Positions 1 through 64,000 of a stretch of 64,000 bases of DNA are shown here, piece after piece. The position numbers and the translations under genes were made by a program. The first letter of the stretch is position 1. Every line of letters starts with the position of its first letter. Source of the DNA: Deltaproteobacteria bacterium (GTDB lineage Bacteria > Desulfobacterota > Binatia > Binatales > Binataceae); assembly GCA_021794015.1 (NCBI GenBank), contig JAJYRQ010000002.1, positions 1 through 64,000 of the forward strand, given 5' to 3'. The notes beneath the pieces are model-generated. The model saw nothing but the letters and a program-made list of their open reading frames with translations. It ran no database searches and was not told the DNA's origin.

Positions 1-460
1 CCCCCTGCGGGGAAGAGGAATCAGGAAAAGGAGGTGCGCGACGCGCGTCCCTGCCGCCATGCAGTGGCCACGCGCGGGGGTGACAAGCAGGAGGCGGACG
101 CCCCACTGCCGTCATTCCCGCGCGCGCTGCTCGTTCTTGTCTCCCTCTCCCCTTGGGGGGAGAGGGAAGGGTGAGGGGGGCCGCTGGCGCCACCTCGAGC
201 CTCTGGGTACGTCCCCCCTCTCCCTTCGACTCCGCTTGCGCTCCGCTCAGGGCGGCGCCTTGATCCTCTCCCCCGGTGGGGGAGAGGAATCAGGAAAAGA
301 GGGTGCGCGCCTCCTCTTTGTCATTTCCGCGCGCGGTACTGACCGCACGGCAGCTTGCCCGACCAGCGGGAGCGCAATACGGGGAGGCGCGACGCGTGCC
401 CCTGCCGCCATGCAATGGCCTGGCGCGCGCGGAGAATCCCGGATTACGCTTCGCGTGGCA
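1..460 (+). repeat. Composite dispersed repeat (two partial units of the 342-bp TIR family)
   Basis: No convincing gene is present here. The block repeats itself: an AGGAATCAGGAAAA-type stretch occurs near 18 and again near 288, and CTGCCGCCATGCARTGGCC occurs near 51 and near 401. GTCATTCCCGCGCGC occurs at 111, and a one-base variant (GTCATTTCCGCGCGC) at about 319. The same building blocks recur near 29022 and, inverted, at 49677-50018. A CTCTCCCC/GGGGAGAG hairpin pair sits at about 140-175, and a CTCTCCCC/GGGGAGAG-like pair at about 264-286. The block is probably nested or tandem copies of a non-coding mobile repeat, cut by the window edge. Confidence 0.6.
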
Positions 461-534
461 GCAGAGTCAGCCTCGCAACAGGGCACGCGCGGGAACGGCG
501 CACCAAGGTGCTGCGGCAAGGACGATACGGTCGC

Positions 535-540
535 TATAAT
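535..540 (+). promoter_or_regulatory. Perfect -10 hexamer upstream of the ATPase gene
   Basis: TATAAT lies 51 bases before the ATG at 592 and would start transcription near 547. No good -35 box is visible 17 bases upstream (TGCGGC), and there is no TG extension. If it is used, it may need an activator. Confidence 0.4.
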
Positions 541-591
541 GTGTAAGCCTCAATAAGTGCCATCTGGGAACCTTGGCGCCGAGAGACGCGT

Positions 592-2355
592 ATGACGCAC
601 AGTCGTGTTCGCCTCGAGTCACTGGAGATCACAAATTATTTGGGCGCCGGCGGCGAGGCGGTGACCGTGGAATTCGGCGGCGAAAATGCCGTCCTCTGCG
701 GCCCGAACGGAAGCGGCAAAACTACGGCGCTTTCGGCCTTGGACCGCATCCGGCGAGTAAACTGGGCTTCTGTTGTCGGCGGGCGTGAAGGCCCGCGCCC
801 CGGGAGTGGGCTGAGTTCGCCCTGGTATTTTGAGATCATAGAGTGGGTGGAGGCGCGTGGGGTAGCGGCCGCGAACCTGTTCCACGGTGAATCACCGACC
901 CTTCAGGTGACAGCCGGCTTTTCGGCGCCGAAGGACTTTGATGCCGACGGCGCAAACCTGCTCGCGAGTTTGGGCGGCCTGCGCGGCGATTCGATTCGTG
1001 CTAGTTTCGGGGCGGGCCTCCGAAACAACGACAAAGCTCAAATCCGGAGTGTGCATCTCGGTGGCGTCGGGGAAATCTTTCGGATGGGCAGCGCGACATC
1101 ACTGTTTTCCCTGGAGACCCCTCAGGGGCGGCCCATCCCCTACTATAAGACTTCAAAGCCGGAGCCGTGGAAGCTCTTTGGTCTGCTTAACGCATTTCTC
1201 CGGCGGGTCGTTTATTTTCCCTCGCATCGCCAACCCCGGCTGGGATCGGACAGGGACATGGACGGCCTTGCCGGAGGCGAGGGCCTGGTAAGCTGGATCA
1301 AAGGCGCGACGAACCCAAATCCCACGGACGCCGAATCGACCCGGCGCCACAACCTTTTGCAAGCGTTTCACAAGGAATTTGCGGACTTCATAGGCGCCAA
1401 GACTGTGTCCCTGTCCGTGCCGGACTATTCGCAGCCGCCGCAGGATAACCGACAGCCCGAGCTTAACGTGACCGTCGACGGGCGCTTGCGCTTGCTTTCG
1501 CAGCTCGGGGCGGGGATCGGCGAATCGCTGATCATCCTGCTGGTTGCCAAGCTTTCGCAGGAATTGCAAACTTCGCCCATCGACGTCGTCCTGCTCGAGG
1601 AGCCGGAGCTGCATTTGCATCCGGGGCTGCAGCGCAAGCTGCTTGAGAAGCTTGCTGACTATGGCGTTCAGATCATCGCGAGCACCCACAGCCCGACCGT
1701 GCTCAACTGGTTCGCCAGCAAGGGCGGCCGCATATTCCGTACGGAATTCGACGCCGACAAAAAGCAAATCACCGCCAGGCAGGTCCCGGGATTAACCGAA
1801 CAGCGCACCCTGCTCGAAAGCATCGGCGCGTCTCCGGCGGATGTTCTTTTGGCCGATAAGCTCCTTCTGGTCGAGGGCGCCAACGACGTACCGGTCTTCA
1901 AGGCGTGGCTCGAGAAGGCTCCTTCGCTTGGACGCCAGAACGTTGCGGTGCTTCCCCTTGGGGGAAGCGCGGCGGACAGCCCGAATTTCGACCTTGGCCA
2001 GTTCCGCAACTTGCACTGGAAAATTCGCGCCATCCTCGACAGCGAGCGAACGTCCGAGCACGCGGAACCAAAAAAGGAGCGGCTGGAGATAAAAGACAAG
2101 CTGGAGAAGGTCCGTGTTACCTGCCACCTAACCGAGCGGCGGGCCACGGAGAACTACTTCACTCCGCAGGCCCTTAAGAAGGTTTACGGCGACTGCCCCG
2201 ACAACGTGGAGCGCTTCGGCGACCCAAACCTCGAAAAGCAAGGCGTCAAAGGATTCGCCAAGTCGCGCAACGGCGAAGTCGCCCGAGCGATGGAATGGGC
2301 CGAGATCGGGAGCACCGACATCGGCGGGCAAATCGAGGAGTTCCTGAGATCCTGA
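592..2355 (+). CDS. OLD-like ATPase with C-terminal TOPRIM domain (possible defence nuclease)
   Basis: This 587-residue protein has an ABC/SMC-type ATPase N-terminus: Walker A GPNGSGKT at 37-44, Walker B LLEEPELHLHP at about 334-344, and an H-loop ASTHSP at about 363-368. A TOPRIM segment follows, starting LLLVEG at 424-429 with its conserved Glu at 428, and then an ILDSE acidic motif. That order is typical of OLD-family nucleases, which bind ATP and cleave DNA and include phage-defence proteins. No UvrD-like helicase (Gabija partner) or other partner gene is adjacent, so it looks like a single-gene OLD. It lies beside repeat DNA and ends 63 bases from the 3' end of tRNA-Thr, a common island junction. 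The domain call is firm; the defence role is inferred. Confidence 0.85.
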   Translation: MTHSRVRLESLEITNYLGAGGEAVTVEFGGENAVLCGPNGSGKTTALSALDRIRRVNWASVVGGREGPRPGSGLSSPWYFEIIEWVEARGVAAANLFHGESPTLQVTAGFSAPKDFDADGANLLASLGGLRGDSIRASFGAGLRNNDKAQIRSVHLGGVGEIFRMGSATSLFSLETPQGRPIPYYKTSKPEPWKLFGLLNAFLRRVVYFPSHRQPRLGSDRDMDGLAGGEGLVSWIKGATNPNPTDAESTRRHNLLQAFHKEFADFIGAKTVSLSVPDYSQPPQDNRQPELNVTVDGRLRLLSQLGAGIGESLIILLVAKLSQELQTSPIDVVLLEEPELHLHPGLQRKLLEKLADYGVQIIASTHSPTVLNWFASKGGRIFRTEFDADKKQITARQVPGLTEQRTLLESIGASPADVLLADKLLLVEGANDVPVFKAWLEKAPSLGRQNVAVLPLGGSAADSPNFDLGQFRNLHWKIRAILDSERTSEHAEPKKERLEIKDKLEKVRVTCHLTERRATENYFTPQALKKVYGDCPDNVERFGDPNLEKQGVKGFAKSRNGEVARAMEWAEIGSTDIGGQIEEFLRS

Positions 2356-2418
2356 CCGCGGTTGCGGGCGCGATGCACACCGGTTCTCCGATGGCAACGC
2401 CGGCGCGCATCGGGTTTC

Positions 2419-2493
2419 TGGAGCCGATGGCCGGACTTGAACCGGCAACCTACTGATTACAAGTCAGTTGCTCTACCGTTGAGCTACATCGGC
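2419..2493 (-). tRNA. tRNA-Thr(TGT)
   Basis: On the minus strand this folds as a cloverleaf of 75 nt including an encoded CCA. The acceptor arms are GCCGATG and CATCGGC, the D arm is GCTC...GAGC, and the anticodon loop CTTGTAA gives anticodon TGT. The T arm is GCCGG-TTCAAGT-CCGGC. It lies 13 bases downstream of rlmB on the same strand and may be co-transcribed with it. Its 3' end faces the end of the OLD-like gene. Confidence 0.95.
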
Positions 2494-2506
2494 CCCGTAA
2501 ACCAAT

Positions 2507-3364
2507 TCACTTCGCGCTCCCACCGGCCGTTGCGCCGCGCGCGGCATTGCCGCGGCGCCCGCCCGCCATCGCGCGCGCGGCGCGTCCCCGGGCGATCTCG
2601 AAGAGCGCAACCGCCAGCGCAACCGAAACATTGAGCGACCCCACCCGCCCGCACATCGGGATACGCACCCTGAAGTCGGCGGCGCGTTTGACGATGTCGC
2701 GCACGCCGCTACCTTCCGCGCCCACCACCAGCACCAATCTGCGGCCCGTGTCCAGTTCGTAGAGCGAGGTCTCTCCGGCCGGGTCGAGCGCTGCCGCCCA
2801 ATAGCCGGCCTGCTTCAGCCGCTCAAGCGTGCGCGCTACGTTGCCGCATCGCGCGATCTCAAGGTGGAACGCGGCGCCCGCCGAGGTCTTGACCGCGGTG
2901 GCGGTCAGTTCGGCGGTCCGGTCGCGGGCGAGCACCACCGCACGCGCCCCGGCCGCCTCGGCAGAGCGCAGCGCGGCGCCCAGGTTGCGCGGGTCGGTCA
3001 CGCCGTCAACCAGAATCAGCGGGTCGGGCCGCTGTTCGATCAGCTTTTCCAGGTCGGCGTAGGCTGGCGCCCTGAGCTCGGCCAAGACGCCCTGGTGGTT
3101 GGCGCCCGCCTCGGTAAGCCGGCCGATCTCTTCCCGGCCGACGACCCGGATGGCAATCCCCCTTGCCCGGGCGGCGGCGATCTCGCGGGCAAGCGCGTGC
3201 TCGGTTCCGGCCGCGACATAGAGCGCTGTAACCTCGGCTGCCGCCCGGTCCAGAAGTTCGCGCACCGGCTCGCGCCCGAAGACGCGGGTGAATCCCGGAC
3301 CGGGCAGCCCGCCGTGGCGTCTAAGCGCCTCGCCTCTGTGGTCGCTCTTGCTTTTCGATGCCAA
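2507..3364 (-). CDS. rlmB: 23S rRNA (guanosine-2'-O-)-methyltransferase RlmB (TrmH/SpoU family)
   Basis: RlmB methylates the ribose of a conserved guanosine in 23S rRNA using SAM. An L30e-like substrate-binding domain occupies about residues 25-100. The SPOUT knot then shows motif 1 (DGVTDPRN, 120-127), motif 2 (VVGAEGSG, 213-220) and motif 3 (IPMCGRVGSLNVSVA, about 235-249), the last with the SLNVS signature. The start is TTG; an in-frame TGA lies six bases upstream and there is no internal Met nearby, so TTG is the best available start, though no clear Shine-Dalgarno is seen. The tail after residue 260 is a short Arg/Ala/Gly-rich extension. tRNA-Thr follows directly. TrmH itself is a less likely alternative. 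Confidence 0.9.
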   Translation of the reverse strand: MASKSKSDHRGEALRRHGGLPGPGFTRVFGREPVRELLDRAAAEVTALYVAAGTEHALAREIAAARARGIAIRVVGREEIGRLTEAGANHQGVLAELRAPAYADLEKLIEQRPDPLILVDGVTDPRNLGAALRSAEAAGARAVVLARDRTAELTATAVKTSAGAAFHLEIARCGNVARTLERLKQAGYWAAALDPAGETSLYELDTGRRLVLVVGAEGSGVRDIVKRAADFRVRIPMCGRVGSLNVSVALAVALFEIARGRAARAMAGGRRGNAARGATAGGSAK

Positions 3365-3811
3365 CGGTCACGCCATCGCCGGTTCTCCATGATAGCCCGC
3401 GCGCCAGCGAGCCGGTAGGGAGTTGGGCTGGCGGCGACCGGGACCGCCGCACGGACTTGCATCCTGGCCTGTTCGCCGGGCCGAAGCAAACCACTAGCAG
3501 GGTGTTGAGAAACCCCTCAAGCTCGCTATCAGGCGTGGTTCCATTCTCAACGCCCTGCGTAAAAGATGGCTTCTTTCCTACACCTTCTCTCCCTCTGGGA
3601 GAGATAAGAGTGAGGGAGCAGGATGTTGAAAGGACTTTTTCAACATCCTGCTAGACTTTGTTACAGGGGAAAAGAGAATACCTGCGAGCGCAACACCAGT
3701 TGGCAGCGATCCAAGACTTGCAGCCGCGCGCGGCAGGGGAAGGGCACGGAGCAGCCCGGCGCACGGGCTGCCCCAGGCCGGACGGCGCCCCCGGAGAATC
3801 GTGATCGGGCG
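3365..3811. other. Intergenic region between rlmB and lptF
   Basis: Apart from the miniature element at 3494-3654, no gene is seen in these roughly 450 bases. The divergent promoters for rlmB and lptF must lie here, but no clear -35/-10 pair could be picked out. The reading frame of lptF is open back into the element, but that upstream part is low-complexity and has no homology-like features. Confidence 0.5.
3494..3654 (+). mobile_element. IS5-like miniature element, copy 1 (153 bp plus CTAG duplications)
   Basis: The element 3498-3650 is flanked by CTAG on both sides. That matches the 4-bp YTAR target duplication of IS5-group elements. The ends are inverted repeats: CAGGGTGTTGAGAAA on the left and, read inward, CAGGATGTTGAAAAA on the right. 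It contains three hairpins: an imperfect one between 3498-3511 and 3544-3557, CTCTCCC/GGGAGAG near 3585-3605, and a perfect 15-bp one (3617-3631 with 3638-3652). It has no coding capacity. It matches copy 2 at 6094-6246 with one mismatch. The IS5 assignment rests on target and end sequence only. Confidence 0.8.
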
Positions 3812-4990
3812 ATGGTAAGGCCGACGATCCTTGACCGCTACATTGCCGGCGAGGTGGTAAAACCGCTCGGCCTGGGCCTGGCCGTCTTCACCTTTGCGCT
3901 GGTGACCGGGCGGATGCTCAAGCTGACCGAGATGGTGGTGAATCACGGTGTGGCGCTGGGCGGCGTGCTGCGGCTTTTGGGGCTCATCATGCCGGCCTTC
4001 TTCGAGCTGACGCTTCCCATGGCGGTGCTGCTCGGCGTGCTGCTCGGCTTTGGCCGGCTTTCCGGCGACCGGGAGCTTATCGCGGCGCGTGCCTGCGGTG
4101 TGAGCCTCTACCGGCTTGCCGTCCCGGTGGTGGCGATAGGATGTATTGCGTGGGCGATATCGGGCTGGCTTGCCTTCGAGGCGCGCCCCTGGGCGATGGC
4201 GCGCCTGCAGGACGAGCTTTACGACCTGGCGCGTACCGAGTCGGCGGCCGGGCTCAAGCAGCAGGTGTTCAACCAGGACCTGCCCGGCATCGTGCTCTAC
4301 GTCGAGCGGATACGCTCCAAGGACGGAAGCCTTCAGGGCGTGCTGCTTTCCGACCTGCGCAACCCCGACCAGCACAACACGGTCCTTGCCGCACGCGGGC
4401 TGGTGTTGCCCGATCCACGGCACAAGACGATTACGCTGCGCCTTTACGACGGGTCGATCTTCGGCACCGATGAAGAACAGGGAGCGGTGCATCTGACCAG
4501 CTTCCACATCTACGACCTGACGGTCGCGCCCGGCGCCACGCTCGGCGTCAGGGAGCGCGAACCCGAGGAGTTGCGCTACGGGGCGCTCAAGCGGCGGGTG
4601 GCCGCGGCGCGCCGGGCGCACAAGCCCGACCTCGAGGCGGAAACCGAGCTGGCCGGCAAGTACACCGTGCCGCTTGCCTCGGTGCTGTTCGCGGTGGTGG
4701 CAGTGCCGCTGGGGCTTAAGCCGGCCCGCGGCGGCCAGTCCGAACGGTTCGGGCTGAGCGTGGCGCTCTTCTTCGTCTACTACGTGATGATGAAGACGGG
4801 GCAGACCTTTGCCCAGGACGGACGCTTGAACCCGCTGCTCGCCATGAGCATCCCGGATGGCGCCTTCGCGCTGCTCGGCGGTTGGCTGTTCTGGCGCGCG
4901 GCGCACGAGCGGTTCGAGCAAAGCCGGGGTCTTAGCGACCTGCTGTGGACGCTGGCGGAGCGCTATGCGAGCAGGAGGGTGGCGCCGTGA
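3812..4990 (+). CDS. lptF: LPS export ABC transporter permease LptF
   Basis: LptF is one of the two inner-membrane permease subunits of LptB2FG, which lifts LPS from the inner membrane to the LptC/A bridge. At 392 residues it has the family layout: two N-terminal membrane helices (about 13-35 and 50-72), a conserved cytoplasmic coupling segment SGDRELIAARACGVS, a third helix, a periplasmic beta-jellyroll (about 130-280), and three C-terminal helices after residue 285. The ATG at 3812 was chosen because it starts MVRPTILDRYI, the usual amphipathic N-terminus. The frame stays open to 3623 inside the mobile element. The stop overlaps the lptG start (GTGA), so the pair is translationally coupled. 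lptB, lptC and lptA are not in the window. Confidence 0.92.
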   Translation: MVRPTILDRYIAGEVVKPLGLGLAVFTFALVTGRMLKLTEMVVNHGVALGGVLRLLGLIMPAFFELTLPMAVLLGVLLGFGRLSGDRELIAARACGVSLYRLAVPVVAIGCIAWAISGWLAFEARPWAMARLQDELYDLARTESAAGLKQQVFNQDLPGIVLYVERIRSKDGSLQGVLLSDLRNPDQHNTVLAARGLVLPDPRHKTITLRLYDGSIFGTDEEQGAVHLTSFHIYDLTVAPGATLGVREREPEELRYGALKRRVAAARRAHKPDLEAETELAGKYTVPLASVLFAVVAVPLGLKPARGGQSERFGLSVALFFVYYVMMKTGQTFAQDGRLNPLLAMSIPDGAFALLGGWLFWRAAHERFEQSRGLSDLLWTLAERYASRRVAP

Positions 4991-6093
4991 CCGGCCCGGC
5001 GCATCTTTCGCCGACCGTCAACCGGTTTCTGGGGCGGCAGTTCCTGGGCCCGTTGCTGGTCTGCCTGATGGCGCTGGTGTTGGTATACCTGACCGGCGAC
5101 CTTTTTGACCGCTTCGAGGAGCTGATCAGGCATCAGGGGTTCGGCCTCATCGCGCTTGAGTACTTCCTGCTGAAGCTGCCGCTGATGGTTTCGCAGCTTC
5201 TGCCGGCGGCCTGCCTGGCGGCGGCGCTTTTGGGCCTGGGTCTGCTCAGCCGCTCGGGCGAGATGCTGGCCTTTCAGCAGCTCGGGATAAGCCGCCTTGC
5301 GGTGGCCGCGCCGCTTGTGGCGCTGGCGCTCGTGATCGCCGGGCTCAACTTCGTGCTCAACGAGACGCTGGTGCCGGTGACGGCGCGCCAGGCGCGCTTC
5401 GTTTACCAGGTGAAGCTGCAGCAGCGCAAGCTGCGCGGGGTTTTTGCGAATCGCAGAATCTGGGTCAGGACGCGCGGGGGCTTCGTCAGCGCCGATGCGT
5501 ACGACCCGGCCGAGCGTCGGCTTTACGGGATGACGTTCTTTCGGCTGGGTCCGGGCGCAAACCTGGAAAGGGTGGAGCGGGCCGCCGAGCTTGACTGGAC
5601 CGGGCGCGGCTGGAAGGTCAACGGCGTGCTTCAGACCTTTTCGCTCAAGCCCGAGGTACGGGCGGCGCTCAGCAGCTCCCCGACCCTGTCGGACTTGGGG
5701 CTCAAGCCGAGCGATCTGGGGGCGTTTTTGCTCGAGCCCAGCGAACTCAACGTCTGGCAGCTCACCCGCTACATTGAGGGGCTCAGGCGCAAGGGGCTCG
5801 ACCCGGGCGGCTACGTTGTCGACCGCGACCTCAAGTACGCAACGCCGCTGGCCTGTTTCGTCATGGTGGCGCTTGCGCTTGCGCTCAGCCTCGACCCGCG
5901 CCCGCGTACTTTTACCATGGGGCGCAGCTTCGGGTTCGCGATCGCGATCGGTTTTGCCTACTGGGTGCTGCTGGGGCTGACTTCGTCGCTGGGCCGCTCG
6001 GGGCTGTTGCCGGCCGGGCTTGCGGCCTGGGGCGCAAACCTGGTTTTTTCGCTGCTTGCGGTTTCGTTGTTTCTTTGGGGCGAGGAGCACTAG
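4987..6093 (+). CDS. lptG: LPS export ABC transporter permease LptG
   Basis: This is the second permease of LptB2FG, 368 residues, with the same fold as LptF: N-terminal helices at about 18-40 and 58-80, coupling segment SRSGEMLAFQQLGIS, a third helix near 105-125, a periplasmic domain and three C-terminal helices. The start is GTG at 4987, sharing GTGA with the lptF stop. The frame is open 42 bases further up, but that would run well inside lptF. The TAG stop (6091-6093) is part of the CTAG target duplication of the second miniature element, so the insertion occurred exactly at the stop codon and preserved the protein end. Confidence 0.92.
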   Translation: MTGPAHLSPTVNRFLGRQFLGPLLVCLMALVLVYLTGDLFDRFEELIRHQGFGLIALEYFLLKLPLMVSQLLPAACLAAALLGLGLLSRSGEMLAFQQLGISRLAVAAPLVALALVIAGLNFVLNETLVPVTARQARFVYQVKLQQRKLRGVFANRRIWVRTRGGFVSADAYDPAERRLYGMTFFRLGPGANLERVERAAELDWTGRGWKVNGVLQTFSLKPEVRAALSSSPTLSDLGLKPSDLGAFLLEPSELNVWQLTRYIEGLRRKGLDPGGYVVDRDLKYATPLACFVMVALALALSLDPRPRTFTMGRSFGFAIAIGFAYWVLLGLTSSLGRSGLLPAGLAAWGANLVFSLLAVSLFLWGEEH

Positions 6094-6250
6094 CAGGGTG
6101 TTGAGAAACCCCTCAACCTCGCTATCAGGCGTGGTTCCATTCTCAACGCCCTGCGTAAAAGATGGCTTCTTTCCTACACCTTCTCTCCCTCTGGGAGAGA
6201 TAAGAGTGAGGGAGCAGGATGTTGAAAGGACTTTTTCAACATCCTGCTAA
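6090..6250 (+). mobile_element. IS5-like miniature element, copy 2 (153 bp, CTAG/CTAA flanks)
   Basis: The element 6094-6246 has the same orientation as copy 1 and differs by one base (CTCAACCTC versus CTCAAGCTC). The left flank CTAG and right flank CTAA both fit YTAR; one base of the duplication may have mutated. It carries the same terminal inverted repeats and three hairpins. The left CTAG contains the lptG stop codon. The two copies form a 2.6-kb direct repeat around lptF-lptG. Confidence 0.8.
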
Positions 6251-6397
6251 GCCCAGGCGAAAAAGCCTTCGGCCGGCGCTCAGGCCTTTCCTGCCGGCGG
6301 CGCCGGCCCCTGCGCGCGCGCAGGCGGCCCGCTATGCCGCAGGGTAAGCGGCGCGCTAAACTTGGCTTACGTGCAGCAACCTGGCGAGAGAACCCAG

Positions 6398-6886
6398 ATG
6401 AGTTCGGTCGAAGAGGCCCCTGCAAAGGTCTTCGCTCGCCCCGCGATACGTGAGTTTTTGGCCTTTGCCCGGGTCGGGCGGTTGGCTACCGTTGATTCAA
6501 TCGGCGTGCCGCACAATATTCCGGTCTGTTTCTGGTTCGACAACGCCCGCTTCTACTTTGCGGTCGACGAGAAGCCCAAGCGCCGCCACGCGCTCAAGCT
6601 CAAGCGGATGCGCAACATTGCCGCCAACCCGCAGGTCGCGCTGCTGGTGGACCATTACGAGGAGCAGTGGCAATGCCTTGCCTACGTCCTGGTGTTCGGC
6701 CGCGCCAGCGTGGTCGAGGACCCGGAGGAGTACCTGCTTGCGCTGCGCAGCCTGCGCGACAAGTATCCGCAGTACCGCGCGATGGTGCTGCACGCCGAGC
6801 GCAACCCGGCGGTGCGAATCGACCCCGAGCGGGTTCACGTTTGGGGTGAGCGCTTCCAAGCGGCGGCCGCGGAGCGCAGGGCATGA
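6398..6886 (+). CDS. PPOX-class pyridoxamine-5'-phosphate-oxidase-like FMN/F420 protein
   Basis: This 162-residue split-beta-barrel flavin protein resembles the PPOX-class F420-dependent family. Visible features are an opening helix with REFLAFARVGRLATVDSIGVPHNIPVCF, written here as the typical R-x-G-x-L-A-T...G-x-P-x-x-x-P pattern, and later RMRNIAANPQVALLVDHYEE and VLVFGRASVV. A C-terminal P-x-R-V-x-x-W-like segment (PERVHVWGERF) follows. The ATG at 6398 was preferred over a TTG at 6362 because homology-like sequence starts after it. The cofactor (FMN or F420) cannot be told from sequence alone. It stands between lptG and a serine hydrolase and has no obvious pathway partner. Confidence 0.75.
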   Translation: MSSVEEAPAKVFARPAIREFLAFARVGRLATVDSIGVPHNIPVCFWFDNARFYFAVDEKPKRRHALKLKRMRNIAANPQVALLVDHYEEQWQCLAYVLVFGRASVVEDPEEYLLALRSLRDKYPQYRAMVLHAERNPAVRIDPERVHVWGERFQAAAAERRA

Positions 6887-6952
6887 GCGCCGGCTCGGGA
6901 GCCGGACGGCCTGCCCGGCCGGCCCGGGGCGGCGGGCGCGGTAAAGCAAGGG

Positions 6953-8095
6953 GTGAAAGGGGTGGGATGGTCTGAGGTGCGCGAGGCCCTGGAGGCGGCG
7001 ATCGAGGCGGAGGTGATGCCCGGGGCCGCACTGGTGGTGCGCCGCGCCGACCAGGTGCTGTTCGAAGGCGCTTTCGGCGCTCGCTCGCTGGTGCCGCAAC
7101 GCACCCCGCTTCGACTCGAGACGGTTTTCGACCTTTCGTCGCTGACCAAGCCGCTGGCCACCGGCGTGGCGGTGATGTTGCTGGTGTGCGAGGGCAAGCT
7201 CAAGCTGGAGGACCGCGTGACGCGGCTTTTTCACAACTTCGGCGTCTACGGAAAGGGCAAGGTAACGTTTCGCCATCTGCTGGCGCACTGTTCCGGGTTG
7301 CCTGCCTGGCGGCCGTTTTACCTGGACGTCGCCGCCGAGGAGCGGCGCGGGCGCGTCAACTTCATGGCCAGCCGCAGCGCCAAGGAGTTTGTCTTCGACG
7401 CGATTCATCGCGAGCGGCTCGAGGCGCCGCCCGCAACCGTGGCGATCTATTCCGACCTGAACTTCATGCTGCTCGGCGAGGCGGTGGAAAAAATAACCGG
7501 CACGACGCTGGATCGCCTCTGCCGCGACCGCATCTTTCGCCCGCTGGGCCTGCGCACCAGCGGGTTTGTCGATATCACCCTGATGCGCAGCCGGCGGCTG
7601 GAGCCGGTGGCGGAGATGTTCGCGCCGACCTCGTTTTGCGCCCTGCGCAAGCGCATCTCGCTCGGCGAGGTGGAAGACGAAAACGCCTATGCGATGGGTG
7701 GGGTGGTGGGCCACGCCGGCTTGTTCGCCCCCGTGCGCGAGGTCGATCGGCTGGCCTGGGAGTTGGTGCGATGCTACGCGGGGCAGTCGGATTTTCTGCC
7801 GGCGGCGCTGGTGCGCGAGTTCTGGAGGCGCGACGGCGCCGTGCCCGCTTCGACCTGGGCCCTGGGATGGGACACGCCCTCGCCCGGCACCTCAAGCGCA
7901 GGGCGCCATTTTTCACCCGCCGCGGTCGGTCACCTGGGTTTCACCGGCACCTCGATCTGGATCGAGCCGGAGCGCCAGATCGTCGTCTCGCTGCTCACCA
8001 ATCGGGTGCATCCGCGCCGCGACAACGAGCGGATTCGTAATTTCCGGCCGCTTCTCCACGACCTCGTCATGGAGGCGATCGAGCAGGCGCCTTAG
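6953..8095 (+). CDS. Beta-lactamase-fold serine hydrolase (class C / esterase-like)
   Basis: At 380 residues this belongs to the beta-lactamase/D-alanyl-D-alanine carboxypeptidase/EstB group. It has the SxxK motif S63-L-T-K66, the second motif Y166-S-D within YSDLN, and a third-motif equivalent GFTGTS near residue 325, together with HLLAHCSGLP near 108-117. No signal peptide is visible, so it may be cytoplasmic and act as an esterase or peptidase rather than an antibiotic-resistance enzyme. The start is GTG at 6953 after a purine-rich stretch. It ends 10 bases from the convergent lipoprotein gene. The real substrate is unknown; neighbouring mpl allows a cell-wall link as a guess. Confidence 0.8.
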   Translation: MKGVGWSEVREALEAAIEAEVMPGAALVVRRADQVLFEGAFGARSLVPQRTPLRLETVFDLSSLTKPLATGVAVMLLVCEGKLKLEDRVTRLFHNFGVYGKGKVTFRHLLAHCSGLPAWRPFYLDVAAEERRGRVNFMASRSAKEFVFDAIHRERLEAPPATVAIYSDLNFMLLGEAVEKITGTTLDRLCRDRIFRPLGLRTSGFVDITLMRSRRLEPVAEMFAPTSFCALRKRISLGEVEDENAYAMGGVVGHAGLFAPVREVDRLAWELVRCYAGQSDFLPAALVREFWRRDGAVPASTWALGWDTPSPGTSSAGRHFSPAAVGHLGFTGTSIWIEPERQIVVSLLTNRVHPRRDNERIRNFRPLLHDLVMEAIEQAP

Positions 8096-8105
8096 CGGAC
8101 GCCCG

Positions 8106-8606
8106 CTAGAGGCAGGGAAAGCCGTAGCCGAGGTAGGGCGGGTTGTAGCAGAGCTGCTCGCGCCAGCGGTAGGCTTGGCGCGCGCTGACCTGCTCGGCTT
8201 GGCGCCGGTCGCGCTGCTCGGCCCGGCGAATCTTCTGGTAGCGCTGGTAGGCGGCTTGGTCGCCCTCGAAGAGGCATTTGCAATGCTCCGGATCGGCAAG
8301 AAAGAAGTGCCAGCCGCCCCCGCGATCGACCTCGTAGCGCATCGCAAACGGCGCCATGCCGCGCAGATAATCCAGCTTGGCGGGACTGTCCGCTTTATGA
8401 ACCACGAAGTCGGCCGCGCGAAGCTCGTTCTCCACCTCGCTCACCTGCTGGGCCTCCACCCGCTGCTCGACGCCGGCGCATCCGGAGACCGCCGCGGCAA
8501 GCAGGCAAACCGCGGCGCTCAGGGTGAGGCCAAGCCGCGCCGCCGCTCTCGGCGTGGCGGCCCTTCGCCGAATGCAAGAGGCCGCGCTGACCGAGCTTTC
8601 TTCCAT
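8106..8606 (-). CDS. Hypothetical lipoprotein
   Basis: This is a 166-residue protein with a lipoprotein signal: basic start, hydrophobic LGLTLSAAVCLLAAAVSGC and a lipobox-type VSGC. Mature sequence follows with a Gln/Glu-rich helix (about 55-70), an aromatic patch GGGWHFF, two Cys in EHCKCLFEG, and an Arg/Gln-rich helical stretch before the C-terminal CYNPPYLGYGFPCL. I do not recognise the family. The ATG at 8606 was chosen so that the signal peptide has a normal length. It is convergent with the serine hydrolase and divergent from mpl. Confidence 0.6.
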   Translation of the reverse strand: MEESSVSAASCIRRRAATPRAAARLGLTLSAAVCLLAAAVSGCAGVEQRVEAQQVSEVENELRAADFVVHKADSPAKLDYLRGMAPFAMRYEVDRGGGWHFFLADPEHCKCLFEGDQAAYQRYQKIRRAEQRDRRQAEQVSARQAYRWREQLCYNPPYLGYGFPCL

Positions 8607-8788
8607 ACCGTCGGCTCCGCCGGGCGCCTGCACCGCCGCGCGCGCCGGCTCGACGCTCGTCCTGCCGGCGCGCCGGTGCCGCCCGGTCTTCACTTCTTAT
8701 TTAAGCACGCCTTTGCCGTAATGCCAGAGATGGTTGCCTTGCCGGCATCAGCGCTGCCGCCTGGCCGCTGGTGCCGGCCGGGCGCGTC

Positions 8789-10255
8789 ATGGAGCTGGCG
8801 GTGAGCAACCCCGAGTCGGCGCGGCGGATCGCCCGGCTGCCTGCGAAGGTGCGCCGCGTCCACCTCGTCGGCGTTGCCGGCTCGGCGATGGCGGCGTTGG
8901 CCGGGATGTTTGCCCAGCGCGGCTTCGAGGTCAGCGGCTCGGACGAGCAGTTTTACGAGCCGGCGGGCTCGATGCTCAGGCGTCTGCCGATTCAGCTCAA
9001 GCAGGGCTTCAGCGCCGACCATCTGACCCCGCCGCCCGACCTGGCAGTGATTGGCAATGTGATCACGCGGGACAACGTCGAAGCCCGCGCCGTGCTCGAG
9101 CGGGGGATTCCCTACCTGTCGATGCCGGAGGCGCTTAGCCACTTTTTTCTCGCCGATCGCATCGCGCTCGCAGTAACCGGTACGCACGGCAAGAGCACCT
9201 CGACGGCGCTGATGGCCTATGCGCTGTATCGCGCCGGGCGCAAGCCCTCGATGCTTCTGGGCGGGGTGGCCAAGGACTTTGCCAGCAACTACCGGCTCGA
9301 CAGCGGAGCCCATTTCGTCGTCGAGGGCGACGAGTACGATACCGCCTTCTTTGACAAGGGGCCGAAGTTCATGCATTACCGGCCTGCGGCAATGATTCTC
9401 ACCGGGGTCGAGTTCGACCACGCCGATATCTACCGGGACCTCGCGCAGGTGAAGTCAGCCTTTCGCGCCTTGGCCGAGAGCCTCGGCCCAGAGGCGGTGC
9501 TGGCCGTTTGCGCCGATTCGGCTGCGGCGCTCGAGGTGACGGAGAACAGCCGCGCCCGGCGCGTCACCTTTGGCCTTGCGGCGGGCGAGGTGCGCGCCGC
9601 CGACCTCAGGCTGGGACCGTCTGGTGCGCGTTTTTCGGTTGTGCGCGACGGGATTAAGGCCACCGATGACCTGCTGCTGGGGATCGGCGGGCGGATGAAT
9701 GTTGCAAACGCGTTGGGCGTTTATGTGCTGCTTGAGCGGCTCGGGATTGATTCCGAGGCGCTGGCGACTGGTTTTGCCTCGTTCCAGGGCGTGGCGCGAA
9801 GGCAGGAAGTCGTGGCCGAGGCCGGTGGCGTTACGATAATCGACGACTTCGCGCACCATCCGACGGCGGTGCGCGCCACCCTTTCGGCGCTTGCGCCGCG
9901 CTTTCCCGGGCGGCGGCTGGTGGCCGCCTTCGAGCCGCGCTCGAACACCGCCCGCCGCCGGACCTTCCAGGCCGAATTCGCGTCTGCTTTCGACCAGGCC
10001 GCCGTTGTCTTTCTGGCGCCGGTCTACTTCAAGCCCAACGACCCGATCCCGCCCGAGGAACGGCTTGACGTGGCGGCGCTTGCCCGTGAGATTTCTGCCC
10101 GCGGGCCGCACGCCGCCGCGGCTTCGTCTCTCGACGATCTGGCTTCGCGGCTCAGCTCCGAGCTGCGGCCGGGCGACGTGGTGGTGCTGATGTCCAACGG
10201 TCCGTTTGGCGGCCTGGCCGCCCGCCTGGCCGGCGCCCTCGCCTCCCGCCCTTAG
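8789..10255 (+). CDS. mpl: UDP-N-acetylmuramate:L-Ala-gamma-D-Glu-meso-DAP ligase Mpl
   Basis: Mpl re-attaches the recycled murein tripeptide to UDP-MurNAc in the cytoplasm, an ATP-dependent step of peptidoglycan recycling. The protein (488 residues from this ATG) has the Mur-ligase order: a Rossmann N-domain with HLVGVAGSAMAALAG, the ATP loop GTHGKST at 131-137, a central domain with EGDEYDTAFFDKGPKFMHY (a hallmark separating Mpl from MurC), then DDFAHHPTAV and FEPRSNT in the C-domain. An in-frame GTG at 8771 is an alternative start. ldcA, which makes the tripeptide substrate, lies 3 kb away on the other strand. Confidence 0.93.
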   Translation: MELAVSNPESARRIARLPAKVRRVHLVGVAGSAMAALAGMFAQRGFEVSGSDEQFYEPAGSMLRRLPIQLKQGFSADHLTPPPDLAVIGNVITRDNVEARAVLERGIPYLSMPEALSHFFLADRIALAVTGTHGKSTSTALMAYALYRAGRKPSMLLGGVAKDFASNYRLDSGAHFVVEGDEYDTAFFDKGPKFMHYRPAAMILTGVEFDHADIYRDLAQVKSAFRALAESLGPEAVLAVCADSAAALEVTENSRARRVTFGLAAGEVRAADLRLGPSGARFSVVRDGIKATDDLLLGIGGRMNVANALGVYVLLERLGIDSEALATGFASFQGVARRQEVVAEAGGVTIIDDFAHHPTAVRATLSALAPRFPGRRLVAAFEPRSNTARRRTFQAEFASAFDQAAVVFLAPVYFKPNDPIPPEERLDVAALAREISARGPHAAAASSLDDLASRLSSELRPGDVVVLMSNGPFGGLAARLAGALASRP

Positions 10256-10423
10256 CCCGCTTCCGCGCCGCCGACCTCCACCCGCCACCGGCCGCTCTTA
10301 TGCTGCGGCGCGGTGGCGCCTTTTCCACAAATCCGGCCGGCATATCGCTGGCGCCCCCGGTATTACACACCCGTGGCAGGCGTGCCAAAGCGATATAAAC
10401 TTGACTGTTGACGAGCCCGTGCA

Positions 10424-12122
10424 ATGGCGCTGAAACACAACAAGACCGGCTTGGTTGCCGGACCTTACTTGACATACGAGGAATTGTCTGGGCGGCGGTC
10501 CTCGCCCGAAGAGTTTAAAGAGGAGCTTTGCCGGTTTCCCAGCGACCGTCTCCTGCGTGTCTGTAGCGCCGTAAGCCTTCTGCTCTTTGGCTCGTCGACT
10601 CGCTTCGATAAGAAGCGCCACGACCAGCTCGCCGAGAAGCTCTGCCCTTCGGCGCTGCCCCACTTAAAAGCCAGACCATTAGGAGTGCTTTTCCATCGCC
10701 AGATGCTCCTCCTGGTAGCAAAGGAGGCGCTCAGGCAGGGTCCGAGAACGCCCGCGCCGCTCACTGCATGGCCGGATTTGACGCGGTTGTTCACAATGGC
10801 CAATGACCAGCTTGCGACCGCGCAGGATCCCACGGCGGAAGGAACGCAGAATACGGTTGAGCTCATTTCGCGCTTCCTCCCGGTCTCAGAATTCCAGTTT
10901 CATCGGCCCGCTATCAGACTGTCTCGTGCCTACGTGATGCTGGGCAAGCTTGCAGAGCTGGTCCCCGACAAGAGCAAGCAATTTAACATTCCCAGGATGT
11001 TCGAGGAAAAGACCGGCCTGCCGCCCGACATCTATTTCCCTCTCGTCATGGCTTGCATGGCAAAATATCTCCCGCTCGGGGCCGACGACCTCTTCAAATC
11101 GCCCGAGGCCTTTGCTCTTCGTCTGGACTGGTTCAGCCCCACGAACCTCGACAAAGCCAGAATTGAATGCTTCTTGTCGGACGTTTCGGCCGATTACGAT
11201 GAATTTCAGGAGTTGCTGCGGCGCTTCGACCGAGGACTTAGCGACTTTACTATCTTCCGAGAGAGACCCATCGTCCGGTTGGGCGGGGAGTACTATCCGG
11301 TCGACCTTGCTTTTCTTGCGGCCAAATCGGAGAGCGCGTTCTTCTGGCGTTCCCACGACTCTCTGCCGTCGAGCGAGAGGGGGGGCCTTTCACGCTTTTT
11401 GGGGGGAACTCTTCGAGCGCTACATGCATCGGCTGCTGAAGCAGTCGGCTGACGGGTCGCTCAACCGGTACTATGCTTCCCCGCGTTACGCTGTCGGTAA
11501 CGAACAGGTCTGCGACGGGATCCTGCTGTGCCAGGGCTCTACCGCGGTCTTCTTCGAATTCAAGGGTTCGATGTTTCGAGCAGATGCGAAGTGGGGTTCA
11601 AATTCGGCTGTGCTAGAGCGCGAGCTTCAAGCCAAGCTGGTTGAAGGCAAGGACGGGGAGCCGAAAGGCGTGAAGCAATTAGCTAATGCGATTTCCAACG
11701 TGTTCCGCGATCGGCGGGCTGTAGCCGGGCTCGACCTGGGCTGCGTCGATAAAGTCTACCCGGTGCTCGTCACCTACGATGAGATCGGCGACGCCTGGTT
11801 CCTCGGGAGCTATTTGAATGAGTGGTTCCGCAGGGCCGTTAACGGGAAGAATATCTCCGCCACCGTGACCCCGCTCTTCTGCATGTCGGCCGACTGCCTT
11901 GAGGGCTTGGCTGGCGTACTGAATTCCGTGCCGCTGAGCAGCATTTTGGAGGCTCGATACAAGCAGGACAAGAGCCTCAAGCTGCCGTTTTGGCTCCCGA
12001 ATAACGCAGCGCTGAAGGGCGTAAAGTGGGCCGCGGCCGCGACTCTCGCTGAGGCCTCCGAGGAACTGGGTCGAGAAGCAGAGCGCCTCTTTCCGAACTC
12101 ACTACCGCCGTATCAGGCATAA
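10424..12122 (+). pseudogene. Frameshifted PD-(D/E)XK nuclease-like gene
   Basis: Two overlapping frames read as one protein of about 565 residues. The first part (ATG 10424 to about 11380) and the second part (about 11380 to TAA 12122) are joined by a +1 shift at a run of seven G (11379-11385); six G would restore one frame giving ER-G-A-FHAFWGELFERYMH. The second part holds a restriction-like nuclease core: CDGILL with D (codon 11514), then AVFFEFK with E (codon 11556) and K (codon 11562), i.e. D-x13-E-x-K. No other domain is recognised. The gene has a TATAAA at 10394 and no coupled neighbours. It could be a sequencing/assembly error, a phase-variable tract or a true pseudogene. Confidence 0.7.
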
Positions 12123-12517
12123 CGGCGGCCGGGCGGCGGGGGCAGGCGAGTTGGCCCGCACCTCAGTTAGCCCGCGCTTATATGGAAAGTGTAGTGCTGT
12201 GTGGCTCCTGGTAGCCGGCGCCACGTTTTCCAACCTGGCGGCTCCCTTTTTGCTTGTCATGCTGAGCGCAGCGAGACATCTACACGAAGCGGTCTGTCCT
12301 GGGTCAACGCGCCGGCCGCGCGGTGGCTGCGTGCAGGTTCTTCGCTGCGCGGACTGCGGTCAGAACGACCTCCAGGGGCTGATGCCGAAGGCAATTTGGC
12401 GGCTGAGAAGTATCGAGGGTTCACGATTGACAGGGTAGTGGCGCAGTTTGACCGGTCCAGGCGAGCGGAAGAGAGGGAAGAGCGGGAGAGCGGGCGGAGA
12501 GGGGCTCTGGCTCCCGG
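12123..12517. other. Intergenic region with a dispersed palindromic repeat
   Basis: No gene is visible. Positions 12256-12370 look like a degenerate repeat with imperfect inverted ends: GTCATGCTGAGCGCAG on the left and, read inward from the right, GTCGTTCTGACCGCAG. This is the style of dispersed TCATxCTGAGCGCAGCGA repeats seen in many bacterial genomes. The rest is featureless GC-rich sequence. Confidence 0.45.
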
Positions 12518-13246
12518 CTAGGGGTGGGCGAGCAGGCGCAGGACTTCGTCCAGGTCGGTCTCTTGCAGGGAAGGGCGCACGAGGTCGGCTTCGGCAAGCT
12601 CGGCTACAGGTGTTGTGTGCGCCACGGCAAGCACGCGCATCCCGGCGCTGCGCGCCGCGCGCACGCCGGCTACGGTGTCTTCGACCACCAGGCAGTCGGC
12701 GGCGCAGAGCCTCCTGCCTCTTAGCGGCCCGCGGCCAAGACGAGCAAGCGCCTCGACAAATCCATCGGGGGCGGGTTTGCCGCGGCTTACGTCCTCGGCC
12801 GCAACAATCACGGGAAAAAGCTCGCGCATTGCGGTGCGTTCAAGGAGTGTCTCGGCCTCGGCCCGCAACGTGCCGGTTACCAGCGCCAGCGCGAAGCGCC
12901 CGGCTGCCCGGCGCGCGAACTCCTGCGCGCCGGGATAGAGCAGTCCACGCCCGCCCAAAAGCCGCATGTAGGCCTCGGCCTTGAGCGCCAACAGCTCTTC
13001 CACCAGGGCCGGATCGTCCGGGCGGCCAGCCTCTTTGAGCAGCTCCGTGATGCACTCCCGGTCGGTATAGCCGATCCAGCGCGCCAGGTAGTCGTGCCAC
13101 GAAGGCGCGGCGCCCAGCGGCGTTAGCACCTCGACAAAGGCGGCGAAATGCGTCCGCTCGGTATCGACCAGCGTGCCGTCCAGGTCGAAGATTATCGCGC
13201 TAATCACGGCAGTGAGCGGGGCGGCGCAAACGGCAGGTGGGGCCAC
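12518..13246 (-). CDS. HAD-superfamily phosphatase (beta-phosphoglucomutase-like)
   Basis: This is a HAD subfamily IA protein of 242 residues. Motif I is FDLDGTLVDT (nucleophile Asp, about 20-29), motif II is the Thr in LVTGT, motif III is the Lys in RGKPAPDGF, and motif IV is VVEDT. The helical cap between motifs I and II is of the beta-phosphoglucomutase/phosphatase type. The substrate cannot be assigned. The annotated start is GTG 13246; a GTG at 13207 directly before ISAIIFDLDG is an equally plausible start. It lies 12 bases after ldcA on the same strand and is likely co-transcribed. Confidence 0.85.
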   Translation of the reverse strand: MAPPAVCAAPLTAVISAIIFDLDGTLVDTERTHFAAFVEVLTPLGAAPSWHDYLARWIGYTDRECITELLKEAGRPDDPALVEELLALKAEAYMRLLGGRGLLYPGAQEFARRAAGRFALALVTGTLRAEAETLLERTAMRELFPVIVAAEDVSRGKPAPDGFVEALARLGRGPLRGRRLCAADCLVVEDTVAGVRAARSAGMRVLAVAHTTPVAELAEADLVRPSLQETDLDEVLRLLAHP

Positions 13247-13258
13247 CGAAGTCGGGCA

Positions 13259-14197
13259 TCAGCGGTCTTGGTCGCGGCTTACGGCGGATTCGTCGAAGAT
13301 AAGCCGGCCGCCGCTCCCGTCGATTCGCGCGGGCAAGCCCAGCGGCAGGGTCAGATTTTCGGTGCCGTGCCCGGCTTCGATCCCGAAGAGCACGGGACAT
13401 CCGAGGTCGGCCACCTGATGCTCGACAAAGCGTCTGATTACGCCGGCTTCTTCCGGCTGCTGGGCGGGAGGGCTGAGCGCGCCGAAGACAATCCCCGCTA
13501 CTTTGCTCAGCACGCCTGCCTGCTTGAGCTGCACCAGCATCCGGTCCACCCGGTAGGCTTTCTCGCCGGTGTCTTCGAGAAACAGGATGCGCTCCTCGAA
13601 CCGTGGCGCGTAAGGCGTTGCCAGCATCGCGGCAAGGATGGACAGGCATCCGCCGACCACCTCGCCTTGGGCGTTGCCCGGCCGAATCACGTCACGCGCC
13701 TTAAGCGCAAAGCTTTGCTGCCGGCCGCTTAGCAGCGCTTGGAGCTGCTCGCGCGACCGCTCGGTTAGCCCGCGCGCGAAATCCATCGCCACCATCGGGC
13801 CATGGAAGCAAACCATCCGGGCGCGCTCGACCAGGGCGTTGAGAAGGAATGTAAGGTCCGAAAAGCCGAGAAAAATCTTCGGCCGGCGCGCCGCGGCGGC
13901 AAAATCAATCAGCGGCAAAAGCCGGCCCGAGCCGTAACCGCCCCGCGCGCAGAAGATCGCCTTGACCTCCGGGTCGGCAAACGCCGCGTCAAGCTCGGCG
14001 GCCCGCGCCGCGTCCTCCCCGGCGAGAATCCCGGAGCGCCCGAGCACGCGCGGCGAGACCTTCGCCCGATAGCCCATCGCGGCGATCGCGTGCAGCCCGC
14101 GATCGAGACGGCCGGCGTCGACCGCAGAGGCCGGCGCGACGACCGCCACGGTCTCGCCCGGGTGTAGCGCAGGCGGTTTGCGTGCCGCGCCGTTCAC
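13259..14197 (-). CDS. ldcA: Muramoyltetrapeptide (L,D-)carboxypeptidase LdcA, peptidase family S66
   Basis: LdcA removes the terminal D-Ala from recycled murein tetrapeptide in the cytoplasm, producing the tripeptide used by Mpl. The 312-residue protein has the S66 pattern: N-terminal VAVVAPAS, an ARGGYGSGRLLPLID segment, the nucleophile Ser in GFSDLTFLL, then an EDTGEKAYRVDRML stretch holding the catalytic Glu and a final GIEAGHG with the catalytic His. No signal peptide is seen, in agreement with a cytoplasmic role. The start is GTG 14197. It is followed at 12 bases by the HAD gene. Confidence 0.9.
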   Translation of the reverse strand: MNGAARKPPALHPGETVAVVAPASAVDAGRLDRGLHAIAAMGYRAKVSPRVLGRSGILAGEDAARAAELDAAFADPEVKAIFCARGGYGSGRLLPLIDFAAAARRPKIFLGFSDLTFLLNALVERARMVCFHGPMVAMDFARGLTERSREQLQALLSGRQQSFALKARDVIRPGNAQGEVVGGCLSILAAMLATPYAPRFEERILFLEDTGEKAYRVDRMLVQLKQAGVLSKVAGIVFGALSPPAQQPEEAGVIRRFVEHQVADLGCPVLFGIEAGHGTENLTLPLGLPARIDGSGGRLIFDESAVSRDQDR

Positions 14198-14302
14198 CCG
14201 CCCAGGCCCGGTACGAGGCGTCTGCGGTTTTCGTGCCCCTGCGCCGCGCCGGCCGGCCGCGCAAGCGCCGCTGGGCGTCTGCCTGGCGGCTGTGCCGCGT
14301 TC

Positions 14303-15811
14303 CTAGAGCTTGACAAAGACCGACTTGACCTGGGTGTAAAGGTCAATCGAGTGCCTGCCCAGCTCGCGGCCGAAGCCTGACTGCTTGTAGCCGCCAAACG
14401 GCGAGATGGGATCGATCAGGCCGTAGCAGTTGATCCAGACCGTGCCTGCCTTGAGGCGGCGCGCCACGGTGTGTGCCCGGCTTATGTCGCGCGTCCAGAC
14501 CGCGGCGGCCAGGCCGTAGTCGTTGTCGTTGCCCTGGAAGACGGCGTCGTCCTCATTTTCGAAAGGCAGCAGCGCAGCCACGGGTCCGAAGATTTCCTCG
14601 CGGGCGATCTTCATGTCGTTGCGCACTCCGACGAAGACGGTCGGCTTGATGAAGTAGCCGCGCCCGAGGGAGGCCGGCTCGCCGCCGGTCTTGACCTTGG
14701 CGCCTTCGCGCGCGCCGTGCCCGATGTAGCCGAGTACGCGCTCGTACTGCTCGCGCGAAACCACCGGCCCCATCTTGGTGTCGGCTTCCAGCGGGTTGCC
14801 GAGCTTTAGCCCGCTAGCCAGGGCGGCGAGCTTTTCGCCGAATTCGTCGTAGGCCGCGCGCTGGACGAAAATCCGCGAGCCGGCCGCGCATACCTGCCCC
14901 TGGGTCATGAAGATGCCCAGCATCGAGATGCGCGCCGCGGCGCTCATGTCGGCGTCGGCGAAAATGATGTTGGGCGACTTGCCGCCCAGCTCGAGCGAGA
15001 GGCGCTTTAGATTGCCTGCCGACGCCTTCAAAATCTCGCGGCCAACCTCGGTCGAGCCGGTGAAAGCCACCTTATCCACCCCGGGATGGGCCGCCAGCGC
15101 GCCGCCGGCGCTCGGCCCGAAACCGGTCAGGATGTTGACCACGCCCTCGGGCAGCCCCGCCTCGCAGATGAGCTCGCCGAGCCTAAGCGCGGTAAGCGGC
15201 GTCTGCTCGGCCGGCTTGAGCACCACCGTGTTGCCGCAGGCAAGGGCGGGCGCGATCTTCCAGGCGGCCATCAGCAGGGGAAAGTTCCAGGGGATTATCT
15301 GGCCGCAGACGCCGACCGGCTCGCGCAGGGTGTAGTTGAACATCGAGGGGCTGGACGGGTTGGTCTCGCCGTAAATCTTGGTTGCCCAGCCGGCGTAGTA
15401 GCGAAACGCCTCGGCCGCGGCCGGGATGTCGATGTTCTTCGCCTCGGAGATCGCCTTGCCGTTGTCCAGGGTTTCAAGTTCGGCCAGTTCCTCGGCGTGG
15501 GCGTCGATTGCCTCGGCGATCTTGAGCAGCGTGCGGGTGCGCTGGTGCGGACTCATGCGGGGCCACTTGCCGTCTTCGAAGGCCTTGCGCGCCGCCTTGA
15601 CCGCCTCGTCGACGTCGAGCTTGTCGGCTTCGGCGGCCAGCGCGAGCACCTCTTCGGTGGCCGGGTTGACGGTTTCGAAGGTTTTGCCCGAGGCGGCGGC
15701 TACCCAGCGGCCGCCGATCAGCAGCTTTTTGGGGCCGCCTTGGAGAAACTGGCTTGCCGCTTTGCCGCGGGGTCCGTTGGTTGTGGTTTCTATCGTTGCT
15801 GTTCCAGCCAT
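14303..15811 (-). CDS. NAD(P)+-dependent aldehyde dehydrogenase
   Basis: This is a class-I/II type ALDH of 502 residues that oxidises an aldehyde to the acid. Seen are the NAD-binding region with IIPWNFPLLM (172-181), FTGSTEVG (250-257), general base E274 in LSLELGGKSPN, and catalytic C308 in GQVCAAGSR, then EIFGPV and a C-terminal SPFGGYKQSGFGRELG. The ATG at 15811 is fixed by an AAGGAGG Shine-Dalgarno 8 bases upstream; an upstream in-frame extension to 15838 is not needed. The substrate is not assignable; betaine aldehyde, alkanal or retinal-type enzymes look alike. It lies 105 bases upstream of ldcA. Confidence 0.92.
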   Translation of the reverse strand: MAGTATIETTTNGPRGKAASQFLQGGPKKLLIGGRWVAAASGKTFETVNPATEEVLALAAEADKLDVDEAVKAARKAFEDGKWPRMSPHQRTRTLLKIAEAIDAHAEELAELETLDNGKAISEAKNIDIPAAAEAFRYYAGWATKIYGETNPSSPSMFNYTLREPVGVCGQIIPWNFPLLMAAWKIAPALACGNTVVLKPAEQTPLTALRLGELICEAGLPEGVVNILTGFGPSAGGALAAHPGVDKVAFTGSTEVGREILKASAGNLKRLSLELGGKSPNIIFADADMSAAARISMLGIFMTQGQVCAAGSRIFVQRAAYDEFGEKLAALASGLKLGNPLEADTKMGPVVSREQYERVLGYIGHGAREGAKVKTGGEPASLGRGYFIKPTVFVGVRNDMKIAREEIFGPVAALLPFENEDDAVFQGNDNDYGLAAAVWTRDISRAHTVARRLKAGTVWINCYGLIDPISPFGGYKQSGFGRELGRHSIDLYTQVKSVFVKL

Positions 15812-15931
15812 GGTAAAAGCCTCCTTGAACTGTCGCACGCTTGCCCGCTGCGAACCGGGCCGTGAGCGCGCCTTGATGACGGCTGGCGTCCCGGCTCACA
15901 GGAGCGGGCCGCGCCGTCAAAGCAGCGCCTC

Positions 15932-16813
15932 TTAGCGGCCGCGCCCGCCCGCACCGCCGGCAAGCCTAAGCAGCGCCAGGTGGAGCTTCGGGTTACAGGC
16001 GATGAAACCGGCAAGCTTCACCGACGGCCGGTTGAAGCGCAACTCGTCCCCTTGCAAGTCACTTACCATGCCGCCGGCCTCGTTTACCAGCGCCACGCCG
16101 GCGGCGACATCCCATTCGCTCTTGGGGGTGGCGCTCCAGGTGGCGTCGGCCAGGCCGGCGCTCACCCGGGCGAGTTTGTAGGCGACGCTTCCGATCGGGT
16201 CGATACGGCGCACGGCACCGGCCACGCTGCGCCATTCGCCGCGCGCCGTCTCGCTCCGGCTGGCCAGTACCAGGGCGTCCTGGGGCCGGGCCGTTGGGCT
16301 TACGCCGACCGGCCGTCCGTCGAGGTGACATCCGAGCTCGCGCGCCGCCCAGAAAAGCTCGCCGGTGATCGGGTTGTAGGTAACGCCCAGGATCGGCTTT
16401 GCCTCCTCGACCAGCGCGATCGAGACCGCGAACTCAGGCACCCCGGCGATGAATTCCTTGGTCCCGTCCAACGGGTCGACCACCCAGACCCGTTGCCTGG
16501 ACAGACGCTCCGCCCGGTCGGCGCTCTCCTCGGAGAGCCAACCGTAGTCGGGAAAGGCGGGGCGCAAAAGCTCGGCGATGGCCCGGTTGGCTTCGAGGTC
16601 GGCCGAGGTAACCGGGTTGTCGCGCCCTTTCGAGCCGACCTGGTAGGAGCCGGCGCGGAAGTGGCCGCTTAAGATGGCCCCGGCGGCGCGCGCCGCATTG
16701 CGGGCCGCCTCCAGTTCGCGCTGCAAATCGTTTTGTGAACGGTTCAAGCGAGGCTCATTGCCGGCTGCGGGCAAAGATCGCGCACCCTGCGGCGGCTTCC
16801 CCGCGCCGGTCAC
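15932..16813 (-). CDS. Inositol monophosphatase-family phosphatase (CysQ-like)
   Basis: This 293-residue member of the Li-sensitive, Mg-dependent phosphatase family shows [11 protein letters not shown], the metal-binding EES in WLSEESAD, the signature [11 protein letters not shown], and a late SEWDVAAG. The DGTKEF variant is typical of CysQ, the 3'(2'),5'-bisphosphate (PAP) nucleotidase, but inositol-phosphate activity is possible. An N-terminal stretch of about 30 residues precedes the fold, so a later start is possible. The GTG start overlaps the stop of the upstream DHS-like gene (GTGA), so the two are translationally coupled, an association worth noting because the reactions seem unrelated. 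Confidence 0.85.
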
Positions 16814-17934
16814 TTGCGCTTGCCGCGGGCCGCTCCGGATGTGACCTTGCGGTAAGCCGAAGCGAGCTTTTCAAGCATCTTTTCACGCTGGTCGTAAAGC
16901 CGCCGATGCCTGCGGGCGGGCCGGTTCGCCAGCGCGTAAGCGGTGATGACCGGCAGGGCCACGGTGCTGTCCAGGTAGCAAACGACCGAATCGGGCAGCC
17001 TTTGCGGATCTATCTTACCCCAACTGACGGCCTCGCCGGGAGTGGCGCCGGAAAGGCCGCCGGTATCGGGACGCGCGTCGGTAATCTGCAGGAAGTAGTC
17101 GTGCCCCTTCTCGGCTACGCCCATCACCTCCTGGATTTGCGGCTCGGTCTGGAGCAGGAAATTTTTCGGCGAGCCGCCGCCCACGATAAACACCGCGCTC
17201 TTCGCGCCCGATTCCTTGGCTGCGTAGACGATCGCCGCGGTCTCGTTCACATCCGCCAACGGGTCGAGCCTAAGCTTGTATCCCTTAAGCTCGAGCAGCG
17301 CCAGGTTCATCCCAATCGAAGAGTCGCCGGGCGACGAAGTGTAGACCGGGACGCCGTACTCCCAGGCCGCGGCCAGCACCGAGCGGCGGCCAAGCTTAAG
17401 CGCGCGCTCGCGCTCGGCCAGGTAGCGCCCGGCCCGGTAGTGGAACTCGGCGCTGCTCATCGGATGCTGGAACTCTTCCTGCTTAGCCACCTCGCGGAAG
17501 AAAGCGTCGGTCGACAACAGCACCTGGTAGTCGAAGAAAATGTCGTAGATGCGCACCACCCCCGCCTGGCGCAGCGCAACGTCGTCCGCCTCCGCCGACC
17601 CTTGGAACATCTTGAGCCCGATCCCAAAGTGGGCGTCGTGGTAAAGATTGGCCCCGGTCGACACCACCCAATCGATAAAGCCGTTCTCGATGAGCGGGAC
17701 CAGGCACGAGATGCCCAAGCCGGCAGGAGTCAACGCGCCGCTCAGGCTCATCCCGACCACCGAGTCGGGCTCGAGCATCTTGCCTGCGAAGAGCCGGCAC
17801 GCCTCCTTGAGCCGGCGGGCGTTGTAGGCCCAGAAGGCGCCGTCCACCAGCTCCGAAACGGTCATCTCGCCGCTGACCGGCTGCGCAGCGATGGGCGCGA
17901 ACCGAGAAAGCGCAAACTGCTTCTTTTTAGCCAT
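16810..17934 (-). CDS. Deoxyhypusine-synthase-family protein
   Basis: This 374-residue protein has the NAD/spermidine fold of deoxyhypusine synthase. It shows [11 protein letters not shown], an [20 protein letters not shown] block, [12 protein letters not shown], and [10 protein letters not shown] with K257 at the place of the catalytic lysine of DHS. Bacteria lack eIF5A, and bacterial homologues are thought to make homospermidine or other polyamine products, so the substrate is open. The ATG at 17934 starts [12 protein letters not shown]; the frame is open much further upstream but that stretch is low-complexity. It is coupled by a 4-base overlap to the IMPase-family gene and divergent from pgpA. 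Confidence 0.8.
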
Positions 17935-18240
17935 GATGCGCCTATGACCTGCCGAGCGAGACAACGGAGCTTGCGGCGCCGGCCCGCGACCAGGCGAGGG
18001 CGGGCCGAGGCCGACAGCGTGCGCTCCGAGCCGCGATTTCCGCTTGAGTTTGCCACTTTTTCGGGCGCTCCTTAAGATGGGGCAGACGCAAAAAGCGGCC
18101 GGCCGCTTGGCCGCGCCGTTTCGCTGCGCTGGCTCCTGCGGGAGACGCGGCTTTGGCCGACCGGCCAAGACAGGGGCGCCCAGGCACGCAAGAACCGGGC
18201 GCCGCACGGCGACCGGGCAAGGCGCACGGACATCGGTTGC

Positions 18241-18720
18241 ATGGCGGTTGTTAAGCGGCGGGCCGACAGGGCGGCGTTGATGGTAGCCACTGTCTTCGGG
18301 GTCGGATACGCTCCGTGGGCGCCGGGCAGCGCCGGCTCAGCCTGCGGTCTTGTGCTGTGGGCCGCGGCGCTTGGCCCCCTCTGGACTTGGTCGCCCCTGG
18401 CAGCGGGCGCGCTGTTTGCGGCCTTGGCCGGGCTCGCGCTATGGGCTGCGGGCCGCGCCGAGCGGGTCCTGGAAGTCCGCGACAGCCCGTCTATCGTGAT
18501 CGACGAGGTCGCCGGAATGGTCCTCACCTTGGCCGGCAATCCGGGCCGATGGTGGTGGCTTGCGGCCGGCTTTCTCGCCTTCAGGCTTTTCGATATCGTC
18601 AAGCCTTTTCCGGTGCGCCGGCTGGAGCGGCTGCCCGGCGGTCTGGGCGTTGTGGCGGACGACCTGGCTGCGGCGGTCTATGCGAACATTACCCTTCATC
18701 TGCTGGTAGCGTTAATCTGA
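18241..18720 (+). CDS. pgpA: Phosphatidylglycerophosphatase A
   Basis: PgpA dephosphorylates phosphatidylglycerol-phosphate in the inner membrane, the last step of phosphatidylglycerol synthesis. The 159-residue protein has four hydrophobic segments and the family motifs [14 protein letters not shown] near 20-33, [24 protein letters not shown] and [17 protein letters not shown]. The acidic DE and DD pairs match the metal-binding positions. cinA follows after 89 bases in the same direction, an arrangement common in proteobacteria. Confidence 0.92.
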
Positions 18721-18809
18721 CTGTGGGGCGTTCGAGAGCCGGCGGGCGCAGGTTCTGCTCCGCGCCGCCGCCAACGGGCGGGCTGGACCGGGGCGACAGG
18801 GTAGCAGCC

Positions 18810-20096
18810 ATGATTCAAGTAGCGATTATCCTTTCAACCGGAAACGAGCTGACCAGCGGCCGCACGGTGGACACCAACGCTAATTTCATCGCCGATCGGC
18901 TGGGCGCCATCGGCGTCGAGGTCGCTGCGGTGATGACGGTGGGAGACGTTTCCGAGCGGCTGCGATGGGCCTGGGAAACGGCCATCGAGCGTGCCGACCT
19001 TGTGATTTCGACCGGCGGGCTCGGCCCAACCAGCGACGACCTGACCACCGAGACGGTGGCGCAAGTGACGGGTCGCAAGCTGTGGCAGTCGGCGCCGGTG
19101 CTCGAGGCGATTCGCGAGCGCTTTGCCCGTTCGGGGCGCCAGATGCCGCCCAATAACGCCAAGCAGGCGCTTTTTCCAGAGGGCGCGCTAATTATACCCA
19201 ACGAGCTGGGCACCGCGCCGGGCTTTCGCCTGGAGGTCGAGCGGCGCGGCGGCGGCAAGGCGCACCTGGTAACGCTTCCCGGCGTGCCGCGCGAGATGAA
19301 GCGGATGATGGAGGCAACCGTCCTGCCGTGGGTCGGCCAGGCGCGAGGGCATGACAAGGTCTTCGCTACGCGGGTCTTTCAAACCTTCGGCATCAGCGAG
19401 TCGGCGCTCGACGAGGCGGTCTCCGGGCTTATTGCGCCGGGCGAAGGCAGGGTGGCGTTTCGCGCCAGTTTTCCCCAGATTTCCCTGCGGATCGTGGTCG
19501 AAGCCAGTCCCGCAGAGGCCGAGCGCCGGGTCGAGGAATTGGCCGGCCGCGTCCGCCAGCGCGTCGGCCAGTTCGTCTTCGCCGAAGACGACGCGACGAT
19601 GGAAGAGGTGGTGGCCCGGCTGCTTGCCGAGCGCAGGCTTAAGCTTGCGCTGGCCGAGTCCTGCACCGGCGGGCTGATTTCCCATCGCTTGACCAACGTT
19701 CCCGGCAGCTCGCGCTTTCACCTGGGCAGCTTCGTTACTTACGCCAATGAGCTGAAACAGACGGTGCTGGGCGTGCGCGCAAAAACCCTGGCCGAGCACG
19801 GCGCGGTCAGCGAGCCGTGCGTGCGCGAGATGGTGGCGGGAGCGCTTGAGCGGTCGCAGGCCGACCTGGCGCTGGCCGTTTCCGGAATCGCCGGGCCCGA
19901 CGGAGGAACGCCCGACCGTCCCGTGGGCACCGTCTGGTTCGCGCTGGCCGCCGGACCAAGCCTGGTGGCGCGCCGCTACCAGCTCCAGGGAACGCGGGAC
20001 TGGATAAAGCTGGTCGCCTCACAGGTCGGCCTCGACTGGCTGCGCCGCTACGCATTGGGCGCGCCGGTCATCGAGGCCGCAGCCTTTAGACGCTGA
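18810..20096 (+). CDS. cinA: CinA-type nicotinamide-nucleotide amidase / damage-inducible protein
   Basis: This 428-residue two-domain protein has an N-terminal molybdopterin-binding-like (COG1058) domain with STGNELTSGRTVDTNA and STGGLGPTSDD, and a C-terminal CinA/PncC domain (from about residue 265) with LALAESCTGGLISHRLTNVPGSS and SGIAGPDGGTPDRPVGTVW. PncC deamidates nicotinamide mononucleotide to recycle NAD; the N-domain is an ADP-ribose pyrophosphatase in characterised homologues. The ATG at 18810 was chosen because homology begins right at MIQVAIILSTGNE; the open frame upstream overlaps pgpA and is spurious. Confidence 0.92.
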   Translation: MIQVAIILSTGNELTSGRTVDTNANFIADRLGAIGVEVAAVMTVGDVSERLRWAWETAIERADLVISTGGLGPTSDDLTTETVAQVTGRKLWQSAPVLEAIRERFARSGRQMPPNNAKQALFPEGALIIPNELGTAPGFRLEVERRGGGKAHLVTLPGVPREMKRMMEATVLPWVGQARGHDKVFATRVFQTFGISESALDEAVSGLIAPGEGRVAFRASFPQISLRIVVEASPAEAERRVEELAGRVRQRVGQFVFAEDDATMEEVVARLLAERRLKLALAESCTGGLISHRLTNVPGSSRFHLGSFVTYANELKQTVLGVRAKTLAEHGAVSEPCVREMVAGALERSQADLALAVSGIAGPDGGTPDRPVGTVWFALAAGPSLVARRYQLQGTRDWIKLVASQVGLDWLRRYALGAPVIEAAAFRR

Positions 20097-20112
20097 CGTG
20101 ATGGGTCCGAGA

Positions 20113-20142
20113 TTGACAGCCGCGCGCCGGAAAATCATTAAT
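20113..20142 (+). promoter_or_regulatory. Putative sigma-70 promoter upstream of the pyrF-like gene
   Basis: TTGACA at 20113-20118 is followed after 18 bases by ATTAAT (20137-20142). The surrounding 170 bases hold no gene. This is the only convincing -35 in the gap between cinA and the pyrF-like gene. Confidence 0.4.
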
Positions 20143-20274
20143 AGGAAACGCTTCGTGCCGGGCGGATCGGCCGGCGCCGGCCGGCCCGGCCAAGGGACGA
20201 AGCGGGCCTGGCGGCGCCAGAGCCGGCACAGGCGGTCATGCTTGTCCGAAGGGCAGGCGGTTTAGCGGGCGCCG

Positions 20275-21054
20275 ATGTCACACTACTGGCTTTTTCCCAG
20301 CCTGGTGCGCCAAAGCACGCTGCGCGAGCGGTTGATCGTTTCGCTGGACCGCGCCTCGCCGCGCGAGGTGTCCAAGCTGGTTGACCTGTTCGCCCACGCG
20401 GTGGGGATGTTCAAGGTCGGACGCACGCTTTTTCTCAACGGAGGTCCGGACCTGGTGCGCGACATGCGCCGGCGCGGCGCCGAGGTTTTTCTCGACCTTA
20501 AGTTTCATGACCATCAGCGGGCTGTCGTCCGGGCGGCGCTCGAGGCGACCCGGCTCGGCGTTCGGATGTTCGACCTGCAGGCGCGGGATAGCGTCGAGTC
20601 GATGGAACGCATCCGGGTCGAGGTCTCCCGGCTGTGCCATGGCGAGGGCCTGCGCCGCCCCTACATCCTGGCGGTTGCGCTGCTGGCCCGTCTCGATCGC
20701 GCGGGCAAGGAAGCCGACGGCGAACCGAGCCAAGTGGCACACCTGGCCCGGCTGGCGGCGCAGGCGGCGCTCGACGGTGTGCTCATCGCTCCGCAGAGCA
20801 CGCTGGCGGTGCGCAACGTTTGCGGCCGGCGCTTTACCATCGTGACGCCGCTGCCGGGCGCCAGCCTCCACATAATGTCCCAGCACGCGGCCGAATTGAT
20901 TCGCGCCGGCGCCGACTACCTGGTGCTTGGCGGCTCGCTCTGGCAGGCCGCCGAACCGCTCAAGGCGATGCGCGAGTTGATCGAGGGGATTGAACAGCGG
21001 CTGCGCCAACCGGCCAGCGTGTCTGCGGGATTCTTTTCCTCGCGTCTTCCCTGA
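20275..21054 (+). CDS. Orotidine-5'-phosphate-decarboxylase-family protein, divergent
   Basis: This is a 259-residue TIM barrel of the OMPDC/HUMPS superfamily. The catalytic lysine K47 (FKVG) and the D74-x-K76-x-x-D79 motif (DLKFHD) are intact. Two phosphate-gripping motifs are not: the usual TPGIR is TPLPGAS, and the usual GRPI is GGSL, so both expected Arg residues are gone. The DIPNT usually following DLKFHD is also changed to DHQRAV. It may be a fast-evolving PyrF, or a paralogue acting on another ligand. No other pyrimidine gene adjoins it; pyrH is far away at 58183. Confidence 0.7.
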   Translation: MSHYWLFPSLVRQSTLRERLIVSLDRASPREVSKLVDLFAHAVGMFKVGRTLFLNGGPDLVRDMRRRGAEVFLDLKFHDHQRAVVRAALEATRLGVRMFDLQARDSVESMERIRVEVSRLCHGEGLRRPYILAVALLARLDRAGKEADGEPSQVAHLARLAAQAALDGVLIAPQSTLAVRNVCGRRFTIVTPLPGASLHIMSQHAAELIRAGADYLVLGGSLWQAAEPLKAMRELIEGIEQRLRQPASVSAGFFSSRLP

Positions 21055-21231
21055 AGCTGGGCGGCTGCGGTCCTGCCGGATAAGGCCCGACCGCCGTCGT
21101 TACAGCCCGAGCAGGCCGGTTGCGGGCGCGCCGGCCTCCGATCGGGCGCCGGCAAACGGTGCGGCGCAGGGCTGGCGCGAACCGGAGGTAGCGGGCCGGC
21201 CGCTTGGCGGCCGGGACAAGAGCGAGTGTTC

Positions 21232-22815
21232 ATGCGCGCTTCACGACCCCATCCCGAGAGCCATGCCGCGCCGTCATTTTGGCGTCGCACCCTGGCTCGG
21301 GCCTTCGCCATGCGGGAGCCCCTGGAGTGGTTTCGTGAGCGTGCGGGTTACAAGTGGTGGGTCGTGGGGACGGTCTGCCTGGGCGCCTTCATGGGTCAAC
21401 TGGACGCTTCCATCGCCACCCTGCTGATACCGACGCTGCGCACCGTGTTCCGCCAGCACTTGGCAAACGTCGAGTGGGTGGTGATCTCCTACCTGCTGAC
21501 GCTCGTTGGGTTGGTGGTGATGTTCGGCCGCCTGGCCGACATGTTCGGCCGCAAGGAGATGTACACGCTGGGATTCGTTGTCTTCACCGCGGGCTCGGTG
21601 GCCTGTGGCGCCTCAGGCACTCTCGAGGCGCTGGTTCTGTGGCGCGTGGTGCAGGCACTGGGCGCGGCCATGCTCCAAGCCAACTCAGTCGCTATCATCA
21701 CCCAAGCGGTGGACAGGAGTGAGCTGGGCCAGGCGATTGGTGTGCAGGGCGCGGCACAGGCGATAGGGCTCTCTGTGGGTCCCGCACTGGGCGGCATCCT
21801 AATCTCGCAACTGGGGTGGCAATGGGTCTTCTACATCAATCTTCCGGTTGGGATCGTGGGCACGACGGCGGGCTGGCTGATCCTGCCGTCCAGTGAGCGG
21901 GCCGGGCCCGGCGAGTCATTCGATTGGTTGGGGCTGGCCCTGTTTGCCCCGGCCACGGCCATGTCAGTGTACGCCATTACCCAGGGCGAGAGGTGGGGCT
22001 GGGGTTCGCCGGAGATCATCGGCTTGATCGTACTCTCACTGATGCTGTTCGCACTGTTTGCAGTGCGCGAGCGCCGGGCGGCTTTTCCGATGGTCCACCT
22101 CGAGCTGTTCGCAAACCGGACCTTCACCGCCGGCGTCGTGGCGGGGCTGCTATCGTACGCGGTGTTGTTCGGCGGACTATTCGTGATTCCGGTCTTTCTG
22201 GAACGGGCGCTGCGCCTAAGCGCGCAAACCACGGGCCTGACGCTTACAGCGGTGCCCGTGGCACTGGCCGTAGCGGCGCCCTTTGCGGGAGCTTTGGCCG
22301 ATCGTTTCGGTCCACGCGGCCTGACGGTCGGGGGCATGGTCGTGGCTGCCGTGGCCCTGCTGTGGCTGGACAAAGTGTCCCCGACGGCGGAACTGTCGTT
22401 GTTGTCGGCGCTTGCGCTGTTTGGGCTGGGCGTTGGCGCGTTCACACCGCCCAATAATGCCGCCATTATGGGAGCGGCGCCCCTTAAGCGTCTGGGCGTG
22501 GCAGGTGGGATTCTCAACATGACTCGGGGCCTGGGCGCCACCTGGGGAGTCGCGGCTACGGGGGCGGTGTTAGCTTGGCGGCAACGGGTCTACGAGGCCG
22601 GCTGGCGCCCTGGTGATGTTGCCAGCTTCGCTCGCCATCTGGCCGGCGTTCATCACCATAGGCTAATTGTCGCCATGTACAGCGTCAGCCGTGCGTTTCA
22701 CGACTCGGTGCTGTTCTTGTTCGCTCTGGCGCTGCTGGGGGGTGCTATCTCGATGGTGCGGGGGCGCGCTTCAATCGCGGGCGAGTTCGAGGAAGGCCAC
22801 CAAGAACTGCTGTGA
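21232..22815 (+). CDS. MFS drug-efflux transporter, DHA2 (EmrB/QacA) type
   Basis: A proton-driven exporter of the 14-helix DHA2 family, about 527 residues. Typical motifs are MGQLDASIATLLIPTL in helix 1, the motif A loop GRLADMFGRKEMY, RVVQALGAAMLQANSVAII, and motif C-like GPALGGILISQLGWQWVFYINLPVG. The family usually works with a membrane-fusion protein (EmrA), which is absent here. ATG 21232 is used; an ATG at 21310 (MREPLEWF) is a good alternative, close before the first helix. It appears monocistronic. Substrates cannot be predicted. Confidence 0.88.
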   Translation: MRASRPHPESHAAPSFWRRTLARAFAMREPLEWFRERAGYKWWVVGTVCLGAFMGQLDASIATLLIPTLRTVFRQHLANVEWVVISYLLTLVGLVVMFGRLADMFGRKEMYTLGFVVFTAGSVACGASGTLEALVLWRVVQALGAAMLQANSVAIITQAVDRSELGQAIGVQGAAQAIGLSVGPALGGILISQLGWQWVFYINLPVGIVGTTAGWLILPSSERAGPGESFDWLGLALFAPATAMSVYAITQGERWGWGSPEIIGLIVLSLMLFALFAVRERRAAFPMVHLELFANRTFTAGVVAGLLSYAVLFGGLFVIPVFLERALRLSAQTTGLTLTAVPVALAVAAPFAGALADRFGPRGLTVGGMVVAAVALLWLDKVSPTAELSLLSALALFGLGVGAFTPPNNAAIMGAAPLKRLGVAGGILNMTRGLGATWGVAATGAVLAWRQRVYEAGWRPGDVASFARHLAGVHHHRLIVAMYSVSRAFHDSVLFLFALALLGGAISMVRGRASIAGEFEEGHQELL

Positions 22816-23229
22816 GGCGTGCCGGGCATCGTTCAGCCGGGCGGCAGCCAAAAGAGCTGAGCGGTTCCGACCTTTTCGTAAAAGACGGCTTGTCCTCCCT
22901 TCTCGAAGCGAAGAGCGCCTCTCCCGCACAGCATCCCGAGGCGTTCGACCACCTCGCTCGGACGCAATCCGAGTCAACTACCGCATCGGCGAGGCGCTGG
23001 CCCTCGCCAAGGTGGGCAACTATTTTCGCCGGTAGATTACGCGTGTCGGCCTGACCTTCCGGCGCGATCCCGAGCGCATCACCCATTAAGCGCGTGGGGG
23101 AAGAATTGGGCTTGGCGCCCGGCGCGCGCGGCCCGGCCGCAGTTTGGGCGCAAGCGAACCGATCGGCCGGGCAAGAAAGCGGCACGCGCGTACTATTCGA
23201 GTGCGGCCCGGGTGGGTTAGGTTAGAAGC
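22816..23229. other. Intergenic region, possible coding relic near 22955-23086
   Basis: No intact gene is present. One plus-strand frame reads SDAIRVNYRIGEALALAKV and, after a single in-frame TAG at about 23033, RVGLTFRRDPERITH before TAA near 23086. The composition looks coding but I cannot name a family, so a decayed gene end is only a possibility. The remainder, up to the TauE gene, is featureless. Confidence 0.25.
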
Positions 23230-24057
23230 ATGTTCAGCATCCTGTCCTATCTGCTCTTGCTTTCGGTCCTCGCGGGGTTCGTCGGTGCTCTCTCGGGCTT
23301 GGGTGGCGGCGTCTTCATCGTTCCGGCCCTGGTAATCCTGGCGCACCTGCCGATGCCGGTGGCGATCGGCGCGAGCCTGATCTCGGTGGTGGCGACCAGC
23401 GCCGGTGCCAGCGTGGCTTACGTGCGCGACGGCTGGACCAACCTGCGGGTGGCGATGTTGCTTGAATGCGCCACCGTGACCGGCGCCGTCTTGGGCGCCT
23501 ACCTGGTCGGCTTGATACCGACCTGGGTGCTCGAACTGCTGTTTGCCGCGATGATGCTGGAAACCGCTTATTCCTCCTTGAAAAACCAGGACGATCGTCC
23601 GATTGCTACGGGCGACGGCTTTGCCCGGCGCCTGGCCTTGGGCGGCAAATACCCCGGGCCCGACGGCCGGCAGATTCACTACGAAGTTACCGACGTGCCG
23701 GTGGGCGCGGCGCTAATGCTGTTGGCCGGTCTGATGTCGGGCTTGCTCGGTATCGGCTCGGGGGCGCTTAAAGTGATGGCGATGGACTCGCTGATGCGGC
23801 TGCCGCTGAAGGTTTCCAGCGCGACCAGCAACTTTATGATCGGCGTGACCGCAGGGGCCGGCGCCCTGGTCTTTTTGGCCCGCGGCAGTGTTCCGGCCGT
23901 GGTGGCGGCTCCGGTGGCTTTGGGAGTGACCGCCGGAGCGCTGGCCGGGAGTCGCATTCTTCCGCGCGCCAACGTCCGGGTGCTGAGACTCGGTTTTGCC
24001 GCCATTGTGCTTCTGATCGCCGCCGAGATGGGCTGGCGGGCGGCAAGCGGAATATGA
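23230..24057 (+). CDS. TauE/SafE (DUF81) family membrane anion exporter
   Basis: A 275-residue integral membrane protein with two repeated halves and about eight hydrophobic segments. Signature glycine-rich loops are present: GALSGLGGGVFIVPAL in the first half and MSGLLGIGSGALKVMAM in the second. Family members move sulfite, sulfoacetate or related organic anions. A short soluble loop (about 120-155) separates the halves. It overlaps the downstream DUF1634 gene by ATGA, a well-known pairing for this family. No sulfur genes are nearby, so the substrate is open. Confidence 0.88.
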   Translation: MFSILSYLLLLSVLAGFVGALSGLGGGVFIVPALVILAHLPMPVAIGASLISVVATSAGASVAYVRDGWTNLRVAMLLECATVTGAVLGAYLVGLIPTWVLELLFAAMMLETAYSSLKNQDDRPIATGDGFARRLALGGKYPGPDGRQIHYEVTDVPVGAALMLLAGLMSGLLGIGSGALKVMAMDSLMRLPLKVSSATSNFMIGVTAGAGALVFLARGSVPAVVAAPVALGVTAGALAGSRILPRANVRVLRLGFAAIVLLIAAEMGWRAASGI

Positions 24058-24452
24058 GCGCATCGGCTGAAGCGGAAGATCGAATCTTGCGGCTTTGGAC
24101 GCCGCTCATCCTGCGGCTTGTCCTGCTGGCGGCTGTCGTGGTGCTGCTGACCGGGCTTGTTCTGGTCGCGGTGAAAGACCCGGCGGCCTATGTGGCGCAT
24201 TTCCGGCGCGCTCAGCAGTTGCCGTCGGTTGTGGACCGGGAACCCTGGTCGGCACTGCTGGAGCGCGCGCTACATGGCAAGCCGCACGACGTCCTTACGC
24301 TCGGCCTGATGCTGCTCACGCTGGTTCCGTTGGTCCGCGTTGCGTTCTGTTTTCTTCTGTTTCTTACGACGCGCGACTGGCCCTTCGTACTGTTTACGGC
24401 GTATGTCCTGACGGGCCTGGTACTTGGAACGGTCTTGGGGAGGATTGGCTGA
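24054..24452 (+). CDS. DUF1634 family membrane protein
   Basis: A 132-residue protein with three predicted membrane helices (about 17-40, 83-103 and 108-128). A conserved-looking loop holds HGKPHDVLTLGLMLLTLVPLVRV, split here at GLMLLTLTPL-like residues typical of DUF1634. It starts inside the stop codon of the TauE gene (ATGA overlap), so the two are translationally coupled. DUF1634 proteins are usually found beside TauE/SafE exporters and may be an accessory subunit. The function is not established. Confidence 0.8.
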   Translation: MSASAEAEDRILRLWTPLILRLVLLAAVVVLLTGLVLVAVKDPAAYVAHFRRAQQLPSVVDREPWSALLERALHGKPHDVLTLGLMLLTLVPLVRVAFCFLLFLTTRDWPFVLFTAYVLTGLVLGTVLGRIG

Positions 24453-24617
24453 ACGCTTGTCAAGCGCCGGCGAGGGCGCTTAGCGACGGACAGGCTTGGA
24501 CGCGGGCGGGCCCGGCCATCCCGCCCGCACCTGACTTGAGAGGGGCCGCCTTAGAGGCTACGCCTAGTAATCGACGCCGGCGTACGCGGCTTCAAGCCGC
24601 AAACGGCCCGCGACCTG

Positions 24618-24815
24618 TTATACAGCGCTCGTGTTCCGGTCTGCGCACCACTTGTCGATCACTTCGGCGTTGAAACGCCAATCGGTGCCGATCCGAAACC
24701 CCGGCAGATCACCTTTGCGCAGGAGCTTGTAGATCGTCGACGGGTGCACTCTCAGGTAAGAGGAGAGCTCCTTAACCGTCATGACCCGGGGCATCTGGTA
24801 TTTGGAGTCCGTCAT
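24618..24815 (-). CDS. Excisionase-like helix-turn-helix protein (MerR/BldC-type HTH_17)
   Basis: A 65-residue DNA-binding protein with the compact pattern MTVKELSSYLRVHPSTIYKL then LRKGDLPGFRIGTDWRFN. That is a winged HTH of the excisionase/BldC type: two-helix HTH (about 14-32), wing with GFRIG (about 38-46), and a C-terminal helix ending WCADRN. A strong AAGGAGG lies 10 bases before ATG 24815. No integrase, phage gene or target operon is adjacent. It may be a stand-alone regulator or a remnant of an integrated element. Confidence 0.85.
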   Translation of the reverse strand: MTDSKYQMPRVMTVKELSSYLRVHPSTIYKLLRKGDLPGFRIGTDWRFNAEVIDKWCADRNTSAV

Positions 24816-24991
24816 TGCTGAACCCCTCCTTGGTTAGTTTGTTGTCTGCGTTGATTCCTGCGGCAACAACCGATATTTTTCCGCTGGATGCGCCCCCCTG
24901 TTGCGGGGAGCGCGGCACCCACGTTGCCACGCCAGGGCGCCTAACACGATCTAGCGTTTCCTAAGTTACCAGGCTAAGTCAAGAGGGGGGT

Positions 24992-25729
24992 GTGAGGCTC
25001 ATAGCTAACTTGGTCACATCACTCGTTTCTGCCTGCGCAAAAGGGTGGTCCTGGCTGACCTTGCACCGCGTCCGGTCGGCTGTGGGCGCCTCTGGGGCGG
25101 CGGGAAAAGCTGCGTTCGGATTTGCGGCCAGGGTGCGGCGACGCTTCGTCAAGCCGGGGTCTAGCACCCGGGCCGAAAGAAGGCTATTGCTGGCTGTGGC
25201 GTGGTTAGGACTGCTTAGCTGGTTACTGTTATGGCATGCGGCCCAGGCGCAGGAGCGGGTGGCCGAGCCAGTCCTCACCCTGACGAGCCCGGTCATCGAG
25301 GCCGGGGGACGCATCCCGGAGCGCTACACCTGCAACGGAGCTGACGTTTCTCCCGAACTCAGGTGGCAAAATGTGCCTCCCAAGGCAAAGAGCCTGGTGC
25401 TTATCGTCAAGGACCCGGACGCGCCCCGCGGCATCTTTGTCCACTGGGTTGTCTACAACATCCCGTCATCGGCCGCCGGCCTGCCACAAGGCGTTTCGCC
25501 GGTCTCTCGGCTGAACGACGGGACCATGCAGGGCGCGAACAGTTTTGGCGTCATCGGTTATCGCGGGCCTTGTCCGCCTCCGGGCGGGAAGCATCATTAC
25601 CACTTCGAGCTGATGGCCCTGGATGCGAAACTGGAGATGCCCGAGAGACCCAGCGCGGTCAACGTCGAGGCTATGAGCCTGCAGCATATCATAGCTCAGG
25701 CCGAGTTGGTCGGGATTTATGGACGCTAG
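24992..25729 (+). CDS. YbhB/YbcL (PEBP / Raf-kinase-inhibitor-like) family protein, exported
   Basis: The C-terminal part (from about residue 92) is a phosphatidylethanolamine-binding-protein fold: SPVIEAGGRIPERYTCNGAD, VPPKAKSLVLIVKDPDAP, FVHWVVYNIP, then YRGPCPPPGGKHHYHFELMAL. The DPDAP, HW and GPCPP..H-Y-F motifs line the ligand pocket. It is preceded by about 65 basic residues and one hydrophobic helix (about 64-83) ending AQA-QE, which could be an unusually late signal peptide or a membrane anchor. The GTG start at 24992 sits behind AGAGGGGGGT. If translation began later the signal would be normal, but no later ATG/GTG is well placed. Confidence 0.85.
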   Translation: MRLIANLVTSLVSACAKGWSWLTLHRVRSAVGASGAAGKAAFGFAARVRRRFVKPGSSTRAERRLLLAVAWLGLLSWLLLWHAAQAQERVAEPVLTLTSPVIEAGGRIPERYTCNGADVSPELRWQNVPPKAKSLVLIVKDPDAPRGIFVHWVVYNIPSSAAGLPQGVSPVSRLNDGTMQGANSFGVIGYRGPCPPPGGKHHYHFELMALDAKLEMPERPSAVNVEAMSLQHIIAQAELVGIYGR

Positions 25730-25864
25730 GCTTGAGTGCTGGCAGCAGCGGCCGAGCGGGAAAGCGCGTGCCGGATGGCAGGGCGCTTTTCGATTTACCG
25801 CGGACGGCGAGCGGCGCCCAGGCATTGGGAAAGCGGAGTCTTAGCCGACTGCGACGCGGCTTGA

Positions 25865-26479
25865 ATGATGGCAGGTCACCATGGCTTGGAACTGCGCTTT
25901 GTGGCCTCGGCGGCGCGCCTCGAGGATTGCCCGCGATGGGACCGGGTGGAGGCGGCGTTTGCGGGCCGCTCCAACGCCGGCAAAAGCTCGCTTTTGAATG
26001 CGGTTGGCGGCGGGACTGCTTTGGCGCGGGTGGGCCGCGCGCCAGGTCAAACCCGTACCCTCAACTTCTTTGTCACAGGCGGCGCGCTTGCCTTGGTGGA
26101 TCTTCCAGGTTACGGCTATGCCCGCGTGTCGGCGGTGGCGGCGCAGGGGATCGCCGCGCTGCTTCGTTGCTACCTCGAAAGGCGCGGCAACCTCGGCTTG
26201 TTGACGGTCGTTATGGATGCGCGGCGGCCGCTGGCGCAGGAGGAGCGGCTCTTGATTGAATTGGCCGCCCGGCGCGGGATCGAACTGGTGCTTGCGGCAA
26301 CCAAGTTCGACCGGCTCTCAACCGCCGAGCGAGCGCAAGCCGAGCGGCGTTTTAGCGCGGCCGGGCTGCGTCCGGTCTTCTGCTCGGTGAAGACCGGTAT
26401 TGGCGTCGAAGAAATCCGCCGGCGCATCCTGAGCGCGGCGCCGGCCCGCCGCCCTCCCGCTCTTTGCTCGAGAGCCTGA
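25865..26479 (+). CDS. engB: Ribosome-biogenesis GTPase EngB (YihA/YsxC)
   Basis: EngB is a TRAFAC GTPase needed for assembly of the 50S subunit. The 204-residue protein shows G1 GRSNAGKS at 34-41, G2 Thr in GQTRTLNFF, G3 DLPGYGYA, G4 TKFD and G5 in CSVKTG. Length and motifs are standard. Two tandem Met codons (25865 and 25868) are possible starts. It stands alone; the next gene is on the opposite strand. The C-terminal RRPPALCSRA is a short low-complexity tail. Confidence 0.93.
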   Translation: MMAGHHGLELRFVASAARLEDCPRWDRVEAAFAGRSNAGKSSLLNAVGGGTALARVGRAPGQTRTLNFFVTGGALALVDLPGYGYARVSAVAAQGIAALLRCYLERRGNLGLLTVVMDARRPLAQEERLLIELAARRGIELVLAATKFDRLSTAERAQAERRFSAAGLRPVFCSVKTGIGVEEIRRRILSAAPARRPPALCSRA

Positions 26480-26517
26480 ACGAGCGCTCGACGGCGGTGC
26501 CGAGCACGGCGGCTCCC

Positions 26518-27780
26518 TCAGGCGGACGCGGTTTCGCCGATCGGGTGCCGGGTCAGCACCAGCGACAGCCCCGCTCCAATCAGCGCCAGCAGCCCGGCGA
26601 GCACGAAAGCCGAGGTGAAGCTGCCGGTTGCCGCAACGATATAGCCGGTAACGATCGGCGCCAGCAGGCCGAAGGCGTTGCCGCCAAGGACCATGAAGGC
26701 AAAGGTGCGTCCGCCGTCGGCCGGCGAGCGCAGAAGGTCGGCAGCCAGCGCCGCGTTGGTCGAGGTCACCGTGGCGCTGAAGCTGACCGGCAAAATGGTG
26801 AGCGTCACAACCAGCGCCAGCGCGTCAACGTAGGGTATTGCCATGCCGGCCGCGGTTAGCACCAGGGACGCTGCCACAACCATGCGCCGTCCGCCGCGGC
26901 GCATGGTCTCGACCGTCAGCAGCGCGTCGCCTACCCAGTTGGTGAGCACGATTAACAGCGAACCGGCCAAAAACGGCACCGAGGTGAACAGGCCGGACTG
27001 CACCATCGAGACGCCCCGGGCGGTTTGCAGGTAGGCCGGCAGCCAAGTCAGATAAAGGTAGAGCGAATAGACCGCGCATCCTTGCGAGAGCGCAAGACCC
27101 CACATCGACCGCGAGCGCATCAGTCCGCGGTACCCTACCGCGCCCTGTGCCGGCGGTTCCTCGCCCGCGTGCCGCTCAGCCAGAATTCGGCTGCGCTCCG
27201 CCCCAGAAAGCCATCCAGTCTTTTCCGGCGTGGACACCAGCAGGCTCCAGACCAGGACCCAGAGCAAGCCAACCGCGCCAGTTACCAAGAACGACCAGCG
27301 CCACGAAGCGGCAGCAATGAGCCAGGCCACCGCCGGAGCGCCCAGCGCCGAACCGAGCAGGCTCCCCGCCTGGATGAAGCCGACCGCCGTGCCGCGCTCG
27401 GTGTACGGCGCCCAATCCCGCACGCTGCGGTAGCTGACCGGGAAGGTCGGCGCCTCGCCGACGCCCAGCCCAAGCCGGGTCGCCAGCATGCTGACAAAGC
27501 CGACCGCGCCGCCGCTCAGCATCTGTGCCACCGACCAGAGCGCGGCGCCCGCGGCCGCCACGCGATGCGCGCCCAGGCCGTCGATCAGCCGCCCGCTCGG
27601 CAACAGCATCAGGACGTAGGCCCATAGAAACGACGAAAAAAGGTAGCCCAGCGCCACGGGAGACAGTCCAAATTCCTCTGCGACCACATGACCGGCAACC
27701 GACATGTTGACCCGGTCCACGTAGCAGATGGCATTGAAGAGGAAAAGGAGAAAGTAGACCCAGAAGCGCCGGCGCCCCAT
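26518..27780 (-). CDS. MFS transporter, anion:cation symporter (ACS) type
   Basis: A 420-residue, 12-helix MFS permease. Helix 1 has FNAICYVDRVNMSVAG, the common Y-x-D-R-x-N signature of the ACS group (hexuronate, galactonate, phthalate and related acids), followed by the loop 2-3 motif GRLIDGLGAHRV and helix-4 RLGLGVGEAPTFPVS. A GGAGGG box lies 6 bases before ATG 27780. The ligand is unknown and no sugar-acid catabolic gene is next to it. It converges on engB. Confidence 0.87.
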   Translation of the reverse strand: MGRRRFWVYFLLFLFNAICYVDRVNMSVAGHVVAEEFGLSPVALGYLFSSFLWAYVLMLLPSGRLIDGLGAHRVAAAGAALWSVAQMLSGGAVGFVSMLATRLGLGVGEAPTFPVSYRSVRDWAPYTERGTAVGFIQAGSLLGSALGAPAVAWLIAAASWRWSFLVTGAVGLLWVLVWSLLVSTPEKTGWLSGAERSRILAERHAGEEPPAQGAVGYRGLMRSRSMWGLALSQGCAVYSLYLYLTWLPAYLQTARGVSMVQSGLFTSVPFLAGSLLIVLTNWVGDALLTVETMRRGGRRMVVAASLVLTAAGMAIPYVDALALVVTLTILPVSFSATVTSTNAALAADLLRSPADGGRTFAFMVLGGNAFGLLAPIVTGYIVAATGSFTSAFVLAGLLALIGAGLSLVLTRHPIGETASA

Positions 27781-28104
27781 GGTTAGCCCTCCTTACGTGA
27801 TGCTGCTCGGCATTGCGACCCGCGTTGCCCCGCGCGTGAGCGGCGCGACCACCCCGCAATCGACCGCGCCAAGCCTCCGAGCAAGGCCGATGCTTGGCCC
27901 GGTTCGGCGCTACAGAAAGGGCCGCGCCCGAGCGGCGCTGCGCGGGGTCGCATCCCCAAGCGGCGACTTTATCCTAATCGACGCTTCTGGCAATACGCCC
28001 GCCCGCAAGCCAGCCGAAGGCCCCGCCCATGACAAAGCGGCGCGCCGGCACAACCTCTTGGCGATCCCTACGGAGTTGTCGCCCGCACAGGGCCGCTGCT
28101 TTTT
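27781..28104. other. Intergenic region, no feature seen
   Basis: These 324 bases upstream of the ACS-type transporter gene and downstream of gph hold no credible gene, tRNA or repeat. The transporter promoter must be here, but no clear box pair stands out. Confidence 0.4.
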
Positions 28105-28803
28105 TCAGCTGCCGGGCGGCCGGAGAAGCGTGCTTAGCGCTTCCAGCCGCTCGATTACGGCGTCCGCGTCAGCCAGGCTGGTGTCTCCATCCCCGCGGTA
28201 ACCGTAGCTGACGCATACGACTGCCATGCCGGCGGCTCGCGCGGCCTGTACGTCGCTGGCTGAGTCGCCGACCATTACCGCACGCTGCGGCGTGGTCTTA
28301 AGCTTCTGGCAGGCGTAGAGCAGCGGCAGCGGATCGGGCTTGCGCCGGGCCAGGCTATCGCCGGAAAGCACGATGTCGAAGAGGCGGTCGAGTGCCAGCA
28401 TCCGCAAAAGCGGCTCGGTATGGGCCGCAAGCTTGTTGGTGACGCATCCGAGCCTGCGTCCCTCGGCTTTGAGCCGCTCAAGCACAGAGGCAACGCCCGG
28501 GTAGGGACGGCTAAATTGCCCGAGCAGGCGGCCGTAGTGTCCCAGATAGACTCCGAAAGCGCTTTCGATTTCGTCTTCGCCAACCTCGCGCCGCAACCGC
28601 AGGCGCAGCAGCCGGCCAGCCAGTTCCCGCGACCCGCTGCCGATAAGCTTACGGATTGCCGGCAGGGGAAACGGGGCGAGTCCGAGCTCGGAGAGCGTGC
28701 GATTTGCCGCTTCGGCGATCTCCGGCGCGGTATCCACCAGCGTGCCGTCTAGGTCGCAAACGATCACGTCGGCCGCAAAAGGCGGCTGCCTGCTTCTGCT
28801 CAT
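28105..28803 (-). CDS. gph: HAD-family phosphoglycolate phosphatase (Gph-like)
   Basis: A 232-residue HAD-IA phosphatase. Motif I is VCDLDGTLVDTAPE, motif II is the Thr in CVTNK, motif III is the Lys in RRKPDPLPLL, and motif IV is MVGDSASDVQAARAAG. VTNK and GDSxxD are typical of Gph, which hydrolyses 2-phosphoglycolate, but other small phosphate esters are possible. ATG 28803 is the start used; an in-frame TTG nine bases earlier is less likely. The gene is flanked by non-coding DNA on both sides. Confidence 0.87.
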   Translation of the reverse strand: MSRSRQPPFAADVIVCDLDGTLVDTAPEIAEAANRTLSELGLAPFPLPAIRKLIGSGSRELAGRLLRLRLRREVGEDEIESAFGVYLGHYGRLLGQFSRPYPGVASVLERLKAEGRRLGCVTNKLAAHTEPLLRMLALDRLFDIVLSGDSLARRKPDPLPLLYACQKLKTTPQRAVMVGDSASDVQAARAAGMAVVCVSYGYRGDGDTSLADADAVIERLEALSTLLRPPGS

Positions 28804-29350
28804 AGCGTGCAACCGACACCGCCCCCATCGCGCAGCGCCGCGCCGAGCTTAGCCGGCAACGACGCGCCGGCTCCGACGGCAACATGGTCAGCCGGATGCC
28901 CGCGGCGGGCCAACTCCGGGCCGAGTCGAGCTTTCACCGCATCGAGAGCCGTAGCCATTTGTCGCTGCTTGCCCGGGCACTGCGCGCCCAAGCCTCTGCG
29001 CTTGACCAAGCGGCGAGGGCCGCGCGGCAGCTCGCCCGACCCGCCTGCCGCGACCGCGCGGTGCAGGCAGGCCAAGAGGAGCGCAACACCACGATCTGCC
29101 GCCACGAGCCCCCGCCGCGGTGCAATGGCCTGGCGCGCGCGAGGAATCCCGGGTTGCGCTGCGGCATTTGAATGGCCTTCATTCTGCGCCAGGAGGCTAA
29201 GCCAGAGGGTTCGCATGCTCCACAGACGATCAGTATTGCGGTAGACGCCAAGCATCATGCCCCGCCAGCAGCGAACCGAGCGGCTGCCGTCGTCCCCCAA
29301 TATTTGATAACGTCCTTCATCCCATGTGGAAGGGGAGGCCTTTCGGGAAA
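28804..29350. other. Intergenic region holding a repeat copy
   Basis: The stretch contains the partial repeat at 29022-29168 and otherwise nothing recognisable. Confidence 0.5.
29022..29168 (+). repeat. Partial copy of the 342-bp TIR repeat family
   Basis: It shares with the copies at 1-460 and 49677-50018 (inverted) the ordered blocks GCGGCAGCTYGCCCGACC, GCCTGCCGC, GCAGGCAGGCCAA, GGAGCGCAA and TGCAATGGCCTGGCGCGCGC followed by GGAATCCCGG-type sequence. Both terminal GTCATTCCCGCGCGC segments are missing here. The inner CCTGCC...GCAGGCAGG arms could pair into a stem. Confidence 0.65.
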
Positions 29351-29650
29351 ATGAACAACACCGATTTTGCCGCAGGGGCTTCGGCTTCGCTGAAGAAGAC
29401 CATGGGCGAAGTGATGGCGTTGCCCGGACAGCACGGTCCGCAGCCGACCAATAACCTGCGCGACTCTCTCTATGAGAGGCTGGCCGACCTGGCCGTCAGT
29501 CGGTTTCCCGGCTCAGGTTGGTCTGAGAGCAGGCGATCTTCCGCTCTGGCCGGGCGCGGGCTTGAGGACAGTCTCGGACCTCTTCGCGCCGCCACGTTGA
29601 TCGCGGGCCGAGCTCGCCGCAAGGCGCGGGCCAATAACAAAGCTGATTAG
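29351..29650 (+). CDS. Doubtful small ORF
   Basis: A 99-residue reading frame starts MNNTDFAAGASASLKKTMGE with ATG 29351 about nine bases behind GGGGAGGCC. It lies in a gene gap, but its last 138 bases overlap the 3' end of the opposite-strand winged-helix gene. The first 60 residues have a balanced composition. The end is Arg/Ala-rich as expected of an antisense shadow. No family is recognised. Confidence 0.25.
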   Translation: MNNTDFAAGASASLKKTMGEVMALPGQHGPQPTNNLRDSLYERLADLAVSRFPGSGWSESRRSSALAGRGLEDSLGPLRAATLIAGRARRKARANNKAD

Positions 29651-29935
29651 CTCCCCGATGGTGCGATGACCCTCCACGGGATGGCGTAGGCGCAGGTTGG
29701 CGCGGAACTCGTAGCGATTGCGCCGCCCCTGGCGCTTGCGCTTAAGATAGCCGGCCTGCTCGAGTTCGGCGACGATGCGCTGCACCGCCCGCTCGGTGAT
29801 GCCGACGCGGGTGGCCACGTCACGCAGGCGCATCTCGGGCTCTCCCGCCAGGCACAGCAGCACATGCCCGTGGTTGCTCAGGAAGGTCCACGCCGGGGGC
29901 TCGCCCGGCCCGTTTGGGGTAACTTGTCGCACCAT
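29513..29935 (-). CDS. Winged helix-turn-helix regulator (MarR-like)
   Basis: A 140-residue protein with a clear wHTH: TFLSNHGHVLLCLAGEPEMR, LRDVATRVGITERAVQRIVA (recognition helix), LEQAGYLKRKRQGRRNRYEF (wing). That is the MarR/ArsR-like fold used to bind palindromic operators. The C-terminal 60 residues are less ordered and basic. ATG 29935 was chosen over a TTG at 29947. It is divergently transcribed from icd, 127 bases apart, and the palindrome at 29977-29990 between them is a natural operator candidate for it. Ligand unknown. Confidence 0.8.
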   Translation of the reverse strand: MVRQVTPNGPGEPPAWTFLSNHGHVLLCLAGEPEMRLRDVATRVGITERAVQRIVAELEQAGYLKRKRQGRRNRYEFRANLRLRHPVEGHRTIGELISFVIGPRLAASSARDQRGGAKRSETVLKPAPGQSGRSPALRPT

Positions 29936-29957
29936 TCGCGATCGCAAATATGCGCTC

Positions 29958-29986
29958 TTGACGCCGCGACTTCAATATCGTATAAA
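29958..29986 (+). promoter_or_regulatory. Sigma-70 promoter of the icd operon
   Basis: TTGACG (29958-29963), a 17-base spacer and TATAAA (29981-29986) form the best promoter in the window. Transcription would start near 29993, leaving a leader of about 70 bases before icd with its AAGGAGG box. Confidence 0.75.
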
Positions 29987-29990
29987 CGAT
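29977..29990. promoter_or_regulatory. Candidate operator palindrome over the icd -10 box
   Basis: ATCGT-ATAA-ACGAT is a 5-4-5 inverted repeat that contains the TATAAA -10 box. A protein bound here would block RNA polymerase. The adjacent divergent winged-helix gene is the obvious candidate binder. Confidence 0.5.
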
Positions 29991-30062
29991 CTTAACAGAC
30001 GACCGACAATTCGCGTTTCCTGGCTCGTGTGACCTGAGACGCGTACAAGGAGGCGTTCCGCA

Positions 30063-31508
30063 ATGAGCCGACCGACCCCCGTCACGGTTGCCCACGGCGA
30101 CGGCATCGGGCCCGAAATCATGGATGCGACGCTGCGCATCCTGAGCGCGGCCGGCGCGCGCCTGGCGATCGAAACCATCGAGATCGGAGAGAGCGTTTAC
30201 CAGCGCGGCTTCAGCGCCGGCATCGAACCCGCGGCCTGGGATTCGCTGCGGCGCACGAAAGTGTTCCTGAAGGCTCCAATCACCACCCCGCAAGGCGGAG
30301 GATTCAAGAGTCTCAACGTCACCGTGCGCAAGACGCTCGGCCTGTTCGCCAACGTGAGGCCCTGCGTCGCCTACGCGCCTTTCGTGCGCACCCGGCATCC
30401 GGGGATGGACGTCGTCATCGTGCGGGAGAACGAGGAGGACACCTACGGAGGCATCGAGCATCGACAAACCAACGAGGTGGTGCAGTGCCTCAAGCTGATA
30501 ACGCGCCCGGGCAGTGAAAAGATCGTGCGCTACGCGTTCGAATACGCGCGCGCCCACGGCCGCCGCAAGGTCACCTGCTTCACCAAGGACAACATCATGA
30601 AGCTGACCGACGGGCTGTTTCATCAGGTGTTCGAGCGGATCGCCGCGGATTACCCGGAGCTCGAGCACGAGCACTGGATCGTCGATATCGGGGCGGCGAA
30701 GCTGGCCGACACGCCGGAAGCCTTTGACGTTGTCGTGATGCCCAATCTGTACGGCGACATCCTGTCCGACGTTGCCGCCCAAATCGCAGGCTCGGTGGGT
30801 CTGGCCGGTTCGGCCAACATCGGCGAGCAAGCCGCGATGTTCGAAGCGATCCATGGCAGCGCCCCGCGCAGGGCCGGGCAGAACCTCGCCAACCCCTCGG
30901 GCCTGCTGCTGGCCGGCGTGATGATGATGGTCCATATCGGGCAACCGCAAATTGCCCGGGCGGTGCATAACGCCTGGCTGCGCACCGTCGAGGACGGAGT
31001 TCACACCTACGACATCTTCAAAGAGGGCGTGAGCCGCCAGAAGGTCAGCACCGCGCAGTTTGCCGACGCTGTGATTGCGCGGTTGGGCAAGCTGCCCGAG
31101 CATCTCAAGCCGGCGAGCTACGCCGGGCAAAGCGCTCAGTTGCCGATCTCGTTTGCGGGTGAAAGGGCGCACAAGGAACTTGTCGGCGTCGACGTGTTCG
31201 TCGATTGGGACGGGCCAAACCGCGACCCGGCACTGCTGGCGCGCGAGCTAGGCGGCGCGGAGGGTGGCGGGCTTAAACTTCGCATGATCACCAACCGGGG
31301 CACCAAGGTCTGGCCGGGAGGCTTGCCGGAGACGTTTTGCACCGACCATTGGCGCTGTCGCTTTACGCCCGACGACGGAATCGCTCGCCATCACCAGATC
31401 GTTGCGCTCTTGCAGCGCATCGCCGAGCGCGGGCTGGACTTCATCAAGACCGAAGGTCTTTACACCTTCGATGGTCAGCCGGGGTACTCGCGCGGTCAGG
31501 GCGAATAG
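30063..31508 (+). CDS. icd: Isocitrate dehydrogenase, long (about 480-residue) type
   Basis: Oxidatively decarboxylates isocitrate to 2-oxoglutarate and CO2 in the TCA cycle. It belongs to the beta-decarboxylating dehydrogenase family: VAHGDGIGPEIM near 8-19, the substrate loop RENEEDTYGGIEHR, the metal/substrate block NLYGDILSDVAAQIAGSVGLAGSANIG, and the coenzyme loop EAIHGSAPRRAGQNLANPSG. The 481-residue length with an extra C-terminal domain (from about 345, including KVWPGGLPETFCTDHWRCRF) resembles the IDH type of Thermus and rickettsia rather than the 415-residue E. coli type. AAGGAGG lies 9 bases upstream. It is the first gene of a four-gene set with the carbonic-anhydrase-like gene, purE and purK. 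Confidence 0.88.
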   Translation: MSRPTPVTVAHGDGIGPEIMDATLRILSAAGARLAIETIEIGESVYQRGFSAGIEPAAWDSLRRTKVFLKAPITTPQGGGFKSLNVTVRKTLGLFANVRPCVAYAPFVRTRHPGMDVVIVRENEEDTYGGIEHRQTNEVVQCLKLITRPGSEKIVRYAFEYARAHGRRKVTCFTKDNIMKLTDGLFHQVFERIAADYPELEHEHWIVDIGAAKLADTPEAFDVVVMPNLYGDILSDVAAQIAGSVGLAGSANIGEQAAMFEAIHGSAPRRAGQNLANPSGLLLAGVMMMVHIGQPQIARAVHNAWLRTVEDGVHTYDIFKEGVSRQKVSTAQFADAVIARLGKLPEHLKPASYAGQSAQLPISFAGERAHKELVGVDVFVDWDGPNRDPALLARELGGAEGGGLKLRMITNRGTKVWPGGLPETFCTDHWRCRFTPDDGIARHHQIVALLQRIAERGLDFIKTEGLYTFDGQPGYSRGQGE

Positions 31509-31526
31509 CCGGAGGAGGGTTGAAAA

Positions 31527-32177
31527 TTGAATAAGCGAACCGAAGGACTCAAACGATTGCGACATAGTGCAGGGCTCGACGGATACCCGCTGCCGCCCAT
31601 TCACGACGAGCAGAGGCCCGCCCGGGCGCTGATCGTCACCTGCGCCGAGAGCCCTGTTTTGAGCGCGTTCGTGGCGTCGCTCGATCCGCTGTGCGTTCTT
31701 CAGAATCTGGGCGGGGCACTGCCTGGCGCGATTTCGGGGGCCGGGAAGGCCGGCGACGAGATGACTTGCGGCACGATCGAATATGCGCTCAACGAACTTG
31801 GCTTGCGCCACATCGTGTTGTTAGGGCATTCCTCCTGCCGCGTTCCATCCATGCGGCGACGGCGAGAGCGGTCGCTTGCGCCTGCGCAGCGGGTTGACGA
31901 GCCTGGGCCGTCCCGGCTGCGGGCCGCCCGTGGGTCAAGCTCCTGCGACAATCTGTCACAGGCGTGGCTGCTGGAACAGATGGCGCGTCTGCGCGACCGG
32001 CTCACCGCGGGCCGCCTCGCAACCGGGACGGAGGTCGCGACGCACGCGCTGTGGTTCGCCGAAGACCAGGGCGACCTCTTCGCCTACTCGGGTAACGAGA
32101 AACGATTTGTGCTGGCCAGCGATCTCGAGATGGAGCGGCTGTTCAGCTTGCTGGAGGCGGGCGCCGATGCCGCATAA
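31527..32177 (+). CDS. Beta-carbonic-anhydrase-like protein with altered active site
   Basis: A 216-residue protein of the beta-CA fold. The zinc ligands are present: C39 in VTCAESP, then H101 and C104 in LLGHSSCRV. The region [17 protein letters not shown] matches the family core. The usual CxDxR becomes C39-A-E41-S-P43, so the catalytic Asp and its Arg partner are replaced by Glu and Pro, and normal CO2 hydration is doubtful. The start is TTG at 31527, fixed by GGAGGAGGG 7 bases before; it is 18 bases after icd. Its end overlaps purE by 11 bases, so the genes are coupled. It could be a CO2/bicarbonate sensor, a structural partner, or a modified hydratase. Confidence 0.75.
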
Positions 32178-32685
32178 CGCGCGCTCCAGGAGGTCGGCCG
32201 CGGCCGCGATCCGGGGAGGTGAATCGGGGCCCAAGGTGGGCGTCGTGATGGGAAGCGCCAACGATTTCGCGCACATGCGCGCGGCCTGCGAAACCCTCGC
32301 GCAGCTCGGGATCGCCTACGAAAAGCGCGTGGTGTCCGCCCACCGCACGCCGGATTTCATGTTCCGCTACGCTGCCCAAGCCAAGCGGCGCGGACTGCAG
32401 GTAATCATCGCCGGCGCCGGCGGCGCCGCGCATCTGCCGGGCATGCTGGCGGCGAAGACCGTCCTTCCGGTGATCGGCGTGCCGATTCCGGCCACCGCGC
32501 TGGGCGGGCTGGATTCGGTTCTCTCCATCGCGCAAATGCCGGCGGGAACCGCGGTCGGCACGATGGCAATCGGAGGTGTTGGGGCGGTAAACGCCGCGCT
32601 GTTGGCGGCGGCGATTCTTGCGGCCTCGTCCCCCGGCTTGCACCTGCGACTGGCTGAGTGGCGCGAACACCATCGGGACGAATGA
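32167..32685 (+). CDS. purE: N5-carboxyaminoimidazole ribonucleotide mutase PurE
   Basis: PurE (class I) converts N5-CAIR to CAIR in purine synthesis. The 172-residue protein shows [12 protein letters not shown] near 26-37 (usually MGSxSD), the catalytic SAHRTP at 57-62, [18 protein letters not shown], and [12 protein letters not shown]. The ATG at 32167 lies inside the 3' end of the CA-like gene; the first 20 residues are a basic extension. The stop overlaps the purK start (ATGA). Standard PurE-PurK pairing. Confidence 0.93.
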
Positions 32686-33848
32686 CGGCCGGCGCAAGAG
32701 ACCCCGTTCCTCCCGGAGCCACCATCGGAATACTCGGCGGCGGCCAGTTGGGGCGAATGATGGCGATTGCGGCCCGCGCGATGGGTTACAAAATCCGCGC
32801 GCTCGACCCCGACCCGGCATGCGCGATTCGGCCTTTGGTGGAAGACCTGGTTGCCGCTCCTTTCGATGACCCGGCCGCGGCCGTGCGGCTGGCGCAACGA
32901 TGCGCCGTGTTGACCATCGAGACCGAGCGGGTGAGCCGCTACAGCCTGGAGCAATGTGCCGGCCGCGTTCCGGTACGGCCGAACGCCAACCTACTTTCAA
33001 TCGTTCAGGATCGCGCGCGCCAGAAGCGCTGGCTGGACCGGCAAGGGTATCCGCTTGGCCCTTGGAGGTTCGCGCCTTCGTTCGACCCGTTGCGCGCCGC
33101 GGCGGCGGCGTTCGGTTTCGACTGCTACATCAAAGCCTGCCGCGGCGGCTACGATGGGCGGGCGCAGGCGCGCGTCTGCCGCGAATCCGAGCTAGCGCCG
33201 GCGTGGGAGGCGCTCGGGCCGCAAGCGTGCGTAGTGGAACAGGCCCTCGATCTGGAGGCCGAGCTTTCGGTCCTCGCCGCGCGCCGCCCATCGGGCGAGA
33301 TGGTGGCCTATCCGCCGGCGCTCAACCGTCATGAAGACGGAATTTTGAGCTGGTCCGTGATTCCGGCTCCGCTGCCGTCCGGGATCGCGCGTGAGGCTCG
33401 GGCACTGACGCACGATATCGCCGAAGCACTGGGCCTCGAAGGGCTGCTGGTGGTCGAGATGTTCGTGGACAAGCGCGGTCGGCTGTTGGTCAACGAACTC
33501 GCGCCCCGTCCGCACAACTCCTACCACGCCAGCGAGCAGGCCTGTGCAACGAGCCAGTTCGAGCAGGCCATCAGGGCCATTTGCGACCTGCCGCTCGGAC
33601 GAGCGGAGGTGGTGCAGCCGACCGCGATCGCGAACCTGCTCGGCGATCTTTGGCGCGACGGCACAGCGCCGCCCTTCGAGAAGGCTCTGAAATTGTCGGG
33701 CGTGCGTTTGCACTTATACGACAAGCACCCGCCCCGCCCGAGCCGGAAAATGGGGCATTTATCCGCAACCGCCGAAACACCCGAGCAGGCGATCGAAAAA
33801 GTACTCGAAGGCATGCAGCAGCTTCAGTGGCACCGCGCCCGGCGCTAA
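32682..33848 (+). CDS. purK: N5-carboxyaminoimidazole ribonucleotide synthase PurK
   Basis: PurK uses ATP and bicarbonate to carboxylate AIR, feeding PurE. It is an ATP-grasp enzyme of 388 residues: N-domain [20 protein letters not shown], the IETERVS segment, ATP-grasp part with [17 protein letters not shown] (usually VLKTRRGGYDGKGQ) and [18 protein letters not shown], and a C-terminal domain ending [15 protein letters not shown]. All main motifs are recognisable. It shares ATGA with purE and is the last gene of the icd set. Confidence 0.92.
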
Positions 33849-33935
33849 CGCGACCCGAGCCAATCCCCTCCAATCTCTCCTGGCTGGACCTCGGTGAGCC
33901 CTAACAATGGAAGGGGCACCGTAAAGAGCAAAGTC

Positions 33936-34198
33936 TCATTGAACCGCCAATTCCGGCAATTCCAGCGCGAGCATAAGAAGCTTGAGATTGTGCAGGTCCC
34001 GGCTGACGGCGTGGCGCTGGGGCGCTGCAGCTTGAGCGCACCCTCGATGGCGTCCTTCAGACGGCCGCGGTGGATATGGCCGAGCGAGGCCGCGGCAAAC
34101 GCCGGGCTCTCCAGGCCGGCGAAAAGCCGCTCGGGCGGCTTGCTGCGCTGGCGGCGCACCTGGCGGCCGACGAGCAATCCGGCGCGGCGGTTGGTCAT
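33936..34198 (-). pseudogene. Decayed fragment of an AarF/UbiB (ABC1) kinase-like gene
   Basis: On the minus strand one frame reads RLFAGLESPAFAAASLGHIH then RGRLKDAIEGALKLQRP, ending near 34018. A neighbouring frame continues VSRDLHNLKLLMLALELP to a stop at 33936. Together they match the AAASLGQVHRARLKDG...VAVKLQRPG...RDLRNLRLL core of ABC1 kinases, with the catalytic-Lys region KLQRP. The rest of the kinase is missing and at least one frameshift is present, so this is a relic. A longer plus-strand ORF across it is spurious. Confidence 0.6.
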
Positions 34199-34347
34199 TG
34201 GCTCGAATCACCCCAGCTAAAGGCGCTCAAGGCGCGTTCTCGCAGCGTCACAGGAAGCCTTTTGGGCGGCACTTTCCGGTGGTAAGAGTATGGTGTAAGT
34301 GCCTCGGCAGGCGCGGCTCGCCGCCGCTCTCTCCCGGAGAAGAAACC

Positions 34348-34821
34348 ATGCACAAGACGAACAACGACCTGCCTGAAAAGACCCGGCGCGCGGTGATCGA
34401 AATCCTCAACGCCCGGCTGGCCGAGAGTATCGACCTGATGCATCAGGCCAAGCAGGCGCATTGGAACGTAACCGGGCCGAACTTTATCGCGCTGCACAAG
34501 CTCTTCGACGAAATCGTCGCCGCCGCCGAAGAGTACATGGACCTCGTGGCCGAGCGCGTGGCCGCGCTCGGAGGAATCGCGCGCGGCACGGTCCAGGCTG
34601 CCGCCAAACATTCCGGACTTGCCGCTTACCCGGCCGACATCACGGAGGCGAGCGAGCATCTGGCGGCGCTCTCCTCGGCGCTGGCCGCCTACGCGGCAGG
34701 CGCGCGCCGGGCGATCGACGAGACCGACCGGCTTGGCGACAAGGTGACGGCAGACATCCTCACCGAGATCGGCCGCGGCGCAGACAAGTACCTCTGGCTG
34801 CTGGAAGCGCATCTGAGGTAG
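34348..34821 (+). CDS. dps: Dps-family DNA-protecting ferritin
   Basis: A 157-residue Dps/miniferritin, which forms dodecamers, oxidises Fe(II) with peroxide and protects DNA. All ferroxidase-centre residues are in place with the exact family spacing: H38, H50 and D54 (QAHWNVTGPNFIALHKLFDE) from one subunit, D65 and E69 (YMDLVAERVA) from the other. A GGAG-type site precedes ATG 34348. The frame is open 150 bases further upstream but into the relic region. It stands alone, and a hairpin follows. Confidence 0.93.
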   Translation: MHKTNNDLPEKTRRAVIEILNARLAESIDLMHQAKQAHWNVTGPNFIALHKLFDEIVAAAEEYMDLVAERVAALGGIARGTVQAAAKHSGLAAYPADITEASEHLAALSSALAAYAAGARRAIDETDRLGDKVTADILTEIGRGADKYLWLLEAHLR

Positions 34822-34834
34822 CCGGACGCCTGCC

Positions 34835-34853
34835 GCCGGTCTGCGGGACCGGC
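34835..34853 (+). terminator. Hairpin after dps, weak terminator candidate
   Basis: GCCGGTC-TGCGG-GACCGGC forms a 7-bp stem 13 bases after the dps stop. There is no U-tract, so intrinsic termination is uncertain; Rho is encoded in this genome. Confidence 0.3.
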
Positions 34854-34936
34854 TTGCCGAAAGCCGGCGGCCTCAAGGAGCTGCGCCCGCTAGGGCCGGC
34901 GGCCTGCCCAGGCCGACGGGCTCGCGCGCAGACGGC

Positions 34937-35608
34937 TTAGGCGGGCCGGACTACGTGATGGTCGCGCCCGACCATGATGACCAGCGACGAGGAGTCGACG
35001 AAATTGGACCGGTCGGGGATGACTTCATTGACGAACTCGGGCGAGCCCAGCGTCTCCTTTAGCGCGTTGACGCTGTCAAACCATAATTCTCCCGCGCCGT
35101 CGTAGAGTGGCTCGGCGAAGTCATAGGCTCGGTCAACCGTCGGACTTTCCACGTAGCGGCGGGCGTTCTTAAGCCTAAGCACGATGGGGCCGTGCACGTC
35201 ACGCCAGTGCGCGCGCATCGCCTTGAGCGACATCCCGCGCGGCCGCTTGAAAATGAAAAGCGCCTTGATCGCGCCCTCGGCCTGCGGGCCGTCGAGCAGA
35301 ACGTCGTCCACCGTCACCAGCAGTTGCCCGCTGTGGGGCTGGATGAAATTTGCCGCGTCGGTCTCGACCCGGGCAAACTCGGGGCTGCGCCGAAGCTCGG
35401 CCAGCGCCGCTTCGTCGCGCACCCACAATTCGGCTACGCCGTCATGGGACGGTTCAAGGCCGGGAAAGTCCAGGCGCCGGCACTGTACGTAAGCTTTGAG
35501 CTGGGGGACCTTTGCGACCAGCGGTCCGTGCACCTCGCGCCAGTAGCGCGCGAACTCTGTTTCGCTCAGCGATGCCTTGCGCCTGATGAAGTAATAAATG
35601 TGCAGCAT
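34937..35608 (-). CDS. Tandem EthD-domain protein
   Basis: This 223-residue protein is two copies of an EthD (dimeric alpha/beta barrel) domain in one chain. Copy 1 has ARYWREVHGPLVAKVPQLKAY...ELWVRDEAAL...SPEF; copy 2 has RAHWRDVHGPIVLRLKNARRY...ELWFDSVNAL...SPEF. Single-domain EthD proteins form homodimers and are linked to oxidative degradation of organic compounds; the fusion would give a pseudo-dimer. The ATG at 35608 has AGAGGGG 5 bases before it, better placed than that for an ATG at 35632. It is upstream of no obvious catabolic partner. Confidence 0.82.
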   Translation of the reverse strand: MLHIYYFIRRKASLSETEFARYWREVHGPLVAKVPQLKAYVQCRRLDFPGLEPSHDGVAELWVRDEAALAELRRSPEFARVETDAANFIQPHSGQLLVTVDDVLLDGPQAEGAIKALFIFKRPRGMSLKAMRAHWRDVHGPIVLRLKNARRYVESPTVDRAYDFAEPLYDGAGELWFDSVNALKETLGSPEFVNEVIPDRSNFVDSSSLVIMVGRDHHVVRPA

Positions 35609-35838
35609 CGAGCCCCTCTTCCCGGTCGCCATGCGCCGGCGTTGACGAGCGCGCGCGACGCGCCGCCCACCCTCCGAGCGCGCGGGTGGCGCCGCAAGAG
35701 CGAGCGCGCCGGGACGGTTGGAACTTCATCGAGCTTGCCGCAAAGCTTAAGCCGCTGCAAGCCGCGCGTTGCCCGGCTGCGCCACCCCTGTAAGGCTCGC
35801 CGGCGGGCCGCTCCGGTTCTCCGGACAAGGGCCGCGGC

Positions 35839-37269
35839 TTAGCCCCAGACCGGCGGCTTTCGCCCCTTCCACGGCAGCGCCTGTTCGAGTTGGCCGGCGA
35901 GCTGGAAAAGCGTCGCTTCGTCGCCGTAGGGCGCTGCAAACAGCATCCCGATCGGCAGCCCGGCGGCCGACTGGTAGAGCGGCAGTGAAATGGCAGGCTG
36001 TCCGGTTATGTTGTAGAGCGGATTGAGATGGGCGAAGCGGAGGATTTTTTCGTCCATCAGATTGGCGGTCGGACTGGTCACGTCAATCGCTCCGACCGAA
36101 AGCTGCGGCGTGCCGAGCGTGGGCGTGAGCAGCAGGTCGTAGGTTTCGAAAAAGGCTGCGACTTGCCGCGAGAGCTGCTGGAGCACCTGCACGGCGAGCA
36201 GGTACTGCGCGGCAGTCACCTGCCGGCCCAATTCGTAGAGGTTCAGCGTCATCGCTTCGAGCCCGTCGGGCCCGGGCTCGCGGCCGGTAAGGGCACGGAT
36301 TGCCTCGATGGTTGCGGCGAGTCCCGAAGCGTAGATCGTCATGAAGTGCGGCGCCACGTCCTCCAGCCGGATTTCCGGCTGCCGCTCGACGACTTGATGG
36401 CCGAGGCTTGCCAGGAGTTCGGCCGCCTTTACGCATGCCTGGGCAATCTCCGGCTCAACCGGCGGGCCGCTGGGACTCGCGGTGGAAAAAGCGATGCGCA
36501 GGCGGCGCGGCGGCGTCGCGGCTTCTTCCAGGTAAGGGCGTTGCTTTGCCGGCGCAACGTAAGGATCGCCCGGCACCCACCCCTCAGTGGCATCCAGCGC
36601 GGCTGCGCTGTCGCGTACCGTGCGCGACAGCACGTGCTCGATCACCAGCCCGCTCATGAAGTCGCCAAGCTGCGGCGCCAGCGAGTTGCGCGCACGCGTC
36701 GGCTTGAGCCCGACCAGCCCGCAGCAGGCCGCTGGTATCCGGATCGAGCCGCCGCCGTCGTTGGCGTGGGCCACGGGCACAATCCCGGCGGCCACGGCCG
36801 CCGCCGCGCCTCCGCTTGAGCCTCCCGGCGTGCGGCTTAAGTCCCACGGATTGCGCGCCGGACCGTATAACTGCGGCTCGGTGAACGGCGGCAAGCCGAA
36901 TTCAGGCGCGTTGGTCTTGGCAAACGCAATGAAGCCGGCCGCCTTGAAGCGGCGCACAAGTTCGCTGTCCTGTATGGCGGGAAACTCGGGCACGTAGCGG
37001 CTCGCGAAGCGGGTAGGGACCCCCTCGCAATCGCCTAAGACATCTTTCAGAAGCAATGGAACGCCGTCGAAAGGGCGATTGCTCGGCCGGTGCCCGGCCG
37101 CGGCTTGGCGCGCGCGGTCGTAGAACCGGTAGACCAGGGCGTTGAGCGCCGGGTTGCGCTTCTCGGCCAGCCCAATCGCTTCCTCCAACAGTTCTGCCGC
37201 GCTGACCTCGCCCCGGTTAACCAGCGTGGCAAGCTCGAGGCCGTCCAATGAGCAGTATTCTTGCAACAC
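35839..37269 (-). CDS. Amidase-signature family amidohydrolase
   Basis: A 476-residue amidase with the complete Ser-cisSer-Lys triad: K75 (PLLLKDV), S151 ([14 protein letters not shown]) and nucleophile S175 ([14 protein letters not shown]). Spacing between the residues is the family standard. A substrate-binding C-terminal half includes [10 protein letters not shown] and [11 protein letters not shown]. There is no gatB or gatC nearby and the chain is not GatA-like in context, so it is a general amide or ester hydrolase. The start is GTG 37269. A 200-base gap separates it from the EthD gene. Confidence 0.9.
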
Positions 37270-37472
37270 GCTGTGTTCTCTTTGTAGCCGATTACCGCCG
37301 GGCGCCTTTTGCCTGCGCGCCCGGTCCAGGATGGACCAATACTACAGCCGCGTTGCAGCTACAACCCGCGCCGCCGCGAAGCGCGCCGCCAAGGCTGGTG
37401 CCGGCGCGCAGGCCCGTTTGTGCCTCAGGTCGTTATGGCCTCCCGCCGCCGTTGAGGTAAACTGTAGACGCC

Positions 37473-37604
37473 GTGGCGCTTAAGGGCGAGATCGCGGGTC
37501 TCAAGGGCGAGATGAACGGGTTGCGGGCCGAAATGAACGGGCTGAGGGTCGAACTACGCCAGCTCGAATTGGGGCGGGTGGCGACCGCTGCGGCGAGGAC
37601 TTAG
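37473..37604 (+). CDS. Possible 43-residue coiled-coil micropeptide
   Basis: GTG 37473 to TAG 37602-37604 encodes four to five exact seven-residue steps: LKGEIAG, LKGEMNG, LRAEMNG, LRVELRQ, then LELGRVA. The 21-base DNA period follows this. The heptads place Leu and Ile/Met/Leu in the hydrophobic positions, as in a parallel coiled coil. An in-frame TAA at 37458 bounds the frame upstream. There is no strong Shine-Dalgarno. It may be a real small protein or the tail of a decayed coiled-coil gene. Confidence 0.35.
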   Translation: MALKGEIAGLKGEMNGLRAEMNGLRVELRQLELGRVATAAART

Positions 37605-37662
37605 AAGCCGGTTTGTGAGCGCCGCACTTTGTGGCCGGCGCGCTCGGCATAGCGCGAGAACA

Positions 37663-38265
37663 ATGTCCAAAGCGCATCCGGTTTTCGCCGCGCTCTACGA
37701 TCTGGCCATGACGCCATGGGAACGCCTGCGTGTGTCACGAACGCGGGAAAGACTGGTCGGCGACCTTGGCGGGCGAATCCTGGAAGTCGGTGTTGGAACC
37801 GGCCTTAACCTTCGCCATTACGGGCCTCAAGCGTCCGTCTTCGCCGTCGAGCCGGACCCGTACATGCTTAGCCGCGCCAAGCCGCGCGCCCGCGCTGTGA
37901 CGGGGAGCGCGACGCTTGTGCGGGCGGTGTGCGAAGCGCTTCCTTTCCAGACGGGCAGCTTTGAGGCGGCAGTGGCCTGTCTGATGCTTTGCAGCGTCGA
38001 TTCGCCGGAGGCGGCCTTGTCCGAGGTGCGGCGCTGTCTTAAGACCGGGGCAAAACTGCGGTTTGTCGAACACGTGCGGGCGCACAATCGATGGATAGCC
38101 GAACTCCAGCGACTCGCCACGCCGTTGTGGTCGCGGCTGTGCGCCGGGTGCCATCTCGACCGTCCGACCGCAAGCCTGATAAGCAATGCCGGCTTTCGTA
38201 TCGAAGCGATAAACCGTGCGGTCGGCGGCCTCTGGATTTGCGGCTCGGCCACGGCTGTTGGCTGA
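37663..38265 (+). CDS. Class I SAM-dependent methyltransferase
   Basis: A 200-residue Rossmann-fold methyltransferase: motif I ILEVGVGTGLNLRHY, the acidic end of beta-2 AVEPDPYML, motif II region CEALPFQTGSFEAAVACLML, then RRCLKTGAKLRFVEHVR. The sequence with EHV and the C-terminal RLATPLWSRLCAGCHLDR resembles the METTL7/UbiE-like small-molecule group; the CHL-R segment is common in that branch. ATG 37663 is preferred to an upstream in-frame start. The substrate is unknown and it is monocistronic. Confidence 0.82.
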   Translation: MSKAHPVFAALYDLAMTPWERLRVSRTRERLVGDLGGRILEVGVGTGLNLRHYGPQASVFAVEPDPYMLSRAKPRARAVTGSATLVRAVCEALPFQTGSFEAAVACLMLCSVDSPEAALSEVRRCLKTGAKLRFVEHVRAHNRWIAELQRLATPLWSRLCAGCHLDRPTASLISNAGFRIEAINRAVGGLWICGSATAVG

Positions 38266-38426
38266 GGACGGGCTGGACGCCGCCTGGTCTCGGTCGGGTT
38301 GGCTTCCCAACTCGACAGGAACACCACCGGCCGGCTATTTGCCGCTACCGGCCGGCCCAGAAAGCGGCCCCTGCCGGGGTCTGCGGCCTTGGCCCGGGCC
38401 AATCGATGTGGCAGCGATAAGCGCAG

Positions 38427-38885
38427 CTATTTTCGAGCGCGTCGCCGGCCGGGTCGCGCCGGCGCGGCAGCTTTTCTTATCAAGGAGGCGGCCTTAGCGC
38501 AGTCGGCATCGTTTTCGAAACCGAACAGCGCTGAGAACTTGCGTCCCACGGCCTGCGCCACGACGACGCGCAGGTTGATGCCGGCCTCCGCCAGCGCCTT
38601 GCTCAGCTGATGGCCCAGGCCCGGCCGGTCGTCTCCCTCCACCAAGAGCGTCGCCGTGCCGCCGGCGGCCAGCCCCGCTTGCTGAGCGACTGCACTCGCT
38701 TTTCGACCGGCGATCGGGTGGACTTCAATTACGGCGCGGTTCCCGAGCTCGGGCGTGGCGTAGCCGACGACGAACTTCAAGTCGGCACCGGCAGTTGCCA
38801 GCGGTTCCAGCGTCGCCGCCAAAGCGCCAAGTTGGTTTTCGGTCTCTTTGCGCCAAACCGTCACTCGTTTTACCGTGACCGCCAT
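38427..38885 (-). CDS. Tandem ACT-domain protein
   Basis: A 152-residue protein made of two ACT-like domains. The first is TVWRKETENQLGALAATLEP with D-L-K-F-V-V-G-Y; the second is LLVEGDDRPGLGHQLSKALAEAGINLR with the classic DRPGLGxxLxxxLAxAGIN turn. ACT pairs without an enzyme domain usually act as amino-acid-binding regulatory modules. A strong GGAGGAGG lies before ATG 38885. The C-terminus is Arg/Ala/Pro-rich. No enzyme to be regulated is adjacent. Confidence 0.82.
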   Translation of the reverse strand: MAVTVKRVTVWRKETENQLGALAATLEPLATAGADLKFVVGYATPELGNRAVIEVHPIAGRKASAVAQQAGLAAGGTATLLVEGDDRPGLGHQLSKALAEAGINLRVVVAQAVGRKFSALFGFENDADCAKAASLIRKAAAPARPGRRRARK

Positions 38886-39250
38886 TGTCGCTTACCTCCT
38901 CCGTTTGGGCGTCTGCCGGCCGCTTGTGCGGGGCTAGCGCGGCGCACTTCGAGATATCGCTCACTTTGAGGGCTTACGTCAATAGCAAACCGCAACGCTT
39001 GGGCGCCCGAGTTGCGAAAGCCCCGCGACAGCCGGCCCGGACGAGCGCCGCGGCCCAAACGGCGGGCTGCGTTTGACCCTATGCCGTCTCCGGTGGGGCT
39101 GCCGCAACTTAGATTGCGGCAGGTCGCGGCCTTGCTGCTTGCCCGTCGTGGTTGAGCGGGGCGACTTGGCGGTGGGCGGGAGCCGGGGTTTCGGGCTTGG
39201 CTGACCGGCGGACTTGGCGGTCCGTTAGCCGAGCCCGGGCTGGCGGGTTC
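38886..39250. other. Intergenic region with one perfect hairpin
   Basis: No gene is visible in these 365 bases. CTGCCGCAA-CTTAGA-TTGCGGCAG at 39099-39122 is a perfect 9-bp stem without a T-tract on either strand. It could end transcription of the downstream-facing gene at 39251 only with help from Rho. Confidence 0.4.
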
Positions 39251-39676
39251 TTAGCCGCGGCCGCGCGCCCGCGGCGCGTTCGGCAACGCCAGGCGGGTGC
39301 GGCGTACTACGGGGGAGCGGCGTGCAAGGCGCCGGCTCCGGTTCCCGGCGAGCTGCTCGGCGCGCCAGCGGTAAAGCCCGCCGCGCAAAAAGCCTGGTTC
39401 GATCCCAAGAGCCTCGCATACGTTTTCGAAAGCGAACGGACCTTCTTCGCCTTCGGCCGAAAACCAGCGCTCAACCTCGGTGAACTGGCGCCGACGAGCG
39501 CCCCCTGCTGCGCCCGCGTTGTTCTGGAAGCAACGCAGAGCGTCTTCGAGGACCGCCAGCATCAGGCGCTTGAACGGTCTTGCCGTTCCGTCGGCTCGCC
39601 TGCCGTCGAAAAACTGCTCTGGCGTCAGGCTGTCAGGCAGAAAGAGGCCTCCAAATTCGGTATTTTCCCACTGCAT
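39251..39676 (-). CDS. Conserved hypothetical protein
   Basis: A 141-residue soluble protein. Its core reads LMLAVLEDALRCFQ, then a basic RRRQFTEVERWFSAEGEEGP, then FAFENVCEALGIEPGFLRGG and LYRWRAEQ. The pattern (a helix with LxDALxCFQ, an ExW..., then F-x-F-E-N-x-C-x-x-L-G-x-x-x-x-x-L-R) recalls a small uncharacterised family I have seen in delta-type genomes, with the last part possibly helix-turn-helix-like. The C-terminal 30 residues are Arg-rich. ATG 39676 is preceded by GGGGAGGGAAG. It has no operon partner. Confidence 0.65.
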   Translation of the reverse strand: MQWENTEFGGLFLPDSLTPEQFFDGRRADGTARPFKRLMLAVLEDALRCFQNNAGAAGGARRRQFTEVERWFSAEGEEGPFAFENVCEALGIEPGFLRGGLYRWRAEQLAGNRSRRLARRSPVVRRTRLALPNAPRARGRG

Positions 39677-40179
39677 GGCTATCTTCCCTCCCCACTCCTC
39701 CCAAAGCGGGCCGGCTTACAGAGTTCGCTACGACGTGCTGTGCAGTTCGCAAGAGATGTGCCATGGGTTGTAGCGCTGGAAGCGTCGCGGCTCCTCCAAA
39801 TGGCCCTTTCGCACTAATTGACAGAGCTAAGAGGCTCTTGCAGCATCAGGGCGCTCTATAGAAACCGCCGAGACGAAACGCAAACCAAGAGCTGACAGAC
39901 CAGGCGATTTCACCGGACGAGGCGAAAACGCACGCCCAATGTGTAACTTTTGCACGCTCTGGGCGCCCCGTTCCCATTTTCGCTGCGCTCCAGGTAGAGC
40001 TGCCGGGCGGGCGACTGTCGTGCGCAGGAAGTCCGCGCGTCACCCTGAGCCGGGCCTCGATTCGTCGGCGGGACTTGGGGCCGCAAAGAGTCGGCTTGCA
40101 AGCTCTGACCGGCGCCAGGGCAGGTGCGCGAAGCGGCCGCGCTAGGCTAGAGTATCAGCCAGCAACGGAGGTCTTGCCG
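39677..40179. other. Intergenic region, no gene seen
   Basis: About 500 bases separate the hypothetical gene from the divergent ECHDC3-like gene. A TTGACA occurs at 39818 without a well-spaced -10. No repeat or RNA gene was recognised. Confidence 0.4.
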
Positions 40180-40953
40180 ATGGACACCAGCCTTTTGGTG
40201 GAACAAGACGAAGGTCTGCTTAGGATCACGCTGAATCAGCCGGGAAAGCGCAACCCGCTGTCGACCGCCATGATGGGCCAGTTGATGGCTGTTCTGCGCG
40301 AGGCCGGCATGAAGCCGGAGGTTCGGGTCGTCATTCTCGCCAGCGTCGGACCGGCCTTCAGCGCGGGACACGACTTGAGCGAACTAGTGGGGCGGGAGCC
40401 TGCTTTTTATCGCCAAGTCTTCGATCTGTGCACACAACTGATGCATACGGTACAGGCCATTGCGCAGCCTGTGATAGCACAAGTGCAGGGGATCGCGACC
40501 GCGGCAGGGTGCCAACTGGTTGCCACCTGCGACCTTGCCGTGGCGGCCGAAAGCGCCCGCTTTGCCACGCCCGGAGTGAGAATCGGGCTCTTCTGTTCGA
40601 CGCCGATGGTGGCCCTTAGTCGCGCCGTCGGCCGCAAGGCAGCGATGTATATGCTGCTTACGGGCGAGGCGATCGACGCTCGCACCGCTGAACGCTGGGG
40701 CCTGGTGAATAAAGTCGTGCCTGACGCCGACCTGGAACGTGAAACCAGGAACCTGGCGCTCAGGATCGCCGAGGCCAGTCCGCTGACGGTCGGAATTGGC
40801 AAGCAGGCCTACTACACCCAGATCGACCTTGATCAAGCCAAGGCCTACGACTACGCCAAGGAAGTAATGAGCCTGAACGCGCTGGCGGCCGACGCTCAGG
40901 AGGGGATGGGCGCCTTTCTCGACAAGCGCAAGCCGCGTTGGTGCGGCCGCTGA
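40180..40953 (+). CDS. ECHDC3-like enoyl-CoA hydratase/isomerase family protein
   Basis: A 257-residue crotonase-fold protein. The oxyanion-hole segments are present (AFSAGHDLSELV and GIATAAGCQLVATCDLAVA). The two catalytic Glu of true enoyl-CoA hydratases are replaced: the E in GGGCEL is Q (AAGCQL), and the PE...G position is PGVRIGLFCST. This GCQL...ATPG...GLFCSTP signature is that of the ECHDC3 branch, whose reaction is not settled. GGAGG precedes ATG 40180. It is close to trmB (39 bases) and may share its transcript. Confidence 0.85.
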   Translation: MDTSLLVEQDEGLLRITLNQPGKRNPLSTAMMGQLMAVLREAGMKPEVRVVILASVGPAFSAGHDLSELVGREPAFYRQVFDLCTQLMHTVQAIAQPVIAQVQGIATAAGCQLVATCDLAVAAESARFATPGVRIGLFCSTPMVALSRAVGRKAAMYMLLTGEAIDARTAERWGLVNKVVPDADLERETRNLALRIAEASPLTVGIGKQAYYTQIDLDQAKAYDYAKEVMSLNALAADAQEGMGAFLDKRKPRWCGR

Positions 40954-40991
40954 CCGGCCGACACGCAGGACGCCTGCGATGTCAGCGCAAG

Positions 40992-41660
40992 ATGGCGCGG
41001 CTTAGAAACTCCTCCAGGCTTCGGCGCAAGGCCGCAACCCCTGGGCTTGACGAAACGGTCCTGGTGCTCGGCGAGCAAGGGTATTTTGCCCTTGATCCGG
41101 CGCGCCTGTTCGGTCGGCGGGCGCCGCTCGAGGTCGAGCTCGGCGCCGGCAAAGGCGACTTCCTCCTGGCACAGGCGGCGGTGCGGCCGGAGCACGATTT
41201 CCTGGCCGTGGAGTTGAACGAAGCGTTGGCACGCTTGCTGGCCTTGGGTGCCTGGCGGCGGCGGCTCGACAATGTGAGGGTTGTGCCGGCCGACGCGCGT
41301 TCTCTCATCGGCCTGTTCCTGCCTGCGCAGGCGGTGGCCGCCTACCATGTCTACTTTCCCGACCCTTGGCCGAAGAGGCGCCAGCGCAAGCGCCGGTTCT
41401 TCACGCCGGCTCTGGCCTCGGGGCTGGCGCGCACCCTGCGGGCCGGTGGCCTGGTCTACTACGCGAGCGATTGGCGCGAGTACGCAGACGCGATGGCCGA
41501 TGCGCTGGCAGCGGCGGGCCTGGTGCCTGCTCCAGAGCAAGCCTGCGCCGGCGCCCAAACCGGTTACGGGCGCAAGTACCTGGCAGAAGGAAGGACACTC
41601 TACCAAGGGGTTTTCCGGGCCCCGTCAGACGCACCGCTTGCGGTCGCGCAGCGAATTTAG
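40992..41660 (+). CDS. trmB: tRNA (guanine-N7-)-methyltransferase TrmB
   Basis: TrmB makes m7G46 in the tRNA variable loop with SAM. The 222-residue protein has LEVELGAGKGDFLLAQA (motif I), AVELNEALARLL, and the family hallmark VYFPDPWPKRRQRKRRFF, then YYASDWREYADAM. ATG 40992 is used; a GTG at 40938 would overlap the previous gene by 16 bases and adds only a basic tail. Function is confident. Confidence 0.92.
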   Translation: MARLRNSSRLRRKAATPGLDETVLVLGEQGYFALDPARLFGRRAPLEVELGAGKGDFLLAQAAVRPEHDFLAVELNEALARLLALGAWRRRLDNVRVVPADARSLIGLFLPAQAVAAYHVYFPDPWPKRRQRKRRFFTPALASGLARTLRAGGLVYYASDWREYADAMADALAAAGLVPAPEQACAGAQTGYGRKYLAEGRTLYQGVFRAPSDAPLAVAQRI

Positions 41661-41753
41661 CTGCTGCCGGCGGGTGATCCGGAGAGCAGCGCCTTGCCTT
41701 CGCCGTTTTTAGCGTTTAGCCTAGGTTCTGCCCACTGTCCTGAAGGCCCACTT

Positions 41754-43061
41754 ATGCTGAGGCGCGGCTGCCTGCTGGTTTTGATTTTTGTCTTGGCTCT
41801 GATAGCGGGCTGCGGCGGGGTGGCCGTGCCCACCGGTCAGACCTACTTCTCCAAGGCCGAGACCGCTTACAGTCAGGGCGATTACGACGACGCGATCAAG
41901 GGCTACCAGAACCTTCTCGACCTCTATCCTTTCAGCGCCTACGCCGAAGAAGCCGAACTCAAGATCGGCCTGGCACAGTACAAACAAGGCCACTACGCCG
42001 AGGCGATCGCATCGCTCAGCGACTTCGAGCGGATGCATCCTACGAGCAAGTACCTGGCGATGGTGACCTACAGCGTGGCCATGGCCAATTACAAGCAGAT
42101 GCGGCGCGTCGACCAGGACCAGGCCCGTACCCGAGATGCGCTCGGACAGTTTGAGCTGGTTGAACAGCGCTTCCCCGATTCGGGCTTCGCCGAGTTGGCG
42201 CGCCAGCAGATCGTCATTTGCCGCGAGATGTTGGCTCGCCACGACATTCTGGTGGGCAATTTCTACTACAGTTGGGCCAACTACCGGGCCGCAGAGTCGC
42301 GCTATGCGCAACTGTTGGAGGAATACCCCGATACCCCGGTTGCCCCGGAAGCGCTCTACCGGCTCGCCACCACATTTCAAAAGGAGGGTAAGAAGTACTC
42401 GGCGGCGCAAGCCTACGCCGCGCTGACGCTTCATTATCCGTCCAGCGTCGAGGTGGCAAAGGCGAAGGATGAACTCAAGAGGCTGGGCGAGCCGGTCGAT
42501 AACGAGGCCGATCCGCTTGCCCTGGTGCTCGCCGAAAGCGGGTTTGTCGCCCAGCGGGACCATCCCGCCCAGAGCGACAATTGGGCGTCTTTGAGCGCCC
42601 CTTCAGGCGGCTCGCCTCGCGCCCGGGATGAGCGCTTGCTGCCGAGCGCAGGACTGGCGCCAGCCTCTCACAAGCGGTTGGGGCAAACGGTGCTCGAACG
42701 TCCGGCGGTTCTGAAGACCGTTCGCCTTTCGTCGTCCGATCCGCCGCTTTCCGTGGTCCTCGATCTGAGCAACCCGGTGCCGTACGCGGACAAGATGGAG
42801 ACGGCTGCCGACCTATCGACCTTTACGGTCCATCTGAAGCACACGACTCCGGACGCCAGGCTGGAGCCTCATCTTGTGTTCAACCGCTCGATTTTCAAGG
42901 ACTGTACCATTTCCTCGGACAAGGACGGTACGACCGTAACGGTCAACACCGTGCCGGTGTTGCGCTTCGCCGTGGTGCCGCTGGAGGAGCCGGCACGGCT
43001 GCTGATAACTTTCACGCCGCGAGCCGGTCTCAACCCGGAGGAGTCCGACTCAGCGTCCTGA
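41754..43061 (+). CDS. BamD-like TPR lipoprotein fused to a C-terminal AMIN-like domain
   Basis: A 435-residue lipoprotein. The signal MLRRGCLLVLIFVLALIAGC has the lipobox LIAGC. Residues about 28-250 are TPR repeats of the BamD/YfiO type: YSQGDYDDAIKGYQNLLDLYP, QYKQGHYAEAI..FERMHP, NYRAAESRYAQLLEEYPDTP and KKYSAAQAYAALTLHYP. BamD is the essential outer-membrane assembly factor. After a Ser/Pro-rich linker, residues about 320-425 read TVRLSSSDPPLSVVLDLSNP...ARLLITFTP, like an AMIN domain, a periplasmic anchor usually in secretin and amidase proteins. Plain BamD lacks this part. Alternatively it is a BamD paralogue. The stop overlaps the end of a convergent gene by 12 bases. Confidence 0.75.
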   Translation: MLRRGCLLVLIFVLALIAGCGGVAVPTGQTYFSKAETAYSQGDYDDAIKGYQNLLDLYPFSAYAEEAELKIGLAQYKQGHYAEAIASLSDFERMHPTSKYLAMVTYSVAMANYKQMRRVDQDQARTRDALGQFELVEQRFPDSGFAELARQQIVICREMLARHDILVGNFYYSWANYRAAESRYAQLLEEYPDTPVAPEALYRLATTFQKEGKKYSAAQAYAALTLHYPSSVEVAKAKDELKRLGEPVDNEADPLALVLAESGFVAQRDHPAQSDNWASLSAPSGGSPRARDERLLPSAGLAPASHKRLGQTVLERPAVLKTVRLSSSDPPLSVVLDLSNPVPYADKMETAADLSTFTVHLKHTTPDARLEPHLVFNRSIFKDCTISSDKDGTTVTVNTVPVLRFAVVPLEEPARLLITFTPRAGLNPEESDSAS

Positions 43062-43637
43062 GTTGGTTTGCGGCTCGCCCAGGCCGGTGGTAAACGGCCG
43101 GTACTGGCCTCCTTTGTTTAGCCGGTCCAGGGCCTTCAGGGCAGCTTGGCGCACCGGGCTGTTTCGGTCGTTGGTCGAGGCGGCGGCTCTTTCGTAATAG
43201 ATGATTGCCTGGTCTTTCTCTTTGAGCGCCTCGAAGGCGCGGGCCAGACGGAGGGCGGTCTCGCCGTCCCTTGGGCAGGCCATCATCGCGTTTTCGTAGT
43301 AAGGAATCGCGCTGCGGTAATCCGCGCGGGCGAAGCTTTCGTTGCCTTGGCGCAGCGCTTCCTGGCTTGCCTGCTGGTTACAGACGGAGTTGCCGGCCTG
43401 GGCGCGGTAGTCGGTTGGCGCGGCGGCTTCCATCTGCTGGACGCTGCGCAGCATCTGGACCATTTGCGCCTGCTGGCGCTGGTCGTAGAGCGCGGTTTCG
43501 TCGACCGGCGGCACGGAGCACCCCGCCGCGATTAACGCCGGCATTGCCAGGGCGAAAAGTCGCGCTGTGCGGCACCGCCGGCGGTTATTCCTGCCCTGAG
43601 CATGCCAACCTTGTGGTAGCTTGAGGAGGCCGTTCAT
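43050..43637 (-). CDS. TPR lipoprotein, hypothetical
   Basis: A 195-residue exported lipoprotein: basic N-terminus, hydrophobic RLFALAMPALIAAGC with a Cys acceptor, then a Gln-rich segment and two TPR-like motifs, ALRQGNESFARADYRSAIPY and ALRLARAFEALKEKDQAIIY. An Asn/Pro-rich tail follows. The long basic N-terminus suggests that the true start may be later. It begins 7 bases after the PKD gene and converges on the BamD-like gene. A role in envelope complexes is plausible from the TPRs and context, not shown. Confidence 0.65.
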   Translation of the reverse strand: MNGLLKLPQGWHAQGRNNRRRCRTARLFALAMPALIAAGCSVPPVDETALYDQRQQAQMVQMLRSVQQMEAAAPTDYRAQAGNSVCNQQASQEALRQGNESFARADYRSAIPYYENAMMACPRDGETALRLARAFEALKEKDQAIIYYERAAASTNDRNSPVRQAALKALDRLNKGGQYRPFTTGLGEPQTNSGR

Positions 43638-43644
43638 GAGGGTT

Positions 43645-44046
43645 TTACCTTGTCTGTGCCGAGCGCACGATCACGCCGGTAAAAGCGGTGGCCGAACGGC
43701 CATCGGTGGTCGTCGCGGTCACGGTTGCGAGGTAATTGCCGGGCTTGACGTAGGTGTGGGCGAAGACCGTGGAAGGTCGCAACGCAGCCTGCCCGTCGCC
43801 GAAGTTCCAGAAGTAGGAGACAAACCCGGCACCCGCCGGGTCGCGCGCGCTCACGAAAAACGACGCCGTAAGCGGGGCCGCGCCCGAAGCGGGGGCGGCG
43901 GCGAGCGACACGCTTGGCGGCTGCCCGGCCGCCGCCGTTGTCCTTACGGAGGCAGCCGCGGCGAAGCCAGGCGGCCTCAGGGCCGGGCCCCCAGCCAACC
44001 AGACGAGCGCCACGGTTGCCAGACTGTAGGCCCGGGCCCGCGCCAT
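43645..44046 (-). CDS. Small secreted PKD-domain protein
   Basis: A 133-residue protein with a hydrophobic signal-like start (MARARAYSLATVALVWLAGG) and one PKD domain: PPSVSLAAAPASGAAPLTAS, then VSYFWNFGDGQ and TYVKPGNYLATVTATTTDG. The WNFGDG...H-x-Y-x-x-x-G-x-Y core is characteristic of PKD immunoglobulin-like folds used in surface and adhesion proteins. It is unusually short: one domain with no enzyme. It sits 7 bases upstream of the TPR lipoprotein gene, likely in one operon. Confidence 0.75.
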   Translation of the reverse strand: MARARAYSLATVALVWLAGGPALRPPGFAAAASVRTTAAAGQPPSVSLAAAPASGAAPLTASFFVSARDPAGAGFVSYFWNFGDGQAALRPSTVFAHTYVKPGNYLATVTATTTDGRSATAFTGVIVRSAQTR

Positions 44047-44203
44047 GGTACGCCGAGTTCGAGGCCGCGCCACGTGTGCGCAGGTTTTGCCGGCCCGGCC
44101 GTATCTGGTGCCTTTCACCGTCACGGATATGACATCCTTGCGGTCCGGTGATACTGCCCTCCCGGTTGACCAGGGGACTGGAGGCTTTGCCCGCAGGGCG
44201 GCG

Positions 44204-44548
44204 CTAGCCGCGCAGCAGCCAATCGCTCATGTCGAGGATCGCAGCGCTGCCGTCGGTCAGCACCAGCGATTTGGGCGAACGCCTTAGCTGGAGCCGGGCG
44301 ATCTCCACGGTTTTGGGCAGCAGGTAGGTGGCATTGTCGCCGTCGAGGGAGAACAGGCGCACGCGCTCCTCGCTGGGCTTTTCCGAGCCGGCGACCTCAT
44401 AGGGACTGACATGAAACTGCAACCCTCGGGCTCGGACGGCTCGGTCCGCGTAATCTTCCACCACCCCGACGAAGATAAGGGTGTTGTCGTCGCGGAAGTG
44501 CTTGCGATCCACGACGACTATCTGGTCTCCCTGCCTAAGCAGCGACAT
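44204..44548 (-). CDS. Hypothetical beta-rich protein
   Basis: A 114-residue protein without signal or membrane segment. It reads as alternating beta strands, MSLLRQGDQIVVVDRKHF, NTLIFVGVVEDY, RARGLQFHVSPYEV, VRLFSLDGDNATYLLP, SLVLTDGSAAI. Unknown family; LRQGDQIVVVDR at the start is SH3/OB-like in look. It diverges from larE and lies upstream of the PKD gene with a 157-base gap. Real coding is supported by strong strand-phase composition. Confidence 0.6.
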   Translation of the reverse strand: MSLLRQGDQIVVVDRKHFRDDNTLIFVGVVEDYADRAVRARGLQFHVSPYEVAGSEKPSEERVRLFSLDGDNATYLLPKTVEIARLQLRRSPKSLVLTDGSAAILDMSDWLLRG

Positions 44549-44694
44549 GGTAAACGCGCCGACCCTTCTTAGTGAAGACGGGTTTATCTTACACGCTTGT
44601 CGAGCGGACCGACATACGCTCTACTGGTGCGGTGGAGAAGGTGCCGAGCGCAAACCCGATTGGCGGCAGCCTTGCGACCCGACGCAGCGGTTTG

Positions 44695-45525
44695 ATGGAG
44701 CGTCCAGCGGCCAAGCTTGAACAACTGCGCGCGGTGCTCGAGCCGATGGATTCCCTGCTGGTGGCTTTCTCCGGCGGGGTTGACTCGACCTTGCTTCTCA
44801 AGGTCGCCTGCCAGACCCTCGGCCGCAGGGTGACGGCGCTTACCGCAGTCTCTCCAACCATGCCCGAAGAGGACCGCGAACTGGCCCGGACCACGGCCCA
44901 GGCGCTCGGGGTGAGGCACCTTGTGGTCGAGACCGACGAATTGGCAGTCGAAGGTTACGCCGCCAACGGCCCTAACCGCTGCTACCTTTGCAAGAGCCAT
45001 CTCTTCTCGATCTGCCGGCAACAGGCCGAGCGGATGGGCGCCCGGGAAATTGCGGACGGGCTCAACCTGGACGACCTGAACGATTATCGCCCCGGCATCC
45101 GCGCGGCCGGCGAAAAGCAAGTACGCCATCCGCTGGTCGAGGCCGAGATGACCAAGGCCGAGGTCCGCGAGATCTCGCGCTGGCTGTCGCTGCCGACCTG
45201 GGAACGGCCCGCATCTCCCTGCCTTTCGTCGCGGTTTCCCTACGGCACGTCGATCACGCATGAAGCGCTGCGCAAGGTAGGCAGCGCCGAGAAGCTCTTG
45301 CGTGGGCTGGGCTTTAGCGTCGTGCGCGTGCGCTATCACGGCGAGATGGCGCGCATCGAGCTCGGCGCGGCCGAGATCGGCCGGCTGCTGGAGCCCGGCA
45401 TGCGCCAGGCCGTGGACGGCGGTCTGCGCAGCCTGGGCTTTCGCTTCGTCGCCGTCGACTTGCGCGGTTTTCGCTCGGGCTCGCTCAACGAAGCGCTCGG
45501 TCTACCCGTTCCGCAGCGCGCCTAG
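44695..45525 (+). CDS. larE: ATP-dependent sacrificial sulfur transferase LarE
   Basis: LarE donates a sulfur from its own cysteine to the nickel-pincer cofactor used by lactate racemase LarA. The 276-residue protein has the PP-loop SGGVDS at 26-31 and the sacrificial cysteine in RPASPCLSSRFPYG at C176, the same number as in the L. plantarum enzyme, which supports ATG 44695 as start. A C-x-x-C (CYLC, 96-99) is also present. larA, larB and larC are not beside it, so the cofactor target may be encoded elsewhere. Confidence 0.9.
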   Translation: MERPAAKLEQLRAVLEPMDSLLVAFSGGVDSTLLLKVACQTLGRRVTALTAVSPTMPEEDRELARTTAQALGVRHLVVETDELAVEGYAANGPNRCYLCKSHLFSICRQQAERMGAREIADGLNLDDLNDYRPGIRAAGEKQVRHPLVEAEMTKAEVREISRWLSLPTWERPASPCLSSRFPYGTSITHEALRKVGSAEKLLRGLGFSVVRVRYHGEMARIELGAAEIGRLLEPGMRQAVDGGLRSLGFRFVAVDLRGFRSGSLNEALGLPVPQRA

Positions 45526-45677
45526 AGCGGAGCATTGAGCCGGCAAAGGTGCCGGGGGCGTTTAAGCAAAGCGCCCGCCGGCGGGCCTGCCCCGCCCCGC
45601 CAGCGGGGCGCATAACCCGCTTTGGGGCGCCGCCGTCGGCGGGGCATCGGCGCGAAACCAGGTCGCCCCGGCTTAAA

Positions 45678-46364
45678 TCAGCCGGCAAGCGCTCCGAGCA
45701 GCGCCTCGGCCATTTTCAGGTCTTCGGCGGTGGTAATCTTGAAATTGTCCCGCGCTCCGGGGACCACTTGCACCGTAGCGCCCAGCCGTTCGCATAGCTG
45801 GGCATCGTCGGTTGCCGTCCAGTTGTCGGCATATGCGGCGCGGTGCGCCCTCAGGATGAGCTCGCGCCGGAAGGCCTGGGGCGTTTGCGCCTGGAAGAGT
45901 TCGGCGCGTTCGACGGTGGCGACCAGTTGTCCGTCAACCACCCGCTTGAGCGTGTCCGCGCTTGGGATGGCAGCAATCGCGGCTCCAGAGCGCTCGGCCG
46001 TCGCGATGCAGGCGTCGAACAGCGCGGCGCTTGCCAGGGGACGGGCGGCGTCGTGGATCGCCACCAGCTCGCTTTCGGCGCTCACCAGTGCCAGCGCGTG
46101 ACGGACCGAATCCTGCCTGCGCGGGCCGCCCGGGACCAGCTTGAGCGGAATTTTCACCCCGGCAAGCTCGGCCAAGGAACGTGCCGCCGGCGCCATCCCT
46201 TCGGGCAGCGCAACGACAATTTCGACCACCGACCTTGCCGCAGCCGCCGAGCGCAGCGAGTAGAAGAGCATCGGTTGTCCCCCAAGCGTGACAAACGCCT
46301 TGGGTTGCCCCATCCCAAGGCGCAGACCGCTGCCGGCGGCCACTATGACGGCGCTCGCTCGCAT
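45678..46364 (-). CDS. ispD: 2-C-methyl-D-erythritol 4-phosphate cytidylyltransferase IspD
   Basis: IspD adds CMP to MEP in the non-mevalonate isoprenoid pathway. The 228-residue protein has the nucleotide loop AAGSGLRLGMGQPKAF near 9-24, GGPRRQDSVRHAL, the HDAARP motif, then DTLKRV and AQTPQAFRRELI, with TDDAQLCE and NFKITTAEDL at the end. All family motifs are intact. It follows carD with 135 bases between; the usual ispF partner is absent. The MEP enzyme gene dxr is also absent from its usual place beside rseP. Confidence 0.93.
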   Translation of the reverse strand: MRASAVIVAAGSGLRLGMGQPKAFVTLGGQPMLFYSLRSAAAARSVVEIVVALPEGMAPAARSLAELAGVKIPLKLVPGGPRRQDSVRHALALVSAESELVAIHDAARPLASAALFDACIATAERSGAAIAAIPSADTLKRVVDGQLVATVERAELFQAQTPQAFRRELILRAHRAAYADNWTATDDAQLCERLGATVQVVPGARDNFKITTAEDLKMAEALLGALAG

Positions 46365-46499
46365 CGCGGGCCTCAGCGCTTGAGCGTGAAAGCCGGGTGG
46401 ACGGCTAGGCCGGCAAGCCGGGACCGGCCGGGAGCCAAAGGCCGCGTCGGTGCGCCGAGCGACGCCCTGGTGTTGGGCTTAAGGCCGCAGGCCGCGGCT

Positions 46500-47021
46500 T
46501 TAGTTGGCAAAGATGGTTCGCAGGTCTTCGAGGATCTTTTCCTCGGGATAGGCCCTGGCGATCGACAGTTCTTTTACCAGCAGCGAGCGCGCGGTATCGA
46601 GCATCTTGCGCTCTCCAAAGGAGAGTTCCTTGTCTCCCTTGAGCACGAGCAAGTCGCGCAGGACCTTGGCGATTTCCAACGGCGATCCGGTCCTGATTTT
46701 TTCCGAGTACTCACGATACCGGCGGTTCCAGGTCTGAGCGTCGCCTTCGACCTTTTTTTGCCGCAGGATGCGGTAAATCTTGTTGACGACGTCTTTACCG
46801 ATAATACGTCTAAGGCCGGTTGCCCCTACGTTATCGGTCGGGATCATTACGGTCATGCGCTCCTGGCCAAGGATTTTCAGCACGTAGAACTTTCTTTCGG
46901 TGCCGGAAATCACGCGGCTTTGGATGTCCTCGATGACGGCCACGCCGTGAGCCGGGTAGACGACCTTTTCTCCTTTCCGGAAAGGCGGATTGATTCTGTT
47001 GTGGGTCGAGCCTTCGAGCAT
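46500..47021 (-). CDS. carD: CarD/CdnL-family transcriptional regulator
   Basis: CarD/CdnL binds the RNA polymerase beta subunit and stabilises open promoter complexes. The 173-residue protein has the RNAP-interacting Tudor-like N-domain (FRKGEKVVYPAHGVAVIEDI, KFYVLKILGQERMTVMIP) and the helical DNA-binding C-domain (RRYREYSEKIRTGSPLEIAK, LSFGERKMLDTARSLLVKEL). Position next to ispD is the classical delta-type arrangement. ATG 47021 is at a good distance from the fold. Confidence 0.92.
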   Translation of the reverse strand: MLEGSTHNRINPPFRKGEKVVYPAHGVAVIEDIQSRVISGTERKFYVLKILGQERMTVMIPTDNVGATGLRRIIGKDVVNKIYRILRQKKVEGDAQTWNRRYREYSEKIRTGSPLEIAKVLRDLLVLKGDKELSFGERKMLDTARSLLVKELSIARAYPEEKILEDLRTIFAN

Positions 47022-47189
47022 AGCCAGGACTCCGCGCCTACGGGTTTGGACGGACGAACACAGGCCAGCGGCCGGGGCGATAAAATCGCCGATAACGCCA
47101 CTCTAGCACAAAGCGCCGCCGTTTCCATCCCATGGCAGGGCTCGGCTTTCCAGGTCGGGGGTCCCGGATGGCGGCGGCGAGCGAAAGTG

Positions 47190-47729
47190 CTACAAACTGG
47201 CCGGCGCTTTGAGCTGCAGCTCCATGACGATTGCGTCTTGGCCGGGCCCGTAGTAGTTCCTACGCAACCGGCGTTCTTCGAAGCAATACCTGCGGTAAAG
47301 TCCCCGCGCGGCGACATTGCTGCGCCTGACTTCCAGGGTGATAAGCTCGCTCTCACTGGCGCGGGCTTCCCCGATCGCCGCGTCCATCAGGGCCGTCGCA
47401 ATTCCGAAGCGGCGAAACGCCGGGTGCACGGCGATGTTAAGCACGTGGTATTCGCTGCCAACCAGCCATCGACAGAGAAAGCCCACCACCGCACTCTCGT
47501 CCACGCTGTTCCAGACGGCCACGATAGTTCGGGAAAAAGCCAGCGAAAACTCGCGCTTGAACGCGTCGCGGCTCCAGGGCTGAGAAAAGGCCAGCCGCTC
47601 GATCTCAAGGATGCGCGGCAGGTCCAGCAGGGCGGCTCCTCTAATCGTGAAGGCACCGGTCACTTTTGCAGGCCTTCGCGGCTCAGCCGACGACTCCTTT
47701 CTGCCCTGGTCTAACAACGAGCGTGCCAT
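47190..47729 (-). CDS. rimI: Ribosomal-protein-alanine N-acetyltransferase RimI-like
   Basis: A 179-residue GNAT acetyltransferase. After about 24 variable residues it shows DLPRILEIERLAFSQPWSRD, VVGFLCRWLV...EYHVLNIAVHP, the acetyl-CoA loop RRFGIATALMDAAI, then TLEVRRSNVAARGLYRRYCF and RRNYYGPGQDAIVMEL. FxxPW and NYYxxG..DAxxM are diagnostic of RimI. A GTG at codon 23 is an alternative start. tsaB, which RimI often joins, is present at 62600 but not adjacent. Confidence 0.88.
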   Translation of the reverse strand: MARSLLDQGRKESSAEPRRPAKVTGAFTIRGAALLDLPRILEIERLAFSQPWSRDAFKREFSLAFSRTIVAVWNSVDESAVVGFLCRWLVGSEYHVLNIAVHPAFRRFGIATALMDAAIGEARASESELITLEVRRSNVAARGLYRRYCFEERRLRRNYYGPGQDAIVMELQLKAPASL

Positions 47730-48143
47730 CGTTCGGTTGTCGCGTTGGCCATACAGCCGCCGCCGGCTGCGTCCACGAGCCTTTGCGGCCGGCGGCGTTG
47801 TTGGTTGGGCGTTAGCGGGTAAATTGCTCCATTGCCGGGCTAGTGCGCCTTAATCTCGCTGTCCCCTTAATGATACAAGGATTTCAGGCGCAAGCTGCAA
47901 CGTTGGGACGCTGGCGGCGAGCAAAGGCAGCCCCGGCGCAGCGGCTGTGGCCGGTTTGCAGAGCTTGTGTCATGCGGCCCGGCAGCGCGGGGCTGGTTAT
48001 CCGCCCGGTGCGCAGGTCCGGAGCGGGCAGCGCGAAGCCGTCGCGCTCTTGGGAATCGCTCCGGTCGGGCGCGCTTTGGAAAGCGCGGCTTTCTTTGAGC
48101 GTTGCCAGGGCGCGTCGGCGCGCGGAGCGCCAAGGACGAACCC
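47730..48143. other. Intergenic region between divergent rimI and hemG
   Basis: No gene is seen in these 414 bases. CCTT-AATGATAC-AAGG near 47864-47879 is a short inverted repeat in AT-richer sequence that might be a binding site. A GCCGCCGCCGG/CCGGCGGC pair lies near 47760-47795. Promoter boxes are unclear. Confidence 0.3.
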
Positions 48144-49604
48144 ATGGAGGCGATCCGAATCGGCGTCATAGGCGGAGGAATAAGCGGTCTGGCCGCCGCC
48201 CACCGGCTGCGCGAGTTGACCGCCGGAAAGCCGGCGGAAGTGACGTTGTTCGAGGCCAGCGGGCGGCTGGGCGGCGTAATCGCCACGCAGCGCAGCGAAG
48301 GATTCGTCGTCGAGGCCGGCCCCGACGCCTTTTTGTCGGAAAAGCCGTGGGCGACCGCTTTGGCGCGCCGCCTCGGCCTGGAAGCGGAGTTAATCGGCAC
48401 GCGCAGCGAATTTCGCGCCACGCTGGTAGCTTGGCGGGGGCGGCTCTTCGAGGTGCCCGAGGGTTTCATGATGATGGCGCCCCGCCGCCTGGGCCCGTTG
48501 GTCAAGAGCGCGCTGCTTAGCCCCCTGGGAAAGCTCCGGATGGCGCTCGAGCCGTTGGTCCCGGCGCGTGGCGGAGACCAAGATGAGACTGTCGGCGCGT
48601 TCGTCAGGCGGCGTCTTGGCGCCGAGGCGCTAAATCGGCTGGTCGGGCCATTGGTCGGCGCGGTATACGGTGCCGATGTCGACCAGCTCAGCATGGCTGC
48701 CACGATGCCGCGCTTTTGGGGCATGGAGCGGGAATACAAAAGCCTGTTTCGCGGGCTGAGAGCGGCGGCGGCAAGCGCGGCGGCTGGCGCGGACGGCGTG
48801 CGGGGCGCCCGCTTTAGCCTCTTCGTCAGCTTTCGCGACGGGATGCAGACGCTTTGCGAGGCGCTGGCCGGGGCGCTGGGCGCGGCGGCGCGCGTGAAGG
48901 CCGAGGTCGTCGAGCTCGTGGCAAGCCGTGCCTCGGACGGTGCCCGGCGATGGTATGCGCGCCTTGGCGACGGCGCCGAGGTCGAGTTGGACGGCGTGAT
49001 TTGCGCGGCGCCAGCCTGGGCGACTGCGCGGCTGCTCAAGCGGCAGGCGCCCGAGTTGGCGGCCGGCCTGGAACGGATTCCTTACGCAACGGCGGCGGTC
49101 GCTACTTATGCCCTCGAGGAGCGCAGTTTTCTTAAGCCGCCCCGCATGGCCGGGATCGTGGTGGCGCCGGCGCGGGAGCGTCGCGCCTTCGCGGTTTCCT
49201 TTCCCAGCCTTAAATTCCCCGGTCGGGCGCCGCCTGGCGCGGTCCTGGTGCGGGTCTTTTTGCGCGCGCCGGACTTGGCGGCCAACCCGCAGCCGCTTGG
49301 CCAGGAGGCTTTGGCGCGGGCGGGTTTGTCCGAGTTGCGCGCCTTGCTCGGCGTTGGCGGAGAGCCACTTTGGTCGCGGGTGGCGCTTTGGCCGCGCGCC
49401 ATGGCCCACTACGCCGTGGGCCATCTGCAACTCGTCGATCGGCTGGAGCAGGAAGCGGCCGCGATCGGCGCCATTGCGCTGGCTGGCTCGGCCTACCGCG
49501 GCGTGGGAGTGCCGGATTGCATTCACAGCGGCGAACTGGCCGCCGAAAGGCTACTCGGCGCGTTGGCCGCAAGCCGCCAAGGGCCCGGCTGTCGGTTGAA
49601 TTAA
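48144..49604 (+). CDS. hemG: Protoporphyrinogen/coproporphyrinogen oxidase (HemY-type, FAD)
   Basis: This oxygen-dependent, FAD-binding oxidase carries out a late step of haem synthesis. The 486-residue protein begins with the dinucleotide loop VIGGGISGLAAAHRL, then FEASGRLGGVI and FVVEAGPDAFL. A middle region has FVRRRLGAEALNRLVGPLVGAVYGAD, and the C-terminus has IALAGSAYRGVGVPDCIHSG, typical of PgoX. Whether it acts on protoporphyrinogen (PPIX route) or coproporphyrinogen (CPIII route) is not visible. ATG 48144 has AAGGACG upstream. No other haem gene is in the window. Confidence 0.9.
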   Translation: MEAIRIGVIGGGISGLAAAHRLRELTAGKPAEVTLFEASGRLGGVIATQRSEGFVVEAGPDAFLSEKPWATALARRLGLEAELIGTRSEFRATLVAWRGRLFEVPEGFMMMAPRRLGPLVKSALLSPLGKLRMALEPLVPARGGDQDETVGAFVRRRLGAEALNRLVGPLVGAVYGADVDQLSMAATMPRFWGMEREYKSLFRGLRAAAASAAAGADGVRGARFSLFVSFRDGMQTLCEALAGALGAAARVKAEVVELVASRASDGARRWYARLGDGAEVELDGVICAAPAWATARLLKRQAPELAAGLERIPYATAAVATYALEERSFLKPPRMAGIVVAPARERRAFAVSFPSLKFPGRAPPGAVLVRVFLRAPDLAANPQPLGQEALARAGLSELRALLGVGGEPLWSRVALWPRAMAHYAVGHLQLVDRLEQEAAAIGAIALAGSAYRGVGVPDCIHSGELAAERLLGALAASRQGPGCRLN

Positions 49605-50150
49605 GCTTCCGATGGCGGGAAATTATTGGTTACTGCATAATATAGTGACAGCGGTTCGGCTCCGCCGGGGGCTTCTGTCATTCCCGCGCGCAGAGGGTCC
49701 TTCGGCGGTCCTCAGGGCCCGCCCTGAGCGAAGCCGAAGGGACGCCGAGGACGGCGGCTGGCGCGCGAAGGAATCCCGATCTTTCCCCTTGTCGGGGCGC
49801 CGCAATCCGAGATTCCCCTCGGCAGGGCTGGGGGCAGGCCTCGCGCGCGCCAGGCCATTGCATGGCGGCAGGGATGGAGACGGCCTTCGCCGTGGCATTG
49901 CGCTCCCGTTGGCCTGCCTGCGTCGCGCCCGGCCTGTCCGCGTGTGGGCACGCACAGGCAGGCGCGGCAGGCAGGTCGGGCAAGCTGCCGTGCGGCGAGC
50001 ACCGCGCGCGGGAATGACAAAGAGGGCGCCTGGCGAGCAGGATCGTGTAACTGTATTGTGCAGGTATCAATAATAGCGCGGTCTTTGTGACAAACGGTTC
50101 TCTACGGGCCTTGAACGGCTGTCGCCCTAGGGCCTCCGTTCCACCCCGGC
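49605..50150. other. Intergenic region dominated by a 342-bp inverted-terminal element
   Basis: It contains the element 49677-50018 and no credible gene. Downstream, 50019-50150 holds the presumed promoter of the GHKL module. Confidence 0.5.
49677..50018 (-). mobile_element. 342-bp element with perfect 15-bp terminal inverted repeats
   Basis: The element begins GTCATTCCCGCGCGC at 49677 and ends GCGCGCGGGAATGAC at 50018, a perfect 15-bp inverted pair. Inside, read on the minus strand, are GCACGGCAGCTTGCCCGACC, CCTGCCTGC...GCAGGCAGG arms, GGGAGCGCAATG and CCATGCAATGGCCTGGCGCG, shared with copies at 1-460 and 29022-29168. It has no coding capacity. No clear target duplication is visible (flanks CTTCT and AAAGAG). 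Confidence 0.7.
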
Positions 50151-50963
50151 ATGAACTTGACCTTTGACAATGCGGGCGAAGCGTGCGCGCGGGTAGACCT
50201 GGCGCAGGACAAGCCGGCCGTTGACCTGTCGACGGTCACCTTTTTCGAGCCCTTCGCGCTGATCTACCTGGGGATGTTCCTGCGCCACTATAACGCCAGG
50301 GGCAAAGGTTTCCAGGTGAGCTTGCCGACCAGTGGTGCCGCGAAGAAGTACCTCTCGAGTCAGAATTTCTTCGCCATGTTCAACTTCGACCCTGAGACGC
50401 TTGATCCGGGCCTACTGCGCCGGTTCACCGCCAGTTCGTCACTGGGCGATCTGATCGACATCGAGCAGCGCTGCGGGATTGACGAAGAGGTTGCGCGCCA
50501 AGTCAAGACGGTGATGGCAAAAACATCGGCGGCCGTGGACCTGGCGCTGGTTGAAGAAATCGTCGCCGAGCTCGTCAGTAACTTTGCCCGACACTCGCAG
50601 GGCCCACTGGCCGCGTTGGCGATGCAGTGGTACCCGAGGTTGCAGAGGATGAACTTGGCTATCGGCGACTGCGGCGTGGGCATCAGGAGCAGCCTTAGCT
50701 CAAACCCTAGGCATCGTGATCTTGCAAACAAGCCGCACTACGAGGCCGCGTGGAAGGCTTTCCAAGGCGGCGTAAGTCGGTCGCATGAAGGCGGCTTCGG
50801 CCTCAACACGGTCCTGCAAGATGTCGAAGATCTGGGCGGAACGCTGGTCCTTGCCACCGGAAATGGCTACGCGAGAAAATATCTTCGGGGACCTTTTCGT
50901 TACGGTCGGACGGCTTTCGATTTGCCCGGCGTTCAGATTGAAGTCCGGATCCCAACGCGATAA
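50151..50963 (+). CDS. STAS-GHKL ATPase fusion protein (anti-sigma/histidine-kinase-like)
   Basis: A 270-residue protein. Residues about 20-60 read like a STAS core (VDLSTVTFFEPFALIYLGMF then GKGFQVSLP). From about 130 it is a GHKL ATPase: N-box VEEIVAELVSNFARHS, G1 box IGDCGVGIRSSL, and G2-like GGFGLNTVLQDVEDLGG, followed by a beta strand VLATGNG. No kinase His domain is present, so it resembles an anti-sigma-like or switch ATPase. The next gene (13 bases away) is a DUF4325 STAS-like protein. Together they form a two-gene module; the target (sigma factor, or a defence effector) is not visible. Confidence 0.75.
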   Translation: MNLTFDNAGEACARVDLAQDKPAVDLSTVTFFEPFALIYLGMFLRHYNARGKGFQVSLPTSGAAKKYLSSQNFFAMFNFDPETLDPGLLRRFTASSSLGDLIDIEQRCGIDEEVARQVKTVMAKTSAAVDLALVEEIVAELVSNFARHSQGPLAALAMQWYPRLQRMNLAIGDCGVGIRSSLSSNPRHRDLANKPHYEAAWKAFQGGVSRSHEGGFGLNTVLQDVEDLGGTLVLATGNGYARKYLRGPFRYGRTAFDLPGVQIEVRIPTR

Positions 50964-50976
50964 GGAAGGGTCGGAG

Positions 50977-51366
50977 ATGCTCGTCAAAGTAACAGAACTC
51001 TCGCCCTCTTGCCTGACGAGGCTGCGAGGACGCAACGCCTACGACAGGCTTTGCGATTACCTCGCGAAGAGCCAGGAAGTGAGCGTTGATCTCGACACGG
51101 CAGACGCACCCTCAACGTCTTTTCTGGATGAGATGGTTTGCAAGCTGCTGCGCTCGGGCCTCTTGCCCCGGGTGACGTTCGTCGCCAGCTCGGAAAGGGT
51201 CAGGAGGAGGCTCTCGGAAATCGCCGGCGTTCGGGAGCTAGCGTTGAAGTTTAAGCCGGAGCCCAACGCAACGCCTCGGCCTGTTCCACCGGCCATCCCG
51301 CATTTCCAGGCTGAATACGAACCCCCAAGAAGGCGAACAGGCGCCCAGGGTCAGCCTCCGGGATAG
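50977..51366 (+). CDS. DUF4325 STAS-like protein
   Basis: A 129-residue protein with a STAS-like DUF4325 core: LTRLRGRNAYDRLCDYLAKS, EVSVDLDTADAPSTSFLDEMVCKLLRSG, and RVTFVASSERVRRRLSEIAG. The VxLDF-like strand followed by T-S-F-x-D-E is the typical signature. The C-terminal 30 residues are Pro/Arg-rich and disordered. GGAG lies before ATG 50977. It is co-directional with and 13 bases from the STAS-GHKL gene, a typical partner arrangement. Confidence 0.75.
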   Translation: MLVKVTELSPSCLTRLRGRNAYDRLCDYLAKSQEVSVDLDTADAPSTSFLDEMVCKLLRSGLLPRVTFVASSERVRRRLSEIAGVRELALKFKPEPNATPRPVPPAIPHFQAEYEPPRRRTGAQGQPPG

Positions 51367-51752
51367 TCATCTCCCCGCCGCTACCGGCACGTCTGGCCCG
51401 GACCGCGTAGCGCTACCTCGTAACCTGGACGGCTTGCTCAAGCGAGGGACCTGTGGCGCCCACTGCGGGTCGGGTAGGGCCCTCGCGCGAGCCGCATCCC
51501 GGAAGCCGGTACGGCTTGCTTCCGCAGCCGGCCAGTGCCCGATACGGCTCAGCAGCGAAGGACGGCTGTGTGGGGCGAAACCGACGGCTGGCCGGCCGTG
51601 GCCGGCTGTGCAGCGGAGACGTCTTGAGCAGCGGCCTCCGGCCGACGGTGAAAAAGCGGTGTGCAGCTCCGCGCGGGACGGCTTGTTGCTTAGGGAATCA
51701 GCGGGCGGCTAAGCTGGTCTTCTGACTGACCGAGGAGACAGCGGTCACCGTT
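51367..51752. other. Intergenic region upstream of leuC, no feature seen
   Basis: These 386 bases are GC-rich with short GGCTGGCCGGCC-type repeats near 51590-51610. No leader peptide with a Leu run, T-box or attenuator was recognised. Confidence 0.4.
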
Positions 51753-53219
51753 ATGGGTGCGACTACCCTTTTTGAGAAACTCTGGCAGGAACATGTCGTC
51801 CTGGAGCGGCCGGGGCAGCCGAGCCTGCTTTATATCGACCTTCACTTGGTCCACGAGGTGACCTCGCCGCAGGCGTTTGCCGCCCTGCGTCAGGCGCTCC
51901 GCCCGGTGCGCCGTCCCGATCGCACTTTTGCCACGCTCGACCATAACGTGCCGACCACCGAGCGCGCGGCGCCAATTGCGGATGCCGAGTCGGCGCGGCA
52001 GGTCGAGATGCTGCGGCAAAACTGCGGCGCGTTCGGGGTCAAGCTGTTCGACCTGGGGTCGCCCGAGCAGGGCATCGTCCACGTCATCGGCCCCGAGCTG
52101 GGGCTGACGCAGCCCGGGATGACAGTGGTGTGCGGCGACAGCCATACCTCGACGCACGGCGCCCTGGGAGCGCTCGGCTTCGGGATCGGAACCAGCGAGG
52201 TCGAGCACGTGCTGGCCACCCAGTGTTTGTGGCAGCACAAACCCAAGACGCTGGAGCTCAGGCTGGAGGGCGTGGCCGGTGCCGGGGTGACGGCCAAGGA
52301 CCTCATTCTCGGGGTGATCGGCAGAATCCAGGTCGACGGCGCCGTAGGATATGTCATCGAGTACCGGGGCCCGGCGATCGCGGCGCTGTCCGTCGAGGAG
52401 CGGATGACCGTCTGTAACATGAGCATCGAGGCGGGCGCCCGGGCGGGTATCGTCGCCGTCGACGAGAAGACGGTCGAGTACCTGCGGGGCAGGCCGTACG
52501 CGCCCAAGAACGCCGCTTTCGAACGGGCGGCGGCGCGCTGGCTTAGGCTGCGCAGCGACGAGGGTGCGCGGTTCGACCGCAGCCTTCAATTCGACGTGGC
52601 GACGTTTGCCCCGGTGGTAACCTGGGGAACCAACCCGGCTATGGTGGCCGAGGTGACCGCTACGGTGCCCGATCCTGCCGCTTACGCGCATCCGGCCCAG
52701 CGCCGGGCGGTCGAGCGCGCCCTGGAATACATGGCGCTTGCGCCCGGCACGCGCATCGAGGATATCCGCATCGACCGAGTCTTCATCGGTTCCTGCACCA
52801 ACTCGCGGCTGGAGGACCTCAAAGCGGCGGCTGCGGTGGTGCGCGGCCGGCGTGTGGCCAAGGGGGTGCGTGCGATGGTGGTGCCGGGCTCGCAACTGGT
52901 GAAGCGGCAGGCCGAGGAGCTGGGGCTGGACCGAATCTTCAGCGCGGCGGGATTTGAATGGCGCGAATCGGGATGCAGCATGTGCCTGGGGATGAACCCG
53001 GACATCCTGGCCTCGGGCGAGCGCTGCGCCAGCACCTCCAACCGCAACTTCGAGGGACGCCAGGGCAGGGGCGGCAGAACGCACCTGGTGAGCCCCGTGA
53101 TGGCTGCGGCGGCGGCGCTGGCCGGCCGCTTCGTTGACGTGCGCCAATGGCTTAAACCGGGCGATTGGGAGGAACTGCGTGCCGCGCCCAAGGCGCGGCC
53201 GGGCTCAGTGTTACAATGA
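51753..53219 (+). CDS. leuC: 3-isopropylmalate dehydratase large subunit LeuC
   Basis: LeuC and LeuD isomerise 2- to 3-isopropylmalate in leucine synthesis. The 488-residue large subunit carries the [4Fe-4S] ligands C348 (GSCTNSR), C408 and C411 ([11 protein letters not shown]). Other signatures are [45 protein letters not shown] and [12 protein letters not shown]. It is the longer bacterial-type LeuC. The stop overlaps leuD (ATGA), so subunits are made together. leuA and leuB are not in the window. Confidence 0.95.
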
Positions 53220-53818
53220 GGCGGTTTGAGAAGTTTTCCGGAATCGTCGCGCCGCTCGACCGGGCCAACGTCGACACCGACCAGATAATTCCCAAGCAGT
53301 TTCTGAAAGCGGTCGACCGCCGAGGGCTTGCCGCCGGGCTCTTTCACGACTGGCGCTTTAAGCCGGACGGATTGGAGGTCGAGGGCTTTGTCTTAAACAG
53401 GCCGCAGTGGCGTAACGCTGCCATCCTGGTGAGTCGGGAGAACTTCGGGTGCGGCAGTTCACGCGAGCACGCGGTCTGGGCGCTCGAGGATTTCGGCTTC
53501 CGGGCGGTCATCGCGGTGTCGTTCGCCGATATTTTTCGCATCAACTGTCTCAGGAACGGACTGCTTCCGATCGTGCTCAGCCCGCAGGAGGTGCAGGCCA
53601 TTTTCGACGCGGTCGAGATCGGCGACGGGTACAGCCTGCAGGTCGATCTCGAACGGCAGACGGTGGCCGACCGGCGGGAATGGCTGGCCCGCTTCGAGAT
53701 CGATCCTTACGACAAGCGCCGGCTTCTGGAGGGACTCGACGACGTCGCGCTTACGCTTAGCGAAGAGCAGGCGATTGCCGCCTACGAGCGGAGCCATCCG
53801 CCGCCCTACCCGGGTTGA
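53216..53818 (+). CDS. leuD: 3-isopropylmalate dehydratase small subunit LeuD
   Basis: The 200-residue small (swivel) subunit of isopropylmalate isomerase. It shows [20 protein letters not shown] near 6-25, the substrate-binding [20 protein letters not shown] block and [22 protein letters not shown] 53216 overlaps the leuC stop. The first residues [13 protein letters not shown] match the family N-terminus. Confidence 0.95.
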
Positions 53819-53849
53819 GGAAGGGCCGCCGAGGGAGGCGCGCGGCGCC

Positions 53850-54926
53850 GTGGCATCGCGCTGTTCAGGCGAGGGGGACGGCAGGCGGCCGGCGGCCGCC
53901 CGGCAGTTTAGCGCCGGCGCCGAGCATGCGGGGATGCGCCTGGATGTCTTTGTTGCCGCGGCGCTGGGCTGCGACTGCTCGCGCTCGCAGGCGGCACGGC
54001 TCATCAAGGCGGGGCTGGTCGCGGTCAACGGGGCGCCGGCGCGTGCGGCCCGGCTGCTCCACGCCGCCGACCTGGTGCGAGTCGAGCCTGCGCCGCCGGT
54101 CGCGCGCGCCAGCCCCGAGACGGCTCAGAGCGTCGAGGTCGAGGTGCTGCACGCCGACCAGGCGCTGATCGTGGTGAACAAGCCGGCCGGACTGGTCGTG
54201 CATCGCGGAGCCGGCGCCGCCGGCTTCACCCTGGTCGATTGGCTGTGGGCCAGCTTTCCGGAATTTTTGGCGTGGCCGGACCCCGACGGCGTGCTACGGC
54301 CCGGTATCGTGCATCGGCTGGACAAGGGAACTTCGGGGGTCATGGTCATTGCGCGCAACCCTGGCGTCAGGCAGCGGCTGGCGCGCCAGTTCGAAGATCG
54401 CACGGTTGCCAAGACCTACCTGGCCGTGGTGCGCGGTATTGTTGGCCGGGACCGGTTCACGGTAAGCCGCGCGGTGGGCCGCCATCCGGCGACCCGCACC
54501 AAGATGTCGGTTGACGCGCCGCGGGCGCGCCCGGCGGCAAGCGATATCGTGGTGCTTCATCGGCTTGAGCCGGGGGCGCTGCGCGAGCCGGTGAGCCTGG
54601 TCAAGGTGGTCCCGCGAACGGGACGTACCCACCAGATACGCGTGCATCTGGCCTCGATCGGGCATCCTTGTCTTGGCGACGCGTTGTACGGCGGGGGCGG
54701 GCGGCGCGGCGGCTTTTTCGAGCGCCAGGCGCTGCACGCCTTTGCGCTTGAGCTGGCGCATCCGTTGACCGGGGCGCGGGTTGGTTTTGTCGCGCCGCCG
54801 CCGGCCGACTTTGTCGCATTTCTTGAGGCGTGCGGCCTGTGGGAAGGGATGGCCCGGCTTAAGCGGCAGGTGCTCGCGGCTTCAGTTCGAGGCCCCGCGG
54901 TTGACAACACCGGGGTGGTCGGTTAG
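53850..54926 (+). CDS. rluD: RluD-like 23S rRNA pseudouridine synthase
   Basis: A RluA-family pseudouridine synthase of about 358 residues. The S4-type RNA-binding domain (AGMRLDVFVAAALGCDCSRS, VAVNGAP) is followed by the catalytic fold: VVNKPAGLVVHRG, RPGIVHRLDKGTSGVMVIA with the catalytic Asp, AKTYLAVVRG and RTGRTHQIRVHLASIGHPC. RluD modifies positions in helix 69 of 23S rRNA; RluA and RluC are alternatives. GTG 53850 with GGGAGG upstream is preferred because AEHAGMRLD belongs to the fold; ATG 53934 is the alternative. It follows leuD after 31 bases. Confidence 0.88.
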   Translation: MASRCSGEGDGRRPAAARQFSAGAEHAGMRLDVFVAAALGCDCSRSQAARLIKAGLVAVNGAPARAARLLHAADLVRVEPAPPVARASPETAQSVEVEVLHADQALIVVNKPAGLVVHRGAGAAGFTLVDWLWASFPEFLAWPDPDGVLRPGIVHRLDKGTSGVMVIARNPGVRQRLARQFEDRTVAKTYLAVVRGIVGRDRFTVSRAVGRHPATRTKMSVDAPRARPAASDIVVLHRLEPGALREPVSLVKVVPRTGRTHQIRVHLASIGHPCLGDALYGGGGRRGGFFERQALHAFALELAHPLTGARVGFVAPPPADFVAFLEACGLWEGMARLKRQVLAASVRGPAVDNTGVVG

Positions 54927-55123
54927 CTTTGAAACTGGGTGGCCCGTTTCCTTCCTCGGCGCAAGACGGGGCCCGTAGTTTTCCCTTTCCAGAGACCCGC
55001 CCCAGTCAATGCCGGTAAAGCGGACGCGATAGGCGTGGGGGTCGGCAGGCAGAGGGGTTCATACGGGCGCGGCCCGGCCTGCTGAGTAACAACAAGCGAC
55101 GAGGTCAAGCGTTGAGCGGTAGT

Positions 55124-56581
<1,458 letters not shown>

Positions 56582-56659
56582 CCACGCCGGGCGCCGTCGG
56601 AGGGGGAAATCTACTGCGGCCGGCCGAGCGCCGGGCCGGACGAGGACCGGAAGAGAGTC

Positions 56660-57433
56660 ATGACCGAGATCAGCATGAAACAGTTGCTGGAGGCCGGGGT
56701 TCATTTCGGCCACCAGACCAGTCGCTGGAACCCGAAGATGAAGCCGTACATCTTCGGGGCGCGCAATGGAATCCACATCATCGATCTCCAGCAGACGGTG
56801 CGGCTGTTCCGGGAGGCGTACGAATTCGTGCGCGAGCTGGCGGCCGCGGGCGGCAACCTGCTTTTGGTTGGCACCAAGAAACAGGCGCAGGAGATCGTTC
56901 GGGAAGAGGCCGAGCGCTGCGGGATGTTCTACGTGAACAACCGCTGGCTGGGCGGAATGCTGACCAACTTCCAGACCATCCGGCAATCAGTGGAGCGGCT
57001 TAAGAAGCTGGAAGAAACCATGGCCGACCCCGAGATGCAGCGCGCGCTCACAAAAAAGGAAATGAGCGAGCACGCGCGCGAGCACGCCAAGCTCTCGATA
57101 AGCCTCGGCGGTATCAAGAATATGCGCAAACTGCCCGACGCCGTCTGGGTGATCGATACCCAAAAAGAGGAAATCGCGGTGGCCGAGGCCAACCGCCTGG
57201 CCATCCCGGTGGTTGCGCTGGTGGACACCAACTGCGACCCCGACCTGGTGGCCTACCGGATTCCGGGCAACGACGACGCCATCCGGACCATAAAGCTCTT
57301 CACCGCCGCGATGGCGGATGCGGTGCTCGAGGGCCGACAGACCGCCGAGGAGCGCCGCAAAGGTGAGGCCGACCTGGCGGCGGCGCAGGCACAAGCGGGC
57401 GCCGCCGAGGGCCAGGCGCCCGAGACCGTCTAA
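56660..57433 (+). CDS. rpsB: 30S ribosomal protein S2
   Basis: S2 of 257 residues. Signature blocks are [68 protein letters not shown] and [19 protein letters not shown] followed by [20 protein letters not shown]. The extra Ala/Gln-rich tail after residue 230 is usual for longer S2. GGAAGAG sits before the ATG. It begins the rpsB-tsf-pyrH-frr block. Confidence 0.97.
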
Positions 57434-57530
57434 CGGGCCGGCGCGCGCAGGCGGGCGCCGGTTGCCCGGGCCGGGCGCAAGCGTGGCGGCCCAAGGGCCG
57501 CACCGGGGAGAAAAAAGCGGAACAGTGACA

Positions 57531-58148
57531 ATGGAAATCAGCACAAACCTGGTAAGAGAGCTGCGCGAAAAGACCGGCGCCGGCGTCATGGACTGTAAGA
57601 AGGCGCTGGCCCAAGCCAGCGGCGACTTCGACAAGGCCGTTCACTGGCTTAGGGAAAAAGGCGTGGCACAGGTCGCCCAGCGGGCCGGGCGCGCCGTCCG
57701 GGAAGGCCTGGTTGCCTCCTACATTCACCCGGGCAGCAAGATCGGCGTCCTGATCGAGGTCAACTGCGAGTCCGACTTCGTGGCCCGCACGCCCGAGTTC
57801 CAGACGCTGGCGCGCGAGCTGGCCATGCAAGTCGCCGCCGCCAGCCCCCGCTGCGTGCGGCGCGAGGAGGTGGCGGCGGCGGTGGTCGAACAGGAACGCC
57901 AAATATACCTGGCGCAGGCCGCCGGCAAGCCGAGCGCGGTGGTCGAGCAGATTGTCAGCGGGCGTCTGGAGAAATTCTTTCGCGAGGTCTGCCTGCTGGA
58001 GCAGGGCTACATCCGCGACCCGGCGCGCACCGTCGGCGAACTGCTCGGCGAGTTTGTGGGCAAGCTCGGCGAAAGGATCGAGGTGCGCCGTTTCGCCCGT
58101 TTCCAACTGGGCGAGGCGCTCGACTCGGCCGCGCCGATCTCAGCCTGA
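57531..58148 (+). CDS. tsf: Elongation factor Ts
   Basis: EF-Ts exchanges GDP on EF-Tu. At 205 residues this is a short form, like the Thermus protein, with one core domain. The N-terminal motif [20 protein letters not shown] and the core [20 protein letters not shown] then [12 protein letters not shown] are clear. In a full-length E. coli form a second core repeat would follow; it is absent. The start is ATG 57531, and GTG 57525 is also in frame. Confidence 0.95.
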
Positions 58149-58182
58149 AAAGCCGCCAGTCGCCGGGAGCACGGGGCTTGCC

Positions 58183-58935
58183 GTGAGCGTCACCACCGAG
58201 CCGAACGAACCTCAGCCCCGTTTCCGGCGGGTGCTGCTGAAGCTGTCGGGACAGGTGCTGGCGGCCGCCGGCCAGGGCACCGGGCTCGACGCCGCGGCGC
58301 TCAACACCGTTGCCCTTGAGATCAAGGAGATTGCCGCGCTCGGCGTCCAGACCGGGGTGGTGATCGGCGGCGGCAATATCGTGCGCGGCAGCGAGTACGC
58401 GCTCGGCGGCATGGAGCGGGCGAGCGCCGACCAGATGGGGATGCTGGCCACCGTTATCAACGCGCTGGCGCTGCAAAATGCGCTCGAGCAGCTCGGCGTC
58501 CGCACCCGCGTGCTGTCGGCCATCGCCATGCATGCGGTGTGCGAGCCCTATATTCGCCGGCGCGCGGTGCGCCACCTCGAAAAGGGCCGTGTGGTGATCT
58601 TCGCGGCCGGCACCGGCAATCCCTACTTCACCACCGACACCGCGGCGGCCCTGCGCGCGATGGAGATCGGCGCCCAAGTGATCCTCAAGGCAAGCCACCA
58701 CGTGGACGGCGTCTACGACCAGGACCCGATGCTGGTGGCACAGGCCACGCGCTTCGAGCGGCTGAGCTACCTGGAGGTGCTGGACCGCGGCCTTAAGGTG
58801 ATGGATTCGACCGCCATTTCGATGTGCATGGACAACCAGTTGCCCATCATTGTTTTCAACCTGGGCAAAGCCGGTAATATAAAGAGGGCGGTGCTCGGGG
58901 AGAAAGTGGGCACCTGGGTGGGAGCCAAGGCTTAA
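58183..58935 (+). CDS. pyrH: Uridylate kinase (UMP kinase)
   Basis: A 250-residue amino-acid-kinase fold that converts UMP to UDP. It shows [31 protein letters not shown], the UMP-binding [20 protein letters not shown], and [23 protein letters not shown] 58183 is the start, with a GGGAG stretch 12-16 bases upstream. It follows tsf and precedes frr by 2 bases, as in most bacteria. Confidence 0.95.
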
Positions 58936-58937
58936 AA

Positions 58938-59498
58938 ATGCCGGACCGCGACGTTATCGGGCGGATGCGCCGCGAGATGGAGCAGACCGTCGAAGCGTTC
59001 AGACAGGACGTCGCCCGGGTGCGCACCGGGCGCGCCTCGACCGCCCTGCTCGACCCGATCCATGTCAATTACTACGGCGCGCGCACCCCGCTTCGCCAGG
59101 TGGCCACCTTGGCGGCTCCCGAGCCTCGCCTGCTGGTGGTGACCCCCTACGACAAATCGGCCCTCCATGAGATTGAAAAGGCGATTCAAACCTCCGATTT
59201 GGGCCTGGTCCCGATCAACGACGGCAAAGTGCTGCGGATTCCGATTCCCGAGCTGACCGAGGAACGGCGCAAGGAGCTGGTCCGCCACGTCCGCAAGATC
59301 GCCGAAGAGTTTCGCGTGTCGCTGCGCAATCACCGGCGGGATGCCAACGACGCCCTGCGCGACGAGCACAAGAGCAAGCAGCTTTCCGATGACGAATGGC
59401 ATGCGGCGCAGGCTGAGGTCCAGCGGCTGACCGCCGACTATATTGCCCGGCTCGACAAGGTCCTGGCGGCTAAGGAGAAGGAGATCCTCGAGGTTTGA
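58938..59498 (+). CDS. frr: Ribosome recycling factor
   Basis: A 186-residue RRF that splits post-termination ribosomes with EF-G. Signature parts are VRTGRASTALLDPIHVNYYG, RLLVVTPYDKSALHEIEKAI, VLRIPIPELTEERRKELVRH and VSLRNHRRDANDAL. ATG 58938 lies 2 bases after pyrH. Length and motifs are standard. Confidence 0.96.
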   Translation: MPDRDVIGRMRREMEQTVEAFRQDVARVRTGRASTALLDPIHVNYYGARTPLRQVATLAAPEPRLLVVTPYDKSALHEIEKAIQTSDLGLVPINDGKVLRIPIPELTEERRKELVRHVRKIAEEFRVSLRNHRRDANDALRDEHKSKQLSDDEWHAAQAEVQRLTADYIARLDKVLAAKEKEILEV

Positions 59499-59654
59499 AT
59501 TGCTCAAGGCGTCTCAATCTCGTATGGTGTCGAGTGCCCGAACGAGCAAGGCTGTCGTGGCCTTCTCTTTGCAGCTCGCCCCGGTGACCCGGCGCGGCCT
59601 TCTGGGCCGGGCCGGCAAGGCCCTCTGCTCGCTGTGCGAGCTGGCAGGAGGATC

Positions 59655-60440
59655 GTGGCCTCAACGCTGCCGCTGAGCGAATTTCCCGAGCTTAGCGTCG
59701 ACCCGGCACGTCTGCCGCGCCACGTTGCCATCATCATGGACGGCAACGGTCGCTGGGCCCAGCGCCATGGGTTGGCCCGGCGCGAAGGCCATCGGCGCGG
59801 CAAGGATTCGGTTCGCGCGGTTATCGACGCCGCCCGCGAGATTGGTCTGCCGGTTCTCTCGCTGTTTGCCTTTTCGGCCGAAAACTGGAACCGGCCGCCG
59901 GAAGAGGTGAACTGGCTGATGGAGCTGTTTCACCGCTACCTGATGACCGAGAGCCGGCGCCTGATGAAACGAGGTATCAGGATTGTGGTGGTGGGGGACA
60001 AGGCGCGCCTGCCGGGTAGGGTTTGCCGCGTGCTTGACGAAGTGGTTGCGGCTACCGCCGGCAACCGTGCCATGACGGTCGCGCTGGCGCTCTCCTACGG
60101 CGGGCGCCAGGACTTGGTGCGGGCGGTACGGCGGATCGCCGAAGAGGTGGCCGCCGGGAGGCTCAGCGCCGAGCAGGTGGACGAGCCGATGCTTGCCAGC
60201 CTGCTTGCGACCTCGGGGCTGCCGGACCCCGACTTGCTTATCCGAACTTCCGGGGAGCAGCGCATTTCGAATTTCTTCCTCTACGAGGCGGCCTATACCG
60301 AGCTTTACTTTACCGAGACGCTGTGGCCCGACTTCCGCGAGCGCGAGTTTCTTCAGGCGCTTGCGGCCTACCAGAACCGCGAACGACGCTTTGGAGCGAT
60401 TGGCAACGGGGTCGGCCGGGGTGGCGACGGCCCGCGCTAG
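59655..60440 (+). CDS. uppS: Undecaprenyl diphosphate synthase (isoprenyl transferase)
   Basis: A 261-residue cis-prenyltransferase that makes the lipid carrier precursor for cell-wall synthesis. It has HVAIIMDGNGRWA with catalytic Asp 29, the REGHRRG loop, SLFAFSAENWNRP, SYGGRQDLV, and PDLLIRTSGEQRISNFFLY. GTG 59655 is used; an AGGAGG lies only 3 bases before it, an unusually short spacing, so GTG 59634 could also serve. The end overlaps cdsA by 20 bases. Confidence 0.93.
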   Translation: MASTLPLSEFPELSVDPARLPRHVAIIMDGNGRWAQRHGLARREGHRRGKDSVRAVIDAAREIGLPVLSLFAFSAENWNRPPEEVNWLMELFHRYLMTESRRLMKRGIRIVVVGDKARLPGRVCRVLDEVVAATAGNRAMTVALALSYGGRQDLVRAVRRIAEEVAAGRLSAEQVDEPMLASLLATSGLPDPDLLIRTSGEQRISNFFLYEAAYTELYFTETLWPDFREREFLQALAAYQNRERRFGAIGNGVGRGGDGPR

Positions 60441-61218
60441 GGTTCTGACCGCGGCGGTGGCATTGCCCCTGGCGTTGGCGCTCATCAGGCTGGCGCCGTC
60501 GCCGCTGTTCGTCGTCGTGGTGGTTGTCCTGGCGGTCTGGGCGCTGGCGGAGGTGGTGTGGATGACCGATGCCGGCCGGGCCGGCGGGGTACTGGTTTTT
60601 CTCGCCGGGACCGGCGTCTTGGGGGCGGCCTTGTGCACCTCGGTTGGCGCCTGGGCGGTCGGCTTGGCGGCGGTTGGCGTGCTTTCGGGCGAGCTTGCCT
60701 GGGTGGCAGTTGCCGGCGGCCAGCGTCTGCCGCGTGGCGTGGCGCTGGCGGCGCTGGGAGCGTTGTACGCAGGCGGTCTTTTTCCCTATTTCATTTTGCT
60801 GAGGGTGCGGCCGCAAGGGGTGGCCCTTCTAACGCTGGTTCTCGCGATCGTTGTGGCTGCGGACACCGCCGCCTATTTTTGGGGCAGCTTGAAGGGGCGG
60901 GCGAGGCTGCTCGTTCGCGTAAGCCCGAAGAAGACCGTCGAGGGTGCTGTGGCCGGCTTGATCGCGAGCGTCGCGGCCGGAATAGTGGTCGCTCCGGTGC
61001 TCGGGCTTGGGTTGCGAGCTGGGCGGGTGGCTGGCTTTTCGGCGGCACTGGGGGCCATGGCGGAGGTTGGCGACCTCGCCGGGTCAGCCTTCAAGCGTGT
61101 TTGCGGGGTTAAGGACTCGGGCTGGGTTTTTCCCGGCCACGGGGGCCTGCTCGACCGGGCGACCAGCTTGGCGTTTGCTGCGGTTTTGGCATACTATTAT
61201 AACCGCGTCTTTCTTTGA
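60421..61218 (+). CDS. cdsA: Phosphatidate cytidylyltransferase CdsA
   Basis: CdsA makes CDP-diacylglycerol from CTP and phosphatidate. The 265-residue membrane protein has about eight hydrophobic helices and the C-terminal signature SAFKRVCGVKDSG then FPGHGGLLDRATS. In the family the last part is H-G-G-x-x-D-R-x-D; here the final Asp is replaced by Thr (DRAT). Other helices and the VSPKKTVEG motif are normal. GTG 60421 starts inside the uppS 3' end. Function is likely, though the substitution deserves a check. Confidence 0.85.
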   Translation: MATARARVLTAAVALPLALALIRLAPSPLFVVVVVVLAVWALAEVVWMTDAGRAGGVLVFLAGTGVLGAALCTSVGAWAVGLAAVGVLSGELAWVAVAGGQRLPRGVALAALGALYAGGLFPYFILLRVRPQGVALLTLVLAIVVAADTAAYFWGSLKGRARLLVRVSPKKTVEGAVAGLIASVAAGIVVAPVLGLGLRAGRVAGFSAALGAMAEVGDLAGSAFKRVCGVKDSGWVFPGHGGLLDRATSLAFAAVLAYYYNRVFL

Positions 61219-61254
61219 GCGGGCGATGCGAGCGCTTGGCGCGGCCTTGACCTG

Positions 61255-62628
61255 ATGGTTCTTTCAATCGTATCGGCGGCTGTGGTGCTGGCCCTGCTTA
61301 TCGTGGTGCACGAGACGGGGCATTTCCTGATGGCCAAGCGGCTGGGCGTTCGCGTGCTGCGCTTTTCGATTGGCTACCCACCCAAGGTTGTCGGGATGCG
61401 TTGGGGCGAGACGGAGTATGCCTTGGGGGCTACGCCGTTTGGCGGGTACGTCAAGATGCTGGGCGAGGAGTGGAGCGACGGGCATCCCAGCACAGCGATT
61501 CTGTCGACCTATCTCAGGGAGCTGGCGCTCGACCTGCTCGCGAGCTGGTGTGGTAAACGCCGGCTAAAGGTGCCGCGGCGATCCCAGGTAGGCCCGGCGC
61601 TGGCGGCCCTGGCGCAGGCGTCGCTTGCGGGCGGCGACAGCGCTGCCGAGCTTAAGCGGCGCGCCGCCGACCTCATCGGGCGCGAACCAACTTCGGCCGA
61701 GACTGCCTTGCTCGAGGAAGTCGGGGCCGCCGGCTCGCTCGATGCCGCGTGCGAGCGGCTTTGCGCCGATCCGCCCGGGGCGCTGCTCGAATCGCTGAAG
61801 GCTCGAGCCTTTCCCAGCCAGAGCCTGGGCAAACGGGCGGCAATTGTGCTGGCCGGTCCGGGAGCTAATTTGCTTTTTGCACCGCTGCTGATGGCGGCGA
61901 TTTTCATCTACGGGATCCCGCGCTTGCTGCCCGTTGTCGGTCAGGTGCGCCAGGGCCTTCCTGCTGCGCTCGCTGGCGTCAAACCGGGCGACCGGGTCGC
62001 TGCGGTGGACGGCCGCGCCATTGCGAGTTGGGAGGACCTCTCCCGGCTGGTGAAGGCCAGCGACGGCCGCTCGTTGCTGCTCAGGATAGAGCGTAAGGAG
62101 GCGACCGCTAGCCGCCGGCTTGAGCTGGCGGTGCGTCCCGTGCAAGAGCGGGAGGCGGGGGCCGGGGCGGCACCGGCCTGGATAATCGGCGTTTTGCCGT
62201 CGGGCGCGGCGGCAGTGGTGCGGGTCGGTCCCGTGCAGGCGGTGCGGATGTCTGCGGTCGCCACCGCCGACACGGTTGCGATGCTGATGGTAGGGCTGGC
62301 TCACCTGGTCAGCGGCGCCGCGCCTCTTAGGCAGGCGCTTTCCGGGCCAATCATGATTGCCCGGATGGCGGGCCAGGAGGCGCAGCAGGGGATTGCGGCG
62401 CTGGCGGCTTTTACCGTGATGCTGAGTCTGGAGCTGGGAATCATCAATCTCTTTCCCGTGCCGATGCTTGACGGAGGTCATCTGCTGTTTTTTCTGCTGG
62501 AGGGGCTGCGTGGCCGACCGCTTAAGCTGCGCCATCGGGAGATTGCCATGCAGGTGGGCCTGCTGCTGCTGGCTGCCCTGATGGTTTTCGTCATCGTCAA
62601 TGACATCTCGCGCATTGTGCAGGGTTAA
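61255..62628 (+). CDS. rseP: RseP-type site-2 protease with a long insertion
   Basis: A membrane zinc metalloprotease. The active site is HETGH at 19-23 in the first helix, and NLFPVPMLDGGH in a later helix supplies the third ligand. ATPFGGYVKMLGEE follows residue 60 as usual. A PDZ domain spans about 225-320 (GQVRQGLPAALAGVKPGDRV). At 457 residues it is about 100 longer than common one-PDZ forms. The extra lies between residues 74 and 186, between GEE and the normal SLGKRAAIVLAGPGANLLF, and looks helical and charged (for example SAAELKRRAADLIGREPTSA). It starts 36 bases after cdsA; the usual dxr is absent. Confidence 0.9.
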   Translation: MVLSIVSAAVVLALLIVVHETGHFLMAKRLGVRVLRFSIGYPPKVVGMRWGETEYALGATPFGGYVKMLGEEWSDGHPSTAILSTYLRELALDLLASWCGKRRLKVPRRSQVGPALAALAQASLAGGDSAAELKRRAADLIGREPTSAETALLEEVGAAGSLDAACERLCADPPGALLESLKARAFPSQSLGKRAAIVLAGPGANLLFAPLLMAAIFIYGIPRLLPVVGQVRQGLPAALAGVKPGDRVAAVDGRAIASWEDLSRLVKASDGRSLLLRIERKEATASRRLELAVRPVQEREAGAGAAPAWIIGVLPSGAAAVVRVGPVQAVRMSAVATADTVAMLMVGLAHLVSGAAPLRQALSGPIMIARMAGQEAQQGIAALAAFTVMLSLELGIINLFPVPMLDGGHLLFFLLEGLRGRPLKLRHREIAMQVGLLLLAALMVFVIVNDISRIVQG

Positions 62629-63424
62629 CCGGGCGCTGGAACGGGCGGCCCGGGTCGGCCCGGTGCTGGGGCTGGACACGGCGGGGCCGGTGGCCGGCGT
62701 TGGCCTGGTTGCGGATGGGGTACGGGCGGGCGAGCGGTGGGGCGCGGCGGGATCGCATGCTGCGGCTTTGCCGTTGATGGCCGCCGAGCTTTTGCGCGCC
62801 ACAGGCCACCAGCCGGGCGCGCTGGGCGGGGTTGCAGTCGGGATCGGGCCGGGTTCCTTCACCGGTCTTAGGGTCGGGCTGAGTTACGCCAAGGGACTCG
62901 CTCTGGGCGCCGGGTGCCGTCTGGTGGGGGTTCCGAGCCTGGATGCGATGGCGGTGGCGGCGCTGGACCAGATCGAACCGGGTACCGGCTGCCTCATCTG
63001 TCCGCTTATCGATGCGCGGCGGGAACAGGTCTACGCCGGGTTTTACCGGGTCGATGGTGATAGACTTGAGAAGGTGAGCGGTGCTCTGCTTATTGATGTC
63101 GACGCGCTGGCTGCCAGGGTTGCGCCGGCGGTGATTTTCGTCGGCGGGACCGTCGCCGAACGCGCCCGGCAGGCGCTGGCGAGCCGTTGCGATGGCGCGC
63201 CGGCTGCGCCTTTGACGGCGCCGACCGGGGCTGCGGTTGCGGCTCTGGGCGCCGCGGCGATTGCCGGTGGCGTCGCGGACGACCCGCGCAGTCTTGAGCC
63301 GATCTACCCGGATGTGGCGAGGCTCGGGCGCCCGGCCGCGCCCGCGGCTGGCGGGAGACAATTAATATGGAGCACAGGGACGAAGAACTCATACGGCGTC
63401 ACGCCAGCCACGACCAACAACTGA
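62600..63424 (+). CDS. tsaB: tRNA threonylcarbamoyladenosine biosynthesis protein TsaB
   Basis: TsaB partners with TsaD and TsaE to make t6A37 in ANN-decoding tRNAs. The 274-residue protein has VLGLDTAG near 22-29 (ASKHA N-term; family LAIDTS), VAVGIGPGSFTGLRVGLSYA, KGLALGAG, and ICPLIDARREQVYAGFY. Its start overlaps rseP by 29 bases, and the first 20 residues are extra. TTG 62615 is a possible shorter start. Its last 58 bases overlap the DUF465 gene in another frame, so the C-terminus (GTKNSYGVTPATTNN) is unusual. Confidence 0.88.
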   Translation: MTSRALCRVNRALERAARVGPVLGLDTAGPVAGVGLVADGVRAGERWGAAGSHAAALPLMAAELLRATGHQPGALGGVAVGIGPGSFTGLRVGLSYAKGLALGAGCRLVGVPSLDAMAVAALDQIEPGTGCLICPLIDARREQVYAGFYRVDGDRLEKVSGALLIDVDALAARVAPAVIFVGGTVAERARQALASRCDGAPAAPLTAPTGAAVAALGAAAIAGGVADDPRSLEPIYPDVARLGRPAAPAAGGRQLIWSTGTKNSYGVTPATTNN

Positions 63425-63597
63425 AGGCGCTTTACCAGGAACACCTCGAACTCAAGCGCCGCCTGGAAGCATTTCGCAACAAACCCTACCTCACCACCCA
63501 GGAGCAGATCGAAAAAAAGAACCTGCAGAAACTTAAGCTTGCCTCCAAGGACCGGTTGATGGAACTGCTGGAACATTACCGCCGCGATCCCGGTTGA
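63367..63597 (+). CDS. YdcH/DUF465 small helical protein
   Basis: A 76-residue protein almost fully helical and rich in Lys, Glu, Gln and Leu: ELIRRHASHDQQLKALYQEH, then LELKRRLEAFRNKPYLTTQE, and LQKLKLASKDRLMELLEHYR. This matches DUF465 (YdcH), a short coiled-coil family of unknown role. It starts 58 bases inside tsaB with a GGGAGA site upstream. ilvN follows after 41 bases. Confidence 0.85.
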   Translation: MEHRDEELIRRHASHDQQLKALYQEHLELKRRLEAFRNKPYLTTQEQIEKKNLQKLKLASKDRLMELLEHYRRDPG

Positions 63598-63638
63598 GCC
63601 GCGCTGCGCCGTCCCTGAGCATGCAAGGAAGGCTTCAA

Positions 63639-64000
63639 ATGCCTAGTCATACCATTTCGGTCCTGGTGGAAAACGAGTTCGGGGTACTGGCGCGCGTGGC
63701 CGGACTGTTCTCCAGCCGCGGCTTCAACATCGAGTCGCTTACCGTAAACGAAGACCCGCTCGACCCCACCGTCTCCCGCATCGTGCTGGTGACCAGCGGC
63801 GACGACCAGATACTCGAACAGATCAACAAGCAGCTCAACAAGCTCATCCCCGTGATCAAGGTCACCGATTTCCAGGGGGTCGAGACCGTTGACCGCGAGA
63901 TGGTCGTCGTCCGGGTGGCGGTCGACGAACGCACCCGCTCGGAACTCGACTCGATCGTGTCGGCCTTTAGGGGTCACGTGATCGATATAGGTCAGCGCTC
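63639..64000 (+). CDS. ilvN: Acetolactate synthase small subunit IlvN/IlvH (partial)
   Basis: The regulatory subunit of acetohydroxyacid synthase binds valine and controls branched-chain synthesis. The N-terminal ACT domain is clear: HTISVLVENEFGVLARVAGL, FSSRGFNIESLTVNEDPLDP, SRIVLVTSGDD, followed by the beginning of the second domain (VDREMVVVRVAVDERTRSEL). The window ends after about 120 codons; about 160-170 are expected. AAGGAAGG lies before ATG 63639. leuCD earlier in the window serves the same amino-acid family. Confidence 0.94.
   Translation, partial: MPSHTISVLVENEFGVLARVAGLFSSRGFNIESLTVNEDPLDPTVSRIVLVTSGDDQILEQINKQLNKLIPVIKVTDFQGVETVDREMVVVRVAVDERTRSELDSIVSAFRGHVIDIGQR

What the first reader, a model, noticed from the sequence alone, without database searches (positions are those of the whole stretch)
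3494..6250. Two IS5-like miniature elements bracket lptF-lptG, one exactly at the stop codon
Both 153-bp elements are in the same orientation, one mismatch apart, with YTAR-type flanks (CTAG/CTAG and CTAG/CTAA). The second lies so that its CTAG duplication contains the TAG stop of lptG, leaving the protein unchanged. Direct repeats around an essential pair could mobilise it as a unit or recombine.
Basis: partly seen in the sequence, partly recalled or inferred. Interest (0 to 1): 0.6.

Follow-up and report, generated by a model that had tools for sequence, protein, structure and literature searches.

The report
Two jumping-DNA miniatures beside lptF-lptG
Two nearly identical 153-base non-coding jumping elements of the IS5 type have inserted independently on either side of an essential gene pair, one of them exactly in a stop codon because the element's preferred target (CTAG) contains a stop codon; this is a new family of a known kind of element, with unusually well conserved hairpins.

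Summary
Two 153-bp elements (3498-3650 and 6094-6246, same strand, one mismatch) have flanks CTAG/CTAG and CTAG/CTAA; the second sits in the TAG stop of lptG. They belong to a MITE family with 11 full, 2 diverged and 1 deleted (60-bp) copies in this genome and homologous copies in relatives of the same family. A full-length IS with the same ends and CTAG/CTAG flanks (1,305 bp, intact IS5-family transposase NF033581) exists in a relative. None of 29 relatives examined carries the element at the lptG stop, and five end lptG in an empty CTAG. The neighbours rlmB and a PPOX gene are ancestral on both sides, so these are two separate insertions and lptF-lptG has not been carried as a unit. Landing on a stop codon is what YTAR targeting predicts: 38% of non-coding CTAGs here are stop codons, against 7 of 12 non-coding insertions (p=0.12). 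The less ordinary feature is that each terminal repeat is one arm of its own hairpin, and these hairpins, with a middle one, are kept by compensatory changes. New member of a known kind (compare MITEPsy1/ISPsy2).

The parts
3494..3497 (.). left target duplication of copy 1, CTAG
3498..3650 (+). MITE copy 1 (153 bp), between divergent rlmB and lptF
3498..3557 (+). left hairpin of copy 1: outer arm CAGGGTGTTGAG (left terminal inverted repeat), inner arm CTCAACGCCCTG
   Evidence: fold; covariation
3583..3605 (+). middle hairpin of copy 1 (TCTCTCCC..GGGAGAGA; approximate limits)
3619..3650 (+). right hairpin of copy 1: inner arm CAGGATGTTGAAA, outer arm TTTTTCAACATCCTG (right terminal inverted repeat)
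3651..3654 (.). right target duplication of copy 1, CTAG
6090..6093 (.). left target duplication of copy 2, CTAG; bases 6091-6093 are the TAG stop of lptG
6094..6246 (+). MITE copy 2 (153 bp), one mismatch to copy 1 (6117 C versus 3521 G)
6247..6250 (.). right flank of copy 2, CTAA
3812..4990 (+). lptF, LPS export permease (overlaps lptG start)
4987..6093 (+). lptG, LPS export permease, GTG start, TAG stop inside the target duplication
2507..3364 (-). RlmB/TrmH-like RNA methyltransferase (named from its sequence, family not scanned), conserved divergent neighbour of lptF
6398..6886 (+). pyridoxamine-oxidase-like (PPOX) gene (named from its sequence, family not scanned), conserved downstream neighbour of lptG in 14 relatives

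Best explanation
Both repeats are copies of a non-autonomous IS5-type miniature inverted-repeat transposable element. An IS5-family DDE transposase supplied in trans by a relative IS with the same ends (CAGGGTGTTGARAAA) cuts and inserts them into a 4-bp YTAR target, mostly CTAG, which is duplicated. Two separate insertions happened in this lineage: one between rlmB and lptF, one into the CTAG formed by the last base of lptG's final codon and its TAG stop, so the duplication restores the stop codon. Shown: family, ends, target duplication, empty sites, an autonomous IS with the same ends in a relative, two separate insertions. Inferred: which transposase moved them, since no intact partner with these ends is in this assembly; and that one window copy may have seeded the other by a short hop or been matched to it by gene conversion, as they are the most similar pair in the genome. 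The conserved hairpins probably form in transcripts running through the element and may affect 3' ends of messages such as lptG; that function is inferred only.
For: Copy number and identity: 11 full copies, 96-100% identical, plus 2 diverged and one 60-bp copy. Flank pairs over fetched copies of the wider set: CTAG/CTAG 25, CTAA/CTAA 6, TTAG/TTAG 3, with 12 mismatched YTAR pairs, the same ranking as E. coli IS5 targets (CTAG 15, CTAA 3, TTAG 3; PMC5493358). Autonomous IS: L087, 1,305 bp, CTAG/CTAG flanks, ends CAGGGTGTTGAAAAA / CAGGGTGTTGAAGAA, open transposase frame that is NF033581 IS5 family (252 bits, cut-off 140) and PF05598+PF01609. Empty sites: 29 relatives with lptG ending GEE[RH] then a stop and no element there, five with an empty CTAG (L124, L125, L126, L132, L142), 14 with the PPOX gene downstream; rlmB divergent from lptF in 31 of 36 loci without a paired element between them. 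Stop-codon landing explained by target choice.
Against: The only NF033581 transposase over the cut-off in this genome (C2) belongs to an IS with different ends (RGAACCTCTGC), so the driver is absent or missing from the 94.9%-complete assembly. Only about 15 bp of the ends are shared with the IS; no similarity of the interior was seen. 12 of 46 clean flank pairs do not match exactly, including copy 2 (CTAG/CTAA), and in 10 of these 12 the inner letters stay C/G, which a strict 4-bp duplication does not explain. Each end is a complete hairpin, which is not a defining feature of IS5 MITEs.
Confidence: 0.9

Rival explanations
1. The two copies form a composite transposon-like unit that carries or carried lptF-lptG.
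For: Same orientation, valid outer ends 2.75 kb apart, and the two copies are the most similar of all 55 pairs in the genome.
Against: The ancestral neighbours are intact on both sides in relatives; copy 1 has its own matched CTAG pair; the outer flanks of the supposed unit are CTAG and CTAA.
Confidence: 0.03
2. The repeats are REP/REPIN-type palindromes moved by a RAYT (Y1 transposase).
For: Terminal hairpins with a tetranucleotide at the foot; 3'-end locations.
Against: No Y1_Tnp (PF01797) gene in the genome (controls ring); target duplication and inverted repeats of an IS5-family element.
Confidence: 0.04
3. The element is a host-maintained structured RNA or terminator module rather than a mobile element.
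For: Strong fold (z -8.5); covarying hairpins; half of the copies at gene 3' ends.
Against: Empty lptG stop in the relatives examined, dispersed copies with target duplications, no Rfam family (best 17.9 bits against a cut-off of 37); the terminator-like match lacks a clean T run and such matches are near the shuffled number.
Confidence: 0.05
4. The element actively selects stop codons as a safe harbour.
For: 7 of 14 copies at a stop codon, two of them in shared stops of convergent genes; p 0.018-0.025 against non-coding YTAR or all CTAG sites.
Against: Against non-coding CTAG sites, the fair comparison, 7/12 versus 38% gives p = 0.12.
Confidence: 0.1

Closest known systems
MITEPsy1 / ISPsy2 (Pseudomonas syringae; PMC3189936)
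   Same: Short non-coding element with ends like those of an IS5-family IS, 4-nt duplication of CTAG or YTAA; MITEPsy1 was shown to transpose.
   Different: MITEPsy1 is 100 nt with ends GGAAGGTCTGAAAAAGCC; here 153 bp, ends CAGGGTGTTGAG, and each end is a full hairpin.
IS5 (E. coli) and NF033581 IS5-family transposases
   Same: Py-T-A-Pu target with CTAG favoured, 4-bp duplication; the partner IS encodes an NF033581 transposase.
   Different: The element carries no transposase; its ends differ from those of E. coli IS5 (from memory, not tested).
ERIC/RU, Correia/NEMIS and REP/BIME structured repeats (general knowledge)
   Same: Short, dispersed, strongly folding intergenic repeats often next to gene 3' ends.
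   Different: Other ends and targets; no Y1 transposase here; no sequence relation tested beyond Rfam.

Membership tests
MITE (non-autonomous DNA transposon) | short, multi-copy, no transposase gene | tested here: met
   153 bp, 11 full copies, too short for a transposase gene
MITE (non-autonomous DNA transposon) | terminal inverted repeats | tested here: met
   CAGGGTGTTGAGAAA at one end, CAGGATGTTGAAAAA at the other
MITE (non-autonomous DNA transposon) | target-site duplication and empty sites | tested here: met
   34 of 46 clean flank pairs identical; empty lptG stop in 29 relatives. Copy 2 itself is CTAG/CTAA
MITE (non-autonomous DNA transposon) | transposition demonstrated | not testable with these tools
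   needs an assay
IS5-family origin | full-length IS of the family with the same ends | tested here: met
   L087, 1,305 bp, CTAG/CTAG, NF033581 transposase
IS5-family origin | YTAR 4-bp target | tested here: met
   literature
IS5-family origin | partner IS present in the same genome (usual, not strictly defining) | tested here: not met
   no strong unpaired end in G000; its NF033581 IS has other ends; assembly 94.9% complete
REP/REPIN (RAYT) | Y1 transposase (RAYT) in the genome | tested here: not met
   PF01797 none in G000
Composite transposon carrying lptF-lptG | unit found outside its ancestral context, or shared outer duplication | tested here: not met
   synteny; outer flanks CTAG/CTAA
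Rfam RNA family | reaches a gathering score | tested here: not met
   best hit 17.9 bits, cut-off 37

The most novel reading that the evidence does not exclude
A MITE family whose two ends and middle are held as hairpins by selection on structure, so that insertions into stop codons add a structured 3' tail (or a two-way barrier between convergent genes) to host messages while the target duplication restores the stop codons; transposase recognition and RNA or single-strand structure are then both properties of the same terminal sequence.
Probability: 0.2. Interest if true: 0.5.

Novelty: new member of a known kind. Interest (0 to 1): 0.28.

Why it matters
It explains simply why such elements can sit exactly in stop codons of essential genes without harm: an IS5-type YTAR target contains TAG/TAA, CTAG reads as a stop on both strands, and the duplication rebuilds it. 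It also documents a MITE family and its likely IS partner in a poorly known soil lineage whose relatives are deposited as Deltaproteobacteria, and a set of copies on which the role of hairpin-forming ends can be tested.

Tried and rejected
Composite mobilisation of lptF-lptG (rejected by synteny and flanks). REP/RAYT origin (no Y1 transposase). A 2-bp TA duplication with G/C belonging to the element: fits the 10 mismatched pairs with inner C/G, but not the nine matched CTAA/CTAA and TTAG/TTAG pairs, so 4 bp is kept with an unexplained residue. Stop-codon preference beyond target availability: not significant against non-coding CTAG sites. Plasmid search with the whole element gave only short weak matches. 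Rfam: nothing above threshold. Paper searches for MITEs at stop codons found no direct precedent, in an open-access library only.

Full report
OBSERVATION. The repeats are real. One search finds one 162-nt direct repeat family, 99% identical, at 3492 and 6088. The element bodies are 153 bp (3498-3650, 6094-6246) and differ at one base. Flanks are CTAG/CTAG and CTAG/CTAA. lptG ends ...GEEH then TAG, and this TAG is bases 2-4 of the left CTAG of copy 2.

COPIES IN THE GENOME. One search gives 11 full-length copies at 96-100% identity, a 60-bp derivative (C40), and two diverged copies (C46, C8) with a different left-hairpin loop. A search for the end motif with up to two mismatches found the outer ends of these copies, inner arms of their hairpins, and scattered two-mismatch hits; no strong unpaired end that could mark a full-length IS was seen. 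The two window copies are the most similar of the 55 pairs, which suggests a short hop or gene conversion but rests on one pair.

RELATIVES. 18 of 96 genomes searched match, the window's own included, all but one of them in the same family. Named records with the core are MAGs deposited as Deltaproteobacteria (palsa_1114, palsa_1115, YP4.bin102, YP3.bin70).

AUTONOMOUS PARTNER. L050 showed an IS left end with CTAGCAGGCTGTTGAAAAA followed by a transposase frame. Searching with that protein gave L087: a 1,305-bp IS with CTAG on both sides, ends CAGGGTGTTGAAAAA and CAGGGTGTTGAAGAA, and an open transposase frame assigned to IS5 family NF033581 and to PF05598/PF01609. L091 is a second IS with an open frame and slightly different ends; L097 is broken.

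EMPTY SITES AND SYNTENY. In 29 relatives lptG ends at the same place (GEE[RH] and stop) with no element there; five end in CTAG, which is the empty target. The PPOX gene follows lptG in 14. rlmB lies divergently upstream of lptF in 31 of 36 upstream loci, with no paired element between them; two genomes of one genus have a single unpaired end-like motif there. So each site was filled separately in the window's lineage and the pair has not been moved.

TARGET DUPLICATION. Over the fetched copies, which include related miniature elements and full-length ISs as well as copies of this MITE, clean YTAR flank pairs were CTAG/CTAG 25, CTAA/CTAA 6, TTAG/TTAG 3, CTAG/CTAA 5, TTAG/CTAG 5, CTAG/TTAG 2. 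This matches published IS5 targets. In 10 of the 12 mismatched pairs the inner letters are C/G and only the outer letter varies; I cannot explain this with a strict 4-bp duplication.

STOP CODONS. On 462 kb of the genome with the flanks of each copy joined in the script, my codon-usage gene caller put 7 of 14 insertion sites in stop codons, 5 between genes and 2 within 14 nt of a gene's 3' end. Two sites (C15, C46) are shared stops of convergent genes; both genes keep a stop. Background CTAGs are 80 coding, 77 intergenic, 47 stop. Against non-coding CTAGs the stop excess is p = 0.12; against non-coding YTAR sites p = 0.018; avoidance of coding sites is p = 0.045 (CTAG) to 0.0002 (YTAR). Target choice plus selection against coding insertions is enough.

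HAIRPINS. The element folds into three main hairpins. On 28 copies from several genomes, 91% of cells pair, and 42 cells have changes on both sides against 13 in shuffles and 3-9 in slid controls. Left arms and right arms change independently of each other (for example G011: left GTGCTGA/TCAGCAC, right CTGCGGA/TCCGCAG), so pairing or palindrome-templated repair, and not only shared transposase recognition, probably keeps them. Shuffle counts are not probabilities because the copies are related. No terminator or promoter case is made.

COMPARISON. MITEPsy1 is the nearest precedent: IS5-type, CTAG or YTAA duplication, shown to move. The present family is a new member of that kind, with hairpin ends as its less usual feature. 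A REP/RAYT origin is disfavoured.

LIMITS. The assembly is a draft (61 contigs, 94.9% complete); 153-bp repeats could cause misjoins, but both flanks of both copies are syntenic with relatives. Gene calls are approximate. No activity was tested.

Noticed in passing
L244:1357-2672 (G000 C2): An intact IS5-family IS (NF033581, 320 bits) with other ends (RGAACCTCTGC) and CTAG on both sides sits directly against a second, about 120-bp MITE with CAGGATGCGGAAAAA ends: the IS appears to have inserted into the MITE's CTAG flank.
   Followed up: partly
L012:1420-1487 (G000 C40); L055:1215-1282: Solo 60-bp single-hairpin elements with their own YTAR flanks; the one in G000 looks like a deletion between the inner arm of the left hairpin and the right end.
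   Followed up: partly
A1 columns 16-49; L001-L011 versus L013, L014, L018, L074-L077: The loop of the left hairpin is nearly unalignable between copies of different genomes while stem and core are conserved.
   Followed up: no
L046-L049 (G036): Another MITE family of 128 bp with similar ends (CAGGATGTTGATTAAAGGG...TTTTTCAACAGCCTG).
   Followed up: no
L028, L029, L077, L187, L189, L207, L208 (genus g15): 178-181-bp versions with the middle hairpin region duplicated.
   Followed up: no
window 39-102, 390-453, 29100-29163: A three-copy 64-nt repeat (66-83% identity to the reference copy) unrelated to this element.
   Followed up: no
table: In mismatched flank pairs the letters next to the element stay G/C and the outer ones vary (10 of 12).
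   Followed up: partly
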